A stretch of DNA of 64,000 nucleotides from positions 1,025,501 to 1,089,500 of the forward strand of contig NZ_CP142394.1 in NCBI RefSeq assembly GCF_035930445.1, read 5' to 3'. The notes under the pieces were generated by a model, which worked only from the letters and a program-made list of their open reading frames with translations, did not search any database and had not been told where the DNA came from. Source of the stretch: Sphingopyxis chilensis (lineage in GTDB: Bacteria; Pseudomonadota; Alphaproteobacteria; Sphingomonadales; Sphingomonadaceae). Of the stretch, positions 1 through 64,000 are shown piece by piece. Position 1 is the first letter of the stretch, and the number at the start of each line of letters is the position of its first letter. Made by a program: the position numbers and the translations under genes.

Positions 1-1
1 G

Positions 2-76
2 CTGGGTTTTTCACTGGCAGCGGTTGTGATTGTCCTGTCGGCAATCTGGATCGTTCCCGCGCTGTTGCAGCCCTGA
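2..76 (+). CDS. C-terminal end of an unidentified membrane protein (partial)
   Basis: An open frame runs in from the left edge and stops at 74-76. The 24 visible residues are almost all hydrophobic (LGFSLAAVVIVLSAIWIVPA and a few more), which looks like one membrane-spanning helix at the very C-terminus. The 5' part lies outside the window, so the family cannot be named. The gene is convergent with greB. Confidence 0.5.
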   Translation: MGFSLAAVVIVLSAIWIVPALLQP

Positions 77-103
77 CGCGAGGAAAGAGAGCCGTGCGGT
101 CAA

Positions 104-592
104 TCAGCCCGCGGGATAGCTGACCGCTATCACTTCCCACTCCTTGGGCCCGGCGGGAAGCTGGACGGTCCTGAGGTCGCCGACCGCCGCGCCGCGCAGC
201 GCGCGGGAAAGCGGGCTGTTCCAGCCGATCCGGCCTTCGCCGGCCTCCGCCTCGTCATCGCCCACCAATGTGATGATCCGCCTCGCATCGTCGTCGTCGG
301 CGAGTTCGACGGTGGCGCCGAACCAGATGCGACCCTTGTCGGGCTGCTCGGCGGGATCGACGACGCGCGCCGCTTTCATCCGCCGTGCGAGGAAGGAGAG
401 CCGCCGGTCGATCTCGCGCAACCGCTTGCGGCCATAGATATAATCGCCATTCTCGCTGCGGTCGCCGTTGCCCGCGGCCCAACTGATCACCTCGACCAGC
501 TTCGGCCGCTCGTCGCCCAGCAGCGCGTCATATTCAGCGCGCAGCGCGGCGTAGCCGGCCGGGCTGATGATGTTCGTCTTGTCCCCCGCCAT
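104..592 (-). CDS. greB: Transcription elongation factor GreB
   Basis: 162 residues, the usual Gre-factor length. Gre factors enter the secondary channel of RNA polymerase and stimulate cleavage of backtracked RNA. The N-terminal coiled coil is followed by the diagnostic stretch YIYGRKRLREIDRRLSFL (about residues 51-68), which fits GreB better than GreA. The C-terminal half has the FKBP-like fold pattern of the family (FGATVEL, GWNSPLSRALRGAAVGD). It lies 63 bases downstream of slt on the same strand, separated from it by a palindrome, so it may be partly co-transcribed with slt. Identification is firm; the choice of GreB over a GreA paralogue rests on the YIYGRKRLREID motif. Confidence 0.92.
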   Translation of the reverse strand: MAGDKTNIISPAGYAALRAEYDALLGDERPKLVEVISWAAGNGDRSENGDYIYGRKRLREIDRRLSFLARRMKAARVVDPAEQPDKGRIWFGATVELADDDDARRIITLVGDDEAEAGEGRIGWNSPLSRALRGAAVGDLRTVQLPAGPKEWEVIAVSYPAG

Positions 593-608
593 CCCCTGAT
601 CCTTATCT

Positions 609-636
609 CGTCATCCCGGCGAAGGCCGGGATGACG
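609..636. repeat. GAAG-loop palindromic repeat
   Basis: A 12-bp perfect stem (CGTCATCCCGGC and its complement) encloses a GAAG tetraloop, between slt and greB. A shorter version of the same design is at 17214-17233 and related hairpins are at 63371-63428. On the RNA it could end or attenuate the slt transcript before greB; there is no U-run. Confidence 0.7.
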
Positions 637-655
637 ATGGAAAGCAACGACCAGA

Positions 656-2686
656 TCAGCCTGGCGTGCGCTTGCCGAGATAGAAGCTCAGCGGCGCCTG
701 CGCTCGTGCGCTGCCGCTCTCGCGCAGCGTGTCATAGACGACGGCGTTTTCGAGCACACGCTGGACATAATTCTTCGTCTCGAAGATCGGGATCGCTTCG
801 ATCCAGTCGAGCATCTCGATCGATCCGGTGCGCGGGTCGCCATTGGCGCGCAGCCACTTGTTCACATTGCCGGGCCCCGCGTTGTACGCTGCGACCGCGA
901 GCGGATAGCTGCCGCCATAATAGCGGAGCATCTGCTGGAAATAGGTCGATCCGAGCATCATGTTGTAGTTGGTGTCGGTCGTGAGTGAGCCGGCATCGTA
1001 GCTGAGGCCGAGCTTGCCCGCGACTTCGCGCGCCGTTCCAGGCATCAGCTGCATCATGCCGCGCGCGCCGGCGTGGCTGATCGCGGCGCGGTCGAACTGG
1101 CTTTCCTGCCGCGTGATCGCGTGGATGAAGGTCCAGTTGCTTTCATGGCCTGCAGGGACGCGCACCGTCGGGAAACCCGAAACCTCCACCGCGTCGAGGC
1201 TGTTCGCCTGCGCGCTGCGGCCGATCATCACGCCAAGGTCGGGGCGGCCGATCTGATTGGCAAGCTGCCCCGCGAGCACATGGTCGGCGGGCGAACTCGC
1301 CTTTTGCGCGAGCGCGCGCAGGAACGCCGATTGCTCGCGCCATGCGCCGATTTCGCCGAGCGCGCGCGCGGCGCGCACCAGCCGGTCGTCTTCGAAGGCA
1401 CGCTTTTCGGTGCTGCTGACCTCGATCGTCGGGTTCGGCGTCGGCTTGGGCTGCGGACGGTTCAGCCGCTCGAGCGCCAGCTGGCCGTAGAATTGATCAT
1501 AATGCTGCGCCGCATCGGCGAAATGCGCGTTCGCGGTGGCCCGATCGCCCGCCGCCAGCGCGGCGCGGCCGGCCCAGTAAAAGCCCTTGGTGCGCGTCTG
1601 CGCCGAGCGTGCGGCTTCGCCATAAGCGCGGTAGAGCTTCACCGCCTCCGCGGGCCGGCGCAGATCCTTGAACGCGAGCTGCCCAGCGAGCCAGGCGAGC
1701 GAAGTGTAATCGTCGCGCACGCCCAGCGGGGTTTCGCGGACGACGGTGCCGGGGGGAAGCGCGTCGTCGAGCTGGCGCGCGATATTATATGCGGTCAGCT
1801 TGTCGCCGCCCGCGTCGGCCTGCCGCGCGTTGGTGAGCAGCGTTTCCAGCCATTCCTCGGCATCGGTCGGCGCTTTCGACAGCGATCGCGGTGCCGCGAG
1901 CAGTGCGCGCGCTTCGCCGACGCGGCCCGACGCGCGCAGCCAGGTCGCCTTGTCGGTGATATAGCCGGGGTCGGTGCGGGTCAGCGACGGGTTGGCGCTT
2001 TCGACCGCCGACGCCTGGAAGGCGGCATCGACCGCGCCGCTGCGCATCGCGAGCCGCGCCGCGAAGATGTTGCGCTTGTCGGGCGACGTATAGGCGAGCT
2101 GGCGGCTGGCGGCAGAGGTGGCTCCGAGCCAAAGCAGCTTGTCCATGCGCGCGTCATGGTCGGCGGGCGCGATCGCGCCGGGGAACATGCTGAGCGCGCG
2201 GCTTGTTTCATAATCGTCGAGCGGTCCGCTCGTCCAAGCGCGCCGGACGGCGGCATTGGCATCTTCGCGCCGGCCCGATGCGTTGAGCGCGAGCGCATAG
2301 CGGAGCTGTCCACTCGCGGTTTGCGGCGGATAGGACTGGAAATAGGCGAGGGTGCGCGCGGGATCATAGCTGTCGAGCGAGATCGCCTTTTCGGCCCGCG
2401 TGCGCAGCTTCTCGGCGTCGGGCCAGCCGCGGTTCGCCATCAGAAAGCGCGACAGCTGGTCGAACGAGGCACCGGTGTTGGCGGTCAGCCGCCGCCATTC
2501 CATCACCGCATCGCCGACCGAATTGGGCGAGGGCGGCGGACCCGATACGGAGGCGAGCCCCATCTGGGCGCGATACCAGGCCATTTGCTCGGGTGTCAGC
2601 TCGCTGGCGTTCGCAGCGGCGGGGATGGCGAGGGCCAGCGCGAGCGCGAGCCGGGAAATGCGGGGCAGCGTGGTCATGATGGCCAT
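656..2686 (-). CDS. slt: Soluble lytic murein transglycosylase
   Basis: Cleaves the MurNAc-GlcNAc bond of peptidoglycan in the periplasm, forming 1,6-anhydro-muropeptides. From the start chosen here (2686) the protein has a signal peptide (MAIMTTLPRISRLALALALA, then IPAAANA). A long alpha-helical superhelix follows, and a C-terminal SLT domain carries the catalytic Glu at about residue 528 in TRQESQFD. It also has the family motifs GARGMMQLMPGTA, AAYNAGPGNV and IPIFETKNYVQRV. An in-frame ATG at 2728 would add 14 residues in front of the signal peptide; 2686 is preferred because it puts the signal peptide first. An AAGGAG lies upstream with slightly long spacing. It is divergent from dapA. Confidence 0.93.
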   Translation of the reverse strand: MAIMTTLPRISRLALALALAIPAAANASELTPEQMAWYRAQMGLASVSGPPPSPNSVGDAVMEWRRLTANTGASFDQLSRFLMANRGWPDAEKLRTRAEKAISLDSYDPARTLAYFQSYPPQTASGQLRYALALNASGRREDANAAVRRAWTSGPLDDYETSRALSMFPGAIAPADHDARMDKLLWLGATSAASRQLAYTSPDKRNIFAARLAMRSGAVDAAFQASAVESANPSLTRTDPGYITDKATWLRASGRVGEARALLAAPRSLSKAPTDAEEWLETLLTNARQADAGGDKLTAYNIARQLDDALPPGTVVRETPLGVRDDYTSLAWLAGQLAFKDLRRPAEAVKLYRAYGEAARSAQTRTKGFYWAGRAALAAGDRATANAHFADAAQHYDQFYGQLALERLNRPQPKPTPNPTIEVSSTEKRAFEDDRLVRAARALGEIGAWREQSAFLRALAQKASSPADHVLAGQLANQIGRPDLGVMIGRSAQANSLDAVEVSGFPTVRVPAGHESNWTFIHAITRQESQFDRAAISHAGARGMMQLMPGTAREVAGKLGLSYDAGSLTTDTNYNMMLGSTYFQQMLRYYGGSYPLAVAAYNAGPGNVNKWLRANGDPRTGSIEMLDWIEAIPIFETKNYVQRVLENAVVYDTLRESGSARAQAPLSFYLGKRTPG

Positions 2687-2786
2687 ACTAATGCCAAACT
2701 CCTTGCGGGGCGCTGAATAGACGTCCAATAGCGGCGCGCCGGCCGGATTCTATCGGCTCAGCCATGTTCTTGTAAAGGAGCGGTGC

Positions 2787-3662
2787 ATGTTTTCGGGTTC
2801 GATTCCCGCCTTGGTGACGCCATTCCGCGATGGGGCGTTCGACGCGCCCGCCTTCGCGCGCCTTGTGGACTGGCAGATCAAAGAGGGCACCAGCGCGCTG
2901 GTCCCGTGCGGGACGACCGGTGAGAGCCCCACGCTCGGCTTCGAAGAACATTATCAGGTCATCGACACCTGCATCGAGGCGGCCGCTGGACGCGTGCCGG
3001 TGATCGCGGGCTGCGGATCGAACGACACCGCGACCGCCATCCGCCACATGCGCTATGCGCAGGCAGCCGGCGCGACCGCGGCGCTGATCGTCGCGCCCTA
3101 TTACAACCGGCCGAGCCAGGACGGGCTGATCGCACATTATCACGCGCTTGCCGACGCCAGCGACCTGCCGATCGTCGTTTATAACGTCCCCGGCCGCACC
3201 GTCGCGGACATAAGCGCCCAAACGATGTGCAAGCTCGCCGAAATTCCGAGCGTCGTCGCGGTCAAGGATGCGAGCGGCGACCTTGCGCGCGTGACGGAGC
3301 ATCGCGCCGGGGCAGGTGTGGATTTCTGCCAGCTTTCGGGCAACGACGATCTGTGGCTCCCGCACGCCGTGATGGGCGGCGTCGGTTGTATCTCGGTCAC
3401 CGCCAACGTTGCGCCGCGCCTCTGTGCCGATTTCGCCGCCGCTTGCGCCGCTGGCGACTGGACACGCGCGCTGACGCTCCACGACCGCTTGTTCGCCCTT
3501 CACAAGGCGATGTTCTCCGACACCTCGCCGGGACCGGTCAAATATGCGCTGTCGCGTCTCCACGACTGGTTTTCGCCCGAAGTGCGCCTACCTATCATCC
3601 CGGCGTCCGAAGCATCGTGCAAGGCCGTCGATGCCGCGCTGTCGTCGGCAGGAGTGATGTAA
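2787..3662 (+). CDS. dapA: 4-hydroxy-tetrahydrodipicolinate synthase
   Basis: Condenses pyruvate with aspartate semialdehyde, the first step of the lysine/diaminopimelate branch, in the cytoplasm. The 291 residues show every key element: CGTTGE (Thr43/Thr44), VVYNVPGRT with the proton-relay Tyr132, and VVAVKDASGDL with the Schiff-base Lys160. AAGGAG sits 7 bases before the ATG. smpB begins 10 bases after the stop, so dapA, smpB and the DUF2062 gene are probably one transcript. Length and motifs are standard. Confidence 0.96.
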   Translation: MFSGSIPALVTPFRDGAFDAPAFARLVDWQIKEGTSALVPCGTTGESPTLGFEEHYQVIDTCIEAAAGRVPVIAGCGSNDTATAIRHMRYAQAAGATAALIVAPYYNRPSQDGLIAHYHALADASDLPIVVYNVPGRTVADISAQTMCKLAEIPSVVAVKDASGDLARVTEHRAGAGVDFCQLSGNDDLWLPHAVMGGVGCISVTANVAPRLCADFAAACAAGDWTRALTLHDRLFALHKAMFSDTSPGPVKYALSRLHDWFSPEVRLPIIPASEASCKAVDAALSSAGVM

Positions 3663-3671
3663 GCTTTCGCC

Positions 3672-4157
3672 ATGGCCCGTCCGCAGTCCGCCGCCGAATT
3701 CGACAAGAAGAAAGTCGTCGCCGAGAACCGGCGCGCGCGCTTCGACTATGCCATCGAACAGGTGTTCGAGGCCGGCATCGCGCTGCAGGGGACAGAAGTG
3801 AAGTCGCTGCGCTTCGGCGAGGGCACGATCGCCGAGAGCTATGCCGAGGTCACCGGCGGCGAGGTTTGGCTGATCAACGCCAACATCCCCGAATTCAGCC
3901 ACGGCAACCGCTTCAACCACGAGCCCAAGCGGCCGCGCAAGCTGCTGCTCAACTGGCGCGAGATCAACAAGCTGCACGCCGGCGTGATGCGCCAGGGCAT
4001 GACGCTCGTGCCGCTAAGCGTCTATTTCAACAGCCGTGGCCGCGCCAAGGTCGAACTCGCGCTCGCGAAGGGCAAGAAGGCGCACGACAAGCGCGAGTCG
4101 ATCAAGGAACGCGACTGGAAGCGCGACAAGCAAAGATTGATGAAGGACCGCGGATGA
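3672..4157 (+). CDS. smpB: SsrA-binding protein SmpB
   Basis: Binds tmRNA and delivers it to stalled ribosomes for trans-translation. The 161 residues include the oligonucleotide-binding beta-barrel ([33 protein letters not shown]) and the basic C-terminal tail ([20 protein letters not shown]) that enters the mRNA channel. The stop codon overlaps the next start in an ATGA, indicating translational coupling to the DUF2062 gene. Confidence 0.96.
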
Positions 4158-4768
4158 GCGGCGGCAAGCCCCGCGACAAGGCTGCGGTGATGAACTGGAT
4201 CCGCCGCAACTCGCCGACGCGCGAGGAATTGCTGGCGAGCCGCTTCATCAAGCCGTTCGCGCACCGGGTCGCGCACAGCCATCTGTGGCGCTTCACGCGC
4301 ACCTCGGTGCCGCGCGGCACCGCGCTCGGGCTGTTCGTCGGCATCTTCTTCCTGATCCCCGGCGTGCAGATATTGGGCGTCGCGCTGCTCGCGCTGCCGT
4401 TCCGTGCCAATATCCCGATCGGCGCGGCGATGACCTTCCTGTCGAACCCGGTGACGACGCCGTTCATCATCATCGCTTCGGTGTGGCTCGGCGACTGGCT
4501 GTTCGGCCTCCACGCGAACAGCGCGACCTTTTCGTCGATGATCGAGCATGGCGCGTCGGCGGGCGAGTGGGTGCGCTGGGTTTTTTCGGATGCGGCGCCC
4601 GCAATGCTCGCGGGGCTGTTCGTGATTTCGGTCGTCTCGGCGGCCGTCGGCTATGTGCTCGCGACATTGTTCTGGGACAATTGGATACGCCTCCGCTGGC
4701 GGCGCAAGCTGGCGCGCGCACGCGACCAACGACATGAGGCATCGACCAGCGACACGGCCGCCGGTTGA
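4154..4768 (+). CDS. DUF2062 family membrane protein
   Basis: 204 residues, starting in the ATGA overlap with smpB. A basic N-terminal segment is followed by the DUF2062-type core [20 protein letters not shown] and by [12 protein letters not shown], then several hydrophobic helices and a basic C-terminus. The family is an inner-membrane protein of unknown function common in proteobacteria. The tight coupling to smpB is commonly seen in sphingomonads, but I know of no demonstrated functional link. Confidence 0.8.
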
Positions 4769-4864
4769 ACCCCCAAGAAGCAGGCGTATAGCTGTCGCAT
4801 CGCTGATCCGCGGCGTGCCTTTGCGGCGCGGTTCTTCGCTTCAAATCGATAACTGGGGAATATC

Positions 4865-6916
4865 ATGACTCGCTTGAATATTTCTTCGCGCCTGCTCGCG
4901 ACCGCCGCTTTTGGCGGAATCATGCTCGCCGCCGTTCCGGCCGCCGCACAGGAGCAGGCGGCGCCTGCCACCACCGCCGCCAAGCCCGAAATCGGCGATT
5001 TCGGCTTCGACCTTTCGGGCATGGACAAGGGCGTCCAGCCGGGCGACGATTTCTACTCCTATGCCAATGGCACCTGGGCCATGAATACCGAGATCCCCGC
5101 CGACAAATCGAATTACGGCATGTTCACCGCGCTCGCCGACCTGTCGCAAACGCGCACGCGCGAAATCCTCGACGTGGCGAAGGCCGATCCGAACAGCATG
5201 ATCGGCCGCGCTTACGCCTCCTATCTCGATTCGGCCGCCGTCGAGGCCAAGGGGCTCGCGCCGATCGAGCCGTGGCTGAACAAGATTCGCGCGGTCGACA
5301 AGGCGGGGCTTGCGAAGCTGCTCGCCGAGGCCGACCGCAGCGGCGTCCAGCATTTCTTCGGCGGTTATGTCGGTCAGGATGACAAGAATCCCGACGTTTA
5401 CATCTACACGATGTTCCAGGGCGGCATCGGCATGCCCGACCGCGATTTCTACCTCAAGGAGAATGAGCGGAACACCAAGCTGCAGGCTGCCTATCTGAAG
5501 CATCTCGAAAATGTCCTGACGCTCGCCGGCGAAAAGGACGCCGCGGCGCGCGCCAAGGCGATCTACGACTTCGAAAAGCAGGTCGCGACCGTCCACTGGG
5601 ACAAGAACGACAGCAGCGACGCGACCAAGGTCTATAACAAGATGACGATCGCCGAGCTGGCGCAGGCCGCGCCCGGTTTCGACTGGGCGACCTTCATTCG
5701 CGGCATCGGCGTCAATGAGGATTCGATCCTCGTGTCGCAGCCGAGCGCCTTCACCGGCGAGGCGAAGCTGCTCGCCGACGCGCCGATCGGCGTGATCCGC
5801 GACATGCTGGTCGTCCGCAGCCTCGACGGCTTTTCGGACGTACTGCCCGATGCGGTCGCCAATGAGGCTTTCTCCTTTTACGGCACCGCGCTGTCCGGCA
5901 CGCCGCAGATGCAGGAACGCTGGAAGCGCGCGGTCGACTTCACCACGGGCAATATGGGTGAAGCCGTCGGCAAGGATTATGTCGCCAAATATTTCCCGCC
6001 CGAAACCAAGGCGGCGATGGACGTGCTCGTCAAGAATGTGCTCGCGGCGCTCGACACACGCATCACCAATCTGACGTGGATGCAGCCCGCGACAAAGGTG
6101 AAGGCGAAGAAGAAGCTCGCCAATTTCACCACCAAGATCGGCTATCCCGACCGCTGGAAGGATTACAGCAAGCTCGAGATCAAGGCCGGCGACCTGTTCG
6201 GCAACGCGCTTCGCTCGAACCAGTTCGCGCACGATGACAATATCAGCCGCCTCGGCGGCCCGATCCGCCGCTGGGAGTGGGGGATGACCCCGATGACGGT
6301 CAACGCCTACGCCAATTTCGGCATGAACGAGATCGTCTTCCCCGCCGCGATCCTCCAGCCGCCCTTCTTCGATCCGCACGCCGACGACGCGATCAACTAT
6401 GGCGGCATCGGCGCCGTCATCGGTCACGAAATCAGCCATCATTTCGACGATCAGGGCGCGAAATATGACGAGACCGGCAAGCTTGCCGACTGGTGGACCC
6501 CGGCCGACGTCGCGGCCTTCGAGGCGGCGGGCAAGGCGCTGATCGCGCAATATGACGCCTATGAAGTGCTTCCGGGCGAAAAGCTCGACGGCACCTTCAC
6601 GCTGGGCGAGAATATCGGCGACCTCGCCGGCCTGACCATCGCCTATGACGCCTATAAAAAGTCGCTCGGTGGCAAGGATGCGCCGGTGATCGACGGGCTG
6701 ACCGGCGACCAGCGCTTCTTCCTCGGCTGGGCGCAGGTGTGGCGGCGCAACTATCGCGAGCAGAATCTGTCGCAGCGCATCACGACCGATCCGCATTCGC
6801 CGTCGATCCAGCGGACTTGGGTCTCGCGCAATCTTGACCCTTGGTATAAGGCCTACCAGATCAAGCAGGGCCAGAAGCTCTATCTGGCACCCGAGGACCG
6901 CGTTCGCATCTGGTGA
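4865..6916 (+). CDS. M13 family zinc metallopeptidase (neprilysin/PepO type)
   Basis: Secreted endopeptidase of about 683 residues. A signal peptide ends near PAAAQEQ, the N-terminal M13 domain contains GDDFYSYANGTWAM, and the C-terminal catalytic domain has HExxH (His521, Glu522, His525) with the third zinc ligand Glu582 in ENIGDLAG. INYGGIGAVIGHEISHHFDD is the typical neprilysin context. It probably degrades peptides in the periplasm. It stands alone between the smpB operon and cckA. Confidence 0.93.
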   Translation: MTRLNISSRLLATAAFGGIMLAAVPAAAQEQAAPATTAAKPEIGDFGFDLSGMDKGVQPGDDFYSYANGTWAMNTEIPADKSNYGMFTALADLSQTRTREILDVAKADPNSMIGRAYASYLDSAAVEAKGLAPIEPWLNKIRAVDKAGLAKLLAEADRSGVQHFFGGYVGQDDKNPDVYIYTMFQGGIGMPDRDFYLKENERNTKLQAAYLKHLENVLTLAGEKDAAARAKAIYDFEKQVATVHWDKNDSSDATKVYNKMTIAELAQAAPGFDWATFIRGIGVNEDSILVSQPSAFTGEAKLLADAPIGVIRDMLVVRSLDGFSDVLPDAVANEAFSFYGTALSGTPQMQERWKRAVDFTTGNMGEAVGKDYVAKYFPPETKAAMDVLVKNVLAALDTRITNLTWMQPATKVKAKKKLANFTTKIGYPDRWKDYSKLEIKAGDLFGNALRSNQFAHDDNISRLGGPIRRWEWGMTPMTVNAYANFGMNEIVFPAAILQPPFFDPHADDAINYGGIGAVIGHEISHHFDDQGAKYDETGKLADWWTPADVAAFEAAGKALIAQYDAYEVLPGEKLDGTFTLGENIGDLAGLTIAYDAYKKSLGGKDAPVIDGLTGDQRFFLGWAQVWRRNYREQNLSQRITTDPHSPSIQRTWVSRNLDPWYKAYQIKQGQKLYLAPEDRVRIW

Positions 6917-6940
6917 TGCGCCACTGAGAAAGAGTGTCAT

Positions 6941-9394
6941 TTGACCGTGCAAAGCCTGCCCTCCGCTGATGGTGATGTCATCAGGGGGGCGGGCCCTGCC
7001 GCCGGGCTGCTTTCGGCTCCGGCGGGCCTCTCGCGGCTCGACGCGGGCTTGCTCGGCGGCCTTGTGCTGCTTTCGGCAGCCTTGCTGTTCTGGGCGACGG
7101 GCAGCGCGATTCTGGCGGCAGGATTCGTGGCGGGCCTGGCCGTTGCGGCGGCCGGCGTACTGCTTGTGCGCCGGGTCTTTCCCGCAGCCGTGTCGGGCGA
7201 GGCTGCCGCGCCCGACTGGACGATGCTGCGCCAGGCGGTCAATCATGACGATGTCGCGATCGCGGTGACCGACCGCGCGGGGCGGATGGTCTGCGCGAAC
7301 GACCTGTTCGGCACCTGGTTCAATGGTTTCGTGACGCCGCCTGGCCTCCCGCTCGAAGGACGCGGCGCCGAAATGCTTAAAAATGCCGGCCGCATCGCGT
7401 GGCGCGACGGCGAGGGGCATGCCGACGATATCGCGATCGGCCCGCTGCAGTTGCGCGCGCAGGTGACGCGCGCCGGGCAGTCGGAGGATTATCTCGTCTG
7501 GCGCTTCTCGGCGCTCGAACGGCTCGACTTGGTCGCTGAAATCGTCCGTCATCTCGACGGGCCTGCGGGCCGGACGCTGGGTCATGCCGGTGTGATGGCC
7601 GCGCTCGTCAGCGCCGAAGGGCGGCTGCGCGTCGCCAACCAGGCCTTCCTCCTCCGCGCGCTGGGGGAGGATGACGCGCTGCATTATGCCGGCCGCGACG
7701 TTGCGCCGATGATCCGGCTCGATGACGCGGGCGCACTCTATTTCGCGCGTGAGGGCGACCGCGCGACGCCCGTGCGGCTGATTCAGATCCCGCTAGCGCC
7801 CGCCGACAGCAATACGCCGATGCTGCTCGCGTTGCTCGACGAGGAAATGGGGCCGGCCGACCGCGGCACCGCGCAGACCTATGTCGAAACCTTGCTGTCG
7901 CTGCTGCCGTTCGGGCTGGCGATGGTCGATCGCGACGGGCGCTTCCTTTATATGAACCGTGCCTTCGTCCGGGCGGCGAGCCTTCCCGAAGGCAAGATGC
8001 CCCGCTACCCCGGCGACATCGTCGTCGGTGAAGACAAGGGGCCGCTTGCCGACATGATCCGCCGCCACAGCAGCGGACAGCAGGTCGGCGGCGACCTGTC
8101 GATCCGGCTCGCAGGGCAGAGCGGCGATCCCGTGTCGATGCGCGTCGTCGGCGTGCGCGGGCTCGGCGAGGCGGCCGTGCTTTTGAGCCTCAAGGATTCG
8201 AGCGAGGAATCGCGCCTCAAGCGCCAAGTGGCGCAGGCGTCGAAGATGCAGGCGGTCGGCCAGCTTGCTGGCGGCGTCGCGCATGATTTCAACAATATCC
8301 TGACCGCGGTGCTCGGCGCGTGCGACCTGATGTTGATGCGCCATACGCCCGGCGACAGCGACTATGACGACATCCAGCAGATTCGCAGCAACGCCAATCG
8401 CGCCGCCAGCCTGACGCGGCAGTTGCTCGCCTTCTCGCGACAGCAGACGCTGCGCCCGCAGATATTGCAGCTGCCCGACGTGATTTCGGAGGTGTCGCAT
8501 CTTTTGAAGCGCCTGATCGGCGAGACCGTCCAGCTCTCGGTGCATCACGGCCGCGGCCTTGGCGCGGTGCGTGCCGATCCGGGCCAGCTCGAACAGGTGA
8601 TCATCAACCTTGCGGTCAATGCGCGCGACGCGATGCCGGGCGGCGGGACGCTGACGATCGAAACCTATCCCGTCTCGGCCGCCGACGTGCGGCAGATGGG
8701 CAATGAATTCATGCCCCCTGCCGACTATTGCGCGCTCAAGGTCAGCGATACCGGCACGGGCATTCCCGCCGACGTGCTGCCCAAGATTTTCGAACCTTTT
8801 TTCACGACCAAGGATGTCGGCAAGGGCACCGGACTTGGCCTGTCGACCGTCTATGGCATCATCAAGCAGTCGGCGGGCTATATCTTCGCCGACAGCAAGC
8901 CGGGGCAGGGGACGAGCTTTTCGATATACCTGCCCGTTCACCGCGCCGGCGGCGACGCTCCCGTCGCTCCGCCGCCACCCGCGAAGCCCAAGAAGAGCCA
9001 GTGGGGCACCGGCACCATCCTGCTCGTCGAGGACGAGGATATGGTGCGCGCCGTGGCGGAACGCGCGTTGACCCGCGCGGGTTATAGCGTCGTGACCGCC
9101 TCGCAGGGCGAAGAGGGGCTCGAACGGTTCGCACAGATGGAGAAGGTCGATTTGATCATCAGCGACGTGGTGATGCCGACGATGGACGGCCCGGCGATGG
9201 TGCGTGCGATGCGCGCCAAACGCCCCGACCTGCCGGTCCTGTTCATGTCGGGCTATGCCGAAGAACAGCTCCGCCAGTCGATCGACATCGACGATGTCGC
9301 CTTTCTGCCCAAGCCCTTTTCGGTCGCGCAGCTCGCCGAGGCGACCTCGGCGGCGCTCGACGATGCTGCGCATCGGGTGCCCAATGGCCAGTGA
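6941..9394 (+). CDS. cckA: Cell-cycle hybrid histidine kinase CckA
   Basis: 817 residues from a TTG start; the nearest in-frame ATG lies beyond the membrane anchor. Order: two hydrophobic helices (about residues 28-75), PAS-like sensor regions, and a HisKA domain with KMQAVGQLAGGVAHDFNNIL (phospho-His448). Then come a HATPase with QVIINLAVNARDAMPGGG, DTGTGIP and GKGTGLGLSTVYGI, and a receiver with phospho-acceptor Asp742 (IISDVVMP). The H-box context and the following ANRAASLTRQLLAFSRQQTL closely resemble Caulobacter CckA, which drives the CckA-ChpT-CtrA/CpdR relay. CckA is also the input for GTA control in other alphaproteobacteria. A small receiver gene overlaps its end by 11 bases. Confidence 0.88.
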   Translation: MTVQSLPSADGDVIRGAGPAAGLLSAPAGLSRLDAGLLGGLVLLSAALLFWATGSAILAAGFVAGLAVAAAGVLLVRRVFPAAVSGEAAAPDWTMLRQAVNHDDVAIAVTDRAGRMVCANDLFGTWFNGFVTPPGLPLEGRGAEMLKNAGRIAWRDGEGHADDIAIGPLQLRAQVTRAGQSEDYLVWRFSALERLDLVAEIVRHLDGPAGRTLGHAGVMAALVSAEGRLRVANQAFLLRALGEDDALHYAGRDVAPMIRLDDAGALYFAREGDRATPVRLIQIPLAPADSNTPMLLALLDEEMGPADRGTAQTYVETLLSLLPFGLAMVDRDGRFLYMNRAFVRAASLPEGKMPRYPGDIVVGEDKGPLADMIRRHSSGQQVGGDLSIRLAGQSGDPVSMRVVGVRGLGEAAVLLSLKDSSEESRLKRQVAQASKMQAVGQLAGGVAHDFNNILTAVLGACDLMLMRHTPGDSDYDDIQQIRSNANRAASLTRQLLAFSRQQTLRPQILQLPDVISEVSHLLKRLIGETVQLSVHHGRGLGAVRADPGQLEQVIINLAVNARDAMPGGGTLTIETYPVSAADVRQMGNEFMPPADYCALKVSDTGTGIPADVLPKIFEPFFTTKDVGKGTGLGLSTVYGIIKQSAGYIFADSKPGQGTSFSIYLPVHRAGGDAPVAPPPPAKPKKSQWGTGTILLVEDEDMVRAVAERALTRAGYSVVTASQGEEGLERFAQMEKVDLIISDVVMPTMDGPAMVRAMRAKRPDLPVLFMSGYAEEQLRQSIDIDDVAFLPKPFSVAQLAEATSAALDDAAHRVPNGQ

Positions 9395-9737
9395 TCGCCG
9401 CATCCTGCTCGTCGAAGACGATGTGCTGATCGGCATGATGCTTGCCGACATGTTCGACGCGCTCGACCTTCCCGAGCCCGCGCAGGCGACGAGCAACGAG
9501 GAGGCGCTCGCGCTGATTGCCGCCGAATCGCTCGCGGGGGCGCTCGTCGACATCAACCTCGGCGACGAAAAGGGCTGGCCGGTCGCCGATGCGCTCGCCG
9601 AACGCGGCATTCCCTTTGCGTTCACTTCGGGCGGCGGCGATGTCCTTCCACCCGCGCACGCGCATCGCAAGCTGATCACGAAACCGTTCCGGATCAGCGA
9701 CATCGAGGCGGCGCTCGATGAGTTTTCGGCGGAATAA
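9384..9737 (+). CDS. Single-domain response regulator
   Basis: 117 residues consisting of one receiver domain and no output domain. RILLVEDDVLIG carries the acidic pocket, ALVDINLGD contains the phospho-acceptor Asp56, and ITKPF contains the conserved Lys100. The ATG lies 11 bases inside the end of cckA, so the two genes are co-expressed and probably coupled. It may take phosphate from CckA or act as a sink; it lacks the features needed to call it CpdR. Confidence 0.8.
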   Translation: MASDRRILLVEDDVLIGMMLADMFDALDLPEPAQATSNEEALALIAAESLAGALVDINLGDEKGWPVADALAERGIPFAFTSGGGDVLPPAHAHRKLITKPFRISDIEAALDEFSAE

Positions 9738-9767
9738 CGCGCTTTTCGACAAAGTCGATTTTATATT

Positions 9768-9793
9768 GTTCCCCTCTTGTTCCATGAGAACAA
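9768..9793. promoter_or_regulatory. LexA-type SOS operator upstream of recA
   Basis: GTTC at 9768-9771 and again at 9779-9782 are separated by exactly 7 bases, the alphaproteobacterial LexA box GTTC-N7-GTTC. The second GTTC is also the left arm of a perfect palindrome, TTGTTC-CATGA-GAACAA (9777-9793). The element ends 64 bases before the recA ATG. Confidence 0.8.
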
Positions 9794-9857
9794 ATGTGGC
9801 ACATAGTCTGGCATTGCGATGCTTCTGCCGTCGCTCTAGAGCTGGAAAGGGACGGTC

Positions 9858-10937
9858 ATGGCCGGACAATTGTCACTCGTCGAATCGGGGAAATCAGTGA
9901 ACAACACGGACAGGCAGAAGGCGCTCGACGCCGCGCTCGCGCAGATCGATCGCGCGTTCGGCAAGGGCTCGGTGATGAAATTGGGCTCGAAGGAAGCCAT
10001 GCAGGTCGAGGCGATCTCGACCGGCTCGCTCGGCCTCGACATCGCGCTTGGCGTCGGCGGGCTGCCGCGCGGCCGCGTCATCGAAATCTACGGCCCCGAA
10101 AGCTCGGGCAAGACGACGCTCGCGCTGCATACGCTCGCCGAAGCGCAGAAGGGCGGCGGCACCGTCGCCTTCGTCGACGCCGAACATGCGCTCGACCCCG
10201 TCTATGCCCGCAAGCTCGGGGTGAACATCGACGAACTCATCGTGTCGCAGCCCGACACCGGCGAACAGGCGCTCGAAATCGTCGATACTCTTGTCCGGTC
10301 CAACGCGATCGACGTGCTCGTCGTCGACTCGGTCGCGGCGCTCGTTCCGCGCGCCGAAATCGAAGGCGAAATGGGCGACAGCCATGTCGGCCTGCAAGCG
10401 CGTCTGATGTCGCAGTCGCTGCGCAAGCTCACCGGCTCGATCAGCCGCTCGCGCTGCATGGTGATCTTCATCAACCAGCTGCGCATGAAGATCGGCGTGA
10501 TGTACGGCAATCCCGAAACCACGACCGGCGGCAACGCGCTCAAATTCTACGCCTCGGTCCGTCTCGACATCCGCCGCACCGGCCAGATCAAGAATGGCGA
10601 CGAGATCGTCGGCAACACGACGCGCGTGAAGGTGGTGAAGAACAAGGTCGCACCGCCGTTCAAGCAGGTCGAATTCGACATCATGTACGGGCAGGGCATT
10701 TCCAAGATCGGCGAGATCCTCGATCTGGGCGTCAAGGCCGGCATCGTCGAGAAATCGGGCGCCTGGTTCAGCTATGACTCGATCCGTATCGGGCAGGGCC
10801 GCGAAAATTCCAAAACCTTCCTCAAGGACAATCCCGAGTTGATGGAGCGGCTTGAAACCGCGATCCGCGGCCGGACCGAGGCGGTGGCCGAGGAAATGAT
10901 GGCCGGCCCCGACGACGAGGGCGACGACGACAATTGA
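9858..10937 (+). CDS. recA: Recombinase RecA
   Basis: 359 residues. RecA forms filaments on single-stranded DNA, drives homologous recombination and triggers LexA self-cleavage. Walker A is GPESSGKT (79-86). Other landmarks are [31 protein letters not shown] (loop L1/L2 region) and the acidic tail ending [10 protein letters not shown]. The SOS box upstream indicates LexA control. An 11-bp-stem hairpin follows the stop. In this genome recA is separated from alaS by an arginase-family gene, a GST and two small secreted-protein genes. Confidence 0.98.
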
Positions 10938-10944
10938 TTGCCAT

Positions 10945-10975
10945 CCGGCCGGTTCGCCTTGCTTGAACCGGCCGG
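10945..10975 (+). terminator. Hairpin after recA
   Basis: A perfect 11-bp stem (CCGGCCGGTTC and its complement) with a 9-base loop begins 8 bases after the recA stop. There is no clear U-run, so it may be a Rho-aided terminator or a 3'-end stabiliser. Confidence 0.5.
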
Positions 10976-11087
10976 CCGACGGCGGCGGGCCACCAGCCCC
11001 TTTGACCTGCACTCTCCCCCTCCCAAGCAGGTCGGCCCGCCCGCCGTTGATCCTTGCGCCGCTTCTGCCAGCGGCTACAAGCGGCGC

Positions 11088-11903
11088 ATGCCCGCGATCC
11101 GCCTTTTCGGCTTGCCCACCGACATCAACAGCAGCTTCGAACGCGGCGCCGCCGCCGGCCCCGCGGCGATCCGCGCCGCCCTGTGGAGCGACCGCGGCAA
11201 TATGGCGAGCGAGCTCGGCGTCGAAATCGGCACCGACATCGCCCTCACCGACGACGGCGACCTGCCGCTGACCGAAGACACGGCGCGCGACGATGCGGCG
11301 ATCCGCCGCCACCTTGCCTATGTGCGCGAAGATGGAGACATTCCGCTCGCGCTCGGCGGGGACCACGCGGTCACTTTCCCGCTCGTCGAGGCGGCGGCCG
11401 CTTGCCACGGACCGGTGACGATCCTCCACTTCGACGCGCATCCCGACCTCTATGATGATTTCGCCGGCAATCCGCGCAGCCACGCCTCGCCCTTCGCGCG
11501 TATCTGCGAGGCCGGTCATGCGAAGCGGCTGGTGCAGGTCGGCATTCGCACCCTTAACCGTCATTGCCGCGAGCAGGCGGAGCGCTTCGGCGTCGAGATT
11601 GTGCCGATGGCCGGTTTCTCGCCCGACCGCGTCCCGGTGCTCGACGGCCCGCTCTATATATCGATCGACCTCGACGGGCTCGACCCGTCGGCAGCGCCCG
11701 GCGTCGCGCATCCCGAGCCGGGCGGCCTGACGGTTCGCGAACTGCTCGCCGTGCTGCACAAGCAGACCGCGCCGATTGTCGGGGCGGATATTGTCGAACT
11801 GCATCCCGGTCGCGATGTAGGCGATGTGACAGCCATTCTCGGCGCCAAACTCGTCCGCGAACTCGCGGCGCTGATCGACCGCAACGGCCCCTATCGCCCC
11901 TGA
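11088..11903 (+). CDS. Arginase/agmatinase/formiminoglutamase family hydrolase
   Basis: 271 residues from the ATG at 11088; the open frame extends upstream but without conserved sequence. The binuclear Mn ligands of the ureohydrolase fold are all present: GGDHAVT, HFDAHPDLYDD and SIDLDGLDP. Members hydrolyse the guanidino or formimino group of arginine, agmatine, guanidinobutyrate or formiminoglutamate. The substrate cannot be told from sequence and no arginine or histidine pathway gene is next door. A GST gene follows 15 bases later, so the two probably share a transcript. Confidence 0.85.
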   Translation: MPAIRLFGLPTDINSSFERGAAAGPAAIRAALWSDRGNMASELGVEIGTDIALTDDGDLPLTEDTARDDAAIRRHLAYVREDGDIPLALGGDHAVTFPLVEAAAACHGPVTILHFDAHPDLYDDFAGNPRSHASPFARICEAGHAKRLVQVGIRTLNRHCREQAERFGVEIVPMAGFSPDRVPVLDGPLYISIDLDGLDPSAAPGVAHPEPGGLTVRELLAVLHKQTAPIVGADIVELHPGRDVGDVTAILGAKLVRELAALIDRNGPYRP

Positions 11904-11918
11904 TCCAAAGGAAAGTCC

Positions 11919-12569
11919 ATGAACCTGATCGTCCACCATCTGAACAACAGCCGCTCGCAGCGCATCCTCTGGCTGCTCGAGGAAATCGGCGCGGCTTACG
12001 AAATCAAATATTACGACCGCGATCCCGTCACCAATCTCGCCCCGCCCGAATTGCTCGCGGTTCACCCGCTCGGCAAGTCGCCGGTGATCGAGGAGTTCAA
12101 CGATTCCGTCTCCGGCGGCAAGGGCCGTGTGATCACCGAATCGGGCGCGATCACCGAATATCTGTGCGAACGCCACGGCGGCGGCCATCTGGTGCCGGAA
12201 CGCGGCAGCGATGATTATATCACGCACCTCGAATGGCTGCATTTCGCCGAAGGCTCGGCGATGACGCCGATCCTCCTGCGCATCTATACCGCGCGCCTCG
12301 GCGAAGCGGCGGCCCCGCTCGAGCCGCGCATCGCGCAGCAACTCGACGCGCACTTCGCATATATGGAAAGCCGCGTCGGCGAGAGCGGTCATTTCATCGG
12401 CGACAGCCTGTCGGCCGCCGATATCATGCTCAGCTTCCCCGCCGAGATTGCGGTCATGCAGGGCATGGCGCCGCGCTACCCCAAACTGGCCTCATTTGTG
12501 AACGCCTGTCACGACCGCCCGGCATGGCAGCGCGCGCGGGAGAAGGGTGGCGCCTATTATGGCTATTGA
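11919..12569 (+). CDS. Glutathione S-transferase family protein
   Basis: 216 residues. The thioredoxin-like N-terminal domain carries LNNSRSQRILWLLEE with the catalytic-region Ser, PLGKSPVI with the cis-Pro, and ITESGAITEYL, the glutathione-binding ES pair. The C-terminal helical domain has the N-capping motif FIGDSLSAADIMLSFP. It probably conjugates or reduces electrophiles in the cytoplasm; substrate unknown. An AAAGGAAAG-type ribosome-binding site precedes the ATG. Confidence 0.9.
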   Translation: MNLIVHHLNNSRSQRILWLLEEIGAAYEIKYYDRDPVTNLAPPELLAVHPLGKSPVIEEFNDSVSGGKGRVITESGAITEYLCERHGGGHLVPERGSDDYITHLEWLHFAEGSAMTPILLRIYTARLGEAAAPLEPRIAQQLDAHFAYMESRVGESGHFIGDSLSAADIMLSFPAEIAVMQGMAPRYPKLASFVNACHDRPAWQRAREKGGAYYGY

Positions 12570-13152
12570 GCCTGGAGGCCGCGCGCTGCTCGCCTCCGCG
12601 GCCTTGATGGCGGGGCTTCCGGCCGCTTTCGCCGCGCCGCTGACGCTCGCGCCCGAAGTGGAGCGTCAGATCGTCGCGCCCGAAGGGATGTCCTTTCAGC
12701 CGTCGGCATCCGACGAGGAGGGAGCGGTCGACCGGTTCGCCGAATATACGCTTGCACTGGCAAAGCGCGATTTCGCAGCGGCCTATGCGATGCTGCGCCT
12801 CTCGTTCCAGGCATCCAATCCGCGGCTCGAATGGGAAATGAACCAGCGCAAGCGGGGCACCTTGTGGGCCGACGGGCAAATCCGCCCGCTGCGCCTCAGC
12901 TGGTATATCGATCCCGCCGGGCAGCCGCCGGGTGTCTATGCCGCTTTCGACTTTCGCGGCGACCGCAAGGACGGGACGATGGACTGCGGCTACGTCGTTG
13001 TTCACCGCGCCGAGCCAGCCGCCGGCTGGACCGTCGTGCGCACCGACACGTCCGAAGTGCCGCCCGACCTGATCGAAGACGGCGTGCCGAAGGCCGATGT
13101 GTTGCGCCAACTGCCTTGCTACCTCGGCAAGGGCATTGCGACCGCCCTGTGA
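12559..13152 (+). CDS. Secreted protein of unknown function (related to the 13255 gene)
   Basis: 197 residues from the ATG at 12559, which overlaps the end of the GST gene; a GTG at 12547 is an alternative. The signal peptide reads RALLASAALMAGLPAAFA. The mature part begins with a helical EYTLALAKRDFAAAYAML and ends with an alpha/beta segment (GVYAAFDFRGDRKDG, CGYVVVHRAEPAAGWTVVRT). The pattern recalls DUF4019/NTF2-like proteins and parallels the next gene, so the two look like diverged tandem paralogues. Function is not known. Confidence 0.7.
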   Translation: MAIEPGGRALLASAALMAGLPAAFAAPLTLAPEVERQIVAPEGMSFQPSASDEEGAVDRFAEYTLALAKRDFAAAYAMLRLSFQASNPRLEWEMNQRKRGTLWADGQIRPLRLSWYIDPAGQPPGVYAAFDFRGDRKDGTMDCGYVVVHRAEPAAGWTVVRTDTSEVPPDLIEDGVPKADVLRQLPCYLGKGIATAL

Positions 13153-13254
13153 TCCCAAGCGAAATTTGGGCTTGCCGGCGCGCGCGCGCCTGCGCACGAT
13201 AGCGCGCAGGACGCGGCGCCGGGGGGCGATGCGCGAAGAGGTGGGGAACGGATT

Positions 13255-13995
13255 ATGGCGACGATTTTCGTGGCGGCATTGCTTGCGGCGGCACCGGGCG
13301 CGCCCGAAATCAAGATCGAGGCGGTGCCCGGCCGCGGCTATGCCGCAACGGTTCCGCTCATCGACGAGAACCAATATACGCCGGTCATCGAGCGGATAAA
13401 GCTGATGGCGGCCGAGCGATGCGGCGGACAGAGCGTCCGGTTCGGGCGCTTCTTTTTCGACAATGAGATCGACGTCGACCGCGGCGTCACGATCATCAAG
13501 GACTTTCGCCAGGCCTTTTCCTGCTTCGATCCCGCCACCGATCCCTATAAGCCCGTGCCCGCGGACTGGAAGGCGAGCGCGGCCGAAACCGCGGGGGCGA
13601 CCCAATATATGACGCGCTTTCTGGACAATCTCGACGCCGGGAACGGGCGCGCGCTGGCCGCGATGATGGACCCGCAGCTCGAGGCGACGACCGACGAGAT
13701 GACCCGGTTCAGCCGCGAAGCGAAGATGCACCAGACGGGCAGCGGCCGTTTCACCGCCCGATTGGACGGCTGGCTCAACAATCCGCCCGACGCGGCCTAT
13801 CCGGGCGCCTACGCACTGTTCGCCGTCATCAGCTCGCATCCCGGAATTGCCGGAACATGCGGCGGCGTGCTGCTCTATCGCGTCAACGATGGCAAATATC
13901 GGATCGCGCAATATGACGTGCGCTATGTTTCGCAGAAGCTGATCGACGAGGAGGGCATGAGCGACGAGGAACTCGATCGCCTTTGCCGTCGCTAG
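13255..13995 (+). CDS. Secreted protein of unknown function (related to the 12559 gene)
   Basis: 246 residues with a short hydrophobic N-terminus (MATIFVAALLAAAPGAPE). An N-terminal domain of about 90 residues contains two Cys (AERCGG, FSCFDP). A C-terminal part follows the same order as the preceding gene: helix YMTRFLDNLDAGNGRALAAM, then AYALFAVISSHPG and CGGVLLYRVNDGKYRIAQYD. The resemblance suggests a shared DUF4019-like domain. It ends shortly before alaS. No catalytic motif is recognised. Confidence 0.68.
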   Translation: MATIFVAALLAAAPGAPEIKIEAVPGRGYAATVPLIDENQYTPVIERIKLMAAERCGGQSVRFGRFFFDNEIDVDRGVTIIKDFRQAFSCFDPATDPYKPVPADWKASAAETAGATQYMTRFLDNLDAGNGRALAAMMDPQLEATTDEMTRFSREAKMHQTGSGRFTARLDGWLNNPPDAAYPGAYALFAVISSHPGIAGTCGGVLLYRVNDGKYRIAQYDVRYVSQKLIDEEGMSDEELDRLCRR

Positions 13996-14058
13996 GCGGC
14001 AAGCGCCGCCGCGCGTATCGCGCTTGAGAAACGCGTCGTTCCGCACTAGATCGCGCGC

Positions 14059-16707
14059 ATGACATCGACCAACGACATTCGCCGTTCGTTCCTCGACTAT
14101 TTCGGGGGGACGGGCCACCATATCGAACCGTCGGCGCCGCTGGTGCCGTACAACGACCCGACGCTGATGTTCGTCAACGCGGGCATGGTGCCGTTCAAGA
14201 ATGTCTTCACCGGGCTGGAGAAGCGCCCCTACAGCACCGCGGTATCGGCGCAGAAGTGCGTCCGCGCGGGTGGCAAGCACAATGATCTCGACAATGTCGG
14301 CTATACGGCGCGGCACCATACTTTCTTTGAAATGCTGGGGAATTTCTCCTTCGGCGACTATTTCAAGGAGCAGGCGATCCACCACGCCTGGACGCTGATC
14401 ACCAAGACCTGGGGTTTGGCGCCCGAGAAGCTGACGGCGACCGTTTACCACACCGATGACGAGGCGTTCGACCTGTGGAAGAAGATCGCCGGCCTGCCCG
14501 ACGAGCGCATCATCCGTATCGCGACGAGCGATAATTTCTGGTCGATGGGCGACACCGGCCCGTGCGGGCCGTGCAGCGAAATCTTCTATGACCATGGCGA
14601 CCATATCTGGGGCGGCCCGCCGGGATCGCCGGAGGAAGACGGCGACCGCTTCGTCGAGATCTGGAACCTGGTGTTCATGCAATATGAGCAGCAGCCGGGT
14701 GGCGAGCGCGTCGATCTGCCGCGGCCGAGCATCGACACCGGCATGGGCCTGGAGCGCGTCGCGGCGGTGCTGCAGGGCGTCCACGACAATTATGACACCG
14801 ACACCTTCAAGGCGCTGATCGCGGCGTCGGTCGACCTGACCGGGATTCCGGCCGAGGGCGCGACGCAGGCCAGCCACCGCGTGATCGCCGATCACCTGCG
14901 CGCATCGAGCTTCCTCGTCGCCGACGGCGTGCTGCCGTCGAACGAGGGGCGCGGTTATGTGCTGCGCCGGATCATGCGCCGCGCGATGCGCCACGCGCAT
15001 CTGCTCGGCGCGAAAGACCCGCTGATGCACCGGCTGCTGCCGTCGCTGACCGCCGAGATGGGCGCCGCCTATCCCGAGCTGATCCGCGCGCAGCCGCTGA
15101 TCGCCGAGACGCTCGAGCGCGAGGAAACGAAATTCCGCCAGACGCTCGACAAGGGGCTGAAGCTGCTCGACGAGGCGACCGCCGGCATGGGCAAGGGCGA
15201 TACGCTGGCGGGCGAGGTCGCCTTCAAGCTCTATGACACCTTTGGCTTCCCCTACGACCTGACCGAGGATGCGCTGCGCGCGAATGATATCGCGGTCGAC
15301 CGTGCGGGTTTCGACGCCGCGATGGCGCAGCAAAGGGCGGCGGCGCGCGCGGCGTGGAAGGGCAGCGGCGAAAAGGCGTCGGACGAAATCTGGTTCGACC
15401 TGGCCGAAACCAACGGCAGCACCGAATTCACCGGCTATACTTCGACCGCGGGCGAGGCGACGGTCATCGGCCTCGTCAAGGATGGCAAGCCGGTCGACGA
15501 GGTCCAGGCGGGCGACGCGGTGGTGGTGCTGACCAACCAGACGCCTTTCTATGGCGAGAGCGGCGGCCAGATGGGCGATGCGGGGACAATCGCGACGCTC
15601 GAAGGCGCGAAGGCGTCGGTGAGCGATACCGGCAAGCCGCTCGGCCGCCTGCACACGCATCAGGCGAAGCTGGAAGCGGGAACGCTGAAGGTCGGCGACA
15701 CGGTGCAACTGACGGTCGATGCCGAACGCCGCGATCGCATCCGCGCCAATCACAGCGCGACGCACCTGCTGCACGCGGCGCTGCGGAATCGGCTCGGCGG
15801 GCATGTGACGCAGAAGGGCAGCCTCGTTGCCGAAGACCGTTTCCGTTTCGACTTCTCGCATCCCAAGGCGCTGACCGGGGAAGAAATTGCGCAGATAGAG
15901 GCGGATGTGAACGCGCAGATTCGCGGTAATGAAGCCGTGTCGACGCGGCTGATGACGCCCGACGATGCGGTCGCGGCGGGTGCGCTCGCGCTGTTCGGCG
16001 AGAAATATGGCGACGAGGTTCGCGTGCTCAGCATGGGCAAGGCGACCGACACGCATTATTCGGTCGAGCTGTGCGGCGGGACGCACGTCCGCGCTCTGGG
16101 CGACATCGCCCTGTTCAAGATCGTCAGCGAAAGCGCGGTCTCTTCGGGCGTGCGGCGCATCGAGGCGCTGACCGGCGAAGCGGCGCGCCAGTGGCTGAAC
16201 GGCCGCGACGAAGCTTTGAAGACGGCCGCCGCGGCGCTCAAGACGTCGCCCGACGATGTGCCGGCGCGCGTCGCGGCGCTCGCCGACGCGCTCAAGAAGG
16301 CCGAGCGCGAGCTGGCCGATGCGAAGAAAGCGCTGGCGATGGGGGGCGGTGGCGGCGCCGCGAACGGCGCGCCGGCGGTCGAGCAGGTGGGTGATACCGC
16401 GTTCCTCGCGCAAGTCGTCGACGGGCTGGACCCCAAGGAACTGCGCGGAACGGTCGACGGCCTCAAGAAACAGGTCGGCAGCGGCGTCGCGATGCTGGTC
16501 GCGGTCAACGACGGACGCGCTTCGGTCGCGGTCGGGGTGACCGACGACAAGACCGGCAGCCATAGCGCGGTCGACCTGGTCAAGGCGGCGGTCGCGGCGC
16601 TTGGCGGGCAGGGCGGCGGCGGGCGACCCGACATGGCGCAGGGCGGCGGCCCCGACGGCGGCGCGGCGAACGACGCCGTCGCGGCGGTCAAAGCCGCGCT
16701 CGCCTGA
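14059..16707 (+). CDS. alaS: Alanine-tRNA ligase
   Basis: 882 residues, normal for AlaRS. It charges tRNA-Ala and edits Ser/Gly mischarging. The class II catalytic core is at the N-terminus ([26 protein letters not shown]). The editing domain has zinc ligands in HSATH (His565, His569) and CGGTH (Cys672, His676). A coiled coil and a Gly-rich C-Ala domain close the protein. [18 protein letters not shown] is the usual junction. Confidence 0.97.
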
Positions 16708-16718
16708 AGCCGGCCGAC

Positions 16719-17201
16719 TTGAAACCGACCAAGAAGACGCGGCGCACCGATCATGCCGAACGGCTGATCGCGGCGCCGCTGGTCGATGTGTTCGCGGCGT
16801 TCACGAGCGCCGACAAGCTGGCGCGCTGGTTGCCGCCCGAGGGGGCGACGGGAACGTTCGAGCATGTCGACTTGAGTGCAGGCGGGGGCTTTCTGATGCG
16901 GCTCACCTTCGATGACGCCGATGTCGAAACCAAAAGCGACGACGACAGCGATGTCGTCGAGGTCTATATCCCGACGCTCGATGACGGGCGGCTGATCGTC
17001 TGGGAGGTCGAATTCGAATCCGACGACCCGCGCTTTTCGGGGACGATGGCGATGCACTGGTATCTGTCGCGGCAGGGTGGCGGCACGCTGGTGACGATCG
17101 ACGCGCACCATGTGCCGCCGGGAATTTCGGCGAAAGATCACCTCGAGGGATTGAACAGCTCGCTGGCCAATCTGGCGGCGCTGGTGGAAAGTCGCGCGTA
17201 A
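16719..17201 (+). CDS. SRPBCC (AHSA1/START-like) family protein
   Basis: 160 residues from a TTG start; no in-frame ATG precedes the conserved region. ERLIAAPLVDVFAAFTSADKLARWLPP is the N-terminal signature of the AHSA1 branch of the SRPBCC fold. HHVPPGISAKDHLEGLNSSLANLA is the C-terminal helix that closes the hydrophobic cavity. Such proteins bind hydrophobic ligands or act as Hsp90-like co-chaperones; the ligand is unknown. It starts 11 bases after alaS and may be co-transcribed. Confidence 0.82.
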   Translation: MKPTKKTRRTDHAERLIAAPLVDVFAAFTSADKLARWLPPEGATGTFEHVDLSAGGGFLMRLTFDDADVETKSDDDSDVVEVYIPTLDDGRLIVWEVEFESDDPRFSGTMAMHWYLSRQGGGTLVTIDAHHVPPGISAKDHLEGLNSSLANLAALVESRA

Positions 17202-17213
17202 TCAAAGCGGCGT

Positions 17214-17233
17214 GTCCCCGCGAAGGCGGGGAC
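17214..17233. repeat. GAAG-loop palindromic repeat
   Basis: An 8-bp stem (GTCCCCGC and complement) with a GAAG loop, same design as 609-636. It lies between the convergent SRPBCC and holin genes, where it could act as a shared 3' end. Confidence 0.6.
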
Positions 17234-17319
17234 CCATCTCCTGCCGGTTCAAATTGGCACCGACCGGTGATGGGCACCCGCCTTCGCGCGTGCACAGGCT
17301 CTGTGTGTTGGCGAACCGA

Positions 17320-17733
17320 TCAGCTCTCCACCCCCTTCGCTTTCCCCCACGCCCGCGCGGCGGTGTAGCCCAGATAGCCCGTGCCGAAGAGCGCGTAGAG
17401 CGGCTCCGGGATTCCGGCGAGATAGGCGTTCATGCCATCGGCGATGCCCTTCGCCATCTCGGGCCGCGCGGCGGCGATCAGCCCCATCGGGATCGCCCAG
17501 AGCAAGAGCGCGTACATGACATAGAGGAAGCTCGGCCGCGCGCGGCTGGTCCACGGGTCGGCGCTGTTCGCCTCGGCGACGATCGCGGTCATCCGGGTGC
17601 GGATCGCTTCCATTTCCTGGCTTCCTTCCATTTTCAGCAGTTCGAGCTTGGCGCGGTCGCGCGCCTCGGGGTCGGGGATGATCTTGTCGATCAGCTTGGC
17701 GATGGGGCCGATCAGGCCTTCGATGATGCTCAT
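17320..17733 (-). CDS. GTA-type holin (3-TM holin family)
   Basis: 137 residues. An amphipathic N-terminus (MSIIEGLIGPIAKLIDKIIPDPEARDRAKL) is followed by the DPWTSRARPSFLYVMYALLLW stretch typical of the GTA_holin_3TM family and two or three membrane helices. Holins permeabilise the inner membrane so that an endolysin reaches the cell wall. It is 64 bases downstream of a GH108 endolysin gene. In Rhodobacter capsulatus the RcGTA lysis genes also form an isolated endolysin-holin pair away from the capsid cluster. No head or tail genes are nearby. Confidence 0.82.
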   Translation of the reverse strand: MSIIEGLIGPIAKLIDKIIPDPEARDRAKLELLKMEGSQEMEAIRTRMTAIVAEANSADPWTSRARPSFLYVMYALLLWAIPMGLIAAARPEMAKGIADGMNAYLAGIPEPLYALFGTGYLGYTAARAWGKAKGVES

Positions 17734-17797
17734 ACTCGCATGTCCTTTTGCTGGAAGTTGTCAAAGTTCACGATACGTCCCGGTACAATGATACCCG

Positions 17798-18367
17798 TCA
17801 CCCCTCTCCGACGCGGTTTGCGAGCCAGCCGTAGAGAAAGGCCTCCTGGCTCGGGCGGCGTTCGGCGAGCGCGATGTAGCGTTCGCCCTGCAACGCCTCC
17901 ATCGCGCGGAGGAGGACGGTTTCACCGCTCTTGCCGCGCGCTTTCAGAAAGCCGTCGAGCGCCGACAGCGTGCGCGGGCCGATGTCGCGGTCGACCGCGA
18001 TGTCGGGATAGTCGCGCGCGGCGCGGTTGAGCGCGTTGAGCGCGCGTTGGAGAAAACCCGCCGCGGTGCCCGTGCCCATGTTGACGCCGGTGTCGAACAG
18101 TTCGGCGGCGATCTGCGGCGCGCGCAGCGCGACCCGGTCGAAACCGGGGCGCAGCCAATAGAGGCGGCGATAGATCGATGCCGCCTCGGCGCGCGGCAGG
18201 TCGCGCATGCTGCCCGCATAGCCTTCGGCCCGTGCGACGGCCTGGGTGATCCCCCAGCAAGTGGGGCCGCCGCGGTCGGCGGGGTGGTTTACATATCGGC
18301 CTTCGCGGTCGATGACGGCGTCGATCAACGCGTCGGCGTCGCTGGCGAGTGGGTCGGGTCGTGGCAT
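17798..18367 (-). CDS. GH108-family endolysin (muramidase) of GTA type
   Basis: 189 residues from the ATG at 18367, preceded by AAGGAG. The N-terminal GH108 domain has IDREGRYVNHPADRGGPTCW with the candidate catalytic Glu22 and then GIT; the GVNMGTGTAAGFLQRALN segment and the C-terminal peptidoglycan-binding part complete the fold. It cleaves peptidoglycan during lysis. No signal peptide is visible, so export would depend on the adjacent holin. Its upstream region carries the TTTCCTACAA element shared with the 54.1-kb terminase-like gene. Confidence 0.85.
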   Translation of the reverse strand: MPRPDPLASDADALIDAVIDREGRYVNHPADRGGPTCWGITQAVARAEGYAGSMRDLPRAEAASIYRRLYWLRPGFDRVALRAPQIAAELFDTGVNMGTGTAAGFLQRALNALNRAARDYPDIAVDRDIGPRTLSALDGFLKARGKSGETVLLRAMEALQGERYIALAERRPSQEAFLYGWLANRVGEG

Positions 18368-18402
18368 GATTCGCTCCTTATGGTTGGTTGAACGGTTAAA
18401 AC

Positions 18403-18430
18403 GAACCATATTGGAATATTGTAGGAAAGG
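18403..18430 (-). promoter_or_regulatory. Shared upstream element A (TTTCCTACAA-N7-ATATGGTTC)
   Basis: Read on the minus strand, TTTCCTACAA (18428-18419), seven bases, then ATATGGTTC. It lies about 52 bases upstream of the endolysin ATG. The same element, identical at 23 of 27 positions, is at 54167-54193 at the same distance from the terminase-like gene. It also falls in front of the divergent quinone oxidoreductase gene, so which gene it serves is inferred from the second copy. Confidence 0.6.
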
Positions 18431-18439
18431 CTTTTCGCG

Positions 18440-19417
18440 ATGCGGGCGTTGCAGGTGCGTGAATTGCGCGCCGGTCATGGCGGTGCGGGGCTGGCCGATC
18501 TGCCGGTGCCGGTCCCGGGTTCCGGCGAAGTGCGCGTGCGCGTGCGTGCGGCGGCGGTGAATTTCCCCGACCTTCTGATGACGTCCGGCGGATATCAGCT
18601 GAAACCGGGGCTTCCTTTCGTGTCGGGGCTGGAGTTCGCCGGAGAGGTCGACGCGGTGGGTGAGGGGGTGGCGGGCTGGACGGCGGGCGACAAGGTCGTC
18701 GGCGGGAATCGCTTTGGCGCGATGGCGGAATATGCCGTCGTTCCCGCGAGCGCGCTGCGAGCGAAACCCGACGGCCTGAGCTGGGACGAGGCCGCCGCCT
18801 ATCCGGTCGCCTATCTGACCGCCCATGTCGCGCTCGTCCGCTGTGCGCGAATCGAACCCGGCGAGTGGCTGCTCGTCCATGGTGCGGCGGGCGGCGTCGG
18901 GCTGGCGACGGTCGATCTGGCAAAGGCGCTGGGCGCGCGCGTGATCGCGGCGGCGGGCAGCGCCGAAAAGCGCGATGCGATCGCGCGGCTCTATGCGCCC
19001 GACGCGGTGATTGCGGCCGAGCCGGGCTTTCGCGAGGCGGTGAAGACGCTGACCGGCGGCAAGGGCGCCGATGTGATCTTCGATCCCGTCGGCGGCGATA
19101 TATTCGACGAATCGACACGCTGTATCGGTTTCGGCGGACGCCTGCTCGTCGTCGGCTTTGCCTCGGGCCGGATACCCGAAGTGTCGGTGAACATGCCGCT
19201 GATCAAGGGATTCTCGGTCGTCGGGGTGCGCGCGGGCGAATATGGCCGCCGCTTTCCCGAACGAGGCGCGGAGAATGTCGCCGCGATCGATGCGCTGGCC
19301 GCCGCGGGCAGGATCCGGCCGCACGTCCATGCCTCGCTCGACCTTGCCGACTGGCGCGAAGGCTTTGCGATGCTCGAGCGCCGCGAGGTGGTGGGGAAGG
19401 TCGTGCTGCGGCCGTGA
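18440..19417 (+). CDS. NADPH:quinone oxidoreductase family protein (zinc-independent MDR)
   Basis: 325 residues of the medium-chain dehydrogenase/reductase superfamily. The GroES-like N-terminus has AAAVNFPDLLMTSGGYQ and LEFAGEVDAVGEGV. The Rossmann domain has LLVHGAAGGVGLATVDLAKALGARVIAAAG, where the GAAGGVG motif marks the zinc-free quinone reductase branch. It probably reduces quinones or enones with NADPH in the cytoplasm. It is divergent from the endolysin gene. Confidence 0.88.
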   Translation: MRALQVRELRAGHGGAGLADLPVPVPGSGEVRVRVRAAAVNFPDLLMTSGGYQLKPGLPFVSGLEFAGEVDAVGEGVAGWTAGDKVVGGNRFGAMAEYAVVPASALRAKPDGLSWDEAAAYPVAYLTAHVALVRCARIEPGEWLLVHGAAGGVGLATVDLAKALGARVIAAAGSAEKRDAIARLYAPDAVIAAEPGFREAVKTLTGGKGADVIFDPVGGDIFDESTRCIGFGGRLLVVGFASGRIPEVSVNMPLIKGFSVVGVRAGEYGRRFPERGAENVAAIDALAAAGRIRPHVHASLDLADWREGFAMLERREVVGKVVLRP

Positions 19418-19511
19418 CGCCTCTTATATTGGGATAATTTTGCGACATCGTGCCGCCATGCCCGCGCCGGGGTGCCCGGCGAGTTCGCCGAACCATCTGA
19501 GAGGATATGAC

Positions 19512-19826
19512 GTGAAGACAGCTATTTTGATTGCCGCCTCGGTCGCGCTTTCGCTGCCGACGCTTGCCGCGGCGCAACAGCCGAAGGACGGCGGACGGAT
19601 GTTCGCGATGGTCGACGCCAATGGCGACGGCAAGCTCGACAGGGCCGAAGTCACCAGCATGATGGAAAAGCGCGCCGAGCGACGCGGCGACGCGAGCCTG
19701 AAGAGCCCGGAAAAGATCGACGCCTTCATCAAGCGCGCCGATGCCAACGGCGACGGCGCGGTGGACAAGGCCGAACTGGCGGCGATGCGCAAGGCGCGCG
19801 CCGCACCGCCGGCGCCGGCTGAGTAA
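19512..19826 (+). CDS. Secreted EF-hand protein
   Basis: 104 residues from a GTG at 19512, preceded by AGAGGA; an ATG five bases upstream is out of frame. The signal peptide (KTAILIAASVALSLPTLAAA) is followed by two canonical calcium-binding loops, DANGDGKLDRAE and DANGDGAVDKAE, about 45 residues apart, and a Pro-rich tail. It probably binds Ca2+ in the periplasm. Role unknown. Confidence 0.85.
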   Translation: MKTAILIAASVALSLPTLAAAQQPKDGGRMFAMVDANGDGKLDRAEVTSMMEKRAERRGDASLKSPEKIDAFIKRADANGDGAVDKAELAAMRKARAAPPAPAE

Positions 19827-19833
19827 CCGGGGA

Positions 19834-19862
19834 CGCGGCCGGGCTGGACGGGCCCGGCCGCG
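19834..19862. terminator. Hairpin between convergent EF-hand and TauE genes
   Basis: A perfect 11-bp stem (CGCGGCCGGGC and complement) with a 7-base loop, 8 bases after the EF-hand stop and 15 bases before the end of the TauE gene. It could serve both strands; no U-run. Confidence 0.55.
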
Positions 19863-19876
19863 GATTCGCGGCGCGT

Positions 19877-20620
19877 TCAGCCGGCGGCGATCCGGATCGC
19901 CTGGACAAGGAAGGTCGCGCCGATGATCGTGACGAGCCAGCGGCGGCTCGCGCGGAAATGCGCCTCGCTGATGCGGTCGAGGATCGCGGCGCCGACCATG
20001 ATGCCCGCCATCGACGCGAGCACCGCGATCACGGTGACGCTCAGAGGGACGATGTCGCGCGCCTGGGCGCCGAGCAGCAGCGCGCCGTAGACGAAAATTT
20101 TCGACGCGTGGCCGATCGCCTGCATCACCGCCTTGGTTGCCACAACCTGATGCCGGTTCAGCTTGCTATGGATGAAGAGCAGGTCGGTCACCGGGCCCGA
20201 AACACCCGAAACGAGCGCAAGACCGGTCGAGACGAAGCCGCCGCCGATCGCGTGCCAGCGATTGGTCGCGTCGAGCGCCAGCCAGCGTTCGGGCAGCCAG
20301 ACGAGGATCGGCAGCAGGCCGAGGCCAAGAAAGACGTAGAATTTGGTTGGGGTGAGGACCAGCAGCGAGAAGAAGCCGATAGCCGCCGCTGCGCCGATCC
20401 CGAACCATGCGAGGACGGGCCAGGCGACGTGTGCGCGGTGCCATGTGGCGCGCCAGACATTCGACGCGAACTGGATGACGCCATGGAGCGCGAGCGCGGT
20501 GGTCGCGGGCAGCATCCATGCGAGCACCCCCATGAATAGGAGCCCGCCCGCCATGCCGAAAATGCCCGAGAGGATGGAAGTAAGGAATGCGGCGGCAACG
20601 ATCAAAAGGCCTGCCTGCAT
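19877..20620 (-). CDS. TauE/SafE family membrane permease
   Basis: 247 residues from the ATG at 20620; an upstream in-frame ATG adds a charged, unconserved stretch. About seven or eight hydrophobic helices are visible, with the family's first-repeat pattern FLTSILSGIFGMAGGLLFMGVL and the second-repeat GFVSTGLALVSGVSGPV. Members are thought to export sulfite or other organosulfur-derived anions. The substrate cannot be told, and no sulfur-metabolism gene adjoins. Confidence 0.82.
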   Translation of the reverse strand: MQAGLLIVAAAFLTSILSGIFGMAGGLLFMGVLAWMLPATTALALHGVIQFASNVWRATWHRAHVAWPVLAWFGIGAAAAIGFFSLLVLTPTKFYVFLGLGLLPILVWLPERWLALDATNRWHAIGGGFVSTGLALVSGVSGPVTDLLFIHSKLNRHQVVATKAVMQAIGHASKIFVYGALLLGAQARDIVPLSVTVIAVLASMAGIMVGAAILDRISEAHFRASRRWLVTIIGATFLVQAIRIAAG

Positions 20621-20738
20621 ATCCTTGCGCTTTCCGTTGGTGCGCGGCACCGCGCGTCGATGGCATTGCGGCGCAGCGCGGCGCCGGGGCCCCTTGGCGC
20701 GCAATCCTGTCAGGATGCTGTCGATTGTCAGGTAAAAT

Positions 20739-20815
20739 TGGTCGGGACGAGAGGATTCGAACCTCCGACCCCCACACCCCCAGTGTGATGCGCTACCAGG
20801 CTGCGCTACGTCCCG
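20739..20815 (-). tRNA. tRNA-Pro (GGG)
   Basis: The minus strand folds as a full cloverleaf. Acceptor CGGGACG pairs with CGTCCCG, the D-arm is GCGCAGCCTGGTAGCGC, anticodon stem CACAC/GTGTG encloses loop TGGGGGT (anticodon GGG), and the T-loop is GGTTCGAATCC. CCA is encoded at 20741-20739. The roughly 280 bases to yajC contain no recognisable gene. Confidence 0.95.
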
Positions 20816-21093
20816 ACCGGCCCGATTGGGCAGGCGAGGCCCCTAGCGCGCCTTGGCGGGGGATGCAAGGCTCTCCTGAGCAAAGTCGAAGCAGGGGGAT
20901 GGTTGCTTTACGGCCGATTGACGCCGCGGGCTTGATCTTGCGGTCCGGAACCCCATTTCGGCCGCGCTTGCCATGGGGGAGGGGCGCGCACGACCGGTTG
21001 CGCGCACGGCCCCTGCATGATAGGCGCCGCGCCATATTTGCGCGCTCGCTCCGGAGGGGATCGGGCGCTGCCTGTAACGAAAGTTCTTCATCC

Positions 21094-21423
21094 ATGTCGA
21101 CGCAATTGCTTCTGACCCAGGCGGCCGGATCGGGCGGCGGGGCTGCCGGTTTCCTGATGCTGGTCCCCTATCTGCTGATCTTTGCGGTGTTCTGGTTCTT
21201 CCTGATCCGCCCGCAGCAGGTGCGCGCGAAGGAACATCGCGCCAAGGTCGCGGCGGTGAAGCCGCGAGATCAGGTGGTGACCGGCGGCGGCATCGTCGGC
21301 AAGATCACGCGCGTCGATGATGATTTCGTCGATGTCGAAATCGCACAGGGCGTCAAGATCAAGGTCGTGAAGTCGACCCTCGCCGACGTTCTGCAGCCCG
21401 GTGGCAAGCCCGCCAACGACTGA
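21094..21423 (+). CDS. yajC: Preprotein translocase subunit YajC
   Basis: 109 residues. A single membrane helix (FLMLVPYLLIFAVFWFFLIR) is followed by the family motif RPQQ and a soluble domain with VKPRDQVVTGGGIVGKI. YajC belongs to the SecD-SecF-YajC accessory complex of the Sec translocon. secD follows 56 bases later and secF after that, the usual order. Confidence 0.95.
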   Translation: MSTQLLLTQAAGSGGGAAGFLMLVPYLLIFAVFWFFLIRPQQVRAKEHRAKVAAVKPRDQVVTGGGIVGKITRVDDDFVDVEIAQGVKIKVVKSTLADVLQPGGKPAND

Positions 21424-21479
21424 CGCGGCGGGGCCGGCTCTCTCTGCGGCCTCCGCTCTTGCTATCGGATTTCTAGACC

Positions 21480-23093
21480 ATGCTCGATTTCCCGCGCTGG
21501 AAGACCATCGGCATCAGCATCATCCTGCTGCTCGGTATTCTCTTCTCTATTCCCAGTTTCCTGCCCACCAAGACGTTCGAGAGCCTGCCGGGCTTTGCGC
21601 AGGCGAAGGTCAATCTGGGGCTGGACCTGGCCGGCGGCAGCCACTTGCTGCTCGAGGCCGACATCGCCGACCTGCGCAAGACGCAGCTCACCAACATGGA
21701 AAAGACGGTGCGCACCGCGATGCGCGGCGACAGCGGTCCCGACGACGATATCGCGATCGGCGAACTGTCGACGGCGGGCGGCAAGATCAGCTTCCTCGTC
21801 CGCGACCAGGCGCAGCTCGACGAAGCGCGCGAGCGACTGTTCAGCGAGACGCAGGGCGCGGGGCTGACCGGGCAGCGCGACTGGAACATCAATGTCGTCG
21901 ATTCGCAGCGGATCGAGATGACCCCGACGAGCGCCGGACAGTCGCAGGCGGTCGCGAACGCGATGGATACCGCGCGCGACATCATCGACAAGCGCGTCAA
22001 TGCCCTCGGTACGCGCGAACCGACGATCATCCGCGAAGGCGACGACCGCGTCGTCGTGCAGGTTCCGGGGCTTCAGGACCCCGCCGCGCTCAAGGAATTG
22101 ATCGGCAAGACCGCGCGGCTCGAATTTCGCATGGTCGACACCAACGCCGACCCGGCCGAAGCCGCCGCGGGCCGCGTGCCGGTGGGCAGCGAGATCGTCC
22201 CCTATGCCGAGGGCGAGGGCAATGGCGCGGCTTTCGAAGTGCTCCGCCGCCAGGTGATGATCAGCGGCGAACAGCTGATCAACGCGCAGCAAAGCTATGA
22301 CCCGCAGAGCAATCAGCCGGTCGTGTCGATCCGCTTCGATTCGGGCGGGTCGAGCACCTTTGCCAAGGTGACCGCGCAGAATGTCGGCAAACGATTCGCC
22401 ATGGTGCTCGACGGCAAGGTGCTGTCGGCGCCGTCGATCAACGAGCCGATCCTGGGCGGCAGCGCGCAGATTTCGGGTAGCTTCAGCGTCGCGAGCGCCA
22501 ATGCGCTGGCGATCTCGCTGCGTTCGGGCGCTTTGCCGGTGAAGATGACCGTGGTCGAGGAGCGCACCGTTTCGCCCGAGCTCGGTCAGGATTCGATCGA
22601 AAAGGGCGTGCTGGCGGGGATCATCGCGACGGTCTCCGTGCTGACGCTGATGCTCGTCGTCTATGGCCGTTTCGGCGTCTATGCGAACCTTGCGCTGATC
22701 TTCAACGTCTTCCTGATCATCGCGATCATGGCCGCGTTCAACGCGACGCTGACCCTTCCCGGCATCGCCGGCTTCGTGCTCACCGTCGGCGCGGCGGTCG
22801 ACGCGAACGTGCTGATCAACGAGCGCATTCGCGAAGAACTGAAACGCGGGCGGCGGCCGTTCCAGGCGGTCGAGCTCGGCTATACCGAGGCAAGCCGCGC
22901 GATTTTCGACGCGAACGTCACCAATGTCATCGCCGCGGGGCTGATGTTCTGGTTCGGTTCGGGCCCGATCAAGGGCTTTGCGGTGGTGCTGACCATCGGC
23001 ATCGTCACCAGCGTCTTCACCGCCGTCACCGTCACGCGCATGTTCGTCGCCCACTGGCTGCGAACCAATCGCCCGACGACGATCAATATCTAA
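21480..23093 (+). CDS. secD: Protein translocase subunit SecD
   Basis: 537 residues. SecD uses the proton-motive force with SecF to pull preproteins through the Sec channel. The first membrane helix is followed by VNLGLDLAGGSHLLLE (motif D1), then the periplasmic P1 domain. Six membrane helices in the C-terminal half include GFVLTVGAAVDANVLINERI (D4-type). ATG start immediately upstream of MLDFPRWK. Confidence 0.97.
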   Translation: MLDFPRWKTIGISIILLLGILFSIPSFLPTKTFESLPGFAQAKVNLGLDLAGGSHLLLEADIADLRKTQLTNMEKTVRTAMRGDSGPDDDIAIGELSTAGGKISFLVRDQAQLDEARERLFSETQGAGLTGQRDWNINVVDSQRIEMTPTSAGQSQAVANAMDTARDIIDKRVNALGTREPTIIREGDDRVVVQVPGLQDPAALKELIGKTARLEFRMVDTNADPAEAAAGRVPVGSEIVPYAEGEGNGAAFEVLRRQVMISGEQLINAQQSYDPQSNQPVVSIRFDSGGSSTFAKVTAQNVGKRFAMVLDGKVLSAPSINEPILGGSAQISGSFSVASANALAISLRSGALPVKMTVVEERTVSPELGQDSIEKGVLAGIIATVSVLTLMLVVYGRFGVYANLALIFNVFLIIAIMAAFNATLTLPGIAGFVLTVGAAVDANVLINERIREELKRGRRPFQAVELGYTEASRAIFDANVTNVIAAGLMFWFGSGPIKGFAVVLTIGIVTSVFTAVTVTRMFVAHWLRTNRPTTINI

Positions 23094-23108
23094 AGGAGGG
23101 ACCGAAAG

Positions 23109-24089
23109 ATGCGCCTGCTCAAACTCGTCCCCGACGACACCAATTATGATTTCCTGAAGTGGCGCAAGTTCGCCTCTTTCATGAGCTTTTTCCTGGTCGT
23201 GATTTCGATCGCGCTGGTCGCGGTAAAGGGGCTGAACCTCGGCATCGACTTCGTCGGCGGCCAGTCGGTTCGCGTCGAATTCACCCAAACGATGCCGCCG
23301 ATCGAGGATATCCGCGAAGCCGTGGGCGAGATCGGCGTCGGCGAGGCGACGATCCAGCAATTCGGGTCGGACCGTGCGGTGTCGATCCGCACGGCGCTTC
23401 CCGATGGCGACAAGGCCGCCGCCGAGCGTGCGGGGCAGCAGCTTGTGGCGGGCATCAAAAAGGCTTTTCCGACCGCGAAGACCGGATCGGTCGAAACCGT
23501 GTCGGGCAAAGTGTCCGAAGAGCTGCTGCGCACCGGCGCGATCAGCCTCGCGCTCGCGATGCTCGGCATCTCGATCTATATCTGGATCCGCTTCGAATGG
23601 CAGTTCGGCGTCGGCGCGCTCGGCCGCCTGTTCCACGAAGTCGCGCTGACCTTCGGCTTTTTCGCGGTGACGCAGATCCAGTTCGACCTCAACAGCGTCG
23701 CGGCGCTGCTGACGATTGTCGGTTATTCGCTCAACGACACGATCGTGGTTTATGACCGCATTCGCGAGAATCTGAAAAAATATCGCAAGATGGACATTGT
23801 CCCGCTGCTCAACCTCAGCATCAACGAGACGCTGGCGCGGACCGTGATGACCAGCGTGTCGATCCTGCTCGCGCTCGGCGTGCTGCTGGTGATGGGCCCC
23901 GACGTCATTTTCGGCTTTACCGCCGCGATGCTGTTCGGCGTGTTCGTCGGCACCTATTCGTCGATCCTGATGTCGACCCCGGTTCTCGTGTGGCTGAAGG
24001 TCGGCCCGCACAGTTTCGTGCCGCGCGTCTCGGCCGCGACCGAGGGCGGCGAACGGGTCGAGCGCAAGGACGACGGCGCGGTCGTCTGA
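23109..24089 (+). CDS. secF: Protein translocase subunit SecF
   Basis: 326 residues, starting 15 bases after secD with AGGAGG upstream. The N-terminus has LNLGIDFVGGQSVRVEF and the membrane part has IVGYSLNDTIVVYDRIREN, the F4-type motif, then ETLARTVMTSVSILLAL. It is SecD's partner in the inner membrane. The C-terminal tail is charged and unconserved. Confidence 0.97.
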   Translation: MRLLKLVPDDTNYDFLKWRKFASFMSFFLVVISIALVAVKGLNLGIDFVGGQSVRVEFTQTMPPIEDIREAVGEIGVGEATIQQFGSDRAVSIRTALPDGDKAAAERAGQQLVAGIKKAFPTAKTGSVETVSGKVSEELLRTGAISLALAMLGISIYIWIRFEWQFGVGALGRLFHEVALTFGFFAVTQIQFDLNSVAALLTIVGYSLNDTIVVYDRIRENLKKYRKMDIVPLLNLSINETLARTVMTSVSILLALGVLLVMGPDVIFGFTAAMLFGVFVGTYSSILMSTPVLVWLKVGPHSFVPRVSAATEGGERVERKDDGAVV

Positions 24090-24112
24090 GGCCCGATATC
24101 GGAAAAACCGGC

Positions 24113-24139
24113 GCCGGTCCGCTGTTCGAGCGGGCCGGC
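24113..24139 (+). terminator. Hairpin after secF
   Basis: An 11-bp stem with one G-U pair (GCCGGTCCGCT / AGCGGGCCGGC) and a GTTCG loop, between secF and the convergent glycosyltransferase gene. TTGTCGT follows; not a strong U-run. Confidence 0.5.
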
Positions 24140-24149
24140 GTTGTCGTAT

Positions 24150-25316
24150 CTAGCGCCCCGCGCAGCGCCGCAGATGGTCGGCGAGTTCGCGTCCGTTGCG
24201 ATCCCAGTCGAAGCGTCCGCCGAGGCTGGCCGCCACGCCGGACGGCGCGGGAGGATCCGCGATTACGGCTCGCACCGCGTCGGCGATCGCTTCGGGCGTG
24301 CGGGCGACGATGCGGCCCGCTACGGGCGAGGTGACGAGTTCGGCGGCACCGCCCGCGTCGCTGATCACGATCGGCGTGCCGCAGGCGAGCGCCTCGACCC
24401 ACGCATTGGCGAGGCCTTCACTGACCGAAGGCATAACGACGACGTCGGCCGCGCGATAGAGTTGCGGCAGGTCGGCGTTGGCGACGGAACCCAGAAAATG
24501 GACGCGGGGTTCGACGCCGAGGTCGCGCGCGCGCGCGCGGTAGCGGGCTTCCTCTTCGCCGGCCCCGGCGATCCAGTAATGGATGCCCGGCAGCGCGGGC
24601 AGGGCGTCGATCACCAGCGCCTGTCCCTTGCGCGCGATGAGCGCGCCGACCGTCAGGATCGCGGGGGCGCCCCCCATGCCGAGCGCGGCGCGCGCCGCAG
24701 CGCGGTCGCCGGGGTGAAAGCGTGCGGTGTCGATCCCCGTATAATGGACGGCGACCTTGGCCGGATCGATGCCGATGGCGGCCATATCGCAGCGCATCGC
24801 GTCGGAGACGGCAAGCAGGCCCGCGGCTTTCGCGCCGGCTTCGATCACTTGCGACCGTGTCGCGGGATCATGGCCGAAATGGCTGATGTCGGCGCCGCGG
24901 GCCTTGACCGAAAAGGGGAGGCCGAGGGCATCGGCGACGCGCATCGCCGCGGGGCCGTCGGGATAGAAGAATTGCGCGTCGACGACGTCGAACGGGCGAT
25001 CGTGCACGGCGGTAAGGACAGCGCGCGCGACCGCTGCCGGGTTGAAGCGCGCGCCGTAGCGCGGGATCAAGGTGAAGCGCGGGCGCAGGACGGTGAGGCC
25101 GTTCCGTTGCTCGGCCGGCGGCAGATCGCGAAGCGCGCGGTAGCGCCGGTGAAGCGACAGCGGAAAGGGGGGCAGGCCGACCGGGGCGACGATCGTGAGG
25201 TCGATCCCGGGCTCTGCGGCGAGCGCGCGAAGGCTCTTCTCGACGAACAGGCCGAAGTTGGGGCGCGCGGCGTCGGGGAAGAGGGTTGCGATGCTGAGGA
25301 CGCGGAGGGGGGGCAT
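24150..25316 (-). CDS. Glycosyltransferase family 4 protein
   Basis: 388 residues from the ATG at 25316. The longer upstream frame is translated repeat DNA (25332-25408), so it was discarded. A GT-B fold is indicated by LRVLSIATLFPDAARPNFG at the N-terminus and by the donor-site region MPSVSEGLANAWVEALACG, the E-x7-E motif of retaining GT1/GT4 enzymes. It probably builds a polysaccharide or glycolipid. It stands alone, so the acceptor is unknown. Confidence 0.88.
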   Translation of the reverse strand: MPPLRVLSIATLFPDAARPNFGLFVEKSLRALAAEPGIDLTIVAPVGLPPFPLSLHRRYRALRDLPPAEQRNGLTVLRPRFTLIPRYGARFNPAAVARAVLTAVHDRPFDVVDAQFFYPDGPAAMRVADALGLPFSVKARGADISHFGHDPATRSQVIEAGAKAAGLLAVSDAMRCDMAAIGIDPAKVAVHYTGIDTARFHPGDRAAARAALGMGGAPAILTVGALIARKGQALVIDALPALPGIHYWIAGAGEEEARYRARARDLGVEPRVHFLGSVANADLPQLYRAADVVVMPSVSEGLANAWVEALACGTPIVISDAGGAAELVTSPVAGRIVARTPEAIADAVRAVIADPPAPSGVAASLGGRFDWDRNGRELADHLRRCAGR

Positions 25317-25331
25317 CCGATCAACCCCGGG

Positions 25332-25408
25332 CGTCATTGCGAGCGAAGCGAAGCAATCCAGGGTTTGCGTTAACCGCCCTGGATTGCTTCGCTTCGCTCG
25401 CAATGACG
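25332..25408. repeat. Inverted repeat of the CGTCATTGCGAG family
   Basis: Two perfect 32-base arms (25332-25363 and 25377-25408) beginning CGTCATTGCGAGCGAAGCGA and its complement, with a 13-base spacer. Other members are at 31805-31886, 33757-33849 and 57898-57981. It lies upstream of the glycosyltransferase gene and downstream of the XRE gene. Confidence 0.92.
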
Positions 25409-25435
25409 AATCCCGCCATGTGGTGGGTCATGGGT

Positions 25436-25996
25436 TTACAGCGACCGGAGCAAGCGGACGGCGACCGCGGCCCAAGGCGGGTTGCTCACGACCTGCTGGC
25501 GCTGGCTGGTGCCGAGCGGGAGCAGGTGCAGCTTTTGGCCATCGACGTTGAGCAGGCGGGCAAAGAAGAAGCGGCCGGCGGGGCGAGGGACGAGCAGGTC
25601 GCGATTGAGCGCGCTGGCCCAGTCGCCCTCGATCCGGCGGCACCAGATTTCATCACCCGCGCGATAGTCGCCGATCGACGAGGTGACGCGCACCGCGACC
25701 ATATCCTCGCCCGGACGCGCGGTGAGCGCCTGTTCGATGCGTGTCGGCGCCTGCGCGCCCTCGGCACCGAGCAGCGCGGTGATCGTGAGCTGCGTGTCCT
25801 GCGGCAGCTGGACGAGTTCGGCGGCATCGACGCCGAGCGCGGCGGCGATGCGGTTCATCCAGCCGAGCGACAGCGTGCGCGTGCCGGTTTCGAGCCGGCC
25901 GATCGTCTGCGCGGTGGTCGGCGGAACGCAGCGCTGGCCGACTTCCTCGAGCGTCAGGCCCTTGGCACGGCGGACGGAACGAATGCTGTTGATCAT
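25436..25996 (-). CDS. XRE-family transcriptional regulator
   Basis: 186 residues. The N-terminal Cro/CI-type helix-turn-helix (about 5-60) reads LTLEEVGQRCVPPTTAQTIG followed by RLETGTRTLS. The C-terminal part (about 85-180) is beta-rich, with MVAVRVTSSIGDYRAGDEIW and FFFARLLNVDGQKLHLLPLG, resembling an S24/LexA-type dimerisation domain but without an obvious Ser-Lys dyad. It diverges from the DUF6456-like gene. The 88 bases between them hold AACC-N5-GGTT and TTTCCTACAA sites, plausible operators. By analogy with XRE repressors of gene transfer agents it may repress that locus, which is inference. Confidence 0.82.
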   Translation of the reverse strand: MINSIRSVRRAKGLTLEEVGQRCVPPTTAQTIGRLETGTRTLSLGWMNRIAAALGVDAAELVQLPQDTQLTITALLGAEGAQAPTRIEQALTARPGEDMVAVRVTSSIGDYRAGDEIWCRRIEGDWASALNRDLLVPRPAGRFFFARLLNVDGQKLHLLPLGTSQRQQVVSNPPWAAVAVRLLRSL

Positions 25997-26013
25997 ATGG
26001 CCGACCCTTGAAT

Positions 26014-26041
26014 AACCAAATCGGTTTCTTCTTTCCTACAA
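26014..26041. promoter_or_regulatory. Shared upstream element C (AACC-N5-GGTT plus TTTCCTACAA)
   Basis: Between the divergent XRE and DUF6456-like genes. AACC-AAATC-GGTT (26014-26026) is an inverted repeat. TTTCCTACAA (26032-26041) is identical to the core of elements A and B and points toward the DUF6456-like gene, 44 bases from its ATG. The ATATGGTTC half found at A and B is not placed the same way here. Confidence 0.5.
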
Positions 26042-26084
26042 AATAATCCAGTGTCAAGCCCGGCGTGTAGCAAAGGAGAATCGC

Positions 26085-26542
26085 ATGACCGCACGCCGCC
26101 TCGAAACGCGCATCCACCCCGACGACCGGATCGATCCCGGCAAGACGGGGCCGCAGGTGATGCGGCATGTGACGGTGAATGTCGGCGAAAGCCCGATCGG
26201 CTGGCTGGCGTCACGCGGGATGCTCACCCCCGCGCAACTGGGCGCGGGCGAGCGGTTGCGCGCCGATTACGAGCGCGCGGGCCTGTCGTCGCGCGTGACG
26301 ATGCGCTGGGACGCCGCGCCGCCCGGAAAGAGCCGGGGCGGTGCCCGCGCGACGCGCACCGGCGCTTTCACGCGGCGCTCGATGCGGTGGGGCCGGGGCT
26401 GGCCGATATTTGCTGGCGCGTGATTTGCGCGGGGGAGGGGATTGGCGGCGCAGAGAAAGGGCTGGGGTGGCCGGCGCGGTCGGGCAAGCTGGTGTTGGGG
26501 CTGGCGCTCGACCGGCTGGCGCGCTTTTACGGGACGGGGTGA
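26085..26542 (+). pseudogene. DUF6456-like protein, frameshifted
   Basis: A strong AAAGGAG precedes the ATG. The first frame reads VGESPIGWLASRGMLTPAQL and AGERLRADYERAGLSSRVTM, then degenerates after MRWDAAPPGKSRGG. The next frame takes over with RRFHAALDAVGPGLADICWR and ends GWPARSGKLVLGLALDRLAR-FYGTG at 26542. Together the halves give one DUF6456-like protein of about 150 residues, broken by a one-base loss near 26335-26365 (or a sequencing error in a G/C-rich run). DUF6456 is, to my knowledge, found in GafA-type GTA activators. It diverges from the XRE gene. Confidence 0.7.
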
Positions 26543-26599
26543 TGAGAATGGCGGGTTGCGACCGATTGCTGACGTCGCAAATTCCGCTATTCTCAACAA

Positions 26600-26977
26600 A
26601 TGGCGGAATGTTCACAAGTCATCTATGTCGCGGACGGTTGGATAACGGAAGCAATTGCGAACCAAGCGGTCGAAAAGGGCGAGGCAATTGATAGCGAGTT
26701 TTCGTTGATCCTCGACGCTTTGATGTCAGATGCACCTGCAAAGGGGTGGGCAGTCCTTAAGGCGATCTCTCAAGATCGGCGGGTAAGCGCTGTAGATGAC
26801 GTGTTCGGCATGGGGCCTCTCAGTTCATTCATATTGCATCACGGCATGGACTTTCGGAAGGCCATCCACGAGTTCTGGAACATGCATCAAGGGTTTCAAG
26901 AGCAATACAAGATGGTTGTGTTCTGTGATCTCGCGGAAGCAATAATCTCTCCCGACAATATTGCTGGCAACCGATAG
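26600..26977 (+). CDS. Hypothetical protein, DUF6869-like
   Basis: 125 residues, predominantly helical, with WITEAIANQAVEKGEAIDSE, LILDALMSDAPAKGWAVLKA and MGPLSSFILHHGMDF. The W...GPL...HG layout resembles DUF6869 proteins, which have no known function. The gene is visibly lower in G+C than its neighbours and uses codons they avoid, so it was probably acquired. Start: ATG at 26600, without a clear ribosome-binding site. Confidence 0.6.
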   Translation: MAECSQVIYVADGWITEAIANQAVEKGEAIDSEFSLILDALMSDAPAKGWAVLKAISQDRRVSAVDDVFGMGPLSSFILHHGMDFRKAIHEFWNMHQGFQEQYKMVVFCDLAEAIISPDNIAGNR

Positions 26978-27034
26978 GTCGCGAGGCCGTCCCAGCTTCC
27001 GCTTCCCACCCCAAAGTAGACGGTAGGGGGGCGA

Positions 27035-28810
27035 TTATCCCAGCGCTTCGACCTCTTCTGCCAGTTCCAGCCAGCGGTCTTCCGCCGCCGCCTTTTCCTC
27101 GCGCAGCGTTTCGAGTTTCGCCGTCAGTGCGCTAAATCGCGCGTTGTCGCGCGTGAAGAGGCTGCCGTCGGATAATTCGCTCTCGATCCCCGCCATTTCC
27201 TTTTCGATCGCCTCGATCCGGCTCGGCAGGAGGTCGTAGTCGCGCTGATCCTTGTAGCTCAATTTCTTGCGCGCGGTTGGCGGCGGCGGGGCTGCGGCGG
27301 TCGCGGCCTTGGCTTTGACGCTGTTCGGCTTGACCCGCTTCGCTTCCCAATCGGCGTAACCCCCGGCCACGATATCGACCTTGCCCGATCCGTCGAGGCC
27401 GAGCGTCACGGTGACGGTGCGGTCGAGGAAGTCGCGGTCGTGGCTGACGAGCAGCACGGTGCCGGCATAGTCGGCGATCACTTCCTGCAACAGGTCGAGC
27501 GTTTCGAGGTCAAGGTCGTTGGTCGGTTCGTCGAGGACGAGCAGGTTCGATTCGCGGGCGAATTCGCGCGCGAGCAACAGCCGCGATCGTTCGCCGCCCG
27601 ACAGCGCGCCAACGCTCGCTTCCATGACGCCGGGGTCGAAGAGGAATTCCTTGAGATAGCCCTGAATATGCTTTTTGACGCCGCGCACCTCGACCCAGTC
27701 GCCGCCGTCGGCGAGGATGTCGCGGACGGTCTTGTCGGGCGACATCAGGCTGCGCTGCTGGTCGATGATGATGCCGTCGAGCGTCGGGGCGAGGGTGATG
27801 CTGCCCTCGTCGGGCTCGATCTCGCCGGTGAGCAGCTTGAGCAGGGTCGACTTGCCCGCGCCGTTCGCGCCGACGATGCCGATGCGGTCGCCGCGCTGAA
27901 CGCGGAAATCGAAATTCTTGATGATCGTGCGGTCGCCGAAGCTTTTCGACACACCCTCGGCAACGATGACGGACTTCGAGCGGACGTCGTCGTTGGCAAG
28001 GCCGAGCTTGGCGACGCCGGGGCCCCCGATCATTGCGGCGCGGGTGGCGCGCATTTCCTTGAGCTTCTCGAGCCGCCCCTGATTGCGCTTGCGGCGCGCG
28101 GTGACGCCGCGTTCGAGCCAGTGGGCCTCGAGCCGCAATTTCGAATCGAGGCGCTGCGCGGCGCGGGCTTCTTCGGCGGCGACGGCGTCGCTCCATTCCT
28201 CGAAGCCGCCGAAGCCGATTTCCTTGCGGCGGATGCTGCCGCGGTCGAGCCACAAAGTCTGGCGCGTGAGGCGGGTGAGGAAGGTGCGGTCGTGGCTGAT
28301 CGCGACGAAGGCGCCGGTGTAGCGCGCGAGCCAGGATTCGAGCCAGTCGATCGCGGCGAGGTCGAGGTGGTTGGTCGGTTCGTCGAGCAGCAGCACGTCG
28401 GGGTTTTGCGCGAGCGCGCGGGCCAGCGCGGCGCGGCGGCGCTCGCCGCCCGAGGCGCTGGCGGCGGTGCGGCTCATGTCGATGCCGAGCTGGTCGGCGA
28501 TCGCGGCGACCTCATATTCCTCGGGCGCATTGGGCGCGGCAATCGCGAAATCCATCAGCGTCGCGAAGGGGCGGAAATCGGGTTCCTGTTCGAGCATCAC
28601 GACATGCGTGCCGGGAACGATCACGCGCTTGCCCTTGTCGGGATCGATGCGGCCGGCGAGCAGTTTGAGCAAGGTCGTCTTGCCCGCGCCGTTGCGGCCG
28701 ATCAGCGCCAGCCGGTCGCGTTCGCCGACATAGATGTCGAGGTCCTGGAACAGCCAGCCGCTGCCTTGGACGAGGCCGAGGCCTTCATAGGAGAGAATGG
28801 GAGCAGCCAT
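27035..28810 (-). CDS. ABC-F family ATP-binding protein (Uup-like)
   Basis: 591 residues from the ATG at 28810; an upstream in-frame ATG adds an unconserved stretch. Two ABC domains without membrane helices: Walker A GRNGAGKTT and GANGAGKST, signatures SGGERRR and LSGGERSR, Walker B LLLDEPTNHLD and LVLDEPTNDLD. A charged linker lies between them and the C-terminal coiled coil (EAIEKEMAGIESEL onward) is typical of Uup. ABC-F proteins act on ribosomes or DNA-associated complexes rather than in transport. Confidence 0.92.
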   Translation of the reverse strand: MAAPILSYEGLGLVQGSGWLFQDLDIYVGERDRLALIGRNGAGKTTLLKLLAGRIDPDKGKRVIVPGTHVVMLEQEPDFRPFATLMDFAIAAPNAPEEYEVAAIADQLGIDMSRTAASASGGERRRAALARALAQNPDVLLLDEPTNHLDLAAIDWLESWLARYTGAFVAISHDRTFLTRLTRQTLWLDRGSIRRKEIGFGGFEEWSDAVAAEEARAAQRLDSKLRLEAHWLERGVTARRKRNQGRLEKLKEMRATRAAMIGGPGVAKLGLANDDVRSKSVIVAEGVSKSFGDRTIIKNFDFRVQRGDRIGIVGANGAGKSTLLKLLTGEIEPDEGSITLAPTLDGIIIDQQRSLMSPDKTVRDILADGGDWVEVRGVKKHIQGYLKEFLFDPGVMEASVGALSGGERSRLLLAREFARESNLLVLDEPTNDLDLETLDLLQEVIADYAGTVLLVSHDRDFLDRTVTVTLGLDGSGKVDIVAGGYADWEAKRVKPNSVKAKAATAAAPPPPTARKKLSYKDQRDYDLLPSRIEAIEKEMAGIESELSDGSLFTRDNARFSALTAKLETLREEKAAAEDRWLELAEEVEALG

Positions 28811-28944
28811 GATGAACGGCGCGCTACTGCGGCGTTCAGCATCATGCAAGCGCCGTCCGCGCAAAGGCCGGAACGGGTCTGCTCCGTCTGCGTTACGGGG
28901 CAGAGATAACAATGGACCGCAAGCCCGGTTCACAGGAGAATGAA

Positions 28945-29688
28945 ATGACGAAGCAAATGCTCACCGCTATGGCAACCGGACTGGCGCTGATCGCCGCCAC
29001 GCCCGCAATCGCGCAGCAAGGAGGTTCGACGGTGACGGCAGCAACGACCCAGGGCCCGATCCTGACCTTTTCGGTCAGCGAAGAAGTGCGCTCGCGCCCC
29101 GACCAGGCGACGGTCGGTGCCGGTGTCACCACAACCGCGCCGACCGCGGTCGAGGCGATGCGCGCCAATGCCGCCGCGATGGACAAGCTGATCGCCGCCG
29201 CCAAGGCGCGCGGGATCAAGGCCGAGGACATCCAGACAAGCGGCATCAACCTGTCGCCGCAATATGACTATAACAACCGCACCGACAGCCAGCCGCCGCG
29301 TTTTCTGGGCTATCAGGTCAGCAACACGGTGCGTGCGACCACGGGCAAGATCGACGATATCGGCCCGCTGCTCGACGCGCTCGTCGCCGCCGGCGGCACC
29401 AATATCGAAGGGCCGTGGTTCGGGATGAAGGACGCCGACGCGCAGCTGGTCGGCGCGCGCGGCGCGGCGATCAAATCGGCCGAGGCCAAGGCGCAGGATT
29501 ATGCGCGGCTTGCCGGCTTTCGCGGGGTCGAGCTGGTCTCGATCAGCGAAGGCAGCTTTGGCGGGCCGCAGCCGCCGATGCCCTATGCGCGCGGGCTGAT
29601 GGCAGCCGAGGCGAAGGCGACGCCGGTCGAGCCGGGGCAGGTCGCGAACACGCTGACGCTGAATTTCCAGTATCGGCTGGTGCGGTAA
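28945..29688 (+). CDS. SIMPL (DUF541) domain periplasmic protein
   Basis: 247 residues from the ATG at 28945, which has AGGAG at the right spacing; an ATG at 28912 lies before the signal peptide. The signal peptide runs to about IAATPAIAQQ. SIMPL features are LTFSVSEEVRSRPDQATVGA near the N-terminus, the ANAAAMDKLIAAAKARGIKA helix, DIQTSGINLSPQYDY, and GYQVSNTVRATT. Members are periplasmic or outer-membrane oligomers of poorly known function, related to BP26/OMP28. Confidence 0.88.
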   Translation: MTKQMLTAMATGLALIAATPAIAQQGGSTVTAATTQGPILTFSVSEEVRSRPDQATVGAGVTTTAPTAVEAMRANAAAMDKLIAAAKARGIKAEDIQTSGINLSPQYDYNNRTDSQPPRFLGYQVSNTVRATTGKIDDIGPLLDALVAAGGTNIEGPWFGMKDADAQLVGARGAAIKSAEAKAQDYARLAGFRGVELVSISEGSFGGPQPPMPYARGLMAAEAKATPVEPGQVANTLTLNFQYRLVR

Positions 29689-29697
29689 TTCTAACGA

Positions 29698-29753
29698 GGG
29701 GTCGGTGCAAATCGACCCCTATTTCCGTTCGTGTCGCGACACGAACGGGTTTT
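29698..29753. terminator. Bidirectional double-hairpin terminator
   Basis: Two structures sit between the convergent SIMPL and hydroxylase genes. GGGGTCG/CGACCCC (29698-29719) is followed by TATTT. A perfect 24-base palindrome (29725-29748, arms CCGTTCGTGTCG) is followed by GTTTT. It should end both transcripts. Confidence 0.75.
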
Positions 29754-29763
29754 GAGATGGCCG

Positions 29764-30444
29764 TTAGCCCATTTCCCCCTCCGCCCACGGCCACGGCCGT
29801 TCGCGGAACCATTTGGTGATGATATATTTGCGGCCCTTGCGCACCTTCATCCCGTGGTGGAGCGTGTCGGGGTTGGCGGTGCCGTCGGGGCGCACGTTGT
29901 TCCACGCGAGCAGCTTGCCAACCTCGGGCTGGTGCATCTTGCCGGTGGCGAGGAAGCGCGTCGCGCCGCCCGCCGCCGGCTCGTTGAGATAGATCATCAG
30001 CGTCCAGCTTCGCTGGCCCGGGATCGCGCAATAGGTTTCCCAGTCGGCGCCGTGCGGGTCGAAATAGTCGGTGTGCGCCTTGAATTCCTGCCCGACGTCG
30101 TAACGCTGGCCCTGCATCGGCTCGCCATATTCGCGCGGGATGCCGGTGAGGTCGTGGAGCCGGTCGTTCACGCCGATCACCAGCGGGTCGCGGTGGTCGA
30201 GGTCGCACGTCGTGCTGGTACGAAACGCCTCGTCGCCGTTCGGGTCGGCGATCGTCGAAGGCCGCACGTCGCGGTCGATCTGCGCGATCAGCGCGGCGCA
30301 GGTTTCGGAGTCGAGGAAGCGTGACAGCATGAACTGTTGCAGCTTTGGCGTCGGCGCGCGGCGGATGCCGGGAACGGCGGCGAGCCGCTGCGCGGTGCGG
30401 TCGGCGCCCGATGTCGCCAAGTCGACGTGATCCTTGCCAGCCAT
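29764..30444 (-). CDS. 2OG-Fe(II) oxygenase (prolyl 4-hydroxylase-like)
   Basis: 226 residues from the ATG at 30444. The double-stranded beta-helix has the iron ligands His124 and Asp126 in KAHTDYFD, and the distal His in TLHHGMKVRKGRKYIITKWF, whose Lys/Arg would hold 2-oxoglutarate. RSWTLMIYLNEPAAGGATRF is typical of P4H-like bacterial enzymes. It probably hydroxylates a protein or peptide in the cytoplasm; substrate unknown. Confidence 0.88.
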   Translation of the reverse strand: MAGKDHVDLATSGADRTAQRLAAVPGIRRAPTPKLQQFMLSRFLDSETCAALIAQIDRDVRPSTIADPNGDEAFRTSTTCDLDHRDPLVIGVNDRLHDLTGIPREYGEPMQGQRYDVGQEFKAHTDYFDPHGADWETYCAIPGQRSWTLMIYLNEPAAGGATRFLATGKMHQPEVGKLLAWNNVRPDGTANPDTLHHGMKVRKGRKYIITKWFRERPWPWAEGEMG

Positions 30445-30546
30445 GAGGCGGCTTTTAGTGGCTTGCGCGCGTGCGAACAATGCTTGACGAAGGGGGAGGG
30501 CGCGCCTATCGCCGCGCGCTGTCGCAGGCGGTTTCGCGCGGCGTGT

Positions 30547-30624
30547 GGCGACCATAGCTCAGTTGGTTAGAGCGCCGGTTTGTGGTACCGGAGGTCGCGG
30601 GTTCGAGCCCCGTTGGTCGCCCCA
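30547..30624 (+). tRNA. tRNA-His (GTG)
   Basis: Cloverleaf with the extra 5' G (30547) opposite C73, acceptor GCGACCA/TGGTCGC, D-arm GCTCAGTTGGTTAGAGC, anticodon stem CCGGT/ACCGG around loop TTGTGGT (anticodon GTG), and T-arm GCGGGTTCGAGCCCCGT. CCA is encoded at 30622-30624. Confidence 0.95.
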
Positions 30625-30721
30625 TTACTTGATCGTTGCGCATATGCGGGATTTGGGGTGACTCTCCGCCCTTATTGGATTATTGCGTTTTGACGTAATT
30701 TTCTAATGCGAGGAGCCGCGC

Positions 30722-31774
30722 ATGTCTGCTGTCTGGGATTTCGCCGATTTCGACGATCATGAGCATGTCCACATGTTCCGCGATCGTGCCAGCGGGCTGA
30801 CCGCGGTCATCGCCGTCCATTCGACGCACCTCGGGCCGGGCGCGGGCGGTGTGCGCTACTGGCATTATCCGCAGCGCGCCGCCGCAATCACCGACGCGCT
30901 GCGCCTGTCGCGCGGGATGAGCTATAAAAATGCGATGGCGGGGCTGCCGATGGGCGGCGGCAAGGGCGTGATCCTGGCCGACGAGGGCGCCGCGAAGACC
31001 CCCGAACTGCTCGCGGCGTTCGGCCGCGCGGTCGAGTCGCTGGGCGGCGCCTATGTGACCGCCGAGGACGTCGGGATCAACGACGCCGACATGGTCGAAA
31101 TCGCCAAACATACGAAGCATGTCAGCGGACTGCCGGTGGTGAGCGGCGCGGATGCCGGCGGCGATCCGGGGCCGTTCACCGCGCTGGGCGTCTATCTGGG
31201 CATCAAGGCGGCGATCCGTGAGGGCCTGAACACCGACAGTGCGAAGGATGTCCGCATCGCGATCCAGGGCGTCGGCAGCGTCGGCGGCGGCGTCGCGCGG
31301 CGGCTCGCGGCCGAGGGCGCCAAGCTGACCCTCGCCGACGTCAATCTGGCGCGCGCGAAGGCGCTCGCCGAGGAACTGGGCGCCGATCTTGCCGATTCGG
31401 CGGCGATCATGGAGGTCGAGGCCGATGTGCTGAGCCCCAATGCGCTCGGCGCGATCCTGACCGAGGCGAGCATCGCAAAGCTGCGCGTGCCGATCGTTGC
31501 GGGCGGCGCGAACAACCAGCTGGCGACCGCGCTCGACGGCCAGCGCGTCCACGACCGCGGGATCGTCTTTGCGCCCGATTATGTGATCAACGCGGGCGGC
31601 ATCATCAACGTCGCGCTCGAATATCTGGGACAGGGTAACCGCGAAGAAGTCGAAAGCCGCATCCACCAGATCCCCGGCCGCCTCGCCGAAATCTGGGCCG
31701 AGAGCAAGACGAGCGGCACCCCCGCGTCGGTCGTCGCCGACCGCATGGCGCAGAAGCTGATCGGGCGGGGTTAG
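30722..31774 (+). CDS. Leucine dehydrogenase-type amino acid dehydrogenase (Glu/Leu/Phe/Val family)
   Basis: 350 residues. Catalyses NAD-dependent oxidative deamination of an amino acid, most likely branched-chain or aromatic. The substrate domain has GMSYKNAMAGLPMGGGKGV with Lys69 and Lys81 as the conserved lysines. The Rossmann domain has IAIQGVGSVGGGVARRLAAE, and NAGGIINVALEY closes the family pattern. The length matches leucine or valine dehydrogenase rather than the longer GDH. It follows tRNA-His and is monocistronic. Confidence 0.88.
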   Translation: MSAVWDFADFDDHEHVHMFRDRASGLTAVIAVHSTHLGPGAGGVRYWHYPQRAAAITDALRLSRGMSYKNAMAGLPMGGGKGVILADEGAAKTPELLAAFGRAVESLGGAYVTAEDVGINDADMVEIAKHTKHVSGLPVVSGADAGGDPGPFTALGVYLGIKAAIREGLNTDSAKDVRIAIQGVGSVGGGVARRLAAEGAKLTLADVNLARAKALAEELGADLADSAAIMEVEADVLSPNALGAILTEASIAKLRVPIVAGGANNQLATALDGQRVHDRGIVFAPDYVINAGGIINVALEYLGQGNREEVESRIHQIPGRLAEIWAESKTSGTPASVVADRMAQKLIGRG

Positions 31775-31804
31775 CTCGAAGATCGGACTGGCCGCTGGGA
31801 CGCG

Positions 31805-31886
31805 CTGGATTGCTTCGCTTCGCTCGCAATGACGGAGATTCGCAAAGTTTCGTCATCGCGAGGAGCGAAGCGACGAAGCAATCCAG
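31805..31886. repeat. Inverted repeat of the CGTCATTGCGAG family
   Basis: Left arm CTGGATTGCTTCGCTTCGCT onward (31805-31834) and an imperfect complementary right arm (31851-31886), between the leucine dehydrogenase and YbaN genes. Translated repeat DNA creates a spurious upstream extension of the YbaN frame. Confidence 0.85.
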
Positions 31887-31947
31887 AGCGGTCATGCGCT
31901 CGCGGCAGGGCTGGCGCGCTCCGCCAATTCCGCTAAGCCAGCGCCTG

Positions 31948-32301
31948 ATGAAACGGCATTTCTATCTGGTCGCAGGCTGGGCTTCGCTGGGTCTCGGCGC
32001 GATCGGCGCCTTCCTGCCGTTGCTGCCGACGGTGCCGTTCGTCATCCTCGCCGCCTTTTGTTTCGCGCGTTCGTCGCCGCGGCTTGAAAACTGGCTGCTG
32101 AACCACCCGCATTTCGGACATCATATCGTCGCGTGGCGCGAGAAGGGCGCGATCAGCCGCAAGGGCAAGATCGCCGCCACCGCCGCGTTCGCTGTCAGCA
32201 TCGTCCTTGCCGCGATCCTGTCGCCCTGGCCGTGGGTGATGCTGCCGGTGGTGGCCGCCGTCGTGACGGGAAGCTGGATCTGGACGCGGCCTGAGGGGTG
32301 A
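31948..32301 (+). CDS. YbaN family (DUF454) inner-membrane protein
   Basis: 117 residues from the ATG at 31948. Three hydrophobic helices with the family signature GWASLGLGAIGAFLPLLPTV followed by FVILAAFCFARSSPRLENWL, and HPHFGHHIVAWREKGAISRK in the loop. Function unknown. It ends close to ccmC and may be in the same transcript. Confidence 0.88.
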   Translation: MKRHFYLVAGWASLGLGAIGAFLPLLPTVPFVILAAFCFARSSPRLENWLLNHPHFGHHIVAWREKGAISRKGKIAATAAFAVSIVLAAILSPWPWVMLPVVAAVVTGSWIWTRPEG

Positions 32302-32396
32302 CTTTGCTGCGCGCCGCTGTGACAGCGGTGCGTCGAGCGCGCGGGGCAAATTGCTGGACCGGCCTGCGCGGCTCGCCTAAGGACGACGCGAAACCG

Positions 32397-33131
32397 ATGC
32401 ACGCCTATGCCAATCCGACCCGTTTCCTGGCGATCGCCAAGCCGCTGACGCCGTGGCTGCTCGGCGTCGGGCTGTTGCTTGTGCTCGCTGGCGCGTGGGC
32501 GGGGCTGGCGATGGTCCCCGGCGATTACAAGCAGGGCGAGACCGCGCGCATCCTTTACGTCCATGTTCCCTCGGCGTGGCTCGGCATGGGCGGCTGGACG
32601 TCGCTGGCGATCGCCGGGCTGGTGCAGCTCGTGTGGCGGCACCCGCTGTCGGGTATCGCGGCGCGCGCGATCGCGGTGCCGGGGATGCTGTTCACCGCGC
32701 TGTGCCTGGCGACCGGATCGATCTGGGGCCGCCCGACCTGGGGGACCTGGTGGGAATGGGACGGGCGGATGACGTCGATGCTCGTGCTGCTGTTCCTCTA
32801 TGCCGGATTCATGGCGCTGACGAGCGGCGACGACGGGCAAAGGCAGGGCGGCTCGCTGTCGCGCGGCGCGGCGATCTATGCGCTGGTCGGCGCGATCAAC
32901 ATTCCGATCATCAACCGCAGCGTCGTCTGGTGGAACAGCCTGCATCAGGGGCCGAGCATCACGCTGCGCGGTTCGAGCATCGACGGCGCCTTGCTGTGGC
33001 CGCTGGGCTTGACCCTGTTCGGCTTTTCGCTGTTATTCGGCGCCCTGGTGTTGATGCGGATGCGGCGGATAATCGCCGACAACCGCGTCGCGGCGCGGCT
33101 GCGGCGACTGGCCGACGACGAGGGGGTCTGA
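32397..33131 (+). CDS. ccmC: Heme exporter protein CcmC
   Basis: 244 residues from the ATG at 32397. An in-frame GTG at 32298 gives an unconserved extension. Six membrane helices and the tryptophan-rich WGTWWEWDGRMTSM periplasmic motif that holds heme; the external His ligands lie in LYVHVPSAW and NSLHQGP. CcmC loads heme onto CcmE. It opens the cluster ccmC-D-E-F-G-H-I; ccmA and ccmB are not in the window. Confidence 0.95.
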   Translation: MHAYANPTRFLAIAKPLTPWLLGVGLLLVLAGAWAGLAMVPGDYKQGETARILYVHVPSAWLGMGGWTSLAIAGLVQLVWRHPLSGIAARAIAVPGMLFTALCLATGSIWGRPTWGTWWEWDGRMTSMLVLLFLYAGFMALTSGDDGQRQGGSLSRGAAIYALVGAINIPIINRSVVWWNSLHQGPSITLRGSSIDGALLWPLGLTLFGFSLLFGALVLMRMRRIIADNRVAARLRRLADDEGV

Positions 33132-33133
33132 AC

Positions 33134-33289
33134 GTGACGGGGGTGATCAGCGGGGGCGGTCAATGGGCGTTCGTCGCCGCGGCCTATGGGCTGACGGCGG
33201 TGCTGACCGGCGCGGTGCTGTGGACGAACTGGCGCGCGATGAAAAAGGCCGAAAAGCGCAGCGACGCGCTGCGAAAGGATCGCAAGTGA
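33134..33289 (+). CDS. ccmD: Heme exporter protein CcmD
   Basis: 51 residues from a GTG two bases after ccmC. One membrane helix (WAFVAAAYGLTAVLTGAVLW) is followed by a basic tail (NWRAMKKAEKRSDALRKDRK). Size, topology and position between ccmC and ccmE identify it. CcmD stabilises the CcmABC-E complex. Its stop overlaps the ccmE start by 4 bases. Confidence 0.88.
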   Translation: MTGVISGGGQWAFVAAAYGLTAVLTGAVLWTNWRAMKKAEKRSDALRKDRK

Positions 33290-33741
33290 AAGCCAAGCAT
33301 CAACGGCTGGCCCTGGCGCTGGTCGCGCTGGGCGGCATTGCCGGCGCGGGCGTGCTTGCGGCGAGCGCGCTGCGCGACGAGGCGGCCTATTTTCGCACGC
33401 CCGCGGAAGTCGCGGGCGGCAAGGCCGCGGTCGGCGAAGCGATGCGGCTGGGCGGCATGGTCGCCAAGGGCAGCATCGCACGGCAGTCGGATGGCCTCAC
33501 GATCCGCTTCGTCGCGACCGACGGCAAGGCGACGGTGCCGGTCGAATATAAGGGCATCGTCCCCGACCTGTTCGGCGAGGAGAGCGGCATGGTCGCCGAC
33601 GGCCGGATGCGCGCCGACGGGACTTTTGTGGCGGACCGCATCCTTGCGAAGCATGACGAGCGTTATATGCCGCCGCAGATGGGTGAGATGCCGAAGAATA
33701 TGAAGGCGCCGAAAAATGTGAAGGCGACGGCGTGGCCATGA
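33286..33741 (+). CDS. ccmE: Cytochrome c-type biogenesis heme chaperone CcmE
   Basis: 151 residues from a GTG overlapping the ccmD stop. An N-terminal membrane anchor is followed by the OB-fold domain with FRTPAEVAGG, VEYKGIVPDLFGEESGMVADG and ILAKHDERYMPP. His123 is the residue that binds heme covalently. A Lys-rich tail follows. A repeat element separates it from ccmF. Confidence 0.95.
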   Translation: MKAKHQRLALALVALGGIAGAGVLAASALRDEAAYFRTPAEVAGGKAAVGEAMRLGGMVAKGSIARQSDGLTIRFVATDGKATVPVEYKGIVPDLFGEESGMVADGRMRADGTFVADRILAKHDERYMPPQMGEMPKNMKAPKNVKATAWP

Positions 33742-33756
33742 GCTTCACTGCATTTC

Positions 33757-33849
33757 CGTCATTGCGAGCGGAGCGAAGCAATCTCCAGCTCGCGATCCTT
33801 CGTGCCGATAGCTGGAGTTTGCTTCGTCGCTTCGCTCCTCGCAATGACG
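33757..33849. repeat. Inverted repeat of the CGTCATTGCGAG family inside the ccm operon
   Basis: CGTCATTGCGAGCGGAGCGA opens the left arm and its near-complement closes the right arm, with an inner imperfect stem around CTCCAGC/GCTGGAG. It occupies almost the whole 133-base gap between ccmE and ccmF, so it will be transcribed as a long hairpin within the operon. Confidence 0.88.
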
Positions 33850-33874
33850 GCCTGTGGTGTAAGGGCTTCGCCCG

Positions 33875-35845
33875 ATGATCGCCGAGCTCGGCCTGGCCCT
33901 GTTGTGGATCGCCGCGGCGCTTGCGTGCCTGTCGCTCGTCGCGGGGATATTGTTCCTGCGCGGCGGGCCGAAGGATCTGGCGGCGCTGGTGCGCCCGGCG
34001 AGCGTTGCGCAGGGCGTGCTGACCGCAGCGGCGTTTGGCCTGCTGATCGCGCTGTTCGTGCGATCGGACATGTCGGTCGAACTGGTCGCGCGCAACAGCA
34101 ACAGCCTGAAGCCGATGATCTTCAAGGTCGCGGGAACGTGGGGCAATCACGAAGGGTCGATGCTGCTGTGGCTGATGATCCTGTCGCTGTCGGGCGGACT
34201 GATCGCGATTTTCGAGAAACGGCTGCGCGAGGATACGCTGGTTGCGACGCTCGCGGCACAGGCCGCGCTGAGCCTCGGCTTCTTCGCTTTCCTGCTTTTT
34301 TCGTCGAACCCGTTCAAGCGCTTGCCGGTCGCGCCGCCCGACGGGCAGGGTTTGAATCCGCTGCTGCAGGACATCGGGCTCGCCTTCCACCCGCCGACGC
34401 TTTACGTCGGCTATGTCGGGTTGTCGGTGGCGTTCAGCTTTGCCGTGGGCGCACTGATCACGCGCGAAATCGGCCCGGCCTTCGCGCGCGCGATGCGGCC
34501 ATGGGTGCTCGGCAGCTGGATTTTCCTCACGCTGGGGATCACGGCGGGCAGCTACTGGGCCTATTATGAGCTCGGCTGGGGTGGCTGGTGGTTCTGGGAC
34601 CCGGTCGAGAATGTGTCGCTCGTGCCCTGGCTTGCCGGTGCGGCGTTGCTCCATTCGGTCGCGGTGACCGCGACGCGCAACGCGCTGCGCGCGTGGACGG
34701 TGATGCTGGCGGTGATCGGCTTTTCGATGTCGATGGTCGGGACCTTCATCGTGCGGTCGGGGCTGCTGACGAGCGTTCACAGCTTTGCCGTCGATCCCGA
34801 GCGCGGGACATTCCTGCTCGTCCTGATGGCGATCTATATCGGCGGCGCGCTGACCCTGTTCGCGCTGCGCGCCGGCAGCGTCGCCGAAGGCAAGAAATTC
34901 GCGCTGCTGAGCCGCGAAGGCTCGCTCGTCATCAACAACCTGCTGCTCACGACGATCCTCGCGCTCGTGCTTTTGGGGACGCTCTATCCGATCGTCGCCG
35001 AGGCGATGGGCGAGAAGATTTCGGTCGGGCCGCCCTATTACAACAAGGTTGCGGGGCCGCTCGCGCTGATCCTCTGCCTCGTCATGGTGGCGGGACCGCT
35101 CCTGAGCTGGCGCAAGGACGACGGGAAGCGGCTGTGGTCGCGGCTGCCGCTGGCGGTGTTCGCAGGGGCGGCGGTGCTGTTCGGGCTCGTGCTGTTCGGC
35201 GGCAAGGTCGGCATATTGCCGCTGCTCGGCATGACGGTCGCGGGCGTCGTCGCGGTCGCGAGCCTCGCGCCCTTGTGGGGACGCAACCTCCGCCGCACGC
35301 CGCTGCCGACCTGGGGCATGGTCGTCGCGCATTTCGGCGTCGCGGTCTGCCTTGCGGGCATGGGCGCCGAAAGCGCCTTCATCAAGGAGCGGCTGGTCGC
35401 GGCGGCGCCCGGCGACGACATCCGGATCGGCGATTTTTCGGTGAAGTTCGCCGGGGTGAAGCCCGTCGCGGGGCCCAATTATACCGCGATCGAGGGCACG
35501 CTGGTTGCGACCACCGCGTCGGGAAGCCGCTTCACGATGCGTCCTGAGGCGCGGACATTTCCGGGGTTGATGGGCACCGCGCCGACCGAGACGAACGAAG
35601 CGGCGCTGCTCACGCGGCCTGGCGGACAGCTTTATGCGGTGCTCGGCCAGCCGGTGACGAGCGATGAGGGCCGCGCCGACCGCTACCAGATCCGCCTGTG
35701 GTGGAAACCTTTGGTGTGGTGGATCTGGCTCGGCGGCGCGCTGATCGCGATCGGCGCGACGCTGTCTTTGCTCGGCCGCGCGCAGTTGCTCGCCATCTGG
35801 CGCTCGCGCCGCCACCGCAAGTCACAGGAGCGTTTTGCGCCATGA
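33875..35845 (+). CDS. ccmF: Heme lyase subunit CcmF
   Basis: 656 residues with about 13-15 membrane helices. The WWD domain is YELGWGGWWFWDPVENVSLV, preceded by GTWGNHEGSMLLW and HPPTLYVGYVG. CcmF, with CcmH and CcmI, attaches heme to apocytochrome c in the periplasm. The stop overlaps the ccmG start in an ATGA. Confidence 0.96.
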   Translation: MIAELGLALLWIAAALACLSLVAGILFLRGGPKDLAALVRPASVAQGVLTAAAFGLLIALFVRSDMSVELVARNSNSLKPMIFKVAGTWGNHEGSMLLWLMILSLSGGLIAIFEKRLREDTLVATLAAQAALSLGFFAFLLFSSNPFKRLPVAPPDGQGLNPLLQDIGLAFHPPTLYVGYVGLSVAFSFAVGALITREIGPAFARAMRPWVLGSWIFLTLGITAGSYWAYYELGWGGWWFWDPVENVSLVPWLAGAALLHSVAVTATRNALRAWTVMLAVIGFSMSMVGTFIVRSGLLTSVHSFAVDPERGTFLLVLMAIYIGGALTLFALRAGSVAEGKKFALLSREGSLVINNLLLTTILALVLLGTLYPIVAEAMGEKISVGPPYYNKVAGPLALILCLVMVAGPLLSWRKDDGKRLWSRLPLAVFAGAAVLFGLVLFGGKVGILPLLGMTVAGVVAVASLAPLWGRNLRRTPLPTWGMVVAHFGVAVCLAGMGAESAFIKERLVAAAPGDDIRIGDFSVKFAGVKPVAGPNYTAIEGTLVATTASGSRFTMRPEARTFPGLMGTAPTETNEAALLTRPGGQLYAVLGQPVTSDEGRADRYQIRLWWKPLVWWIWLGGALIAIGATLSLLGRAQLLAIWRSRRHRKSQERFAP

Positions 35846-36372
35846 AGAATCGCTGGGTCCTTTTTGTGCCATTGGCGGTCATGGGGCTGTTGTTCGGTGC
35901 CTTCATCTATCGGCTGACGACGCCCGCCGAGACGCTGATCCAGTCGCAGTGGATCGACAAGCCGATGCCCTTGTTCGACCTGCCGCCCGCGACCGCCGGG
36001 GTCGAGGGGCTGAAGAGCAGCCAGCTCGCCGACGGCAAGCCGCGGCTGGTCAATGTGTTCGCGAGCTGGTGCATCCCGTGCCGCGCCGAGGCGCCGCAGC
36101 TCGAGGCGCTGAAAGCCGCCGGGGTCCCGATCGACGGCATCGCGATCCGCGACCGGCCCGATGATGTCGCGATGTTCCTCAATGAATATGGCAATCCGTT
36201 CGACCGCATCGGGTCCGACATGCAAAGCAGCGTGCAGATCGCGCTGGGATCCTCGGGCGTGCCCGAAACCTTCCTGATCGATGGCAAGGGCATCATCCGC
36301 GAGCAGATCCAGGGCGTGATCCTGGCGGATCAAGTGCCCGAAATCGTCACCAAGATCGAGGCGATGAAGTGA
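35842..36372 (+). CDS. ccmG: Thiol:disulfide interchange protein CcmG/DsbE
   Basis: 176 residues. A membrane anchor is followed by a thioredoxin fold with active site WCIPC (Cys77, Cys80) and cis-Pro in SSGVPETFLID. It reduces the apocytochrome CXXCH cysteines before heme attachment. Start in the ATGA overlap with ccmF; the stop overlaps the ccmH GTG. Confidence 0.95.
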   Translation: MKNRWVLFVPLAVMGLLFGAFIYRLTTPAETLIQSQWIDKPMPLFDLPPATAGVEGLKSSQLADGKPRLVNVFASWCIPCRAEAPQLEALKAAGVPIDGIAIRDRPDDVAMFLNEYGNPFDRIGSDMQSSVQIALGSSGVPETFLIDGKGIIREQIQGVILADQVPEIVTKIEAMK

Positions 36373-36800
36373 GGTTGCGGCTGATCCTGTTCTGCCTGCT
36401 TGGCGCGTTCACGCTGCCGCTGGCGGCGCAGGACCGTTTGCCGCCGGCGCCCTATGCCTATCAGCAGCTCAACGATCCGGCCAAGGAGGCGCGCGCCAAG
36501 GCGTTGATGGAGGAACTGCGCTGCCTCGTCTGTCAGGGGCAGTCGATCGCCGATTCGGACGCACCGCTCGCGGGCGACATGCGGCACGAGGTGCGCAGCA
36601 AGATCGCGGCGGGCGAGAGCCCCGACGCGATCAAGGCCTGGCTCGTCGCGCGCTATGGCAATTGGGTAAGCTATGATCCGCCCTTCGACGGGGCGACGGC
36701 GCTCCTGTGGCTGGGGCCGCTGCTGTTCCTCGCGGTGGGCGGATGGCTGGCGTTCGGCCGGTTCCGGCGCGGCGCGAGCGACGGGGACGATATCGCATGA
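36369..36800 (+). CDS. ccmH: Cytochrome c-type biogenesis protein CcmH
   Basis: 143 residues from a GTG overlapping the ccmG stop. The signal peptide ends near LPLAAQ. The thioredox motif is LRCLVCQGQS (Cys52, Cys55), and GNWVSYDPPFDGATALLWL leads into the C-terminal membrane helix. It handles apocytochrome thiols for the CcmF lyase. Overlaps ccmI by 4 bases. Confidence 0.95.
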   Translation: MRLRLILFCLLGAFTLPLAAQDRLPPAPYAYQQLNDPAKEARAKALMEELRCLVCQGQSIADSDAPLAGDMRHEVRSKIAAGESPDAIKAWLVARYGNWVSYDPPFDGATALLWLGPLLFLAVGGWLAFGRFRRGASDGDDIA

Positions 36801-37465
36801 TCTGGCTGTGGGTCCTCCTTTCCGCGGCGGCGACGATCGGCGGGATTTTGTGGCTCGGCAAGCTGCCCGCGGCGGCGCGGCCGCTCGCCGGGGCGGCGGT
36901 GATGCTCGGGCTCGCGGGTTATGCGTTGCAGGGCAGCCCGTCGCTGCCGGGCAAGCCGGTCGCGGCGCCCGAGGAACCCGAAGGCTTTGGCGAGGCGCTG
37001 ACCGACCAGCGGCAGGGGATGGCCGAACGTTTCGGCCCCGCGGCGCAGTGGCTCGGCATGTCCGACGGTTTCGCGCGTACGGGCAAGACCGAGCTTGCGG
37101 CAAAGACTCTGGAGAAGGGGCTCGAAAAATATCCCGACAATGTCGACCTGTGGGTCGGGCTTGGCAATGCGCTCGCGTCGCACGGCGGAGGGATGATGTC
37201 GCCGGCGGCGGCGCTGGCGTTCGACGAAGCGGCAAAGCGCGATCCGTCGCATCCTGCACCGCCCTTCTTCGCGGGGCTGGCGCTGGCGCAGGGCGGCGAC
37301 CTGAAGGGCGCCGAGGCCGTATGGAGCGAGCTTCTCGCGCGCAGCCCGGCCGATGCGCCGTGGCGACCCGATCTCGAAATGCGGCTGGCGCAGATACGGC
37401 AGGCGCTGGGGCCGCGGTTGCCGGGTGAAGCGGCCGATGTATCGCCCGGGGGCGTCCCAAATTGA
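36797..37465 (+). CDS. ccmI: CcmI/CycH-type tetratricopeptide protein
   Basis: 222 residues from the ATG overlapping the ccmH stop. Two N-terminal membrane helices are followed by a TPR region (WLGMSDGFARTGKTELAAKT, LEKGLEKYPDNVDLWVGLGN, PFFAGLALAQGGDLKGAEAV). CcmI chaperones apocytochrome c to the heme lyase. It ends the ccm cluster; kup follows 39 bases later. Confidence 0.88.
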   Translation: MIWLWVLLSAAATIGGILWLGKLPAAARPLAGAAVMLGLAGYALQGSPSLPGKPVAAPEEPEGFGEALTDQRQGMAERFGPAAQWLGMSDGFARTGKTELAAKTLEKGLEKYPDNVDLWVGLGNALASHGGGMMSPAAALAFDEAAKRDPSHPAPPFFAGLALAQGGDLKGAEAVWSELLARSPADAPWRPDLEMRLAQIRQALGPRLPGEAADVSPGGVPN

Positions 37466-37504
37466 AACCTATTCCTGAAGCGCCGGCTCGTCTAAAGGCG
37501 CGCG

Positions 37505-39466
37505 ATGACTGCTGAGTCGCAACAGGCGGCCGGCGGCGCTTCGGGCGTCGCCCCCACTGCCGCCAACACCGGCCATTATGGCCACGGCCATCAGGGCGAC
37601 GGCAAGCTGAAGCTCGCCGTCGGTGCGGTCGGCGTCGTGTTCGGCGACATCGGGACGAGTCCGCTTTACGCGTTCCGCGAAACCTTTGCCGGCCATCACC
37701 CGATCGAGCCCGACCGGCTGCACATCTATGGCGTGCTCAGCCTTGTCTTCTGGTCGATGATGCTCGTCGTCACCTTCAAATATGTGCTGACGATCATGAA
37801 GGCCGACAACAAGGGCGAGGGGGGCAGCCTGGCGCTGCTCGCGCTGATCAGCCGGTCGTCGGGCGAAAAGCGCTGGACCTGGCCGATCATCCTGCTCGGC
37901 GTATTCGCAACCGCGCTTTTCTATGGCGACAGCATGATCACCCCGGCGATGTCGGTGCTCTCGGCGACCGAGGGGCTGCGCTATATCAACCCGGGGTTCG
38001 CTCCCTATATCGTGCCGATTGCGCTTGCGATCCTGATCGGGCTGTTCGCGATCCAGTCGCGCGGAACGGCCAAGGTCGGCGCGCTGTTCGGGCCGATCAT
38101 GCTGCTCTATTTCCTGACGCTGGCCGGGCTGGGCGTCATGCACATAGCCGAAAATCCGTGGATCATCGTCGAGACGATCAATCCGTTGAACGCGCTGCGC
38201 TTTTTCTATGTCGATGGGTTTACCGCCTTTATCGCGCTGGGCGCGGTGGTGCTCGCGGTGACGGGCGCCGAGGCGCTCTATGCCGACATGGGGCATTTCG
38301 GGCGCGGGCCGATTGGACTGAGCTGGCTGGCCTTCGTCCTGCCCGCGCTGATGCTCAACTATATGGGGCAGGGGGCGATGGTCCTTGCCGCCGAAGCGGG
38401 GCCGCGCGCCGATCTGATTTCCGATCCGTTTTTCCAGATGATGCCGCAATATCTTGAAGTGCCGGTCGTCATCCTTGCGCTGCTGGCGACGATCATCGCG
38501 AGCCAGGCGGTGATTTCGGGCGCCTTTTCGCTGACCCAGCAGGCGATCCAGCTTGGTTTCATGCCGCGCCTGCGCGTCGAGCATACCAGCGCGTCGGCGG
38601 CGGGGCAGATCTATATTCCGGTGGTCAACTGGGGGCTGATGGTGATGGTCATCATCCTCGTCCTTTTCTTCGGGTCGTCGAGCAACCTTGCCGCGGCCTA
38701 TGGCATCGCCGTGACGGGAGCGATGTTCATCGACACCTGCCTGCTCAGCGTCGTGCTTTTCACGCTGTGGAAATGGCCGGCCTGGAAGGCGCTGCCGGTG
38801 CTGGCGGTCTTTTTCATCGTCGACATCGCCTATTTCGGCGCCAACCTGATCAAGGTACCCGACGGCGGCTGGGTGCCGCTCGCGATCGGGCTGACGATCT
38901 TTACCATGCTGACGACCTGGTCGCGCGGGCGCAAGCTGATGCAGCAGGAAATGGCCGAAGGCGCGATGCCGATCCCGGTGTTCGTAAAGTCGGCCGCGAA
39001 CAGCGCGACGCGGGTGCCGGGCACCGCGGTGTTCATGACGTCGAGCAGCGACGGCGTGCCGCATGCGCTGCTCCACAACCTCAAGCACAACAAGGTGCTG
39101 CACCAGCGGATCATCCTGCTGACGATCAAGATCGCCGACGTGCCGTTCGTGCGCGAGGAAAATCACTGCGCGCTAGAGGATCTGGGACAGGGGTTCCACC
39201 GGCTGATTCTGAATTATGGCTTTATGCAGCCCGTCGATGTTCCCGACGCGCTCAAACGCGTCACCAGTTGCGGCGGCGAATTCAAGATGCTGGAAACCAG
39301 CTTTTTCCTGTCGCGGCAGACCTTGATCGCCGCGAGCAAGCCGGGGATGCCGATCTGGCGCGAGAAACTCTTCGCATGGATGCTGCGCAATTCGGAAAGC
39401 GCGATGGAATATTTCCGCCTGCCAACCAATCGCGTCGTCGAGCTGGGAAGCCAGGTCGCCATCTGA
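37505..39466 (+). CDS. kup: Low-affinity potassium uptake protein Kup
   Basis: 653 residues with about 12 membrane helices in the first two-thirds and a soluble C-terminal domain. Family motifs include [35 protein letters not shown] and [18 protein letters not shown]. It is a K+/H+ symporter in the inner membrane. ATG at 37505. Confidence 0.95.
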
Positions 39467-39578
39467 CGCGGCTAGGCGAGGCGTCGGGCAAGGTTAACTT
39501 TCGGACATATTCGAATAAGCGTTTGAACATCGGGGCCAGTCTTGCAATCTAGCGGGGACCCACAAAGATCGACCCGCT

Positions 39579-40412
39579 ATGGATGCCGGCAATCGTGACG
39601 CTTTGATCCTGCCCGTTCCCCCGGAACCCTTTGCGCTGATCGTCGGCGCCGCGATGCAGGGTGGGCCGGACGACGTGCTGGAAAGGGCGCTCCGCCACAT
39701 GGGACTTCGGCCCGAGCGCGTGCCGGACCACGATTCCGACATGGCCGCGCAGATCGCACCGCCACGATTTCGCCTGACCTTCGGTTCCATATCGATATTG
39801 GCGGGCCGGGCGGATGACAGGGCGCTCGATCTCGCCGATCCTGCCGATCCGTCGACCAGCCTGCTCGCCGCCAGCCTGCCGCGCGACTGGCGCGACAGCG
39901 GCCGATGCTGGCTGTTCATACCCGAAGGCGGCGGCGAAACCGGGCATTCTCCCGGCCAGGCTTCGCGGATGCGCGAATTTTTCAAGATGATGGTTCTGCT
40001 CATCGACCTGTTCGATGCGAGCCATCTTTTCTGGTCACCCGCCAGGCTGTGGTCCGACGCCCAGCAGTTTCGCACCGCGATCGCCGAAATGCTGGCGAGC
40101 GGGATGCCGCCGGTGCTGCACCTGATTGCGTTTCGCCGCAGCGACACCGGCGAAGCTGCGATCATGCGGACGCGCGGGCTGACGCTTTTCGCGGGGCAGG
40201 AGCTGGAAGCGCTTGTCCCGAAGGGCTGGACGGTCGCCGAAATGGTCCGGCGCCTGTCGCGGTTGGCGCTCGACATGATGCTCAACGGCCCGGTTCTGGG
40301 CGCGCGCACGACGCGCGGCCTCGCGGCCGGCGAATGGATCGGATTGACGCCGGGACCGGTAACCGGAAACCGCCAGCCGACCGTCGTCGTCGAATTCGGT
40401 CGCGGCGATTGA
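39579..40412 (+). CDS. DUF4261-like protein, possible partner of the AHH nuclease
   Basis: 277 residues, soluble. FRLTFGSISILAGRADD in the first half and the His-Ser-Pro motif HSPGQASRMREFFKMMVLLI, then FDASHLFWSPARLWSDAQQF, resemble DUF4261. I could not confirm this by search. Its stop overlaps the TTG start of the AHH nuclease gene (TTGA), so they are translationally coupled. It may neutralise or assist the nuclease, which is inference. Confidence 0.55.
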   Translation: MDAGNRDALILPVPPEPFALIVGAAMQGGPDDVLERALRHMGLRPERVPDHDSDMAAQIAPPRFRLTFGSISILAGRADDRALDLADPADPSTSLLAASLPRDWRDSGRCWLFIPEGGGETGHSPGQASRMREFFKMMVLLIDLFDASHLFWSPARLWSDAQQFRTAIAEMLASGMPPVLHLIAFRRSDTGEAAIMRTRGLTLFAGQELEALVPKGWTVAEMVRRLSRLALDMMLNGPVLGARTTRGLAAGEWIGLTPGPVTGNRQPTVVVEFGRGD

Positions 40413-40888
40413 CGCGGCGCGGCGGTTGGCAGGGCGCGCCGCCGCCGCGAACCGGTTTCCAGCGCCATCACCTGATCCCGATCGCCTTGCTGCACCGACC
40501 GCAGATGGGGGCTATGTTCGACCAGCTCCATGCCGAGGGCTTCGCGCTCCAGCATTTCGCGCGCAACGGATTGATGCTGCCGGCATCGGAACCCGCCGCG
40601 CTTTCGCTGGGTCACGCGCTGCATCGCGGGCCGCACCGGGGCTACAGCGATGTCGTCACCGCCCGGGTCGAGCGCATCCGCGCGCATTTCGCGGCGCAGG
40701 CCGCCGTCGATATGCGGATCGCGCGGCGAGTGGCGGTAATGCGCCTGCGCCTGCTCCAGGACACCACGCGCCGCGCGCTGACCGACCGGCATGGTGCGGG
40801 CTTCTGGCTTAACCGGCGCGATCCGATGCGGCTGTTCGTCGACCGCCCCTATCTCGACGAGGCAATCGACAAGCTGTTCGGCGAGTGA
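40409..40888 (+). CDS. AHH/HNH-type nuclease domain protein
   Basis: 159 residues from a TTG at 40409; the first in-frame ATG (at MGAMFDQ) would delete the catalytic HH, which supports TTG. FQRHHLIPIALL is the AHH-type motif. RNGLMLPASEPAAL and HALHRGPHRGYSDVVTARVE supply the second His cluster of the HNH/Endonuclease VII superfamily. AHH domains are best known as toxin tips in polymorphic toxins. Here it is a free-standing small protein with no secretion domain. Confidence 0.72.
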   Translation: MTRRGGWQGAPPPRTGFQRHHLIPIALLHRPQMGAMFDQLHAEGFALQHFARNGLMLPASEPAALSLGHALHRGPHRGYSDVVTARVERIRAHFAAQAAVDMRIARRVAVMRLRLLQDTTRRALTDRHGAGFWLNRRDPMRLFVDRPYLDEAIDKLFGE

Positions 40889-40955
40889 AGGATGGTGTGG
40901 AGTTTCGAACTACCCACCCAAAGCCGGCATTGGCCAACGGCCTGGCAGCGCGGGT

Positions 40956-41927
40956 TTAAAGCCGCACCTTCGCTTCGAGTTCGCGGCGGGCGGCGAGATA
41001 TTGTTCCTCGAGTTCGGCGACGAATTCGGCGACCGGCCGGACCGCGGTGACCGGGCCGATGCCCTGGCCCGAGCCCCAGATATCCTTCCACGCCTTTGCC
41101 TTGGTGTTGCCGCCCGAGCCGAAGTTCATCGTCTTCAAATCACCCTCGGGCAGATTGTCGGGATCCATCCCCGCCGAAACGATCGACTGGCGCAGATAAT
41201 TGCCGTGGACGCCGGTGAACAGGTTCGAATAGACGATGTCGGCGGCGCGGCCTTCGACGATGCCGTTCTTGTAACCATCCTCGGCATTGGCTTCGGACGT
41301 CGCGATGAAGGCGCTGCCGATATAGGCGAGGTCGGCGCCGCACGCCTGCGCGGCGAGCACCGAGCGACCGTGGCCGATCGCGCCCGACAGGGCGACGGGG
41401 CCATCGAACCATTCGCGGATCTCCTGAACGAGCGCGAAGGGCGACTGGCGACCGGCGTGGCCGCCGGCGCCCGCCGCGACGGGGATCAGGCCGTCGGCGC
41501 CCTTTTCGACCGCCTTGCGCGCGAAGCGGTCGTCGATGACATCGTGCAGCGTGATGCCGCCCCAGCCGTGCACGGCCTGGTTGAGTTCCTCGCGCGCGCC
41601 CAATGAGGTGATCGTGATCGGCACCTTCCACTTGGCGCAGGTCGCGATGTCCGCCTCGAGCCGGTCGTTCGATTTATGGACGATCTGGTTGACCGCATAG
41701 GGCGCCGAAAGCCGGTCGGGATTGTCGCGGTCCCACGCCGCCAGTTCCTCGGTGATCCGGTGCAGCCATTCGTCGAGCAGCGACTGCGGCCGCGCGTTGA
41801 GTGCCGGGAAACTGCCGACGACGCCCGCCTTGCACTGCGCGATGACGAGCTCGGGGCCCGATACGATGAACAGCGGCGAGCCGATGACGGGCAGGCGAAG
41901 ACGGTCGAAAATCGGGGGAAGGGCCAT
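40956..41927 (-). CDS. Nitronate monooxygenase (2-nitropropane dioxygenase family)
   Basis: 323 residues forming an FMN-binding TIM barrel. VIGSPLFIVSGPELVIAQCK, GADGLIPVAAGAGGHAGRQS and GADLAYIGSAFIATSEA are the flavin phosphate and substrate-loop motifs. Oxidises alkyl nitronates to carbonyl compounds and nitrite. It lies between an AHH gene and a divergent-side VOC gene on the same strand. Confidence 0.9.
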   Translation of the reverse strand: MALPPIFDRLRLPVIGSPLFIVSGPELVIAQCKAGVVGSFPALNARPQSLLDEWLHRITEELAAWDRDNPDRLSAPYAVNQIVHKSNDRLEADIATCAKWKVPITITSLGAREELNQAVHGWGGITLHDVIDDRFARKAVEKGADGLIPVAAGAGGHAGRQSPFALVQEIREWFDGPVALSGAIGHGRSVLAAQACGADLAYIGSAFIATSEANAEDGYKNGIVEGRAADIVYSNLFTGVHGNYLRQSIVSAGMDPDNLPEGDLKTMNFGSGGNTKAKAWKDIWGSGQGIGPVTAVRPVAEFVAELEEQYLAARRELEAKVRL

Positions 41928-41992
41928 GAATCAAACTCTCCGGTTGCTTTATGCAACTGACCTTAACGTAAACGGAAGGCTGCGCAAGATGT

Positions 41993-42436
41993 TCAGTCGA
42001 AGGCGGGGCCCTTGAGCTCGACGATATTGCCTTCGGGGTCGCGGATGTAGATCGACGGCCCTTCGCCTTCGGCGCCGTAGCGGGGCCCCGCCTGCTCGAT
42101 CGCGATATCATGGCGGGCAAGATGGGCGCGGATGGCCGGTTCGTCGAACGGGGTGATCGCGATCGCGAAATGGTCGAGGTTGCGGCCTTCGGTACCCGGC
42201 GCCGCGCCGCCCATCGCGCCCAGTTTGCCGTCGACGGTCACGAGGTCGATCAGCGAAGCGCCCGCGCGCAATTGATAGAGGCCGATTTCGGCCTGCGTGC
42301 GCTCGTCGGTGCAGCCGAGAACATCCTGGTAAAAGCGGGCCATGCGGTCGAGATCGACGACGCGAAGGACCACATGGTCGATCGTGCGAAGGGTAAAGGG
42401 GGGTGTATCCACGGCGGTCGCTCCTCGAAATTCCAT
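41993..42436 (-). CDS. VOC family protein (glyoxalase/dioxygenase superfamily)
   Basis: 147 residues made of two beta-alpha-beta-beta-beta units: IDHVVLRVVDLDRMARFYQD with the first metal His, LDHFAIAITPFDE with the second, and YIRDPEGNIVELKGPAFD with the Glu ligand. Members include glyoxalases, extradiol dioxygenases and fosfomycin-resistance proteins; the reaction is not predictable here. It is divergent from an AraC-type gene. Confidence 0.88.
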   Translation of the reverse strand: MEFRGATAVDTPPFTLRTIDHVVLRVVDLDRMARFYQDVLGCTDERTQAEIGLYQLRAGASLIDLVTVDGKLGAMGGAAPGTEGRNLDHFAIAITPFDEPAIRAHLARHDIAIEQAGPRYGAEGEGPSIYIRDPEGNIVELKGPAFD

Positions 42437-42546
42437 GCTCGGATGAAGGTTTGTAATTGATGCATGGAGCGGCTGTCCATCGACCGGTGACGGAGGTTGG
42501 TCCGGTGGCGGTTGCGATCCCCGACCGGGCGCGACAAAGTCGGGCG

Positions 42547-43224
42547 ATGCAGTTGCTCCAGCCCAGCCTGTTGCCCGCCGCGGCCGACATAGCGCGTCAT
42601 CGTCATCGCGAACCCTATGCTACGGTCGTGCTGGCGGGTGGCTATGAGGAAGCCGGCGATGCCGGGCGTATCGCCGTGCGCGAAGGCGAAGTGCTACTCC
42701 ACGGCCCCTTTTCGGCACACCGCGACCGGATCTCGGCGAAGCGGACGGCGGTGCTCGATCTGCCGCTGCCGTTCGATGGCCGCGACTGGCCGGCCCATGC
42801 GCAGATCGCCGATCCCGACCGGATCGTCCGGCTGGCCGAACGCGATCCGGTCGAGGCGGTCGCGGCATTGCTCGACGGGCTCGCGTCCGTAGCGGCGGTC
42901 GAAGAGGATGATTTGCCCGACCAGTTGTCCGTCGCGCTGCGGGCATCGGCATCGCCGCGGATCGGCCAATGGGCTGCGGTGCGCGGCCGGTCGCGCGAGC
43001 ATGTGTCGCGCAGCTTCGAGAAACTCTATGGCGTGTCGCCCGCCGCCTATCGCGCCGACTGCCAGGCGAAGCGGGCCTGGCGGATGATCGTTGCGAGCGA
43101 CGAGAATCTTGCCGGGATCGCGGTGGAGGCGGGCTATGCCGACCAGGCGCATATGACGCGGGCGGTGACGAGGCTGACCGGGATGCCGCCACGGTGGTGG
43201 CGGTTGGCCCGGATGACAGTTTAG
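42547..43224 (+). CDS. AraC-family transcriptional regulator
   Basis: 225 residues from the ATG at 42547. A longer frame starts at 42460 but would leave only 23 bases to the divergent VOC gene. A cupin-like N-terminus (HRHREPYATVVLAGGYEEAG) precedes the two helix-turn-helix units, GRSREHVSRSFEKLYGVSPA and AGIAVEAGYADQAHMTRAVT, with RLTGMPPRWWR. It may regulate the neighbouring VOC gene; the ligand is unknown. Confidence 0.8.
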   Translation: MQLLQPSLLPAAADIARHRHREPYATVVLAGGYEEAGDAGRIAVREGEVLLHGPFSAHRDRISAKRTAVLDLPLPFDGRDWPAHAQIADPDRIVRLAERDPVEAVAALLDGLASVAAVEEDDLPDQLSVALRASASPRIGQWAAVRGRSREHVSRSFEKLYGVSPAAYRADCQAKRAWRMIVASDENLAGIAVEAGYADQAHMTRAVTRLTGMPPRWWRLARMTV

Positions 43225-43275
43225 GGGTGGGAAGCGGACATTGCACCCGATACTGGAAAGTTGCATGCAGGGGCG

Positions 43276-43734
43276 ATGGGATGGTCAAGTATCGCGCAGG
43301 ATTTCGAGCCCGACGGTGGATTACGGGATATCTACATTCTTAATGCATCACTCCCGGTGTGGGCGAATGTGTGGTCACTGTTGACAGCCGATCCGGATTT
43401 GCTGGAATTCTGGATCGATGGCGATCGAACCGATCCACCGAGCGATCTGCAAGAGATATTCGAGCGCCGGCCATTCCACGGATTCTTGGCAACATATCGG
43501 CTGGGAACAATGGGTCTGAACTGCCATTTCTTCGGGGCAGACGAAGTGGAATTTGATCTTGATCCACAAGAGGTTCGTTCTGCTGCTGACGGTGAATTGC
43601 TCGAACGGTTTCTCACGCAAATGGGGCGTGCCACTTCTCGGGAGGTCATTCTCACTCCTGAAAATCAGAGGGATTCCGCCATTGCGCGATATGACCCTGC
43701 CACCGATCGCGTAACCTGGTCGAGCGCCCGCTAG
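43276..43734 (+). CDS. Hypothetical protein
   Basis: 152 residues from the ATG at 43276; an ATG at 43261 adds five residues. Motifs include FEPDGGLRDIYILNASLPVW, GTMGLNCHFFGADEVEFDLD and SREVILTPENQ. I do not recognise the family, but such GLRDIY...NCHFF...LTPEN proteins occur as small stand-alone genes and look immunity-like. The gene is lower in G+C than its surroundings. No signal peptide or membrane helix. Confidence 0.6.
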   Translation: MGWSSIAQDFEPDGGLRDIYILNASLPVWANVWSLLTADPDLLEFWIDGDRTDPPSDLQEIFERRPFHGFLATYRLGTMGLNCHFFGADEVEFDLDPQEVRSAADGELLERFLTQMGRATSREVILTPENQRDSAIARYDPATDRVTWSSAR

Positions 43735-43815
43735 GAACGACCGCCTTCGGCCGAAACCCGTCAAAGGTCACATTTGTTCAAGAAGCGGGCCGAACCCGCG
43801 CGCTAGGCGGGTCGC

Positions 43816-44592
43816 ATGACAAGTCTCTCCCCTGCTTCGCCGCGCCCGTTTGTGGCGCTTTCCGGTTTTCGCTTTCGCCTGTGGCCGATCCTGGTCGCCG
43901 CGGTGCTGATGCAGGCCATCCTCGAACTCGGGCGCATCGCGGCGCGTGAACTTTATTTTGCCGGGGCGCCGCTTTGGGACGGCTATATCTCGGCCTTTCT
44001 GCTGACAGCGATCGCGTTCCAGGCGCTGCTCGGGCTCGCCGCCATCCTCGTCATGCGCCGGGTGCTGCCCGCCGCCGACCCGCATCTGCGCTGGCCGCCG
44101 GGCGCGAGCTACGTCGGGATCGCGATAGCGATCGGCATCGGCATGGGGCTGGTGATGCTCGTTGCCGACTATTGGCCCGCGCTTGCGGCGCAGACAGCGC
44201 CGAACCTGAGCTATTCGAAGGCGCCGCTCGATTCGGCGGGCTATCTGCTCGGCATGATCACGACGGGGCTGGCGGAGGAGACGATCTTTCGGGGGCTGCT
44301 TGTCGGGATGCTCGTCGTGCTGGTGCCGGGGCGGCTGCGGATCGGGGCGCTCGACCTGCCGGTCGCGGCCTATCTGGTCGCGCTGATGTTCGGGCTGGCG
44401 CACTGGAAATCCTTTACCGTCGATCCCTTCTATCAGGCGATGGCGCAGCAGATTTACGCCTTTGTCTGGGGCCTCATCTATGTCTGGCTGATGGAGCGGT
44501 CGCGCAGCCTGCTCGCCCCGATCGTCGCGCACGGGCTGGGCAATTTCACCGAGGTCGCAATCGTGATCGCGCTCAACGCGCTGTGGGCCTGA
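43816..44592 (+). CDS. CPBP family intramembrane metalloprotease
   Basis: 258 residues, about eight membrane helices. The Abi/CAAX protease motifs are AEETIFRGLL (the Glu-Glu and Arg), FGLAHWKS and PIVAHGLGNFTEVA (His). Members cleave within membranes or process prenylated or bacteriocin-like peptides. Substrate unknown; monocistronic. Confidence 0.87.
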   Translation: MTSLSPASPRPFVALSGFRFRLWPILVAAVLMQAILELGRIAARELYFAGAPLWDGYISAFLLTAIAFQALLGLAAILVMRRVLPAADPHLRWPPGASYVGIAIAIGIGMGLVMLVADYWPALAAQTAPNLSYSKAPLDSAGYLLGMITTGLAEETIFRGLLVGMLVVLVPGRLRIGALDLPVAAYLVALMFGLAHWKSFTVDPFYQAMAQQIYAFVWGLIYVWLMERSRSLLAPIVAHGLGNFTEVAIVIALNALWA

Positions 44593-44640
44593 CGCGCGAT
44601 AGGGCGGCCGTTGGCCGCCCTTGCATCGTCGTCAGGCAGG

Positions 44641-45135
44641 TCAGGCGGCGATCGGCCGCCGGCTGGCCTTGACCGCGACATATCCGAAGAGGATCGCGGC
44701 GAGGAGGAGCGCACCCTGCGCGGCGGCAAACGGCGGTTCGGTGCCGTTCGGGGCGAGCGCGTTCAGTGCGGGCACTTTCAGGAAGGACTGCACCACGAGC
44801 ACGAAGAGGTTGAGGTAGAGCGCGGCGGTCGCGCTCACCGCATAGACCGTCGCGGCGCGCCCCGCGAGCTTGCGGCCGTAATAGGCGGCAAAGCTCGCGA
44901 CGAGGATCAGCGTCGAGAGGATGCCCACGCCGAGCGCCGGGGTGAAGGCGACGATCGGGAACAGGAAGCCGGTAAGGCTGGTCAGCAGCGTCGCCCAGAG
45001 GAAGATGTCGGTGGTGCGGCGGAGGAGGCGCCCGCGCGCGAAGGCGGGGAGGGCGATGAGGCCCGCACCGATGCCGATCAGGCTGATCGCGACGTGCAGG
45101 GCGGTGAACTGCGATATGGTGAGGCCGAGGATCAT
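44641..45135 (-). CDS. Four-helix membrane protein of unknown function
   Basis: 164 residues from the ATG at 45135. Four hydrophobic segments: HVAISLIGIGAGLIALPAFA, DIFLWATLLTSLTGFLF, the GVGILSTLILVASFAAYYG region and the C-terminal LLLAAILFGYVAVKA. It lies 54 bases downstream of the alpha/beta-hydrolase gene on the same strand, so the two are probably an operon. No family recognised. Confidence 0.7.
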   Translation of the reverse strand: MILGLTISQFTALHVAISLIGIGAGLIALPAFARGRLLRRTTDIFLWATLLTSLTGFLFPIVAFTPALGVGILSTLILVASFAAYYGRKLAGRAATVYAVSATAALYLNLFVLVVQSFLKVPALNALAPNGTEPPFAAAQGALLLAAILFGYVAVKASRRPIAA

Positions 45136-45189
45136 GGTCTTACTCTCTTGTTGAGCGGGCGACGGCATCGCCGCCGCCCGCCGGGTCGA

Positions 45190-46017
45190 TCAGCTGTTGA
45201 TGAAGTCGAGGAGGTCGGCGTTGAAGCGGTCCTGCTCGGTGACGGTGAGGCCGTGGCTGCCGCCTTCATAGACCTTGAGCACAGCCTGCTTGACGATCTT
45301 GACGGTCGAGAGCGCCGCGGCGCCGATCGGCACGATCTGGTCGTCGTCGCCGTGGAGGACGAGGGTCGGCTTGTCGAACTTCTTCAAATCCTCGTTGAAG
45401 TCGCTTTCCGAAAAGGCTCGAATGCTGTCGAGCAGGCCCTTGAGGCCGCCGTTCATGCCCTGCCGCACGAATTCGTCGCGCACCGCTTCCGAAACCGCCG
45501 CGCCGTCGCGGTTATAGCCGTAGAAGGGGATCGTCAGATCCTTGAAGAATTGCGGGCGGTTGTCGAACGTGCCCTTGCGGATGCCGTCGAAGACGTCGAG
45601 CGGCAGGCCGTCGGGATTGGCTTCGGTCTTGAGCATCAGCGGGGGGACTGCGCCGATCAGCGCGACCTTGGCGACGCGGGCGGTGCCGTGGCGGCCGATA
45701 TAGCGGGTGACTTCGCCGCCGCCGGTCGAGTGGCCGACGAGGATGACGTCTTTCAGGTCGAGCTGTTCGATCAGTTCGGCAAGGTCGTCGGCATACTGGT
45801 CCATATTGTTATTGTCCCAGACCTGGTCCGAACGGCCGTGGCTGCGGCGGTCGTGGGCGATGGTGCGAAAGCCCTGGCTTGCGAAGAAGACCATCTGCGC
45901 GTCCCAGGCGTCAGACGACAGCGGCCAGCCATGCGAGAAGACGATCGGCTGTCCGTCCTTCGGACCCCAGTCCTTGAAGAAGATGTTGGTGCCGTCCTTG
46001 GTGGTGATGGTGGTCAT
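45190..46017 (-). CDS. Alpha/beta hydrolase, cofactor-free haloperoxidase/perhydrolase type
   Basis: 275 residues. Nucleophile elbow GHSTGGGEV, oxyanion loop [12 protein letters not shown], acid HGDDDQIVP and His in [13 protein letters not shown]. The opening [20 protein letters not shown] is typical of non-heme chloroperoxidases, which are really esterases/perhydrolases. It is divergent from a GlxA-type regulator 126 bases away, which may control it. Confidence 0.88.
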
Positions 46018-46143
46018 GATATTTGCCTTTCAGTCTGGAGGGCGGGGTGTCCGTCCCGATGAAACAGGAGATAGGCTTGGACGCGCTTGCGCGGGATTGG
46101 CGGATACGACATTATGCGGTCCGATTCCGACAAAGGAGCCGAT

Positions 46144-47157
46144 ATGCCGAGATTGAAGGTGCCCGACGCCGCGAATGTGCCGCTGATCGAGGTCGGGATG
46201 ATGACCTATCCCGACTGCCAGATGGGCATGGTGCACGGCATCACCGACCTGTTCGACGTCGCAGGGCGCTTCGCGGTCGATCATGGGCGGTCGCCGATCC
46301 GTGCCAGCCACTGGCGCTTGCAGAATGGCGGGGGTTTTGCGCGCTTTTACGACAGCCATCCCGACGAGCCGCCGGGCAATTCGCCCGCGGTGCTGATCGC
46401 GCCGGGGAGCCTGCACAAGCTGCTCGAACCGGGCGAGGTCGAACCCTATGCGCGCTGGCTGCTCGACCGGCACGCGCATGGCGCGGTGCTGGCGTCGAAT
46501 TGCGGCGGCGCCTTCGCGCTCGCCGCGACGGGGTTGCTGAGCGGCCGGCCGGCGACGACGCACTGGTTTTTTGCCGAGGAGTTCCGGAGCCGCTTTCCCG
46601 ACGTGCGGCTGGAGGCCGACCGGATGGTGATCGACGATGGCGATATCGTCACCGCGGGCGGGCTGATGGCGTGGACCGACCTGGGGCTGCGTATCGTCGA
46701 GCGATTGCTCGGGCCGACGGTGATGATGGAGACGGCGCGCTTTCTGCTGATCGATCCGTCGGGGCGCGAACAGAAGAATTACGCGAGCTTCGCGCCCAAG
46801 CTGACCCATGGCGACGAGGCGATTTTGAAGGTGCAGCACTGGTTGCAGGCGCGCGGGGCCGGGGCGGTCGCTGTCGCCGATATGGCGCGCGAGGCGGGGA
46901 TGGAGGAGCGCACCTTCCAGCGGCGCTTCAAGGCCGCGACGGGAATGACCCCGGTCGAATATGTCCAGCACCTGCGCGTCGGCAAGGCGCGCGAGCTGCT
47001 GGAGTTCACGCGGCGCACGGTCGACCAGATCGCGTGGAGCGTGGGGTATGAGGATGCGGCGGCCTTCCGCAAATTGTTCCACCGCCTGATCGGCCTGTCG
47101 CCGCACGAATATCGGCAGCGTTTTTCGACGCCGCAGTCGCTGGCGGAGGTCGCCTGA
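46144..47157 (+). CDS. GlxA-type AraC-family transcriptional regulator
   Basis: 337 residues from the ATG at 46144, which has AAAGGAG 5 bases upstream. The N-terminal DJ-1/PfpI-like domain has VLASNCGGAFALAATGLLSG and IVTAGGLMAWTDLG. The C-terminal AraC domain has REAGMEERTFQRRFKAATGM and QIAWSVGYEDAAAFRKLFHR. Such regulators often sense amino-acid-derived or aldehyde signals. It may control the divergent hydrolase operon. Confidence 0.88.
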   Translation: MPRLKVPDAANVPLIEVGMMTYPDCQMGMVHGITDLFDVAGRFAVDHGRSPIRASHWRLQNGGGFARFYDSHPDEPPGNSPAVLIAPGSLHKLLEPGEVEPYARWLLDRHAHGAVLASNCGGAFALAATGLLSGRPATTHWFFAEEFRSRFPDVRLEADRMVIDDGDIVTAGGLMAWTDLGLRIVERLLGPTVMMETARFLLIDPSGREQKNYASFAPKLTHGDEAILKVQHWLQARGAGAVAVADMAREAGMEERTFQRRFKAATGMTPVEYVQHLRVGKARELLEFTRRTVDQIAWSVGYEDAAAFRKLFHRLIGLSPHEYRQRFSTPQSLAEVA

Positions 47158-47174
47158 AATTTTTTTCCGGCTCG

Positions 47175-47204
47175 TGTCGATTTGACGATGGCTCGTTCGT
47201 CGTC
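47175..47204 (+). promoter_or_regulatory. Candidate ECF42-type promoter
   Basis: TGTCGA (47175-47180) and CGTC (47198-47201) are 17 bases apart, 45 bases upstream of the YciI start. This matches, from memory, the TGTCGA / CGA-TC bipartite motif described for ECF42 sigma factors, whose targets are usually their own DGPF gene. Confidence 0.5.
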
Positions 47205-47245
47205 TGGATAGGAGCCGCTGTTGGCCCGACAAAAGGAGACGGAAA

Positions 47246-47677
47246 ATGCGTGTGATGGTTTTTGTGAAAGCGACCGACGACAGCGAACAGGGTCTGCCCC
47301 CGACCGAGGAAATGACCGAAATGTTCGAGGCGATGGGCAAGTTCAACGAGGAACTGGTCAATGCCGGGGTGATGGTCGCGGGCGACGGGCTGAAGCCCTC
47401 GTCGTTCGGCAAGCGGATCCACTTCGACGGCGCGAACCGCACGGTGATCGACGGCCCCTTCGCCGAAGCGCGCGAGCTGGTCGCGGGTTACTGGATCTGG
47501 GAAGTCAAGGACATGGACGAAGCGGTCGCCTGGGCGAAGCGTTGCCCCAATCCGATGCGCGGGCCGAGCGATCTGGAGATCCGTCCCTTTTATGAAATGG
47601 AAGATTTCGGCGATGCGGTGACGCCCGAAATCGCGGCGCACGAACAGGGGCTGCGCGACAGGCTGGCCGGCGAATAA
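47246..47677 (+). CDS. YciI/DGPF family protein
   Basis: 143 residues, a ferredoxin-like fold. RVMVFVKATDDSEQG opens the protein and VIDGPFAEARELVAGYWIWE contains the DGPF motif that names the family. YciI-type genes sit next to ECF42 sigma factors in many genomes, as here; the sigma gene starts 6 bases after the stop. The biochemical role is unknown. Confidence 0.9.
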   Translation: MRVMVFVKATDDSEQGLPPTEEMTEMFEAMGKFNEELVNAGVMVAGDGLKPSSFGKRIHFDGANRTVIDGPFAEARELVAGYWIWEVKDMDEAVAWAKRCPNPMRGPSDLEIRPFYEMEDFGDAVTPEIAAHEQGLRDRLAGE

Positions 47678-47683
47678 GCTGCC

Positions 47684-48997
47684 ATGTCCGCCGCCCGCCT
47701 TGCCTTGGCGCCCGCTTTCGCGGACAAGGCGCGGATGGCGGCGGACCCCACCCACAGGGCGATCGAGGCGGTATTCCGGATCGAGCGCGCACGGCTGATC
47801 GGCGCGCTCGCACGGATGACGCGCGACCTCGACCGCGCCGAGGAACTGGCGCAGGAGGCGCTGCTGATCGCGCTGACCGAATGGCCGAAGGGCGGGGTGC
47901 CCGATAATCCGGGCGCCTGGCTGACCGCCGCGGCGAAACGGCGGTTGATCGACGGCGCGCGGCACCGGTCGATGCGGGAGCGGAAACATGCCCAAATCGC
48001 TCGCGAACTCGACGCGAAATACGACATGAGCGCCGAGGCCCTCGAGGCGGCGCTCGACGATCCGCTGGGCGACGAACTGCTCGGGCTGATTTTCGCGGCG
48101 TGCCATCCGGTGATTACGTCCGAGGCGCGTGCCGCGCTGACGCTGCGGCTGGTCGGCGGGCTGACGGTCGAGGAGATCGCGCGGGCGTTCCTGTCGAACG
48201 AGGCCGCGATCGCGGCGCGGATCACGCGGGCTAAGAAGGCGATCGGCAAGGCGGGGGTCGCTTTTGAAGTGCCGCGCGGCGCCGAACTCAACGCCCGGCT
48301 GCCATCGGTGCTCGAGATCGTCTATCTGATCTTCAACGAAGGCTATGCCGCCACCACGGGGGCGTCGCTTGTCCGGCGGCCGCTCTGCGCCGAGGCGCAG
48401 CGGCTGGGGCGCATCCTCGCCGGATTGATGCCCGAACAGCCCGAGGTGCTCGGCCTGCTCGCACTGATGGAAATTCAGGCGTCGCGATTGGCCGCGCGTT
48501 CCGGGCCCGACGGGCGCTTCGTCCCGCTGACCGAACAGAATCGCGCGCGCTGGGACCAGCTGCTGATCCGTCGCGGGCTGAATGCGCTTGATCGGGCTGA
48601 GGCATTGGGCGGTTCGGATGGCCCCTATGCACTTCAGGCGGCGCTCGCGGCATGCCACGCGCGGGCGCGCACCGCGGAGGCGACCGACTGGCGGCGCATT
48701 GCGGGCCTCTATGACCGGCTGGGGCAGGTGATGCCGTCGCCGGTGGTCGAGCTGAACCGCGCGGTCGCGCACAGCATGGCCTTCGGCCCCGAGGCGGGGT
48801 TGCGGCTGGTCGATGAAATCGCCGACGCGGCGATGCTGCGCAACTATGCCCCGCTTCCCGCCGCGCGCGGCGATTTTCTGTTTCGCGCCGGACGGCACCG
48901 TGAGGCCAGGGCGGCGTTCGAGGCGGCGGCGGCACTGACGGGCAATGAGCGCGAGCGCGATTTCCTGTTGGGCCGCGCGGCGGCATGCGGCGGATGA
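47684..48997 (+). CDS. ECF42-type RNA polymerase sigma factor
   Basis: 437 residues, more than twice a normal ECF. Sigma-2 (DLDRAEELAQEALLIALTEW, PDNPGAWLTAAAKRRLIDGA) and sigma-4 (LTVEEIARAFLSNEAAIAAR) are followed by the long DUF6596/SnoaL-like C-terminal extension with RLPSVLEIVYLIFNEGYAAT and SPVVELNRAVAHSMAFGPEA. ECF42 factors lack an anti-sigma factor and are controlled through this extension. It forms an operon with the DGPF gene. The DUF6445-like gene overlaps its end by 13 bases if the first start is used. Confidence 0.9.
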   Translation: MSAARLALAPAFADKARMAADPTHRAIEAVFRIERARLIGALARMTRDLDRAEELAQEALLIALTEWPKGGVPDNPGAWLTAAAKRRLIDGARHRSMRERKHAQIARELDAKYDMSAEALEAALDDPLGDELLGLIFAACHPVITSEARAALTLRLVGGLTVEEIARAFLSNEAAIAARITRAKKAIGKAGVAFEVPRGAELNARLPSVLEIVYLIFNEGYAATTGASLVRRPLCAEAQRLGRILAGLMPEQPEVLGLLALMEIQASRLAARSGPDGRFVPLTEQNRARWDQLLIRRGLNALDRAEALGGSDGPYALQAALAACHARARTAEATDWRRIAGLYDRLGQVMPSPVVELNRAVAHSMAFGPEAGLRLVDEIADAAMLRNYAPLPAARGDFLFRAGRHREARAAFEAAAALTGNERERDFLLGRAAACGG

Positions 48998-49665
48998 CCG
49001 CGATGCGTATCGAAACGATCGGCACCGAGGCGCAGCCGCTGGTCGTGCTCGATGATTTCGCGCCCGACCCCAACGCCTTGCGAAGCTTCGCGGCGACGGC
49101 CGAATTCACCCCGGCGCGCAACCATTTTCCGGGCGTGCGCGCCGACCTTCCCGAAACCTATCTCGCGACGCAGCTTCCGCTTATCGCCGCCGCGGCGGCC
49201 CAGGCCTTTGGTCGCACCGGCCCGGTCAGCGTCGTCGATGCGAGTTTTTCGATCGTGTCGACCCCGCCCGACGAGCTGACGATCCCGCAGCGTCTGCCGC
49301 ATGTCGATGCCTTCACCGCGGACCGTATCGCGCTCGTCCATTATCTGTCGCCACAAGGCGGCGATGGCACCGCATTCTTCCGTCACCGGGCGACGGGGTT
49401 CGAGAGGATCGACGAGGCACGGCGCGAGCTGTTCTTTCACCACCTCGAACTGGCGATGCGCCATGGCGGGGTTCCGCCGCCGGCCTATATGCTGGGCGAC
49501 ACGTCGCTGTTCGAATCTGTCCATATCGAGCATGCGCGCTATAATCGCGCATTGCTTTATCGCAGCTGGAACATTCACAGCGGGGCAATTTCGGCGGCCA
49601 CCACGCTTTCTCCCGATCCGATCGAGGGGCGGCTGACGGTGACTGCCTTCCTGTCGATCGGCTGA
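48985..49665 (+). CDS. DUF6445-like protein
   Basis: 226 residues from the first ATG; ATGs at 48994 and 49003 are alternatives, and the last avoids overlap with the sigma gene. LPHVDAFTADRIALVHYLS, GGDGTAFFRHRATGFERID and YRSWNIHSGAI give an H.D...H pattern recalling the 2-oxoglutarate/Fe(II) oxygenase fold, as in DUF6445 proteins. Such genes are found with tryptophan-halogenase and TonB-receptor loci in sphingomonads and xanthomonads. It follows the sigma operon and may be under its control. Confidence 0.65.
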   Translation: MRRMTAMRIETIGTEAQPLVVLDDFAPDPNALRSFAATAEFTPARNHFPGVRADLPETYLATQLPLIAAAAAQAFGRTGPVSVVDASFSIVSTPPDELTIPQRLPHVDAFTADRIALVHYLSPQGGDGTAFFRHRATGFERIDEARRELFFHHLELAMRHGGVPPPAYMLGDTSLFESVHIEHARYNRALLYRSWNIHSGAISAATTLSPDPIEGRLTVTAFLSIG

Positions 49666-49817
49666 TCGGCGCCTGTCGCAAATTTCCAACGGTCCTTCGC
49701 CGAAAATCGTCCGATGTTCCGGAACGGGACAACGGCCCGTCGCACTTCGGTGTAGGTGCGACGACGAACACTCTAGGAGCGCCCGCGCTTTCCCATTTGC
49801 AACCGGACAACAAACCC

Positions 49818-50921
49818 GTGGCTTTCCCGACACGCATCCCGATTTCCGCCGCGCTTCTCGCGATCGCGTTGACCCCGCCACTCGCCGCGCAGACGGCGAC
49901 GATAACGGGCATCGACGCGCTTCGCGAATGGAACCTCGTCGTGCTCGGCAACCTCGAATCCTCGTCCGAGGTCGAGGGGCGGACCTTCGTCGGCGGCAAT
50001 CTGACGGGCAATTCGTCCAATTACGGCATCCGCGCCTTGGCGTCGCCGAACGGCCAGCCGGGGCTGACCGTCGTCGGCAACGTCAACGGAAGCCACAAGA
50101 ACCTCAACAACGGGTCGGGAGCGGTCGTCGGCGGCAATGTGACGAGCGGTTTCAACCTCAACGGACCGAACCAGACGGTGAAGGTCGGCGGGATGATCCG
50201 CAACACCAACGTCAACCAGAATATGGTCGTCGCGAACCTCGACGCGACGAACCCGGCGTTCGGGCTGGGGCTGCAGCAGCAGAAGGCCGACCTCAAGAGC
50301 AGCCTCGGCAGCCTGTCGTTCGACATGGGCACGCTGGCGGCGACCAGTCGGATGACGGTGCAGGGCAATCGGGGCGTTTTCAACGCGCAGCCGAATGCGC
50401 AGGGGCTCGCGGTGTTCAACATCGCCGCCGCCGACCTCGACAGGATCGGCGAGATTCAATTCGACCTGGGCGGCGCCGACACCGCGATCGTCAACGTCAG
50501 CGGCCGGACCGCCACGCTCAACGACAATTTCCTCGGCGGCACGAACAACCTTGGCGAGCGGGTGATCTGGAATTTTCCCGACGCCGAGGAACTGACGCTG
50601 ACGACCGCGTGGGGCGGTTCGGTGCTCGCGCCGCTCGCCGACGCCGAGACGCGCAATTATATCCAGGGGTCGGGGGTGTTCGGCAACCTCAGGCAGAACG
50701 GCGAAATGCACATCGGCACCTTCAAGGGCGGCTATGTGACCCCGCCGTCGGGCGGCACATCGACCGGCGGCGACAGCTCGACGGGGGGATCGTCGGGCGG
50801 CGGTTCGTCCGGCGGCGACGCGATTCCGGTTCCCGAGCCGGGGATGTTCGGCCTGTTCGGGCTGGGTGTCGCCGGGTTGATCCTTTGGCAACGTCGCCGC
50901 GCGCGTCGGGGCGAGCGATAA
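49818..50921 (+). CDS. Choice-of-anchor A family protein with PEP-CTERM signal
   Basis: 367 residues from a GTG at 49818; a TTG at 49797 is possible. Signal peptide PTRIPISAALLAIALTPPL, then the choice-of-anchor A domain with REWNLVVLGNLESSSEVEGR, FVGGNL and GSVLAPLADA. A Gly/Ser-rich linker follows. The C-terminus is IPVPEPGMFGLFGLG with a hydrophobic stretch and RRRARRG, a PEP-CTERM sorting signal for an exosortase. A surface or matrix role is expected. No exosortase gene lies in the window. Confidence 0.88.
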   Translation: MAFPTRIPISAALLAIALTPPLAAQTATITGIDALREWNLVVLGNLESSSEVEGRTFVGGNLTGNSSNYGIRALASPNGQPGLTVVGNVNGSHKNLNNGSGAVVGGNVTSGFNLNGPNQTVKVGGMIRNTNVNQNMVVANLDATNPAFGLGLQQQKADLKSSLGSLSFDMGTLAATSRMTVQGNRGVFNAQPNAQGLAVFNIAAADLDRIGEIQFDLGGADTAIVNVSGRTATLNDNFLGGTNNLGERVIWNFPDAEELTLTTAWGGSVLAPLADAETRNYIQGSGVFGNLRQNGEMHIGTFKGGYVTPPSGGTSTGGDSSTGGSSGGGSSGGDAIPVPEPGMFGLFGLGVAGLILWQRRRARRGER

Positions 50922-51165
50922 CCGTCAAGTCGTTTGTCGATTTGAACCGGCCGCTCGTCGAAGGTGAGGGCGGGCCGAGGTGCGACTTATGACAATGAAA
51001 TAACGTATCTTTTTATGGGCATCGCGGCGTTCCGGCGTGATGATCCGATCGCGCTTGCGCGCCGACAGGAGGTAACTCACCCGCCAAATCTCGCCCGGCG
51101 GCGGTCATGGCTCGACGGGCCGATGCGACCGCCCCCTTCGTTTCCCCCACCGAAGGCTCTCCCCC

Positions 51166-51462
51166 ATGAAATTCCCCCATGCCACATCCATCGGGCAAGG
51201 CGACGGCGGCTGCGACTGCCTGCCGCGCCCCGACTCCGTTGCCGACGTCCGCCCCCTGACCGCTTTCGTCCTCAGATATCGCGACGCCTGGTTCGGGATG
51301 GAGAAGCGCGTCGCGTTCGAGGCCGAGGATGTCGCCGCGGCGCTGGCGATGATGGATCGCGAGCCGATCGGCGAATGGGCCGAATTGTCGAGTGGGGGCG
51401 AGGTGATTTGCCGGCGCGGGTTTGAGCCGGGGGGCGCCGCCGATTATTGGGTCGCCGACTGA
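51166..51462 (+). CDS. Small hypothetical protein
   Basis: 98 residues. The second half (AFVLRYRDAWFGMEKRVAFE, then ALAMMDREPIGEWAELSSGG) looks like a folded alpha/beta unit; the first 30 residues are less convincing. Codon use is native. No family recognised. A hairpin (51465-51483) follows the stop. The 244 bases upstream hold nothing recognisable. Confidence 0.6.
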   Translation: MKFPHATSIGQGDGGCDCLPRPDSVADVRPLTAFVLRYRDAWFGMEKRVAFEAEDVAAALAMMDREPIGEWAELSSGGEVICRRGFEPGGAADYWVAD

Positions 51463-51464
51463 GA

Positions 51465-51483
51465 CCCCGGCGCGCGGCCGGGG
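51465..51483. terminator. Hairpin between convergent genes
   Basis: CCCCGGC/GCCGGGG with a GCGCG loop, between the 51.2-kb small gene and the glycine-zipper gene that ends at 51490. No U-run. Confidence 0.5.
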
Positions 51484-51489
51484 CTGCAA

Positions 51490-51864
51490 TCAGCGGCAGC
51501 GTAGCTCGCCGCGATCGATCGCCCGGCCCAGCAGCGCGCCGCCGGCGGCGCCGATAATCGTGCCGACGGTTCGGTCGCGGCCGCCGTCCAATTCGCGTCC
51601 GACGAGTGCGCCCACCGCACCTCCGATGATCAGGCCGGTCGTCCCGTCGTCGCGACGGCAGCGATAACGGCCATCATCGCCGCGCCATATCCGCGAGCCG
51701 CGGTCGAGCCGGCGTGGTTCGTAATAGCGGCCATAGCTGTCGTAGATGGCGGCCTGCTTCGCGCGCTTGCCGTGTGCGGGTGCCCAGGGCGGCGGATCGG
51801 CGAGCGCCGGCGCGGCGGGAAGGGCGATGGCCGCCATGACGGCTGCGATAAGGGTCTTGCGCAT
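51490..51864 (-). CDS. Glycine-zipper 2TM domain protein
   Basis: 124 residues from the ATG at 51864 with AAAGGA upstream. The signal peptide (KTLIAAVMAAIALPAAPALA) is followed by an aromatic, Arg-rich segment, then GLIIGGAVGALVGRELDGG and TVGTIIGAAGGALLGRAIDR, the glycine-zipper pair of the Rickettsia 17-kDa antigen-like family. It probably inserts into or lines the outer membrane. No lipobox Cys, unlike many members. Confidence 0.85.
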   Translation of the reverse strand: MRKTLIAAVMAAIALPAAPALADPPPWAPAHGKRAKQAAIYDSYGRYYEPRRLDRGSRIWRGDDGRYRCRRDDGTTGLIIGGAVGALVGRELDGGRDRTVGTIIGAAGGALLGRAIDRGELRCR

Positions 51865-51981
51865 CTCTTGTCCTTTCCTTGGCATGATCGACCGTGCCAC
51901 GATCGATTGTAACCCCGGCTGAACGGCGAGAACGTCGCATCGGCCTTTCGGTTCCCTTGCCGCGCCTTTGCCGACCGGGGC

Positions 51982-52515
51982 TCAACGCAGCGCCTTTCCC
52001 ATGCGGATGAGCGGAACCGGGACACCGTCCGGACCCGGCACCTCGACCCGTTCGATGGGCGTGTAGCCGCAGGCGCGGTAGAGCGGTTCGCCCGACAGCG
52101 TCGCCATCATTTCGGCGCGGCGGAATCCCGCGGCGCGCGCCGCATCCTCGCAGAGCGTCATGACCAGCCGGCCGACGCCGCGGCGGGCAAAATCGGGATG
52201 GGTATACATGGCGCGAATGCGCGCGGCATCGACGGCGGGGTCGAGCGGGGCGGGATCGCGCAGGTCTTTGCTGTGGTCGCCGCCATAGAGCGTCGCGCGG
52301 TGCGACCAGCCGCCGCACCCCGCGATCCGGCCGCCGTTCTCGACGACGAAATAGGTGCCGTCGGCGATCAGCTGGGTGTCGAGGCCCATGACCGCCCGGC
52401 TCGCCGCGATCTGCGCGGCGGACAGAAAGCCTTTTTGCAGTTCGGCGATGGCGCGCGCCATCACGTCGCGCAGGGCGTCGAGGTCGGCGGCGGTGGCGAT
52501 GCGGTGCGTGAACAT
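51982..52515 (-). CDS. GNAT family N-acetyltransferase
   Basis: 177 residues from the ATG at 52515. The acetyl-CoA site is THPDFARRGVGRLVMTLCED (R-R-G-V-G-R), and the C-terminal EPLYRACGYTPIERVEV is the usual beta6-beta7 region. Substrate unknown. The next gene upstream (52551-52754) is on the same strand. Confidence 0.9.
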   Translation of the reverse strand: MFTHRIATAADLDALRDVMARAIAELQKGFLSAAQIAASRAVMGLDTQLIADGTYFVVENGGRIAGCGGWSHRATLYGGDHSKDLRDPAPLDPAVDAARIRAMYTHPDFARRGVGRLVMTLCEDAARAAGFRRAEMMATLSGEPLYRACGYTPIERVEVPGPDGVPVPLIRMGKALR

Positions 52516-52550
52516 CGCGTCGGCCTGTAGCGGACGGGGTCGGGAGCGGT

Positions 52551-52754
52551 CTAGGAGGTGGCGGCGCGGAGCTTGGCGACGGCCTCTTCGCGCTCGGCGC
52601 GCGCGGTTTCGGCGCGTTCGAGCTTGTCGGCCATCGCCTGCCACGCGGCGGCGGCACGCAAATTGCGGTCGCGGACCTGCCCCAACGCCGTCTCCGCGGC
52701 CTCGGTGCCGCACTTGGCGGCCTGTGCCAGATAGAATTCGCGGGTGGCGGACAT
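52551..52754 (-). CDS. Small helical protein of unknown function
   Basis: 67 residues: SATREFYLAQAAKCGTEAAE, then ALGQVRDRNLRAAAAWQAMA and a charged helix ending AKLRAATS. The pattern (FYL.QA..C...A..A.L..VR.R...A..AW..MA) is common among small sphingomonad proteins and suggests two long helices. It lies 35 bases upstream of the GNAT gene, same strand. Confidence 0.72.
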   Translation of the reverse strand: MSATREFYLAQAAKCGTEAAETALGQVRDRNLRAAAAWQAMADKLERAETARAEREEAVAKLRAATS

Positions 52755-52779
52755 CGAAGCGGGCCTTTCGAGCTGGGTC

Positions 52780-52932
52780 TTAGTCGACCATGTCGGCGAT
52801 CAGGCGGCGGAGTTCGCGGCGCGACAGCGTCGGCGAACGGCGGCGCGGCGCCGAGGGAAGGGTGATCGCCTTGCCGGCGAGCGGAAGCCCCGCAAGACGC
52901 GGGAAAATCGAATGGGTATCAAACATAGTCAT
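52780..52932 (-). CDS. Small ORF, 50 residues, Arg-rich C-terminus
   Basis: Begins MTMFDTHSIFPRLAGLPLAG and ends SPTLSRRELRRLIADMVD. Three in-frame ATGs (52935, 52932, 52926) make the start uncertain. Native codon use and the helical LSRRELRRLIADMVD end, which I recall from other sphingomonad small proteins, support it being real. It lies 25 bases upstream of the 52.7-kb small gene on the same strand. Confidence 0.55.
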   Translation of the reverse strand: MTMFDTHSIFPRLAGLPLAGKAITLPSAPRRRSPTLSRRELRRLIADMVD

Positions 52933-52980
52933 CATCTTTATTTTTAATTACAAGTCATTGTAGTTATTGTTGTCGTGGAA

Positions 52981-53001
52981 GCCGGCGCCTCTCGCGCCGG
53001 C
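52981..53001 (-). terminator. Hairpin after infA
   Basis: GCCGGCGC/GCGCCGGC with a five-base loop, 15 bases past the infA stop on the minus strand. Followed by A/C-rich sequence, not a U-run. Confidence 0.55.
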
Positions 53002-53016
53002 CGTCGTTGCTAAGGG

Positions 53017-53277
53017 TCAGCGCCGTTGCTTGCGCTGGCCGGGGACGACCGGCCCGCCACCGCGTTCGCGATAGACGAGGCGGCCCTTGGTCAGGTCATA
53101 GGGCGTCATTTCGACGCGCACGGCATCGCCGACGACCGACCGGATGCGGAAACGCCGCATCCGGCCAGCCGTGTAGACGATGACCCGATGACCATTTTCG
53201 AGCATGACGCCGAAGCGCCCGTCGGGCAGGATCTCGTCGATCTGCCCCTCGAAGGTCATGAGTTCCTCTTTGGCCAA
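53017..53277 (-). CDS. infA: Translation initiation factor IF-1
   Basis: 86 residues, an OB-fold with the family motifs [26 protein letters not shown] and [16 protein letters not shown]. The conserved MAKEEL N-terminus begins with a TTG (53277); the first ATG (53259) would remove it. The TTG is two bases after the csp stop and has no ribosome-binding site of its own, so translation probably depends on csp. The short basic tail PGQRKQRR is longer than in E. coli IF-1. Confidence 0.95.
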
Positions 53278-53279
53278 AA

Positions 53280-53486
53280 TCAGGCCGACTGGAGGTTGAT
53301 CGCCGAGACCTTGCCGTTCTTGCCGGTTTCGAGCTCGTACGAGACGCGCTGGTCCTTGTTCAGCGTGTCCATGCCAGCGGCCTGGACCGCGGTGATGTGG
53401 ACGAAGCTGTCGCCCGAGCCGTCTTCATTTTCGATGAAGCCGTAGCCCTTGTCGCTGTTGAAGAATTTTACTGTGCCGATGGCCAT
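53280..53486 (-). CDS. Cold-shock protein, CspA family
   Basis: 68 residues. The RNA-binding motifs [17 protein letters not shown] (RNP1) and SFVHITAV (RNP2) are intact. AAAGGAAACACCC precedes the ATG. A 5' leader of about 120 bases lies upstream, typical of cold-shock genes, and the stop is two bases before infA. Confidence 0.95.
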
Positions 53487-53612
53487 GGGTGTTTCCTTTC
53501 ACGAGAAACGGGAATCCACCGGCAAAAGCACCGGCGGAGCTGGTAGCATGTGAAGGGAAGAGTCTGCCCCAAGGGGCCGTCAAATTCCGTCGCAGGCGAC
53601 GTTAGCGGGACC

Positions 53613-53641
53613 CATATGGAGGATTGATCGCGAAAAGTCAA
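53613..53641 (-). promoter_or_regulatory. Candidate csp promoter
   Basis: On the minus strand TTGACT (53641-53636), 17 bases, then CATATG (53618-53613). Transcription would start near 53606, giving a roughly 120-base 5' untranslated region with a GCCCC-TT-GGGGC hairpin. Confidence 0.55.
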
Positions 53642-53770
53642 GATCATGGGCAAATTGCCGTGAAATTGCGGCGAATTATCGAGCGCGTTCGGGCGCCCGA
53701 TGCGGCGCGCAACACGATAAGGACGCGGCGGTTTATTTCGGCCGGCCGCAGAAATAAGTCGCGATTATTT

Positions 53771-54130
53771 TCAGGCGGGAGGCGAATTTTGCACGGACTT
53801 TCCCGCGTCGCTGCGCGGGTGGCTCGATCGCCGGGGCAAAGCGGCCGCTTGGCATGGTTGCGGCCCTTCCTTGCGCAGGATCGTGCTCGTCTCCTCATGC
53901 CGCCCGCGCGCGATCAGCAGCGCCGCGGCGCAGCCGAGCTTGAACGCCGCGCCCTCGGGCCGCTGCTTCAGCTGATAGACGGCGGACGGCGACATGCCGA
54001 CCTTGGCCGCCGAAATCTTCACCGACCCGTTGGTGGCGAAGGCTTCGAGAAACTCGCGCTGGAGTTTGGAGGTCCAGTGGTAGCTGCCGGGGGCGGGGAT
54101 GGTGGCGGGGTTGTGCGGGGTGTCGTCCAT
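53771..54130 (-). CDS. Terminase small-subunit-like / HTH protein
   Basis: 119 residues. WTSKLQREFLEAFATNGSVK, ISAAKVGMSPSAVYQLKQRP and AAFKLGCAAALLIARGRHEE follow the helix-turn-helix pattern (QREFLEALA.TGSV..AA..VGMS..SAY.L..RP) seen in phage terminase small subunits and related sphingomonad proteins. The last 35 residues are basic and Ser-rich and look less conserved. The gene is alone, without large terminase or portal genes. Element B lies upstream. Confidence 0.65.
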   Translation of the reverse strand: MDDTPHNPATIPAPGSYHWTSKLQREFLEAFATNGSVKISAAKVGMSPSAVYQLKQRPEGAAFKLGCAAALLIARGRHEETSTILRKEGPQPCQAAALPRRSSHPRSDAGKSVQNSPPA

Positions 54131-54166
54131 CGATTCGTCCTTTCGGTTAGGTGAAGCCGATAGAAT

Positions 54167-54195
54167 GAACCATATGGGTGAATTGTAGGAAAGAG
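54167..54195 (-). promoter_or_regulatory. Shared upstream element B (TTTCCTACAA-N7-ATATGGTTC)
   Basis: On the minus strand TTTCCTACAA (54192-54183), 7 bases, then ATATGGTTC. It is 53 bases upstream of the terminase-like ATG, the same spacing as element A from the endolysin gene. Confidence 0.6.
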
Positions 54196-54204
54196 GAAAT
54201 GTGG

Positions 54205-55101
54205 TTACCGCTGGGAAGCGGTGTCTTCGTTGTTCTCGTCACGACGTTTCAATTCCCGCTCGATCATTTTAACGATTTCATCGTGGTGATCTTTAGCGAG
54301 TTTTTCCACAAATGCGCCGCGTTCGTCGGGATGGAGAAGGTGATATTCTAGATTCTCCGGGCCAGTTAGGGGTAAGCTTACGATGACCTCGCCGATCTGC
54401 GGATGAGTCATTTTGACGTCAAAGAAATGCTCTTGGGCTTTATAAACGTGGCCTTCAGATTGCATGCCTTCAATGTCGATAGGTACGGCGCGGCCTAGTG
54501 AGTTATCAAACTTAAGAAACTGAATGTGCTGTTTGAAATTCAGCCCTCGCGCAGCTTCAAGGTTGAGCCTGCGTGACGCGTTGGCTCTTGGAATATAGAA
54601 ACTTCCAGGGGCGGGCAGTTCCGGGCGATCGGTATATTTAAGGATCCCAGCCGAATATAGGAATTTTCCCCAATAGTTTAGAGTCCGCGTAAGCGCCGCG
54701 TCTAAATTCCGGAGAGTGTTATCGGTGCAGCGAACATTTATGACGGTCTGGGCGTGGAAATAATCACCGTTCTCGTCGTCATATTGAACCAAAACCAGTC
54801 GTTCTAAAATGTCTTTGGCGTCTGAGACTAACACCGGCTCCTGCCTCGGGATTTTGTGCTTTCCAGCGTTTGTCACCCCGCGCAACAAAAGATATTCGGG
54901 GCATTTCTGTACAATGATTTTGTATGCTGGGCGCAAAGTTCCCGGGATATGTTCCCTAAAATGATAGAGTGCTATTGCGGACGATACTGCGCTGCGTAGG
55001 TGCTGATCTCGACCGGCGTGATCGATGTCGCGTTGAGCAACATACTCGTCATATGTCGCTACGACATTGTGAACGAATGTCGATCTCACATCATCAAACA
55101 A
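54205..55101 (-). CDS. Hypothetical protein, possibly HEPN-like
   Basis: 298 residues, soluble, helical N-terminus. HLRSAVSSAIALYHFREHIP, then CPEYLLLRGVTNAGKHKIPR, resembles the C-P...KH pattern of HEPN-like helical proteins, but this is uncertain. It is markedly lower in G+C than its neighbours, with many A/T-ending codons, which points to recent transfer. It lies next to repeat triad 1. Confidence 0.55.
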   Translation of the reverse strand: MFDDVRSTFVHNVVATYDEYVAQRDIDHAGRDQHLRSAVSSAIALYHFREHIPGTLRPAYKIIVQKCPEYLLLRGVTNAGKHKIPRQEPVLVSDAKDILERLVLVQYDDENGDYFHAQTVINVRCTDNTLRNLDAALTRTLNYWGKFLYSAGILKYTDRPELPAPGSFYIPRANASRRLNLEAARGLNFKQHIQFLKFDNSLGRAVPIDIEGMQSEGHVYKAQEHFFDVKMTHPQIGEVIVSLPLTGPENLEYHLLHPDERGAFVEKLAKDHHDEIVKMIERELKRRDENNEDTASQR

Positions 55102-55208
55102 AACACATCACCACGATGTCGCCCGCTGCATACTAATAATGAGGCACAAGTGAGTAAATGGCGGGAACTCTATCGTCTATATAATCTTTACGAGTGGTCT
55201 CGGCCATC

Positions 55209-55447
55209 GCCCCTCCACCACTCGCCGCGCGAGCGGTCCCCCTCCCCATCGCTTTGCGACAGGGAGGATTTGGGGGTTTGGTCCGGGGTGGGGGTGGTTG
55301 GGGTTTTTGATTTCCTCCCTGTGCCGTAGGCATGGGGAGGGGGACCGACGCCGCAGGCGTTGGTGGAGGGGCTGGGGCGTTGCGCCATTGCCCCTCCGTC
55401 AGCCGCTTTGCGGCTGCCACCTCCCCATGGCTTCGCCACAGGGAGGA
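55209..55447. repeat. Repeat triad, copy 1 (left of the DUF559 gene)
   Basis: Three palindromic modules of about 60 bases. M1 is 55209-55270, M2 is 55313-55372 (inverted), and M3 is 55390-55447 (direct). Each has CCCCTCC, a variable stem, CCTCCCCAT, a short GC-rich stem and ACAGGGAGGA. The same order recurs at 55820-56021. Together with the next triad it brackets the DUF559 gene. Confidence 0.85.
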
Positions 55448-55473
55448 TTGGTTGGGGAGGGGTTGTGGGGCGT

Positions 55474-55818
55474 TTGACTTCTAGGGCGACGGTGAAGGTG
55501 GCGCGGGGGCTCAGGCGGCAGATGTCGCCTCCCGAGGTTCTGTTGTGGCAGCGGCTGCGGGGGCGGCCGGGTGGGGTGAAGTTTCGGCGGCAGCATCCGG
55601 TGGGGCGGTTTGTGGCGGATTTTTATGCGCCTGAGGCGAAGATGATCGTTGAGGTTGATGGGTTGGCGCATGATTTTCGGGTGGAGCAGGATGATGCTCG
55701 CGATGCGTGGCTCAGGGGGCAGGGTTTTGTTGTGGTTCGGGTGGGGGCTTCGGATGTTTTGAAGGATGTTGATGCTGTGGTTGAGGGGTTGGTTCGGTTG
55801 ATTTTGGCGTCGCGCTAG
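55474..55818 (+). CDS. DUF559 endonuclease-domain protein
   Basis: 114 residues from the TTG at 55474; a GTG at 55492 is an alternative, and everything upstream is repeat DNA. PD-(D/E)XK-like motifs RFVADFYAPEAKMIVEVDG (Asp, Glu-x-Asp) and RQMSPPEVLLWQRLRGR, then RDAWLRGQGFVVVRVGASDV, match the DUF559/Vsr-like nuclease family. Flanked closely on both sides by related repeat triads. Confidence 0.85.
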   Translation: MTSRATVKVARGLRRQMSPPEVLLWQRLRGRPGGVKFRRQHPVGRFVADFYAPEAKMIVEVDGLAHDFRVEQDDARDAWLRGQGFVVVRVGASDVLKDVDAVVEGLVRLILASR

Positions 55819-55819
55819 G

Positions 55820-56021
55820 GGCCCTCCGCCACCGCTTCGCGGCGGTCCCCCTCCCCATCGCTACGCGACAGGGAGGATTGGCGTGCTCAATCCTCCCTGT
55901 GCCGAAGGCATGGGGAGGGGGACCGCCCGTAGGGTGGTGGAGGGGCAGCGACGGTCGCGCCATTGGCCCCTCCGTCAGTCCTGCGGACTGCCACCTCCCC
56001 ATGGCTGCGCCACAGGGAGGA
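55820..56021. repeat. Repeat triad, copy 2 (between DUF559 gene and leuA)
   Basis: Modules M1' (55820-55876), M2' (55891-55945, inverted) and M3' (55966-56021) repeat the order of copy 1, including a shared GCGCCATTG before M3. Module stems have changed by compensating substitutions. The last module ends 5 bases from the leuA stop. Confidence 0.85.
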
Positions 56022-56025
56022 TTGT

Positions 56026-57690
56026 TCAGGCCCCATTAGCCGCCGACAAAATCGCCCGCACGCTCGCCGTCGCGACGTCGGTGTCCAGCCCGCAGCCAAA
56101 CAGGCTCTTCCCGTCCGCGGTGCGGCATTCGACATAGGCCGCGGCCTGCACATTGCTGCCCTGGCCGATCGCGTGCTCGCTATAGTCGACGATGTCCATG
56201 ATCGGGCCGCCGCTCTCGGCCAGCGCGGCGATGACGCTGCTCATCAGGCCGTTGCCGCGGCCGCTGACGCTGCGCGTCGCGCCGTCGATGGTGAGTTTGC
56301 CGGCGAAGATGCGGTCGGTGCCCGCATGACTCTCCGACCAGTCGACGAGCTGGAAGCGCTTGGCTTCGGTCGCCAGATACTGGCGCTCGAACGCTTGCCA
56401 GATGTCCTCGGCGCCGAGTTCGCGGCTGGTTTCGTCGGCGAGTGCCTGCACGACATGGCTGAAGCTCGCCTGCATCTTCTTGGGGAGTTTCAGGCCCTTG
56501 TCCTGTTCGAGCACCCAGGCGACGCCGCCCTTGCCCGACTGGCTGTTGACGCGGATCACCGCTTCATAGCTGCGGCCGAGGTCGGCGGGGTCGATGGGCA
56601 GGTAGGGGACTTCCCAGCGCTCGTCATTCTGGCGTTCGCGCGCGGCGAAGCCCTTTTTGATCGCGTCCTGATGGCTGCCCGAGAAGGCGGTGTAGACGAG
56701 TTCGCCGCCATAGGGGTGGCGCGGGTGGACGGGCAGATTGTTGCAATATTCGACCGTCTGGATGACCTCGTCGATGTTCGAGAAGTCGAGTTCGGGATCG
56801 ACGCCCTGCGTGTACATGTTGAGCGCGATGGTGACGAGGCAGGTGTTGCCGGTGCGCTCGCCATTGCCGAACAGGCAGCCCTCGACGCGGTCGGCGCCCG
56901 CGAGCAGGCCGAGCTCGGCCGCCGCGACGCCGGTGCCGCGGTCGTTGTGGGTGTGCAGGCTGAGGATCGCGGCGTCGCGGTTGGGCAGATTCTTGCCGAA
57001 ATATTCGATCTGGTCGGCGTAGATGTTCGCCGTCGCCGCCTCGACTGTAGCGGGCAGGTTGAGGATGATCGGATTGTCGGTGGTGGGTGCAAGGATCTGC
57101 ATCACCGCTTCGCAAACCTCGATGCTGAAATCGATCTCGGTCGTCGAGAAGCATTCGGGGCTGTACTGGAAACGCCAGTTGGTATCGGGCAGACGCGCGG
57201 CATTGTCGCGCAGCTGCTTGGCGCCGTCGATCGCGATCTGTTTGATGTCGGTCTTGTCCATGCCGAAGACGATCTTGCGCCACGCGGGGGCGACGGCGTT
57301 GTAGACGTGGACGATCGCGGTTTTCGCGCCCGCGAGGCTGTCGAAGCTGGTGCGGATGAGGTCGGCGCGGCTTTGCGTCAGCACCTGCGGGGTGACGTCG
57401 TCGGGGATGCGGCCGTCGCGGACGAGGCCGGAGATGAAGTCGAATTCGGTCGCGCCGGCGCTGGGGAAGCCGACTTCGATCTCTTTGAGGCCGATGCGGA
57501 CGAGCAGGTCGAAGAAGCGCGCCTTTTTCTCGGCATCCATCGGGTCGATCAGCGCCTGATTGCCGTCGCGCATGTCGGTGGAGAGCCAGATCGGGGCCTG
57601 GGTGATCGTGCGGCCGGGCCATTCGCGGGTTCCCAGGGGAATCTGCGGAAAGGCGCTATATTTGACCGAGGGGTCGCGGAGCATGGTCAT
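56026..57690 (-). CDS. leuA: 2-isopropylmalate synthase, LeuA type 2
   Basis: 554 residues. Condenses acetyl-CoA with 2-ketoisovalerate, the first step of leucine synthesis. The HMGL-like domain begins APIWLSTDMRDGNQALIDPM (metal Asp), with FQYSPECFS and SLHTHNDRGTGVAAAEL (metal His pair). The C-terminal leucine-feedback domain includes GRGNGLMSSVIAAL. The length and sequence follow the type 2 (fungal-like) form common in actinobacteria and some alphaproteobacteria. A leucine leader peptide lies 85 bases upstream. Confidence 0.95.
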   Translation of the reverse strand: MTMLRDPSVKYSAFPQIPLGTREWPGRTITQAPIWLSTDMRDGNQALIDPMDAEKKARFFDLLVRIGLKEIEVGFPSAGATEFDFISGLVRDGRIPDDVTPQVLTQSRADLIRTSFDSLAGAKTAIVHVYNAVAPAWRKIVFGMDKTDIKQIAIDGAKQLRDNAARLPDTNWRFQYSPECFSTTEIDFSIEVCEAVMQILAPTTDNPIILNLPATVEAATANIYADQIEYFGKNLPNRDAAILSLHTHNDRGTGVAAAELGLLAGADRVEGCLFGNGERTGNTCLVTIALNMYTQGVDPELDFSNIDEVIQTVEYCNNLPVHPRHPYGGELVYTAFSGSHQDAIKKGFAARERQNDERWEVPYLPIDPADLGRSYEAVIRVNSQSGKGGVAWVLEQDKGLKLPKKMQASFSHVVQALADETSRELGAEDIWQAFERQYLATEAKRFQLVDWSESHAGTDRIFAGKLTIDGATRSVSGRGNGLMSSVIAALAESGGPIMDIVDYSEHAIGQGSNVQAAAYVECRTADGKSLFGCGLDTDVATASVRAILSAANGA

Positions 57691-57696
57691 GGTGTT

Positions 57697-57838
57697 GGCT
57701 TCTTCTTCGGGTGGTTGCGGTGCTTTGTCGATCGGACCCTTGAGCGGGTGGCCGCGACTAGCGCGCAGCCAGTGTCACGCCCAAGGGCGTGTAAGTCGCA
57801 GAAGAAGAAGGGCGTTACCGCGCATGGGCAGGCTATTG
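57697..57838 (-). promoter_or_regulatory. leuA leader region (attenuator)
   Basis: Reading toward leuA: a weak promoter-like CAATAG near 57838-57833 (with TTGCCA 17 bases further up), the leader peptide, a perfect CACGCCC-TT-GGGCGTG hairpin ending at the leader stop, and GAAGAAGAAG (57708-57699) just before leuA. The last is exactly complementary to the CTTCTTCTTC of the leader's Leu codons (57810-57801). Confidence 0.6.
57775..57825 (-). CDS. leuL: Leucine leader peptide
   Basis: 16 residues, MRGNALLLLRLTRPWA, with four consecutive Leu codons and a fifth two codons later, 85 bases upstream of leuA. No ribosome-binding site is visible; the promoter guess places transcription start almost at the ATG, so it may be leaderless, as known for the trp leader of Sinorhizobium. 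A ribosome short of Leu-tRNA would stall here. Confidence 0.78.
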   Translation of the reverse strand: MRGNALLLLRLTRPWA

Positions 57839-57897
57839 GTTCAAAATGTCGCGTTTGGCAAGGGGGGAGTGTGAAAATTGCGCGGGTTGCCTCCGTT

Positions 57898-57981
57898 CGT
57901 CATTGCGAGCGGCGCAGCCGCGCGGCAATCCAGAGCGGTACAAGGCCGCTCCTGGATTGCTTCGCTACGCTCGCAATGACG
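57898..57981. repeat. Inverted repeat of the CGTCATTGCGAG family
   Basis: CGTCATTGCGAGCGGCGCAG on the left and CTTCGCTACGCTCGCAATGA on the right, imperfect arms, between leuA and the rhodanese gene. Confidence 0.85.
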
Positions 57982-57996
57982 AAGTGGGTCGAGCGG

Positions 57997-58506
57997 TTAT
58001 CCCGTCACCCACTCCACCTGCGGATCGGTGAAATCGACGACGTCGGCGAGTTCGCGGACGTTGGGATAGCCATAGCCGACGAGGTTGATGAAGGTCTGGA
58101 TATTGAGCGCGAGCGCGGCGCGTTTCAGCGGCACGGGGCTTCGGTGGTTCGAGAAATTATTGTTGCAATAGATGAGGATGGCGCGGTCGGGATTCGCGCC
58201 GATCACTGCGGCGAGGCTCTCCGCGGTGAAATCGGTGAGGGGAAGGTTGACCGCGCCCTTGATGTGGCCGCGCGCGAAGGCGTCCTGCGAGCGCGCGTCG
58301 AGGAGGAGGGTGCCCGGCTTCGCGGCTTCGGCCTTGAAAGCGTCGAAGGCGATGAGGCGGGCGGCGCGTTCGGCGGCGACGGAGGCGGTGAGCGCCTGGA
58401 AGGCGGGATAGTCGATCTGGGGATTGGCCTGCGCCAGCGCGGGGGCGGCGGCGCCGACGAAGATGGGGACGAAGATGGGGGCGAGGGCGAGAAGCAGCGG
58501 GCGCAT
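57997..58506 (-). CDS. Periplasmic rhodanese-like domain protein
   Basis: 169 residues. A signal peptide ends near APALAQA. A single rhodanese domain has LLLDARSQDAFARGHIKGAV and the active-site loop IYCNNNFSNHRS with the catalytic Cys. Possible sulfurtransferase or sulfur-binding role in the periplasm; the loop is longer than in typical thiosulfate sulfurtransferases. Confidence 0.85.
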   Translation of the reverse strand: MRPLLLALAPIFVPIFVGAAAPALAQANPQIDYPAFQALTASVAAERAARLIAFDAFKAEAAKPGTLLLDARSQDAFARGHIKGAVNLPLTDFTAESLAAVIGANPDRAILIYCNNNFSNHRSPVPLKRAALALNIQTFINLVGYGYPNVRELADVVDFTDPQVEWVTG

Positions 58507-58573
58507 GAGGATCCTCCCTTGATTGGGGGAGGCTAGGCCGGGCTTGCTGGCTGTGTGATGAACCGAAAATGTC

Positions 58574-58603
58574 GCCGGGCCGCAAGGGGCCTCGCGGCCC
58601 GGC
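58574..58603 (-). terminator. Hairpin downstream of the acidic-protein gene
   Basis: Perfect 10-bp stem (GCCGGGCCGC and complement), 10-base loop, between the 58.7-kb gene and the rhodanese gene, both on the minus strand. No U-run. Confidence 0.5.
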
Positions 58604-58653
58604 GCAGTGCAGGGGCTTGAAATCTCAAACGATGAAGGAAAATCACGAAGGAC

Positions 58654-59004
58654 TTAAGCGGCTTCGCTCTCGTCGTCCTCGTCCCACGGTTCGAAAAGCT
58701 CGTCCTCGATCAGATTGTCGACCGCGTGGACGCGCACGCCGATGCACCAGTCCTGCAGCGGGCCTTCCCATCCGGCCTCGACTTCGCTCAGCACTTCGGC
58801 GGCCTCTGCCGGGCGGTCGCCGACGAGGTCGAAATCCTGCACGCCGTCGTCGGGCGGAGTGATATAGGCATGCGGGTCGAGCCGGACATTGGTCCAGCCC
58901 GCGGTGGGCGCAAGGCCTTCGACCTCGACGACCAGCACCGGATTGTCCTCGTCGCCGTCGATTCCGGCGTTCACTTCGACGATTTCACGTACCAGTTCGC
59001 TCAT
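58654..59004 (-). CDS. Acidic hypothetical protein
   Basis: 116 residues from the ATG at 59004, which has AAGGAG 7 bases upstream; a GTG one codon earlier is less likely. Very acidic, with VREIVEVNAGIDGDEDNPVL, LDPHAYITPPDDGVQDFDLV and the tail EPWDEDDESEAA. Cytoplasmic, with no family that I recognise. Confidence 0.7.
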   Translation of the reverse strand: MSELVREIVEVNAGIDGDEDNPVLVVEVEGLAPTAGWTNVRLDPHAYITPPDDGVQDFDLVGDRPAEAAEVLSEVEAGWEGPLQDWCIGVRVHAVDNLIEDELFEPWDEDDESEAA

Positions 59005-59026
59005 CACACGGCTCCTTGTGCGAAAA

Positions 59027-59054
59027 GGGGCGGGGCCATCGCCGGTCCCGCCCC
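59027..59054 (-). terminator. Hairpin after the YceI gene
   Basis: GGGGCGGG/CCCGCCCC with a 12-base loop, 41 bases past the YceI stop on the minus strand and before the acidic-protein gene. Confidence 0.5.
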
Positions 59055-59094
59055 CTGATACGCGGCGCGTGTGACAGATTGGGGTGCGCGCGAC

Positions 59095-59736
59095 TTACTG
59101 CTTTTCGAAGGCGGCGTGGATTTCGAGCTCGACCTCGTCGCTGACCATCGGAATGCCCATCGAGACGCCGAAATCGCTGCGCTTGATCGTCGTTTCGGCT
59201 TCGAAACCCACGGTTTCCTTCTTGTTCATGCCGAGGCCCGCGCCGTGGAAATCGACGTCGAGCGTGACGGGCTTGGTCACGCCGTTGAGGGTCAGGTTGC
59301 CCATGACCTTGGCCTCGTCGCCCTCGGCATCGACGACGACGCTGGTCGACACGAATTTGGCGTCGGCGGGATTGGCGCCGAAGAAGTCGGGCTTGCCGCC
59401 GTCCTTGCCGGCGCGGAGCAGGTGGCTGGTCAGGCCGGCGCTGGCGGTGGTGACCTTGGCGACGGGGATCGTCACGTCGACCTTGGCGGCGGCGGGGTTG
59501 GCGGGATCGATGACGAGCGTGCCGGTCACATCGCCGAAGATGCCGGTATATTTGCTGAAGCCGAGGTGATCGACTTCCCAGACGACCATCGTGTGGCCGG
59601 GGTCGGCGGCATAGGTGCCCGCGGTGACGCGCGACTTGTCGGGCGCGCCGGGGGCGGAGCCGCCCTGCGCGACGACGATCGGGGTCGCGACGGCGGCGAG
59701 AAGGGCGATAGCGGCAAGGGGGGCAATGCGGCGCAT
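59095..59736 (-). CDS. YceI family periplasmic protein
   Basis: 213 residues from the ATG at 59736. Signal peptide RRIAPLAAIALLAAVATPIV, then the lipocalin-like YceI fold: DPGHTMVVWEVDHLGFSKYT, GDVTGTLVID, and NLTLNGVTKPVTLDVDFHGA. YceI proteins bind polyisoprenoid lipids. Confidence 0.92.
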   Translation of the reverse strand: MRRIAPLAAIALLAAVATPIVVAQGGSAPGAPDKSRVTAGTYAADPGHTMVVWEVDHLGFSKYTGIFGDVTGTLVIDPANPAAAKVDVTIPVAKVTTASAGLTSHLLRAGKDGGKPDFFGANPADAKFVSTSVVVDAEGDEAKVMGNLTLNGVTKPVTLDVDFHGAGLGMNKKETVGFEAETTIKRSDFGVSMGIPMVSDEVELEIHAAFEKQ

Positions 59737-59826
59737 GAACGATCTCCTGTTGGGGAGGCGAAAGCTAGGCGACGGCATGGGTTGGCGTCAACAAGCGGCG
59801 GAGAAACGCAGCGTTTCGGTTCGGCG

Positions 59827-60237
59827 TCAGCGCGCGCGACGGGCCTCGAACCAGTTGCGCAGCGCCGCGGCGGCGCAGCCGGTGAAGCCGTAGCTGCCGA
59901 CCGGCGAGCAGCTGTTCGGGCGGCTGGCGCGCGCGACATTTTCATAGCCTTCGACCGCCGAGGTCCAGCTGCCGCCCCCGACGACATCTTCCTCCTTCAA
60001 TTCCTCGCGCAATTCCTTGGGCACGCGGTAGCGTTCGGTTTCAGGCTCCTGCGCGCAGACGACGATCTCGCCCTCCTGCGGTTCGGGGCAAGGTTCGTCG
60101 CCATAGGTGTAGAGCACCGAGGTCCGCTCGGGCGGCGAGCCCGACTGCGCGAGGCTGTCGTCGTCCTGCGCGAACGCGGGCGCGGCGAGGGTGAGCGCCG
60201 CGAGGAGGGAAAGGAGGCCGGTCTTTTTCTTCGTCAC
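59827..60237 (-). CDS. Secreted hypothetical protein
   Basis: 136 residues from the GTG at 60237; no ATG is near. Signal peptide TGLLSLLAALTLAAPAFAQD. The mature protein has GDEPCPEPQEGEIVVCAQEP, ETERYRVPKELREELKE and the C-terminal CSPVGSYGFTGCAAAALRNW, with four Cys in two pairs. The pattern is common in sphingomonad exported proteins of unknown function. Confidence 0.7.
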   Translation of the reverse strand: MTKKKTGLLSLLAALTLAAPAFAQDDDSLAQSGSPPERTSVLYTYGDEPCPEPQEGEIVVCAQEPETERYRVPKELREELKEEDVVGGGSWTSAVEGYENVARASRPNSCSPVGSYGFTGCAAAALRNWFEARRAR

Positions 60238-60396
60238 AAATCGCGTTCCCAGACCCCGTATCCCCGCGATCCCGGATGGAAGGGCGCAGATGAACCTAAG
60301 CCGAACTGCCCGCCCGTAACGCTTTACGCTTTTGGCGCGAACTGGGTGACGACGAAGGCCGGCGCGGGGCCGATGCCTTCCAGATGGAGATACATC

Positions 60397-60882
60397 ATGA
60401 AAAACCAAGCCCTTTTCGCGCTGCTCGCCGCGGTGCTCGCGCCGCTGTCGGTCGCCGCCTTTACGCCGCAGGCCTATGCCAAGCCGGTCTACGTCGGTGT
60501 TGACGGTGGCAACATCGCGGTGAGCGGCTATGATGCGGTGAGCTATTTCGAGGGCGACGGCGTGCCGGTGAAGGGCGACGCCGCCTTTGCCGTCGAGCAT
60601 GACGGCGCGGTCTATCATTTCGCGAGCGCCGGCCATGCGGCGAAATTCCAGGCCGATCCGGCGGCGTTCATGCCGCAATATGGCGGGCATTGCGCGTGGG
60701 CGATGTCGCGCGGTTATCTCGCGCCCGGCGATCCGCTCGCCTATGCGATCGTCGACGGCAAGCTTTACCTGAATTTCAACCAGGAGGTGAAGGCTAAGTG
60801 GGACAAGGACCGCGCGGGCTATATCGCGTCGGCGGAGAAAAATTGGGTGGCGATGCCCGACGACGCCAAATTCGGCGGATGA
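60397..60882 (+). CDS. YHS domain-containing exported protein
   Basis: 161 residues from the ATG at 60397, TGGAGA 7 bases upstream. Signal peptide to about AYAKP, then the YHS-type domain: AVSGYDAVSYFEGDGVPVKG, HFASAGHAAKFQADPAAFMP and QYGGHCAWAMSRGYLAPGDP. YHS domains bind metals, often copper. Divergent from the 59.8-kb gene. Confidence 0.88.
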   Translation: MKNQALFALLAAVLAPLSVAAFTPQAYAKPVYVGVDGGNIAVSGYDAVSYFEGDGVPVKGDAAFAVEHDGAVYHFASAGHAAKFQADPAAFMPQYGGHCAWAMSRGYLAPGDPLAYAIVDGKLYLNFNQEVKAKWDKDRAGYIASAEKNWVAMPDDAKFGG

Positions 60883-60888
60883 GATGGC

Positions 60889-60908
60889 GGGGCCGGGGAG
60901 CCGGCCCC
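60889..60908 (+). terminator. Hairpin after the YHS gene
   Basis: GGGGCCGG/CCGGCCCC with a GGAG loop, 7 bases after the stop. The remaining 214 bases to the OmpA-type gene hold nothing recognisable. Confidence 0.5.
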
Positions 60909-61122
60909 CCTGCCCGAGCCAATCCGCTTTGGTTCCATAAAAACCGGGTTTGCGCATAAAAAATTCCGATTGCGCCACACGGGCTTATCGGTTTGCCGTG
61001 CAAAACGGCCGATGACCTGCGCAACTTTCCCCATTTCCGCGAGTATTCATGTGCCAGAAAGGGTCACGTCAACGGGCGGGCTCATGCTGCGGGGGCAGCA
61101 GGTTCAATTGAAGGAGTAGGGT

Positions 61123-62013
61123 ATGGGTGCCGTTTCGAAAAGTTCAGGCGCAATGCTGATGCTGGCGATGCTCGCCGCACCGGCCATGGGCGGCCTGACA
61201 GCGCAGGCGCAGGAGCAGGCGCAAGAGGCGTCCGACAGTGAAGTCATGACGACCGTTTACGGGCAGCTGCCGTCGCCCGAAGAGATGACCAAGGGGCCGA
61301 AGGTCGAAGGCATCATCTCCGCGCGTAGCGACGGCCGGATGCAGGTCACGACCGCCGACGGCAACAACACGGCGATCGCGATCGCCGAATACACCAAGAT
61401 CAAGAGCAGCGGCGGCTTCCTGGGCCTCGACCGCGACAAGCTCCCGGCGAATTCGCTGCTCAACGGCCTTCCGGTCGAGGTCGACACCCTGCAATGGGAC
61501 GGCGGCTTGGTGGCGAACGAGGTCAACCTCAAGAGCAAGGACCTGCGCACCGCGTCGATGATCCACACCGGCACCGACCAGCGCTTTGCCGAGCAGACAG
61601 CGGCGACCGAAGCGCTGCGCGGCCGCGTCGGCGACATCGACCAGTATAACGTCAAGGGCACGACGAACGTGAACTTCGACACCGGCAAGGCGGTGCTGAC
61701 CGAACAGGCGAAGGCCGACCTTTGCGCTGCCGCGACGCAGGCCGAAAGCATGGACAACGCATTGTTGCTCGTCGTCGGCTACACCGATTCGACGGGCAGC
61801 CAGGAACTCAACCAGGTGCTCAGCGAAAAGCGCGCCGGCCGCGTGGTCAATCACCTGCAGCAGGCATGCGGCTGGAAGCCCTATCGCATGCTGACCCCGA
61901 CGGGCATGGCCGAAGCCGACCCGGCGGCGGACAACACCACCCCCGAAGGCAAGGCGCAGAACCGCCGTGTCGCGGTGAATATCATGGTCAGCAAGGGCCT
62001 CGACGGCATGTAG
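61123..62013 (+). CDS. OmpA family outer-membrane protein
   Basis: 296 residues, AAGGAG upstream. A signal peptide is followed by a domain with two OB-like units (VEGIISARSDGRMQVTTADG and LDRDKLPANSLLNGLPVEVD). The C-terminal OmpA peptidoglycan-binding domain has VNFDTGKAVLTEQAKADLC, GYTDSTGSQELNQVLSEKRA and KAQNRRVAVNIM. It tethers the envelope to the cell wall. A strong terminator follows. Confidence 0.9.
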   Translation: MGAVSKSSGAMLMLAMLAAPAMGGLTAQAQEQAQEASDSEVMTTVYGQLPSPEEMTKGPKVEGIISARSDGRMQVTTADGNNTAIAIAEYTKIKSSGGFLGLDRDKLPANSLLNGLPVEVDTLQWDGGLVANEVNLKSKDLRTASMIHTGTDQRFAEQTAATEALRGRVGDIDQYNVKGTTNVNFDTGKAVLTEQAKADLCAAATQAESMDNALLLVVGYTDSTGSQELNQVLSEKRAGRVVNHLQQACGWKPYRMLTPTGMAEADPAADNTTPEGKAQNRRVAVNIMVSKGLDGM

Positions 62014-62020
62014 GATGTGC

Positions 62021-62041
62021 GGGGTGGGCTTTGCCCACCCC
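62021..62041 (+). terminator. Intrinsic terminator after the OmpA-type gene
   Basis: GGGGTGGGC-TTT-GCCCACCCC, then TTATT, 7 bases after the stop and 15 bases from the convergent bioA end. Confidence 0.75.
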
Positions 62042-62055
62042 TTATTACATGGGCT

Positions 62056-63318
62056 TCAGTCCCCGAGAAGCTCGAGCGACGCCGCGATTGCATCCCACAC
62101 CTGCGCCAGCTCGTCCGGCGTGATGCAATAGGGCGGCATCACATAGAGCGTGTTGCCGAGCGGGCGGAGCAGGACGCCGCGGTCGCGATAATAAGCGATG
62201 AGGCGCGGCGCGAGGTTCGACAGATAGCCGCCATCGGCCACCACCATGTCGAGCGCGGCGATCGTGCCGAGGCGGCGGGGTTTCTCCAGCCGGGGATCGT
62301 GCGACAGCAGTGAAAGATGCGCGGCCTGTGCCTCGGCGTGCGCGTCGATGCGCGCCTGGACGGGCTCCTCGCGCCAGATAGCGAGGTTCGCGTTCGCGGC
62401 GGCGCAGGCGATCGGGTTCGCGGTGTAGCTCGACGAATGGTAGAAGGCCCTGCCGCGGTCTTCCGAATAATGCGCCTGAAAGATCGGCTCGATGCAGAGC
62501 GTGACCGCGAGCGGCAGCGCGCCGCCGGTGAGCCCTTTCGACAGGCAGACGATGTCGGGGATGACTCCCGCTTGATCGCAGGCGAAGCGCGTGCCGGTGC
62601 GCCCCCAGCCGGTCATCACCTCGTCGGCGATGAACAGGACGCCGTGGCGCGCGCAGATGCTACGCATTTCGGTAAGCACCCACGCGGGATAGACGAGCAT
62701 ACCGCCGGCGCCGAGGATCAAGGGTTCGACGATGAAAGCGGCGGGCTTTTGCACGCACGCGGCTTCGAGCGCGTCGAGCGTGGCTTGTTCCAGCCCTTCG
62801 TGCGGAAAGGGGATGGTATCGACGTCGAAGAGCAGGGGCTGCCACGCGCGGTTGTAGACCCCGCGCTCGCCGACCGACATCGTGCCGATCGTGTCACCAT
62901 GATAGCTGTGTTCGAGGACGAGGATCCGGCTGCGCGCCTCGCCGATGTTGAACCAGTATCCGAGCGCCATCTTCAAGGCGACCTCGACGCTGGTCGAACC
63001 CGAGTCCGAGAAGAAGACGCGCGTGAGCGGATCGGGCGTGATGCGGATCAGTTCGGCGGCGAGCGTTTCGGCGGGCTCGTGCGTCCAGCCGGCGAAGATG
63101 AGCTGGTCGAGCTTTTCGGATTGGTCGCGGATCGCGGCCATGATGCGCGGGTGTGCATGGCCATGGGTGGTGACCCACCAGCTCGAGATGGCGTCGATCC
63201 AGCTTTGGCCGTCGGCGGCGTGGAGTTTGGCGTCTTTGGCGTGCGAAATCAGCGGGATGGGGTCGCCGAGGCCGTGCTGGGTGAAGGGGTGCCAGATGGG
63301 GGAGGGGGGCGTTGTCAT
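62056..63318 (-). CDS. bioA: Adenosylmethionine-8-amino-7-oxononanoate transaminase
   Basis: 420 residues. Transfers the amino group of SAM to KAPA, giving DAPA, in biotin synthesis; PLP-dependent. Landmarks are IWHPFTQHGLGDPIPLISHA, DAISSWWVTTHGHAHPRIMA, FIADEVMTGWGRTGTRFACD and the PLP-Lys in DIVCLSKGLTGG. The tryptophan pair and HG are typical of BioA. bioD lies upstream, separated by a repeat. Confidence 0.96.
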   Translation of the reverse strand: MTTPPSPIWHPFTQHGLGDPIPLISHAKDAKLHAADGQSWIDAISSWWVTTHGHAHPRIMAAIRDQSEKLDQLIFAGWTHEPAETLAAELIRITPDPLTRVFFSDSGSTSVEVALKMALGYWFNIGEARSRILVLEHSYHGDTIGTMSVGERGVYNRAWQPLLFDVDTIPFPHEGLEQATLDALEAACVQKPAAFIVEPLILGAGGMLVYPAWVLTEMRSICARHGVLFIADEVMTGWGRTGTRFACDQAGVIPDIVCLSKGLTGGALPLAVTLCIEPIFQAHYSEDRGRAFYHSSSYTANPIACAAANANLAIWREEPVQARIDAHAEAQAAHLSLLSHDPRLEKPRRLGTIAALDMVVADGGYLSNLAPRLIAYYRDRGVLLRPLGNTLYVMPPYCITPDELAQVWDAIAASLELLGD

Positions 63319-63370
63319 CGCGCGTTCCTATACTCCTTCGTCATCCCCGCGAAAGACGAAACCCCGTGCT

Positions 63371-63428
63371 CCCCGGCGAAAGCCGGGGGCCAGCGAGACG
63401 TTTCCGTGGGCCCCGGCTTTCGCCGGGG
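63371..63428. repeat. Palindromic repeats between bioD and bioA
   Basis: Two hairpins with CCCCGGC stems: GAAA loop (63371-63388) and TTTC loop (63411-63428). They resemble the GAAG-loop elements at 609-636 and 17214-17233, here as an inverted pair inside the probable bio operon. Confidence 0.7.
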
Positions 63429-63440
63429 AACATGAATGAG

Positions 63441-64000
63441 CTAGCGGAAATCGGCGAGGTCGAAGTTCGCGTCTAATGCTTTCGTCAAGGCTTCGCTCGT
63501 CAGCGAATCGATGATCGGTAACCGGCCCAGCCGGCGCACACCGCTGATTTCCGCGATGATCGCCTCGCTGTCCTCCACCGCGTGGCCAAGGAAGGCGAGG
63601 CCGTGGATCGGCACGCCGCGCGCTCGCAAAGCTTCGATCGTCAGCAGGCTGTGGTTGATCGTGCCGAGCGCGGTGCGCGCGCAGACGATGACGGGGATCT
63701 GCCATGCCGCAAAGAGGTCGGCGTAGAGGGTCGTGCGCGTGACCGGGACGAGCGCGCCGCCGGCGCCCTCGACGATAAGGTCGCCGGGCGGCGGCGTGAC
63801 GCTTTCGACGTTAATGTTAACGCCGTCAATTTCGGCGGCGATATGCGGCGAGGCGGGGGTGACGAGGCGGTGGGCCTCGGGGATGATCGGCACCCCGGCG
63901 AGGCGCGCGACGACCTCGCTGTCGGTCTCGTCTTCGAGACCCGACTGGATCGGTTTCCAGTAGGAAGCGCCGGTGGCCTGCGCCAAGCCTGCGGAAAATA
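63441..64000 (-). CDS. bioD: Dethiobiotin synthetase (5' end outside window)
   Basis: The last 186 or so residues are visible. The frame is open to the window edge (FSAGLAQATGASYWKPIQSG), so the Walker A and start are missing. GDLIVEGAGGALVPVTRTTL is the conserved BioD region and KPIQSG contains the catalytic Lys. Adds CO2 to DAPA using ATP. bioA follows on the same strand. Confidence 0.93.
   Translation of the reverse strand, partial: FSAGLAQATGASYWKPIQSGLEDETDSEVVARLAGVPIIPEAHRLVTPASPHIAAEIDGVNINVESVTPPPGDLIVEGAGGALVPVTRTTLYADLFAAWQIPVIVCARTALGTINHSLLTIEALRARGVPIHGLAFLGHAVEDSEAIIAEISGVRRLGRLPIIDSLTSEALTKALDANFDLADFR

Follow-up and report, generated by a model that had tools for sequence, protein, structure and literature searches.

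A two-part candidate regulatory element of a predicted gene transfer agent regulon in Sphingopyxis and other sphingomonads

A short composite element found in Sphingopyxis chilensis before a lysis pair, a small-terminase-like gene and a regulator gene is, with good confidence, a cis-regulatory site of a sphingomonad gene transfer agent (GTA) regulon, on which an XRE-type protein is predicted to act at a palindrome and a DUF6456 protein at a neighboring box. GTAs are tamed viruses that ship host DNA between cells and are common in Alphaproteobacteria. The stretch of 64,000 nucleotides analyzed here is referred to as the window and its genome as G000. A first-pass annotation of the window had suggested that one factor reads a GTA regulon whose genes are dispersed. 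The regulon was supported, with the amendment that GTA promoters mostly carry the palindrome only and that two regulators are probably involved. Rather than a single promoter box, the element probably comprises two adjacent predicted sites, each with its own regulator. Defined by its sequence, it ties lysis, regulator, packaging-like, and structural genes together throughout the genus and beyond, and offers a marker for further GTA-linked genes and for the proteins that run the GTA. Passages of two studies describe how activator binding sites of GTAs have so far been hard to define (PMC9632790, PMC11150451).

Composite element and target genes in the window

Our scan of the window found TTTCCTACAA-N7-ATATGGTTC exactly at sites A and B (Table 1) and no other match within three mismatches, a threshold at which 0.01 matches are expected from shuffled sequences. 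The agreement of 23 out of 27 bases between A and B given in the first-pass annotation is true if one extra upstream base is included. Its distances of 52 (A) and 53 (B) bases to the start codons had to be corrected to 35 and 36, counted from the last motif base to the ATG; from the first T the distances are 61 and 62.

The 10-mer TTTCCTACAA by itself is weak evidence. It occurs three times in the window, for which 0.55 occurrences are expected if one mismatch is allowed and for which at least three matches were obtained in 1 out of 100 shuffles. The whole genome contains five copies compared to two of the reversed control. These are sites A, B, and C, one copy inside a coding frame (pirin-like by eye), and one at 2,986,221 just upstream of the GTA cluster. 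Site C had been described as the 10-mer alone, pointing toward a DUF6456-like gene. Box and orientation were confirmed, but the second half is not absent, since AACCAAATCGGTT stands upstream of the box and is the only occurrence of AACC-N5-GGTT in the window.

Table 1. Features of the proposed regulon in the window, and the insert at the GTA cluster of the same genome
Feature	Position	Strand	Remarks
Site A, TTTCCTACAATATTCCAATATGGTTC	18403..18428	-	composite of TTTCCTAC box and CCAATATGGTT part of palindrome; before lysis cassette
Site B, TTTCCTACAATTCACCCATATGGTTC	54167..54192	-	composite element of small-terminase-like gene; also before B-family genes in relatives
Site C, first half, palindrome AACCAAATCGGTT	26014..26026		between XRE and DUF6456 genes; same kind as at GTA-cluster promoters
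Site C, box TTTCCTACAA	26032..26041	+	points to DUF6456 gene
XRE-type HTH regulator, 186 aa	25436..25996	-	HTH_31, E 3.4e-10; divergent from DUF6456; candidate palindrome reader
DUF6456 (GafA/GafZ family) gene, disrupted	26085..26542	+	frames 26085-26423, then on to 26542; PF20057
GH108 endolysin (Glyco_hydro_108 and PG_binding_3)	17798..18367	-	first gene downstream of site A; Pfam E 7.7e-27 and 2.6e-19
GTA_holin_3TM holin	17320..17733	-	second gene of lysis pair; PF11351, E 7.9e-33; phrog_3427 holin
Gene B, small-terminase-like HTH protein, truncated, 119 aa	53771..54130	-	phrog_4044, E 8.4e-5
Insert	L245 16051-19255 = G000:C1 about 2986050-2989254		between GTA promoter and cluster

The endolysin of site A gave the only GH108 match of the whole genome; the frame scanned with Pfam (17798-18370) is one codon longer before the ATG. 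Gene B had been annotated as terminase-small-like. The family assignment stood (phrog_4044), but the gene is not intact, as its product is 119 aa long compared to about 320 aa in relatives. Against the same family of terminase small subunits, a 319-aa relative of B scored E 2e-6 and another one E 3.1e-9. The B protein itself gave no Pfam match, and a structure search with the B model (pLDDT 71.6) returned no match under E 0.001. Adjoining gene B is an ORF of 298 aa (54205-55101, minus strand) with no Pfam match and a G+C content of 48.8% compared to 65.6% in the window. Relative G042 has another gene in its place, which looks ATP-binding by eye.

The gene behind site C likewise belongs to the family assigned to it in the first-pass annotation (PF20057, E 4.8e-13) but is not intact, carrying a 25-bp deletion near 26350 in comparison to genome G134 of the same species. 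The full-length DUF6456 protein of G134 matches with E 3.2e-42, and no other domain was found in it. The DUF6456 protein thus stands alone, with a length of about 160 aa. An N-terminal HTH is present in the XRE protein (HTH_31 and HTH_3 in Pfam), for which no Pfam S24 match was obtained up to E 10. Its single-sequence structure model is poor (pLDDT 49.8) with a strand-rich C-terminal half, and comparison to solved structures yielded weak HTH matches only.

Distribution in sphingomonads and at GTA promoters

When the pattern was loosened and one mismatch allowed, 54 out of 60 genomes of the genus gave a total of 113 hits, and the backwards-read pattern gave none. The element occurs about twice per genome, mostly before endolysin or HTH target genes. 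Nine places in 7 genomes, compared to one for the control, resulted from a search of 119 genomes of the family with the strict pattern (at most two mismatches). In G000 and in G042 these were the sites of the lysis and B genes, and in G113 that of a B-like gene; the others were sites between glycosyltransferase and GDSL-type or neighboring genes in G037, G060, and G069, and a site in G033 (L040) with no nameable target gene.

Scanning a collection of 84,980 species genomes resulted in 98 stretches, of which 80 were among the matches listed, with 81 sites. The titles of 76 of these 80 stretches name Sphingomonadales or a genus of this order; the other titles are three of a less specific proteobacterium and one of a Winogradskyella MAG. 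Target genes were GH108 in 35 cases, the B family in 30, and a longer cousin of it (D) in 7, so that 72 of the 81 sites precede GH108 or small-terminase-like genes. The motif was not found at many unrelated promoters. The nine other sites comprise four at stretch ends (L079, L094, L120, L125), two at GDSL-like loci by eye (L060, L084), one before a GTA-type holin by eye (L111), one without a named target (L097), and the Winogradskyella site (L049), which is probably a chance match. Measured from the first T, the ATG follows at 60 or 61 bases in 25 out of 31 GH108 cases, and at 62 in 17 out of 22 B cases, that allowed a measurement. Orthologous lysis genes of relatives carry the motif as well, and in three other genera a variant site lies 61 bases before a GTA_holin_3TM gene.

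Weaker sites were sought with a model in 25 genomes, scoring up to 150 candidates in each. Two of them in G000 (E 0.04 and 1.3) precede further small-terminase-like genes, and one of the two, at 238,312, is also found in G134, G126, G168, and G142. Matches to phrog_4044 were obtained for B and D, for two more target proteins, and for the small-terminase gene in the GTA cluster. The B family resembles these small terminases in sequence, but differs by its location outside the GTA cluster and by an additional long stretch at the C-terminus.

In other sphingomonad genera the element follows a glycosyltransferase gene and precedes a small unknown or GDSL-type protein (L041, L042, L043; by eye also L060 and L084). 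The GDSL match in Pfam was over the cut-off in L043, under it in L041, and absent for the incomplete protein of L042, and the genes of these three loci gave no phrog hit. An exopolysaccharide regulon, considered from the sites between glycosyltransferase and GDSL-type genes in L041, L042, and L043, was set aside as the cases are few. Perhaps these loci represent a GTA spike or capsule-related operon, the spike role being a guess.

The regulator locus is highly conserved. A profile search found DUF6456 in 58 out of 60 genomes of the genus, and all 58 loci possess a divergent XRE gene, with 60% or more identity to that of the window, and AACC-N5-GGTT in the intergenic region. The box at site C reads TTTCCTAC in 48 loci, TTTCCTAA in 7, and neither in 3, i.e. 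TTTCCTA[C/A] in 55; the exceptions are TTTCCTGC in G128 and G131 and TGTCCTAC in G133. In two other genera, the GTA stretches contain an XRE homologue at the cluster, in one of them together with DUF6456. A variant palindrome, TGCC-N5-GGCA, lies between XRE and DUF6456 in G113 (L278). In G038 an XRE homologue (L282 2862-3422) and the GTA cluster itself are divergently arranged, with TGCC-N5-GGCA and not AACC-N5-GGTT between them.

A full GTA cluster is located 1.9 Mb away from the window in G000. The 19.9 kb read around its DUF2460 hit encode TerL, portal, HK97 capsid, tail tube, DUF2460, BR0599, NlpC/P60, and the Rcc01698 C-terminal domain (Pfam, ten L245 proteins), and a TerS-like gene adjoins TerL. 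By gene content, a head-tail cluster of the RcGTA type is present in this genome. GTA_TIM (PF13547) was found in none of 60 genomes, with a positive Caulobacter control. This model is a poor test in the genus, because PF23845, another TIM-barrel family, occupies the place beside DUF2460, which it adjoins in one protein of G000. DUF2460 itself occurs in 31 out of 41 genomes of the genus (G000 included) and in 30 out of 39 others searched. Loss of the GTA from the genus, which the GTA_TIM result alone could have indicated, was therefore rejected on the basis of DUF2460 and the cluster reading.

Promoters were sampled from stretches around 40 of the 61 DUF2460-positive genomes, of which 34 contain TerL. 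AACC-N5-GG[TC] was found 5 to 12 bases (after one free base) before TTGAC in 29 of these 34 clusters, and G126 is the 30th, with one base changed. The palindrome of G000, G134, and G174 lies 3.3-3.4 kb before the cluster, ahead of a transposase-bearing insert, and the promoter of G038 contains no AACC-N5-GGTT. A looser palindrome pattern gave 34 matches in the 40 stretches, 33 of them at clusters and one in G123, which has the same leader in a stretch without TerL. With its presence before 33 out of 34 clusters, the palindrome is thus common to GTA promoters and the window sites. Its centre lies about 14-15 bp before the TTGACA -35 element of the head-tail promoter, a position which would suit either an activator or a repressor. 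The exact box TTTCCTA[C/A][A/T] stands upstream of the cluster only in G000, G134, and G174, where it lies near the right end of the insert, and in G113 between XRE and DUF6456. TTTCCTACA near a transposon end precedes the cluster in three genomes including G000, and most GTA head-tail promoters carry the AACC-N5-GGTT half only. The spacer after TTGACA (TTGACATCGTCACGCT) is conserved across genera beyond plain sigma-70 expectation (e.g. L247 5078 onward) and may be a further binding site.

Candidate regulators of the two halves

The eighth base of the box is A (TTTCCTAA) in all 12 hits of five genomes and C in all 101 other hits. Two weaker sites of G119, before its lysis and B genes, also read TTTCCTAA (2 out of 2), and so does the box at site C in seven genomes, namely the five, G119, and G144. 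Our tree of XRE and DUF6456 from 52 genomes takes in five of the seven. The five included in the tree form one group nested in the genus, indicating one change; the group occurs in 94% of 200 bootstrap trees and its support (94/27) is weak on one measure. For a parallel difference at so many unlinked sites, the best explanation is that a single protein reading them all has changed. The pattern is as expected if one trans-acting factor reads all sites, and would be an example from nature of a regulator and its sites changing in concert.

No residue of the XRE protein is typical of the TTTCCTAA group, compared to two columns of DUF6456. The first, Gly to Cys in the presumed HTH region, was found in 6 out of 6 genomes of the group with data and in 1 out of 48 others; this one, G137, has the Cys yet its boxes read TTTCCTAC. 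The second, Pro to Ala, was found in 6 out of 7 genomes of the group (not in G119) and in 3 out of 48 others. Both columns can be explained by shared descent, and no regulator residue covaries perfectly with the box. Altered boxes at site C were found in 2 out of 5 loci with broken DUF6456 (G000, G173, G131, G128, G151; G145 was left out as its contig ends inside the gene), in contrast to 1 out of 52 with the full-length gene (Fisher p 0.018). The palindrome stays in these loci. DUF6456 is thereby weakly favored as the putative reader of the box. The XRE protein is favored as the predicted reader of the palindrome, because the latter adjoins the XRE gene close before its start codon.

TTTCCTAC could instead be read by a third, unlinked factor, either a GafY-like protein of the DnaA type or an alternative sigma factor, which we consider doubtful. 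The DnaA box, TTATCCACA, and TTTCCTACA are alike at 6 out of 9 positions, and the absence of a perfectly covarying regulator residue would also agree with such a factor. Moreover, passages of two reports describe GafY, the partner of GafZ in Caulobacter, as matching the DnaA-like N-terminal part of GafA (PMC11150451, PMC9638019). Against this stands that no GafY-like gene was seen in most genomes with the Bac_DnaA_C model, which may miss GafY: it gave a single hit in 49 out of 60 genomes, two in 10, and none in one. The single hit of G000 with this model, to which the same applies, lies at the chromosome start and is as strong as expected for DnaA. The over-representation of altered boxes next to broken DUF6456 genes, although based on few cases, likewise argues for DUF6456 rather than for an unlinked reader.

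It is rather improbable that the XRE protein alone reads both halves and that DUF6456 acts elsewhere, e.g. as an anti-terminator on elongation like GafZ of Caulobacter, which is reported in an elongation complex in passages of one study (PMC11150451). The XRE gene adjoins site C, and a palindrome suits a dimeric XRE repressor. However, the box differs at all sites of one group while the XRE protein shows no matching substitution, and the two halves are separable, because the palindrome of most GTA promoters comes without a box. That the element is just an ordinary promoter, or was copied by duplication, with no connection to GTAs, would be compatible with a 10-mer modestly above chance and would not be excluded by three window genes alone, but is very improbable in view of target genes from different families (endolysin and HTH), of about two elements per genome that mostly precede these targets, and of the palindrome marking GTA-cluster promoters.

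In the preferred reading, with the XRE protein on the palindrome and DUF6456 on the box, the element would consist of a palindromic operator, AACC-N5-GGTT (relaxed CC-N5-GG), and the directional box TTTCCTAC. Lysis cassettes and small-terminase-like genes are preceded by box then operator, the XRE/DUF6456 locus has operator then box, and the GTA head-tail promoter has the operator alone. The XRE protein would hold the regulon off at the palindrome, including its own gene and that of DUF6456. The DUF6456 protein, as a GafZ-like activator reading the box, would switch on its own gene together with the endolysin-holin pair and the small-terminase-like genes. It would thus link the making of particles with cell lysis. 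That the proteins bind, whether each acts positively or negatively, and how the two halves are shared out between them are what we infer from comparing genomes.

Ten of the 41 genus genomes searched possess no DUF2460. Seven of them (G125, G132, G138, G146, G147, G150, G158), among these the single-contig genomes G125 and G138, keep full-length DUF6456 and at least one site. Thus, the regulon can outlive this GTA marker, and it may persist after GTA loss or serve another use. More tentatively, and with low confidence, the dispersed small-terminase-like proteins might be made along with GTA and lysis pair, in which case the choice of packaged DNA may hinge on genes outside the cluster, and the DNA code of the activator might have been rewritten once, at all of its targets, in one clade. 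If this is true, activator and recognition residues could be identified from genomes alone.

Relation to known GTA circuits and lesions in this strain

The circuit most likely works like those of GafA and RogA-GafYZ, relatedness to GafA and GafZ being given by the DUF6456 domain and action on promoters being predicted. DUF6456 proteins are reported as GafA relatives in passages of two studies (PMC9638019, PMC9765227). In Rhodobacter capsulatus, the RcGTA system, GafA binds the GTA promoter, its own promoter, and lysis promoters according to part of one report (PMC6363796; see also PMC9638019), so that a DUF6456-family protein acts on three kinds of promoters there, and the same kinds share the element described here. 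In the corresponding passage of a later article, Tran and Le state that mapping of the GafA binding elements had not reached nucleotide resolution (PMC11150451). In contrast to RcGTA, the sphingomonad DUF6456 protein is a stand-alone protein beside a divergent XRE gene, the site is defined by sequence, and there are several small-terminase-like targets.

The Caulobacter system (CcGTA) also combines an HTH protein with a GafZ-family protein over a dispersed regulon. As described in passages of the 2022 study, RogA, a LexA-like HTH protein, represses gafYZ at inverted repeats GGAA-N4-TTCC, the induced genes include a homeodomain-related gene and no holin or endolysin homologue, and a GafYZ motif could not be predicted (PMC9632790). 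Part of a subsequent report describes the mapping of a GafY element in the GTA promoter of Caulobacter, with ACTATG changed (PMC11150451); by eye this element does not resemble the box found here. Compared to this system, AACC-N5-GGTT takes the place of the RogA sites, and GGAA-N4-TTCC was not seen by eye in the XRE/DUF6456 intergenic regions, where AACC-N5-GGTT is the conserved palindrome. The lysis pair carries a site here, in contrast to the induced genes listed for Caulobacter, and no DnaA-type partner was seen with the Bac_DnaA_C model, which may miss GafY. We did not file the XRE protein as RogA, because its presumed site differs and an S24-like domain was not demonstrated. Among the matches listed in our literature search on sphingomonads, there was no description of such a regulon or motif.

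In G000 the regulon shows three lesions, i.e. the 25-bp deletion in DUF6456, the truncated gene B, and the insert between GTA promoter and cluster. As a consequence, this strain may have a silent GTA. A stretch of G134 matches gene B in the C-terminal part only. The insert of G000 carries a transposase of the IS1595 type (PF12762, E 1e-33) and a BstA-like gene of phage defence (phrog_6287, E 1.9e-101), and is bordered by the inverted repeats TATGTAGTTTACAAAC and GTTTGCAAACTACATA, with CACAAGTGT(C) on both sides. Its right end, which was not found in the plasmids searched, carries TTTCCTACA and a 40-residue membrane-like ORF nearby. As judged by eye, G134 and G174 have inserts in this position too, with a similar transposase and different cargo.
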